Below are positions 1-8,241 of a stretch of DNA of 8,241 nt, one piece after another (the stretch's first letter is position 1; the number at the start of each line of letters is the position of its first letter). The notes below the pieces were generated by a model. That model searched no databases. It was not told the origin of the DNA and saw nothing but the letters and a program-made list of their open reading frames with translations. The stretch lies in assembly GCA_016932895.1 (NCBI GenBank), contig JAFGCA010000101.1:1-8241 (forward strand), written 5' to 3'. Origin of the DNA: Sedimentisphaerales bacterium. GTDB lineage: Bacteria > Planctomycetota > Phycisphaerae > Sedimentisphaerales > SG8-4. The position numbers were made by a program, and so were the translations under genes.

Positions 1-1767
1 CACGCGACACGGCGTCATCAGGGTGAGGCTGATTTCCTGCGCGGATTTCGCGAGCGAATAGGCGTCCGTCACGGCAACGTCTCGCCCGCGATTGAAACGA
101 ATCGTTCGTTTCCATGACGCCAGATGCGCCTCCTTCGGATACGCACCGGCGATATCGAGCCGAAGCTGGGCATACCCATCGCCGGCCTCATACTCAACGT
201 CCCTGGCCGCGAATCGCCCGCCGGGCGCCTGCATCACGCCGTCAATCGTGGGCAGGCTGTGGTAGGCCGACTGCATCGTCCAGATCTCATAGCGCCGCGA
301 GCTGAACGTCTTGCGGCTGTAGGTCTCGACCCCGATGTCGATAATCACGGGGCAGCCGTCGTGATAGACGATGAAGTTGCCCACGTCGTTGTGATTGTGA
401 CTCTCGGCGTTGTGCCCGCCTTTGGCCGCGACGTACAGGCCGCGAGCGTCCCCATCACGGTCGCGGGCCGTCATCACCTGAATGCCGTCCAGCCACACGT
501 CGCGAACCAGAGGCGGTTCGGCCTTTCTGCCCATCAGGTTCGCAGCGCTGAAGACGGCCCGCAGGTACCGCCCCAGTGTGTACGCCCGCCTTCCGGCAAA
601 CGGCGTGTCACCCTCGTCCCCTTCGATGCCCTTGGCGAACAGGTATGTGCCAAAACTCGCCAGTGACTCATCCGCGATTCTCCTACCGTATTGATAGACC
701 AGCTCGGCCGGCGGGTGCGCCCGGGCCGAGGCGTCGGCGAAATTCACAAAGGAATCGCCCGCGATGTGGACGCGGTGGATATAGCGGCCGATCTCCCTGA
801 CGAGCGAGCGGTCGTAGACGTCGATGGCGCCGTTGCTGGCGCTGTAGAGCAGTTCCAGGCCGTCGAACAGCGCCCCGCCGGCGCGGCTCCAGTAGCCCGG
901 CCCCTCGTCGCAGCCGCCATCATCGTCGTAGGAATTCAGGAAGTTGTCCAGGCTGCGCGCGATCTTGGCAACGGACTGTACGCGTCGATCTTCGTCGGGC
1001 TCGATCAGCAGCGTGCAGGCCAGCCAGTTTGAGTTGCACCAGGGATTCCAATTGTTCACGCGGCGGTTGGGAAACCCCATCCAGCCGAAATTGTCGCGCT
1101 CGAAGCACGGGGTCAGGATGCGCCGGTCGATTTCGAGGGCCACGCGTTTGCGGATCAAAGGCGAGACGCGATCAAGCCGGTCACCGAGCAGGTAGCAGGT
1201 CCAGGCCAGGGACTCCCCCGTCTCAGCCACGAACAACGCCACGATGGGCTCGCTGACATCGGGCAGCCCCGAGCCGGCCTTCTGGGCGCCGACGTGGGCG
1301 GGCACGCCCCAGAACGACTCCTCGCAGATCGCCCAGATCCCGTTGGCGATGTCGTCGAGGAAACGACCCTTCCCTTCCACGCATTCGGCGATCACCAAAT
1401 GAGTCAGCGCCACCCGGCGGGCAAAATGCGGCGTCTGGTAGCGACTGCGATTGCCGTTGCGGGCAAACTCGAGAAAGAGCGTCGCCGGCAGGGCCGGCCA
1501 CTCGTAACCGAGGTATTCGGCGCCGTTGGCGATGAGGTCCTTCCGCACGGGTTCCGGCAGCGCCTCCCAGGCCGACCGATCCTCCCACGTCGGCCACGGA
1601 CGCCACTGCTCCCGCGGAACCAGCACCTTCGCAATCTCCTCCTGCGGGTATAACTCAGCCAGCTTGAAGCGGTCTTCCTGCCCGGCGGCCGCGCTGCAAA
1701 AGACGACTGCCGCAAAAAGCAGGCAGGCCACAAACGCACGCCTGCCTGATGGCCTGTCACAGCTCAT
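1..1767 (-). CDS. Heparinase II/III-family polysaccharide lyase, 3' end beyond window
   Basis: Secreted polysaccharide lyase that probably cleaves a uronic-acid-containing (possibly sulfated) glycan by beta-elimination. The 589 residues in the window have no stop and run off the left edge. Residues 1-30 form a Sec-type signal peptide (basic MSCDRPSGRR, hydrophobic AFVACLLFAAVVF, then small residues). Residues about 60-410 fit the alpha-helical toroid; NNWNPW (238-243) and DEGPGYW (287-293) are active-site-like motifs, with Tyr292 placed like the catalytic Tyr of heparinase II. Residues from about 425 form the heparinase II/III beta-domain, with SHNHNDVGNF (456-465), IIDIG (475-479) and AYHSLP (501-506). 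His459, Asp477 and His503 are candidate metal ligands by analogy with heparinase II. I found no clear counterpart of that enzyme's first catalytic His; Asn residues occupy the motif instead. It is the last visible gene of the operon. The start is uncertain: ATG 1767 suits the signal peptide but lacks a Shine-Dalgarno, whereas in-frame ATG 1983 has a perfect one. The substrate cannot be read from sequence. Confidence 0.88.
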   Translation of the reverse strand, partial: MSCDRPSGRRAFVACLLFAAVVFCSAAAGQEDRFKLAELYPQEEIAKVLVPREQWRPWPTWEDRSAWEALPEPVRKDLIANGAEYLGYEWPALPATLFLEFARNGNRSRYQTPHFARRVALTHLVIAECVEGKGRFLDDIANGIWAICEESFWGVPAHVGAQKAGSGLPDVSEPIVALFVAETGESLAWTCYLLGDRLDRVSPLIRKRVALEIDRRILTPCFERDNFGWMGFPNRRVNNWNPWCNSNWLACTLLIEPDEDRRVQSVAKIARSLDNFLNSYDDDGGCDEGPGYWSRAGGALFDGLELLYSASNGAIDVYDRSLVREIGRYIHRVHIAGDSFVNFADASARAHPPAELVYQYGRRIADESLASFGTYLFAKGIEGDEGDTPFAGRRAYTLGRYLRAVFSAANLMGRKAEPPLVRDVWLDGIQVMTARDRDGDARGLYVAAKGGHNAESHNHNDVGNFIVYHDGCPVIIDIGVETYSRKTFSSRRYEIWTMQSAYHSLPTIDGVMQAPGGRFAARDVEYEAGDGYAQLRLDIAGAYPKEAHLASWKRTIRFNRGRDVAVTDAYSLAKSAQEISLTLMTPCRV

Positions 1768-1786
1768 GGGACGAGCCGGACCGTGT

Positions 1787-1820
1787 GTGGCAGCGTCAAG
1801 GCGGCACGCCTTGGCGATGG
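1787..1820 (+). repeat. 34-bp palindromic element, copy 1
   Basis: The plus strand has GTGGCAGCGTCAAG, a 9-nt variable centre and CTTGGCGATGG. The centre forms a hairpin CAAGGCG-GCA-CGCCTTG (7-bp stem, 3-nt loop), extendable outward by a T·G wobble and two GC pairs. Copy 2 at 1868-1901 has identical flanks on the other strand. The two copies are separated by 47 nt and face each other. Confidence 0.85.
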
Positions 1821-1867
1821 GGGACCTGTCTGCTGCCTGTGGCGCCATACGAGCCCCAGGCGTTGAG

Positions 1868-1901
1868 CCATCGCCAAGTCTTTCGGACTTGACGCTGCCA
1901 C
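1868..1901 (-). repeat. 34-bp palindromic element, copy 2 (inverted)
   Basis: The minus strand has the same 14-nt left flank (GTGGCAGCGTCAAG) and 11-nt right flank (CTTGGCGATGG) as copy 1 but a different 9-nt centre. The stem becomes CAAGTC/GACTTG with a 5-nt loop. Both arms changed together compared with copy 1, so pairing is retained, which argues that the folded hairpin matters. Together the copies also make an inverted repeat across 1787-1901 that could form a long cruciform or RNA stem. Confidence 0.85.
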
Positions 1902-1947
1902 CCGTCGCCAAAAGAGAAACGCAGGCAACAACCATGCGCCCGCCTGG

Positions 1948-1970
1948 TAGAGTGGGGCTTGCCCCATCTA
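1948..1970. repeat. GGGGC palindrome next to the 34-bp elements
   Basis: TGGGGC, TT, GCCCCA forms a tight palindrome. Outer bases TAGA and TCTA extend it to about 10 paired bases with one bulged G at 1952. It lies 47 nt from copy 2 of the 34-bp element and is transcribed and read through in the lyase frame. There is no T-run after it on either strand, so it is not a convincing terminator. Confidence 0.6.
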
Positions 1971-1991
1971 TCCCTCTATCCATCTGCAAAA

Positions 1992-1997
1992 CCTCCT
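1992..1997 (-). promoter_or_regulatory. Strong Shine-Dalgarno AGGAGG ahead of ATG 1983
   Basis: The minus strand reads AGGAGG, then 8 nt (TTTTGCAG), then ATG at 1983. This is the best ribosome-binding site in the window, and it lies 57 nt after the sulfatase A stop, where an operon-internal site would be expected. It is in frame with the lyase but 224 nt away from the signal-peptide ATG at 1767. Confidence 0.75.
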
Positions 1998-2053
1998 GTT
2001 CCAAGCCCAGATCCGTCACCCCTGGCACAGGATGATGGCAACGGGCGCTTGCA

Positions 2054-3499
2054 TTACCATCGATAGCCGGCGCGAAACTTGTGGAGCTCCGCCGACAAGC
2101 GTTTGACAAGCTCGGCGTTCTCCGGGCGCTCCGAGATATTGGTGTTCTCGTCGGGGTCGACCTTCTGGTCGTAGAGCATGCGGGCGTACATCTTGCCATT
2201 CTTTCCGGCCCACTCGGTATAGCAGTAGCGGTCGGTACGCACGGAGTCGCCGCTGTGGAAGCGGCTGTAGATTGCTTTCTTTCCGGGCCGTTTCGGATCT
2301 TTCAGCCGCGGCACGAAGCTGCGTCCCTCGATGTGCTCGGGCAAGGGCAGCCCCGCCAGCTCGCACAGGGACGGGTAGATGTCCACGAATTCCGTCAGGC
2401 CGTCGGTCCGGATACCGCCCTCGAGACCGGGGACCCGAACGATCAGCGGGGCCCGCAGCGACGTCTGAAAATGACAATGCTTGCACCAGAGTGTGTGCTC
2501 GCCCAGGTTCCAGCCATGATCGCCCCAGAGCACGACGATGGTGTCGTCACTCAATCCGAGGCGGTCCAGCTCGTCCAACACGCGTCCGATCTGGGCATCT
2601 GTGTAGCTCGTGCAGGCATAGTAACCGTGAATGAGCGTGCGGGCCATTTCCTCCGACAGCGGCCCCTTCTTCGGAATTCCGTGGTAGGCTCGCAGTTCGC
2701 CCCAGTTGTGGATGGCCGCGTCGGGGGCGTCCTTCGGGCGGAACGGGTTATCCGCCAGTTCGATCTCATCGGGGTCGTAGAGATCCCAGTACTTCTTCGG
2801 CGCGTTGAACGGCAGGTGCGGCTTGACGAACCCGACCGCCAGGAAGAACGGCTCGTCCATCCGTTTGAGCCGGCGCAGGTCCGAGATCGCTTTGTCCGCC
2901 GTCCTGCCGTCGGCATACTCGCTGTCGCCAACCTCGGCACATTCGTACGCCGGCCCCAGGCCCCCCTCGGTCTTTCGGGTGATCGCGATATTCTCCGGGC
3001 GGAGATACCCCCTGCCGCCCCATTCCCCGGTCGGCCGCCAGGCGTCCTCCGACCAGCTCCCGGCGCCGTCGTTGCGGTGGTGATAGACCTTGCCGTTCGA
3101 GATGGTGTAGTACCCGTTTTGGCGGAAGTGCCTCGGCAGGGACAGCGGGGCGCCCCAGTCTTTGTCAGCGTGATGGAGGTAGCCTTTGAAGGCGCGATCC
3201 CGCGTGGGGCGAATCCCGGAGAGCAGACTCGCCCGTGACGCGCCGCACACCGGAGATTGGCAATAGGACCGATTGAAGACGACCCCGCCGGCCGCCAGGC
3301 GGTCGATATGAGGCGAAATGATGTGCTTTTGCCCGAAGCAGCCCAACTCCGGCCGTAGATCATCGACGGCAATGAACAGCACATTGGGCTTCTTCGCCTT
3401 GCCCTGCCCGGCGAGCAGCGCGCCGGACAGGGACCATGCCATCGCCCCGGCACCCACGGTCCGTAGAAATCCACGTCGGCTCAGATTCGCAGTCTGCAT
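2054..3499 (-). CDS. Iduronate-2-sulfatase-like type I sulfatase (sulfatase A)
   Basis: Hydrolyses sulfate esters from a carbohydrate, probably outside the cytoplasm. From ATG 3499 (481 residues) it opens with a Tat signal, SRRGFL at 7-12 followed by a hydrophobic Ala/Gly/Leu stretch. The sulfatase domain starts at PNVLFIAVDDLRPELGCFG, the typical opening of iduronate-2-sulfatases. Asp46/Asp47 are metal ligands and Cys85 in CGASR (85-89) is the formylglycine precursor. Lys138 (GKVYHH), His228 (KPH), Asp327/His328 (GDHGWNLGEH) and Lys340 complete the expected site. The length is normal for bacterial members. GGAGG at 3511-3515 is 11 nt from this ATG; TTG 3505, 5 nt from it, would add two residues. 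It follows sulfatase B by 41 nt and precedes the lyase, consistent with one uronan- or glycosaminoglycan-directed operon. Membership in the sulfatase family is certain. The iduronate-2-sulfate substrate is inferred from family resemblance only. Confidence 0.93.
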   Translation of the reverse strand: MQTANLSRRGFLRTVGAGAMAWSLSGALLAGQGKAKKPNVLFIAVDDLRPELGCFGQKHIISPHIDRLAAGGVVFNRSYCQSPVCGASRASLLSGIRPTRDRAFKGYLHHADKDWGAPLSLPRHFRQNGYYTISNGKVYHHRNDGAGSWSEDAWRPTGEWGGRGYLRPENIAITRKTEGGLGPAYECAEVGDSEYADGRTADKAISDLRRLKRMDEPFFLAVGFVKPHLPFNAPKKYWDLYDPDEIELADNPFRPKDAPDAAIHNWGELRAYHGIPKKGPLSEEMARTLIHGYYACTSYTDAQIGRVLDELDRLGLSDDTIVVLWGDHGWNLGEHTLWCKHCHFQTSLRAPLIVRVPGLEGGIRTDGLTEFVDIYPSLCELAGLPLPEHIEGRSFVPRLKDPKRPGKKAIYSRFHSGDSVRTDRYCYTEWAGKNGKMYARMLYDQKVDPDENTNISERPENAELVKRLSAELHKFRAGYRW

Positions 3500-3510
3500 A
3501 TCCAATCATA

Positions 3511-3515
3511 CCTCC
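3511..3515 (-). promoter_or_regulatory. Ribosome-binding site of sulfatase A
   Basis: GGAGG on the minus strand sits in the 41-nt gap after the sulfatase B stop. Its spacing is 5 nt to TTG 3505 and 11 nt to ATG 3499, both in the sulfatase frame. The ATG at 3509 is in another frame and leads only to a short shadow ORF. The choice between TTG and ATG changes the product by two residues. Confidence 0.65.
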
Positions 3516-3540
3516 ACATTGAATTTCTTCTGTCGCCGCG

Positions 3541-4953
3541 CTACGACGGCACTTGAAAATCGTCGCCCGTCTCCGATATCCAGCGGCGCAACAGCGCGCG
3601 GTGACGGTCCAGCTCGCTACGAGCCGCATCCCGCAGCGCGAGATTGTCCATCTCGCCTGGGTCAGCGACCATATCGAACAGCATCTCCGGGCGGGCGCCG
3701 AAGGAAAACGCGATGTATTTGTACCTCTGGGTCCGAATCATCCGGCCCGTTTTCGTCAGATCCTGCGAATCCGACGCCAACTCCGTCACGACGAACTCGC
3801 GGCCTGGACGCTCGGGATGCTCGATGAGCGGTCGCAGGCTCATGCCTTCGAAATCGTCACGCAAACCGATGCCGGCGTAATCGCACAACGTGGGCAAGAC
3901 ATCGAGTCCAGAGACCAGATGCGTGCGGTCGACCCGACCGGCCGGGGTGACGCCCTTCCAACTGACGACCAGCGGAACCGTCGCCGGCTCTTCGTAGAGC
4001 ATCAGCTTGACCACCCAGTGATGGGCGGCCGCCCCTTCGCCATGATCGCTCGTGAAAACGATCAGCGTATCGTCCTCCAATCCCTGCTGGCGCAGCGTGT
4101 GGAGGATGCGGCCGATCTCGACGTCCACCTCCTCGACGTGGCGGTAGTACTGGTAGAGGTACGCGCGCCACCGCGTCTCATCCCAATCCTTCGTGTAGAG
4201 AATCTCCGGACCGTATTTCGTTCGTCGTCGACAAACGCCAATGAATTCGGGCTCGTTCGGATCGATCTCGAAATTGGCGGGCAGCGGAGGAAGAAGCCGC
4301 TCGTCAATCGGGTCGGGTGGGTCTTCGCGCACGGACCAGCAGATATCGTGCGGATTGTGCAGCGAGACGCCGAGCAGGAACGGACGCTCGTGCCGACGGC
4401 GCAGGAACGCAATCGCCTCGTCCGCGACGGGGCCGTCCGTCTGCGCGCCCAGTCCGAACTTCGTCCCGTCGGGGACGCGGAGATACTCGAATCCGGGAAC
4501 CGGCCCCTGTGGATAGGACCTGGGCAGGTGCCACTTGCCCGCCCAGGCGGTGGCGTAGCCGGCCCCGCGGAAAACCTGCCCCATGTTCGGGATCGACGGG
4601 TCAGGCGTTTGCCCATTGATGTTGACGCCGGTGACGTGCGGCATGCGGCTGGTGATCAGACTGCTGCGCGACGGCCCACAGACCGGCGCCGTACAGTACG
4701 ACTTTCCAAAGCGCACGCCCCCCGCGGCGAGAGAATCCATGTGCGGCGTCTTGAGGTGCGGATTGCCATAGGCGCTCATGGCCCGCAACGTCTGCTGGTC
4801 CGTCATGAGAAACAGCACGTTGGGCCGGCGAGAACGACGCTCCGCGCCCGCCGCACAGGCCAAACCCGGCAGCGCCGCGGCCGTCGCGCCAAGACCCACC
4901 GACCGCAAAAAGCCCCGTCTCGTGCATCCCGTTTCTCTCATGATGTCAGCCAT
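3541..4953 (-). CDS. Type I sulfatase, arylsulfatase/choline-sulfatase-like superfamily (sulfatase B)
   Basis: A 470-residue exported sulfate-ester hydrolase. Residues 11-36 are a Tat signal (TRRGFLRSVG, then an Ala-rich hydrophobic run ending near ACAAGA). The catalytic domain begins PNVLFLMTDQQ, with Asp52/Gln53 in the metal site. Cys92 in CGPSR (92-96) is the formylglycine precursor, followed by SSLITSRMPH. Further expected residues are Lys140/His142 (GKWHLP), His202 (NPHD), Asp303/His304 (SDHGE) and Lys316. The C-terminal subdomain contains the usual LFDMVADPGEMDNLA segment (425-439). The metal-site opening TDQQ, not VDDLR, separates it from sulfatase A, so it probably removes a different sulfate. 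GAGG at 4959-4962 is 5 nt before ATG 4953; the Met at 4941 is too far away. The gene starts 27 nt after the glycosidase stop. The exact substrate is unknown, and activity requires formylglycine conversion by an enzyme not in this window. Confidence 0.93.
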   Translation of the reverse strand: MADIMRETGCTRRGFLRSVGLGATAAALPGLACAAGAERRSRRPNVLFLMTDQQTLRAMSAYGNPHLKTPHMDSLAAGGVRFGKSYCTAPVCGPSRSSLITSRMPHVTGVNINGQTPDPSIPNMGQVFRGAGYATAWAGKWHLPRSYPQGPVPGFEYLRVPDGTKFGLGAQTDGPVADEAIAFLRRRHERPFLLGVSLHNPHDICWSVREDPPDPIDERLLPPLPANFEIDPNEPEFIGVCRRRTKYGPEILYTKDWDETRWRAYLYQYYRHVEEVDVEIGRILHTLRQQGLEDDTLIVFTSDHGEGAAAHHWVVKLMLYEEPATVPLVVSWKGVTPAGRVDRTHLVSGLDVLPTLCDYAGIGLRDDFEGMSLRPLIEHPERPGREFVVTELASDSQDLTKTGRMIRTQRYKYIAFSFGARPEMLFDMVADPGEMDNLALRDAARSELDRHRALLRRWISETGDDFQVPS

Positions 4954-4980
4954 CCTTCCCTCATCGCTTTGCCCTCGCCC

Positions 4981-6339
4981 CTATTTCTGTTCGGCGCTCG
5001 CGCGCGGCCGGGAGATCGTCTCGACAATCGACACGCCGGACAGATCGCCGGCGATTATGAAGGGCCGATGGCCCACCACAATCGACAGGCGATTGGCGAC
5101 GAACGCGCCGTCGCCACCGGCCCAATCGCGATGGCCCCATGTTGTCCGGTATGCGGCGTGGCCTAATTGCTGGACCGTCAGCACCTTCGCGGGGAACTTC
5201 GTCTCCAGAACCACCTGACGATCCCGGTCGTCCGCCGACCACAACGCCCACCAGTCGCTACCTGCGTGCTTGAAGCGCAAGACCCGCAGGTTGTCGTCAT
5301 CGCTTCTCAGACGGTCGAGATATTCACCTTGCGCGACGAGATCCGAAAGATCGCGCGTGACATAGTACGCCGGCTTGGGCGTCAGGTCCGGGCGGACCAG
5401 CCCGAAGTTGTTCTCGTTGTGCTGCGGATTCCAGCCGTCGTCCTGGAAGTCGTACCACCACAGCCCCTTGAACGAAGGCGCTGTGCGGGCCAGCAGGTAG
5501 AGCCGTGCCAGGTAGGACGCCGACAACTGCGGGTCGGTCCCGCCCCGGGTAACGTGGGTGGGCCAGCCCATTTCCGTGACGTGGAAAGGCACGTCCCGGC
5601 CTCCGTTGTACCGGCGCAGCATCTCCCGCACGCTCGTCATCCACGCCGCACAGGCTTCGGGCCCGCGCGCGGGGAACCTGTCGTTGTAGTTGTAGCTGTG
5701 GATCGAGATCGCATCGCAGGACTCCAGCGCGCCGAGCTTGACGATCTCTTCGAGCCAGCCCCGCTTGACGCCGCCGCTGGTGCAGCCGCCCGCCATCACG
5801 GTGACACCCGGGTCGACCGCCTTGATGCGCGGGTACACGGCCTTGAGTAGTCTGACGTAATCCGCCGGCGAGCCGCCCTTGCGATAGGGCTCGGGCAACC
5901 CGATCCCGATGTCCCACTCGTTCCAGATTTCGTACAGGCGCACGTCGTCGCCGAAGTGCCGCACGACGAATTCGGCGTAGCGACAGAAGCCCGCAATCGC
6001 CTCGTCCGACCGCGGCCGGTCCCCGTCGTCGTAGAAACGGTTGGAGTAATCGAGAATCAGCAGGACATCCAGGTCCTTGCCGGCGGCCCGCCGCACGTAC
6101 GTGTCGAACCGTTCGGGCATCACCAGGCGCCCCTTCTCCCGCTCCACCGAGCCCCAGCCGACCTCGTCGCGAATCGAGTCGATGCCCGCCCGCTGGAGGC
6201 TGTCCAGATTCATCTCCACGACGCCCTTGCCCTGGCTGAAATGCGTACACACCCCCACATGAAAGCCGCCGGGAGCACCCCAGAGCGGCGTTGACAAGAC
6301 ATAGGTGGCGGCTATCAACAAACAACGGTTCCCATTCAT
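4981..6339 (-). CDS. Secreted clan GH-A glycoside hydrolase (GH39/GH5-like)
   Basis: Probably a retaining glycosidase acting on the same polysaccharide as its neighbours. The 452-residue product has a short Sec signal (MNGNRC, LLIAATYVLSTPLWGA). It then has a TIM barrel starting GFHVGVCTHF, with GIDSIRDEVGWGSVEREKG near residues 52-70. YEIWNEWD (136-143) supplies the acid/base Glu141 after strand 4, and HVTEMGWPT (253-261) supplies the nucleophile Glu256. WWYDFQDDG (294-302) fits the last barrel strands. After PKPAYY (322-327) a beta-rich C-terminal domain follows (about 345-435, ending VGHRPFIIAGD). The family is not certain: the layout recalls GH39 enzymes (xylosidase, iduronidase) and PslG-like proteins. 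Iduronidase would suit the neighbouring iduronate-sulfatase-like gene, but that is inference. ATG 6339 was chosen because GGGAG lies 8 nt upstream; TTG 6345 would abut that site. It is the first gene of the leftward operon. Confidence 0.85.
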   Translation of the reverse strand: MNGNRCLLIAATYVLSTPLWGAPGGFHVGVCTHFSQGKGVVEMNLDSLQRAGIDSIRDEVGWGSVEREKGRLVMPERFDTYVRRAAGKDLDVLLILDYSNRFYDDGDRPRSDEAIAGFCRYAEFVVRHFGDDVRLYEIWNEWDIGIGLPEPYRKGGSPADYVRLLKAVYPRIKAVDPGVTVMAGGCTSGGVKRGWLEEIVKLGALESCDAISIHSYNYNDRFPARGPEACAAWMTSVREMLRRYNGGRDVPFHVTEMGWPTHVTRGGTDPQLSASYLARLYLLARTAPSFKGLWWYDFQDDGWNPQHNENNFGLVRPDLTPKPAYYVTRDLSDLVAQGEYLDRLRSDDDNLRVLRFKHAGSDWWALWSADDRDRQVVLETKFPAKVLTVQQLGHAAYRTTWGHRDWAGGDGAFVANRLSIVVGHRPFIIAGDLSGVSIVETISRPRASAEQK

Positions 6340-6346
6340 CGGCAAT

Positions 6347-6351
6347 CTCCC
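6347..6351 (-). promoter_or_regulatory. Ribosome-binding site of the glycoside hydrolase
   Basis: GGGAG on the minus strand is followed by AATTGCCG-type spacing (8 nt after the core, 7 after the trailing A) and ATG 6339. This decides the start against TTG 6345, which would directly touch the Shine-Dalgarno. Confidence 0.65.
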
Positions 6352-6396
6352 TACCTGTTCACAATCACCCGGAGGAAACTACGAATCGGCCCGCCT

Positions 6397-6402
6397 ATGA
6401 TA
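6397..6402 (-). promoter_or_regulatory. Weak candidate -10 box for the leftward operon
   Basis: The minus strand has TATCAT (5 of 6 with the sigma-70 -10 consensus), 57 nt upstream of ATG 6339, in the divergent intergenic region. At 17-18 nt spacing the -35 position reads only about 3 of 6. It is the best match I could see near the operon start, but a different sigma factor or an activator-dependent promoter is equally possible. Confidence 0.2.
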
Positions 6403-6489
6403 ACACAACCAGGGCGGAGCGACTACGGGCTTTCATCGTTCAGCGTCAGTTGAATCGGAGCGATCTTTCGGGACAAAAAAATGAGATTC

Positions 6490-6519
6490 TTGGCCTTTTT
6501 GACTTCGTCTGTATATAAT
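6490..6519 (+). promoter_or_regulatory. Probable sigma-70 promoter of the GLUG-repeat gene
   Basis: A perfect TATAAT (6514-6519) sits in a conspicuous AT-rich patch of an otherwise GC-rich window. With an 18-nt spacer, TTGGCC (6490-6495) is a 4-of-6 -35 box. TTGACT (6499-6504) is a better -35 hexamer but only 9 nt from the -10, too close to act with it. Transcription would start near 6526, giving a leader of about 40 nt to ATG 6565. Confidence 0.5.
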
Positions 6520-6564
6520 ATGGGTGAGATATTTTCATGTGGACTTTTTGGAAAGGCGAAGAAA

Positions 6565-8241
6565 ATGACTAGGAAAAGCGGACACACGTTGATGGTGGGA
6601 CTTCTTCTTGTTTGGCGAATGTGGGCGGGAAGCAGTTCGGTGATAGCGGGGCCTTTTGCGGGAGGGACCGGCCAGGTTGATGATCCCTACCAGATCGCCA
6701 CCGCCGAGCAACTGATCTCTATCAAGAGCGACCCCAATCTCCTGGACAAGCACTTCATCCTGACGGCGGACATTGATTTGAGCCCGGAGCTGCCGGAGGG
6801 AAGGGTCTTCGACGAGGCATTGATTGGCCACACCGAGGAGTATGCTTTCAGGGGACACTTTGACGGTGACGGGCACGTCATACGGAACATGACCATCCAG
6901 GCTCCGGAAGTAAGATCCGTGGGCTTGTTTGGGTGGATTGACAGTGCAACGATAGTGAGTATTGGAGTGGAGGATTGTCGTGTCCAGGCCAAGTCAGCTG
7001 TCGGCGGACTCGTCGGGCGAAGCGATGGCTGCACGATTACGTCGAGCTATGCCAAGGGGTCCGTCTCGGGCGAATCGCATGTCGGCGGACTCATAGGCAG
7101 AAGCTCCAACGATGTAGTGAGTTCATGTTATGCACTGGGTTCCGTCATGGGAGGAAACCGTGTTGGCGGGCTTCAAGGAGATAACTACTGGGGCACGGTT
7201 ATTACCAGCTACGCCCGTTGTAGCGTAACAGGAGACGACTATTTTGTCGGAGGGCTGATCGGCGGTGGCTACGAGCATACCGCATATCTGAGTACCTGGG
7301 ACGTCGACGTCAGCGGCTTGAGCACAAGCTTTGGCGGCGAGGGAAAATCTTCGCAAGACATGATGTCGGCGGCCACCTATCGTGGCTGGGGAGAAGGTGC
7401 CCAATGGACACTGAACGAGGGCGTGGATACACCACGCCTGGTCTGGGAGAATCAGCCCGGTCAGCTCCTTGTCGAGCCGGCAAACTTCTATGGAGGCGGT
7501 ACGGGGCAACCGGAGGATCCCTATCAGATCTGGACGGCCCAACAGATGCTGAGCATCGGCTATTGCCCTGCGGATTTCCACAAGTCTTTTGCGCTGATGG
7601 CCGACATCGATTTTGGGGAAATAGACCCCAATGCGGTCGTTCCCATCGGGACACTGGGGCTGCCTTTCACCGGCGCCTTCGATGGCCGAGGACATACCAT
7701 CCGGAACATGCATCTTCCCCTGGCGGGATCGAATTATGCAGGCCTGTTTGGCTATATCGGCTCGGCAGAGGAGGACCCCAATAGCCCTGTTGGAGAGGTA
7801 AGGGATCTGCATCTGGAGGCGGTTACCGTTTGGGGAGACCGCAATGTCGGCGGATTGGTCGGATTGAACCAGGGACGCATCGTATCCTGTTCCGTATCCG
7901 GCAACGTTTCGGGCGATGATTATGTTGGCGGTCTTGCGGGACTCAACGATCGCGGAGCTATCACATCGAGCTATGCCGATTGCCACGTGGATGGGACGGC
8001 CCAGATCGGTGGCTTGGTGGGGGGCAACGGTGTCGGCAACATCGTCTCAAGTTATGCCGCTGGCAGCGTGAACGGGGAACTACAAGTCGGAGGCTTCGTG
8101 GGGCGTAACCTCGAAGGAGCGATCGTCACCTGCTACGCAACGGCGCACGTCATCGCAGAGTCCTACGCCGGGGGTCTGGTCGCCGACAATGAAAAGGGCG
8201 CAGTTTACCTGAGTTACTGGGATATCGACACGAGCGGTACG
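6565..8241 (+). CDS. Secreted GLUG-repeat surface protein with two tandem modules, 3' end beyond window
   Basis: A large exported protein of unknown function; 559 residues are visible with no stop. Residues 1-29 are a Sec signal peptide (MTRKSGHTLMVGLLLVW to VIAG). Module 1 opens with FAGGTGQVDDPYQIATAEQL (31-50), then LTADIDL (66-72) and HFDGDGHVIRNMTI (98-111). Four GLUG motifs follow at about 146, 173, 200 and 228, then a closing STWDVDVSGLST (243-254) and WTLNEGVDTPRLVWE (281-295). Module 2 repeats the order: YGGGTGQPEDPYQIWTAQQM (309-328), ADIDF (346-350), FDGRGHTIRNM (372-382), GLUG motifs at about 428, 454, 481, 508 and a degenerate one at 535, and SYWDIDTSGT at the edge. The repeat period is about 27 residues, probably forming a beta-helix or solenoid. 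GLUG repeats are known from bacterial surface and adhesin-like proteins. A carbohydrate-binding, adhesive or protease-related role is possible but not shown. GAAAGG at 6551-6556 is a weak ribosome-binding site 8 nt before the ATG. It is divergent from the operon, and its C-terminal anchor is out of view. Confidence 0.85.
   Translation, partial: MTRKSGHTLMVGLLLVWRMWAGSSSVIAGPFAGGTGQVDDPYQIATAEQLISIKSDPNLLDKHFILTADIDLSPELPEGRVFDEALIGHTEEYAFRGHFDGDGHVIRNMTIQAPEVRSVGLFGWIDSATIVSIGVEDCRVQAKSAVGGLVGRSDGCTITSSYAKGSVSGESHVGGLIGRSSNDVVSSCYALGSVMGGNRVGGLQGDNYWGTVITSYARCSVTGDDYFVGGLIGGGYEHTAYLSTWDVDVSGLSTSFGGEGKSSQDMMSAATYRGWGEGAQWTLNEGVDTPRLVWENQPGQLLVEPANFYGGGTGQPEDPYQIWTAQQMLSIGYCPADFHKSFALMADIDFGEIDPNAVVPIGTLGLPFTGAFDGRGHTIRNMHLPLAGSNYAGLFGYIGSAEEDPNSPVGEVRDLHLEAVTVWGDRNVGGLVGLNQGRIVSCSVSGNVSGDDYVGGLAGLNDRGAITSSYADCHVDGTAQIGGLVGGNGVGNIVSSYAAGSVNGELQVGGFVGRNLEGAIVTCYATAHVIAESYAGGLVADNEKGAVYLSYWDIDTSGT

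Follow-up and report, generated by a model that had tools for sequence, protein, structure and literature searches.

The lyase locus and its two candidate starts

The window, by which we mean the whole stretch of 8,241 nt that was analysed, carries on its minus strand what by its appearance is a polysaccharide-degradation operon, made up of a gene with a weak GH5 match, two sulfatases and a heparinase II/III-like lyase that continues past the window end (Table 1). A divergent frame with GLUG motifs (PF07581), at 6481-8241 on the plus strand, also runs off the window. As given in the original prediction, the lyase ATG at 1983 is preceded by a perfect Shine-Dalgarno sequence. A second ATG of the same frame lies at 1767, 216 nt or 72 codons further on, with zero stops in between, and no Shine-Dalgarno sequence was found ahead of it.

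The stop-free 72 codons had been taken as a sign of an insert kept in frame. The observation itself is correct, but it is weak evidence: of 5000 sequences drawn from a first-order Markov model of this stretch, 26% were likewise open (P = 0.26), and the lyase frame is also open upstream as far as 2301, across the Shine-Dalgarno sequence. The missing stops were therefore rejected as evidence of translation. From 1767 to the window end, the lyase body has 589 codons without a stop and good codon usage (codon score 0.26). Compared with the body, no coding signature was found in the leader by codon scores (-0.19 for the copy 1 region, -0.14 for the REP-a region and -0.04 for copy 2).

Table 1. Positions of genes, repeats and signal-peptide copies in the window.
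Feature	Position	Strand	Basis or remark
Gene with weak GH5 match	6345-4981	-	Domain search
Sulfatase 1	4953-3541	-	Domain search
Sulfatase 2, upstream of the lyase in the same operon	2054..3505	-	Reading frame and domain search
Shine-Dalgarno AGGAGG, 8 nt before ATG 1983	1992..1997	-	Sequence
Lyase frame from ATG 1983, Hepar_II_III_C domain	1..1983	-	661 codons within the window, runs off its end
Signal-peptide copy 1, codons 1-27, MDRGIDGASPTLPGGRMVVACVSLLAT	1903..1983	-	Orthologous to P0002 and P0003 starts
REP-b, single GTAG-tagged palindrome	1947..1968		2 differences from relatives' consensus
REP-a inverted dimer (arms 1868-1901 and 1787-1820, spacer 1821-1867)	1785..1903		Inverted-repeat search, relatives
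Filler between dimer and copy 2, contains in-frame ATG 1767	1750..1784	-	Sequence
Signal-peptide copy 2, codons 79-103, SGRRAFVACLLFAAVVFCSAAAGQE	1675..1749	-	More hydrophobic than copy 1

Palindromes between the two starts

Two kinds of palindromic repeat, REP-a and REP-b, occupy about 141 of the 216 nt (22 nt for REP-b and 119 nt for the REP-a dimer including its spacer), in agreement with the earlier description of this stretch as mostly palindromic repeat. The REP-a arms are 34 nt long, 85% complementary and 47 nt apart. Folding of the dimer gave -64 kcal/mol (z -5.2, 0/200 shuffles as good); for the whole 230 nt, z was -1.4 and 16/200 shuffles were as good, which is not clearly better than shuffles. 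No match in the window reached the Rfam gathering score, and a known RNA family was rejected on this ground. The outer ends of REP-a are GTGG rather than GTAG or CGTC, and GTGG ends are known for one GTAG family (PMC3733652).

REP-b is a short palindromic stem with a GTAG tag at one end; its sequence is GTAGAGTGGGGCTTGCCCCATC in the window, and the consensus in relatives is GTAGGGTGGGGCTTGCCCCACC. It reads as the peptide GASPTL, which is common to P0002 and P0003, the closest lyase orthologues among the matches listed (92% and 87% identity, respectively), and was seen in those two as peptide only. By peptide signature, REP-b is N-terminal in 6/120 listed lyase homologues; at the peptide level only, P0002 and P0003 have a half element and P0033, P0038, P0046 and P0099 have a dimer.

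A duplicated signal-peptide core

The order in the window lyase is MDRGIDGASPTLPGGRMVVACVSLLAT, 51 other codons, and SGRRAFVACLLFAAVVFCSAAAGQE directly followed by DRFKL. The N-termini of P0002 and P0003 read MDRDIGGASPTLRGGRIFVACVFISLASVVTAAGRE and MYRRIGGASPTLPSRRMFVACIFLLAAVSVVTAAAQE, each followed by GRFKL; their starts, MDRDIGGASPTL and MYRRIGGASPTL, respectively, correspond to ATG 1983, and each protein has a single core. Counted from residue 1, the alignment with P0002 takes in window codons 1-22 and that with P0003 codons 1-26, and when each window copy was compared with each orthologue signal peptide, 0/1000 shuffles were as good. The two copies share 25/36 nt in their best ungapped 36-mer, which was reached by 0/300 shuffles. 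Their cores are spaced 198 nt or 66 codons apart, one on either side of the REP-a dimer. The hydrophobic 11-mer maximum is 2.43 for copy 1 and 3.06 for copy 2, and the latter retains an AAA-type end beside the mature protein.

Because P0002 and P0003 start at the counterpart of ATG 1983, codons 1-27 are the inherited start of the signal peptide and not insert. The original prediction, in which the signal peptide starts only at 1767, was right about the in-frame ATG and its missing Shine-Dalgarno sequence and wrong about the first 27 of the codons before it. Its insertion at the start codon does not hold either: judged from these alignments, the added stretch begins after codon 27, inside a pre-existing signal peptide. 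The 66 extra codons are absent from P0002 and P0003, and orthologues without the region rule out a protein sequence conserved over the 72 codons, as the prediction required. It had also anticipated relatives with a Shine-Dalgarno sequence directly before the signal peptide. A search for homologous loci, of which the best 80 of 587 were taken, gave L001-L009; among these and the loci of further genomes (L091-L104), several more distant orthologues show GGAG or GGAGG with a start codon a short way before an ordinary signal peptide. L001-L009 come from planctomycete MAGs (of Phycisphaerae, of Sedimentisphaerales or of Planctomycetota without closer placement) and have 70-73% identity to the window lyase.

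Dispersal of the repeats and their transposases

Both repeats are multicopy in related Sedimentisphaerales and Phycisphaerae genomes. The REP-a core (up to 3 mismatches) is present in 8/9 orthologue genomes (0 for the reversed control), with 34, 21, 8, 1, 5, 103, 2 and 8 copies in G001 and G003-G009 and 0 in G002, and the inverted dimer recurs in L089, L124, L126 (identical to L160), L128 and L129. The window variant of REP-b (up to 3 mismatches) was found in 9/13 genomes (control 0). Its consensus has 354 copies in G079 and 79 in G001, many of which form inverted pairs with about 45 nt between the members. That the palindromes are dispersed and the frame is open bears out the earlier idea of a repeat cluster kept in frame at the start of the gene. 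Many of the REP-b copies in G079 (e.g. C18:21711-21763, C26:19985-20037) have a common longer 5' flank, GGAGTTCCGCCTTATGAGTTTTGACGAGCAAGTTCGGTAATGT, and part of the family therefore appears to move or be copied as a longer unit.

Y1_Tnp proteins were matched in 15/15 genomes, in 14 of them above the cut-off, and 50 transposase loci (L284-L333) were scanned for the repeats. Two cognate pairs of repeat and REP-associated tyrosine transposase (RAYT) are present in relatives: REP-b lies on both sides of the RAYT in L314, and in L310 REP-a cores at 1342-1370 and 1949 stand on both sides of a RAYT frame at 1372-1938. A REP-a-type dimer was seen in L328, one REP-a half each in L318 and L322, and a REP-b copy at some distance in L323; neither repeat was found in 44 of the 50 loci scanned. 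The proteins of L314, L310, L298 and L280 match NF047646 (REP_Tyr_transpos).

REPs between start codon and hydrophobic core in other genes

Among 200 distinct REP-b copies (L164-L283; G001 and part of G079), 48 fall within predicted genes and 152 outside, as called by a rough, home-made gene finder some of whose genes look spurious (e.g. L237, L250, L265). L253 and L194 have an ATG with a Shine-Dalgarno sequence, then a REP dimer, then a hydrophobic core (MNRHVGWGLPHRDSRHPKNRWGKPHPTVIVMLSGLMAMPLWA and MKYAARVPHVGWGLPHRNLFGGASPTLLLLSLLIAGAASA, respectively). A pattern search in 161 genomes for Shine-Dalgarno, start codon and REP-b core gave 24 matches in 11 genomes (control 0), and all 24 loci were scanned for ORFs of at least 60 codons. 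A second pattern, Shine-Dalgarno-ATG-GTAGGGTGGG, gave 63 matches in 23 genomes (control 18). Thirty-six of these were read (L420-L455); of the other 27, 26 are in G079, most with one common long flank.

Beside the lyase, 10 families in 11 related genomes have a GTAG-tagged REP in frame between start and hydrophobic segment, some of them as GTAG-tagged variants and not REP-b itself. They are GH172/DUF2961 (G001, G004, G079), BNR (G079), FlgH (G076), an HZS-alpha/PD40 protein (G084, G085), a 3-keto-disaccharide hydrolase (G038), a SASA esterase (G046), GH116 (G005, G081), a PF00144 protein (G004), GH16 (G004) and a protein of no assigned family with a single REP (G052). Family names come from domain search, with the members in G085, G081, G001 and G079 placed by sequence likeness, and the label "secreted" from hydropathy and reading. 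L224, L356, L453, L444 and L425 are uncertain cases, and the genes in L229/L350, L434 and L274 have a REP near the start and no hydrophobic N-terminus.

For two of the families, relatives without the repeat were found. GH172 in G007 reads MKNAARVP-IHVVCALIVCC with no REP at the site, and the same site is filled in G001 (VGWGLPHRNLFGGASPTL), G004 (VGWAVPTIHHPNISKGYWWAQPTL) and G079 (TGWDVPTISHPHSSGRNRWARPALP). Depending on lineage the filling is VGWGLPH..GGASPTL, VGWAVPT..WWAQPTL or TGWDVPT..WARPALP. P0122 (93% to the G004 protein) has kept the REP with substitutions, P0123 and P0125 are of GWGLPH types, and P0124 (86%) has a half element only. The REP signature was seen in 5/120 listed GH172 homologues, P0124 being outside those five. 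BNR in G080, MRRHVGFAVLFAVIVSSPLTAQ, has no REP.

The lyase of G079 reads GGAGGTTCTT-GTG-AAGCACAGACAACAT, followed by a REP-b unit. After some 400 nt of other sequence come a REP-a dimer and then the core CSILLIVMVLSSLAVG, and the whole lies in a single open frame about 181 codons long. It would be a second lyase with REPs between a putative start and the core. REP-a directly after Shine-Dalgarno and start codon gave 22 matches in 9/161 genomes (control 1), with a signal-peptide leader in none; on the G079 lyase contig, the strand matched is not that of the lyase. As read from sequence, then, REPs lie in frame in the window and in relatives, with orthologues that have no REP, and their translation is putative.

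REP-b also occurs deeper inside frames. In L253 (1676-4459, G079:C51) and L241 (G001:C279), a REP-b dimer stands at a similar place between HemC-like and CobA/HemD-like parts (named by eye) of one long frame; this dimer may be located in a gene fusion or may have made it. In the orthologous frames of about 825 codons in L239 and L247 (G001, G079), REP-b pairs stand at almost identical positions (about codons 290-308), out of element frame 0. In the secreted protein of L219 (G001:C147), a REP-b dimer lies in frame between two dockerin-like calcium-binding repeats (by eye).

Association with secreted proteins

Genes with a REP near the start were compared with others by the presence of a hydrophobic 11-mer of at least 2.0 (or 2.2) within the first 60 residues. 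With 2.0 as the cut-off, 15/18 such genes qualified, against 69/163 in the baseline (P = 0.0009) and 10/28 neighbours (P = 0.0017), where the 18 include orthologues and are not independent. With 2.2, the counts were 12/18 against 60/163 (P = 0.015) and 9/28 (P = 0.023). Another baseline, loaded with secreted families and replaced by this one, gave P = 0.054 and 0.21. Three of the 18 (L229, L434, L274) lack a hydrophobic N-terminus. The link between REPs near starts and secreted proteins is suggestive and not proof.

Proposed remodelling of the signal peptide

We propose that the lyase signal peptide has probably been remodelled in frame by REP-type mobile palindromes. REP-b, read as GASPTL, already stood between start and hydrophobic core in the common ancestor of the window lyase, P0002 and P0003, as shown at the peptide level in the orthologues and at the DNA level in the window. 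In the window lineage, the REP-a inverted dimer would then have arrived just behind the hydrophobic core, which now lies on both sides of it, 66 codons apart; the arrangement is directly visible, and its order and mechanism are inferred. Insertion was presumably carried out by RAYTs, which flank both repeat families in relatives. We considered that the core duplication might be a long target-site duplication from the REP-a insertion. Dimer and copy 2 are separated by about 36 nt for which no match was seen, and inspection of the G079 lyase by eye showed no second core. Translation would begin at ATG 1983 behind AGGAGG and yield a leader some 100 residues long, its middle part encoded by REPs, while copy 2, which lies downstream and is more hydrophobic, would maintain export. 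Such an insertion may have been tolerated because signal-peptide length is flexible.

The dimer could instead be untranslated, with initiation at or near ATG 1767, 1983-1768 as a 5' leader and copy 2 as a normal short signal peptide. From ATG 1767, copy 2 is indeed a complete signal peptide, the leader is without coding signature, some of the genes with a REP near the start have a plausible later start (L356, L453), and many NH2-terminal REPs have been explained in this way (PMC3733652). We nevertheless consider it unlikely, as ATG 1767 has no Shine-Dalgarno sequence and ATG 1983 a perfect one, the closest orthologues are called from the counterpart of 1983, and the frame is open throughout. 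Copy 1, with its native start and hydrophobic 11-mer of 2.43, might itself be the working signal peptide, cleaved near LLATG, with copy 2 as an internal hydrophobic segment anchoring the enzyme; the higher hydrophobicity of copy 2 and its AAA-type end beside the mature protein make this quite improbable. That the lyase gene is decaying and the insertion a harmful recent event is very improbable: 66 extra codons in a signal peptide would be expected to hurt, but the open, well-used 589-codon body, the 92% identity to P0002 and the well-formed copy 2 argue otherwise. The original suggestion of an insert that shuts off secretion or serves as a translational switch found nothing in its favour beyond the strong RNA hairpin that the dimer would give and is scarcely credible. 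Neither an alternative structure nor a conserved leader nor a regulated start was found, Rfam gave no match in the window at gathering score, and the occurrence of other REP variants in other genes of relatives fits tolerance better than regulation. The insertion would thus not be a regulator.

Beyond this locus, remodelling by REPs may tentatively be extended to a wider pattern, for which the odds are somewhat short of even. In Sedimentisphaerales and their kin, RAYT-driven REPs would be a recurrent source of signal-peptide variation. They would enter between start and core, where their peptide would form the n-region and some of the n/h junction. Over long periods they would then be retained, exchanged or trimmed without loss of the frame. 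The window would represent an extreme stage, with a second REP family and a duplicated export core.

Comparison with known elements

The kind of element is already known. GTAG-tagged REPs, REP dimers, RAYTs and intragenic copies have been described, with Planctomycetes and Verrucomicrobia among the hosts (PMC3733652), and the repeats of the window and its relatives share with them the GTAG tag, the short stem, inverted dimers, flanking of RAYTs and copies in genes. That study warned that many NH2-terminal REPs may be extragenic and doubted their translation. The term "signal peptide" does not occur in its main text. Here the order Shine-Dalgarno, start, REP and hydrophobic segment recurs, with orthologues that have no REP at the same site. 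In enterobacteria, one exported protein has RU-2, a 168-bp RU element, inside its predicted signal peptide (PMC2759123); whereas that is one locus, here short REPs occur in at least 11 protein families including the lyase. The palindromic elements of Rickettsia, to which the original prediction likened the insert, are likewise mobile palindromic repeats found in frame in many unrelated genes; they belong to other hosts, and the text available of their description ties them to no signal peptide (PMC10969869). The comparison is apt for the mode of working.

The window REPs are not known to share sequence with those of Rickettsia. REPINs consist of two inverted REPs as one mobile unit and are known mostly from extragenic positions. 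The REP-a dimer is built in this way, with two inverted copies of one palindrome at a short distance, repeated elsewhere as a unit. Among the papers listed in our literature searches, we found no account of REPs in planctomycete signal peptides or of recurrent in-frame REPs in Sec n-regions, and the latter appear to be what is added here.

REPs are regarded as extragenic elements, and copies at N-termini have been explained by misplaced start calls. Genes with the order start, REP and hydrophobic segment, together with their REP-less orthologues, make REP translation testable at one defined place, the Sec signal peptide, for which export and cleavage are easy to assay. If the proposal is true, gene callers and signal-peptide predictors should expect GWGLPH, RVGLAPP or GASPTL N-termini, and mobile palindromes would be one route to export-signal diversity in these planctomycetes.
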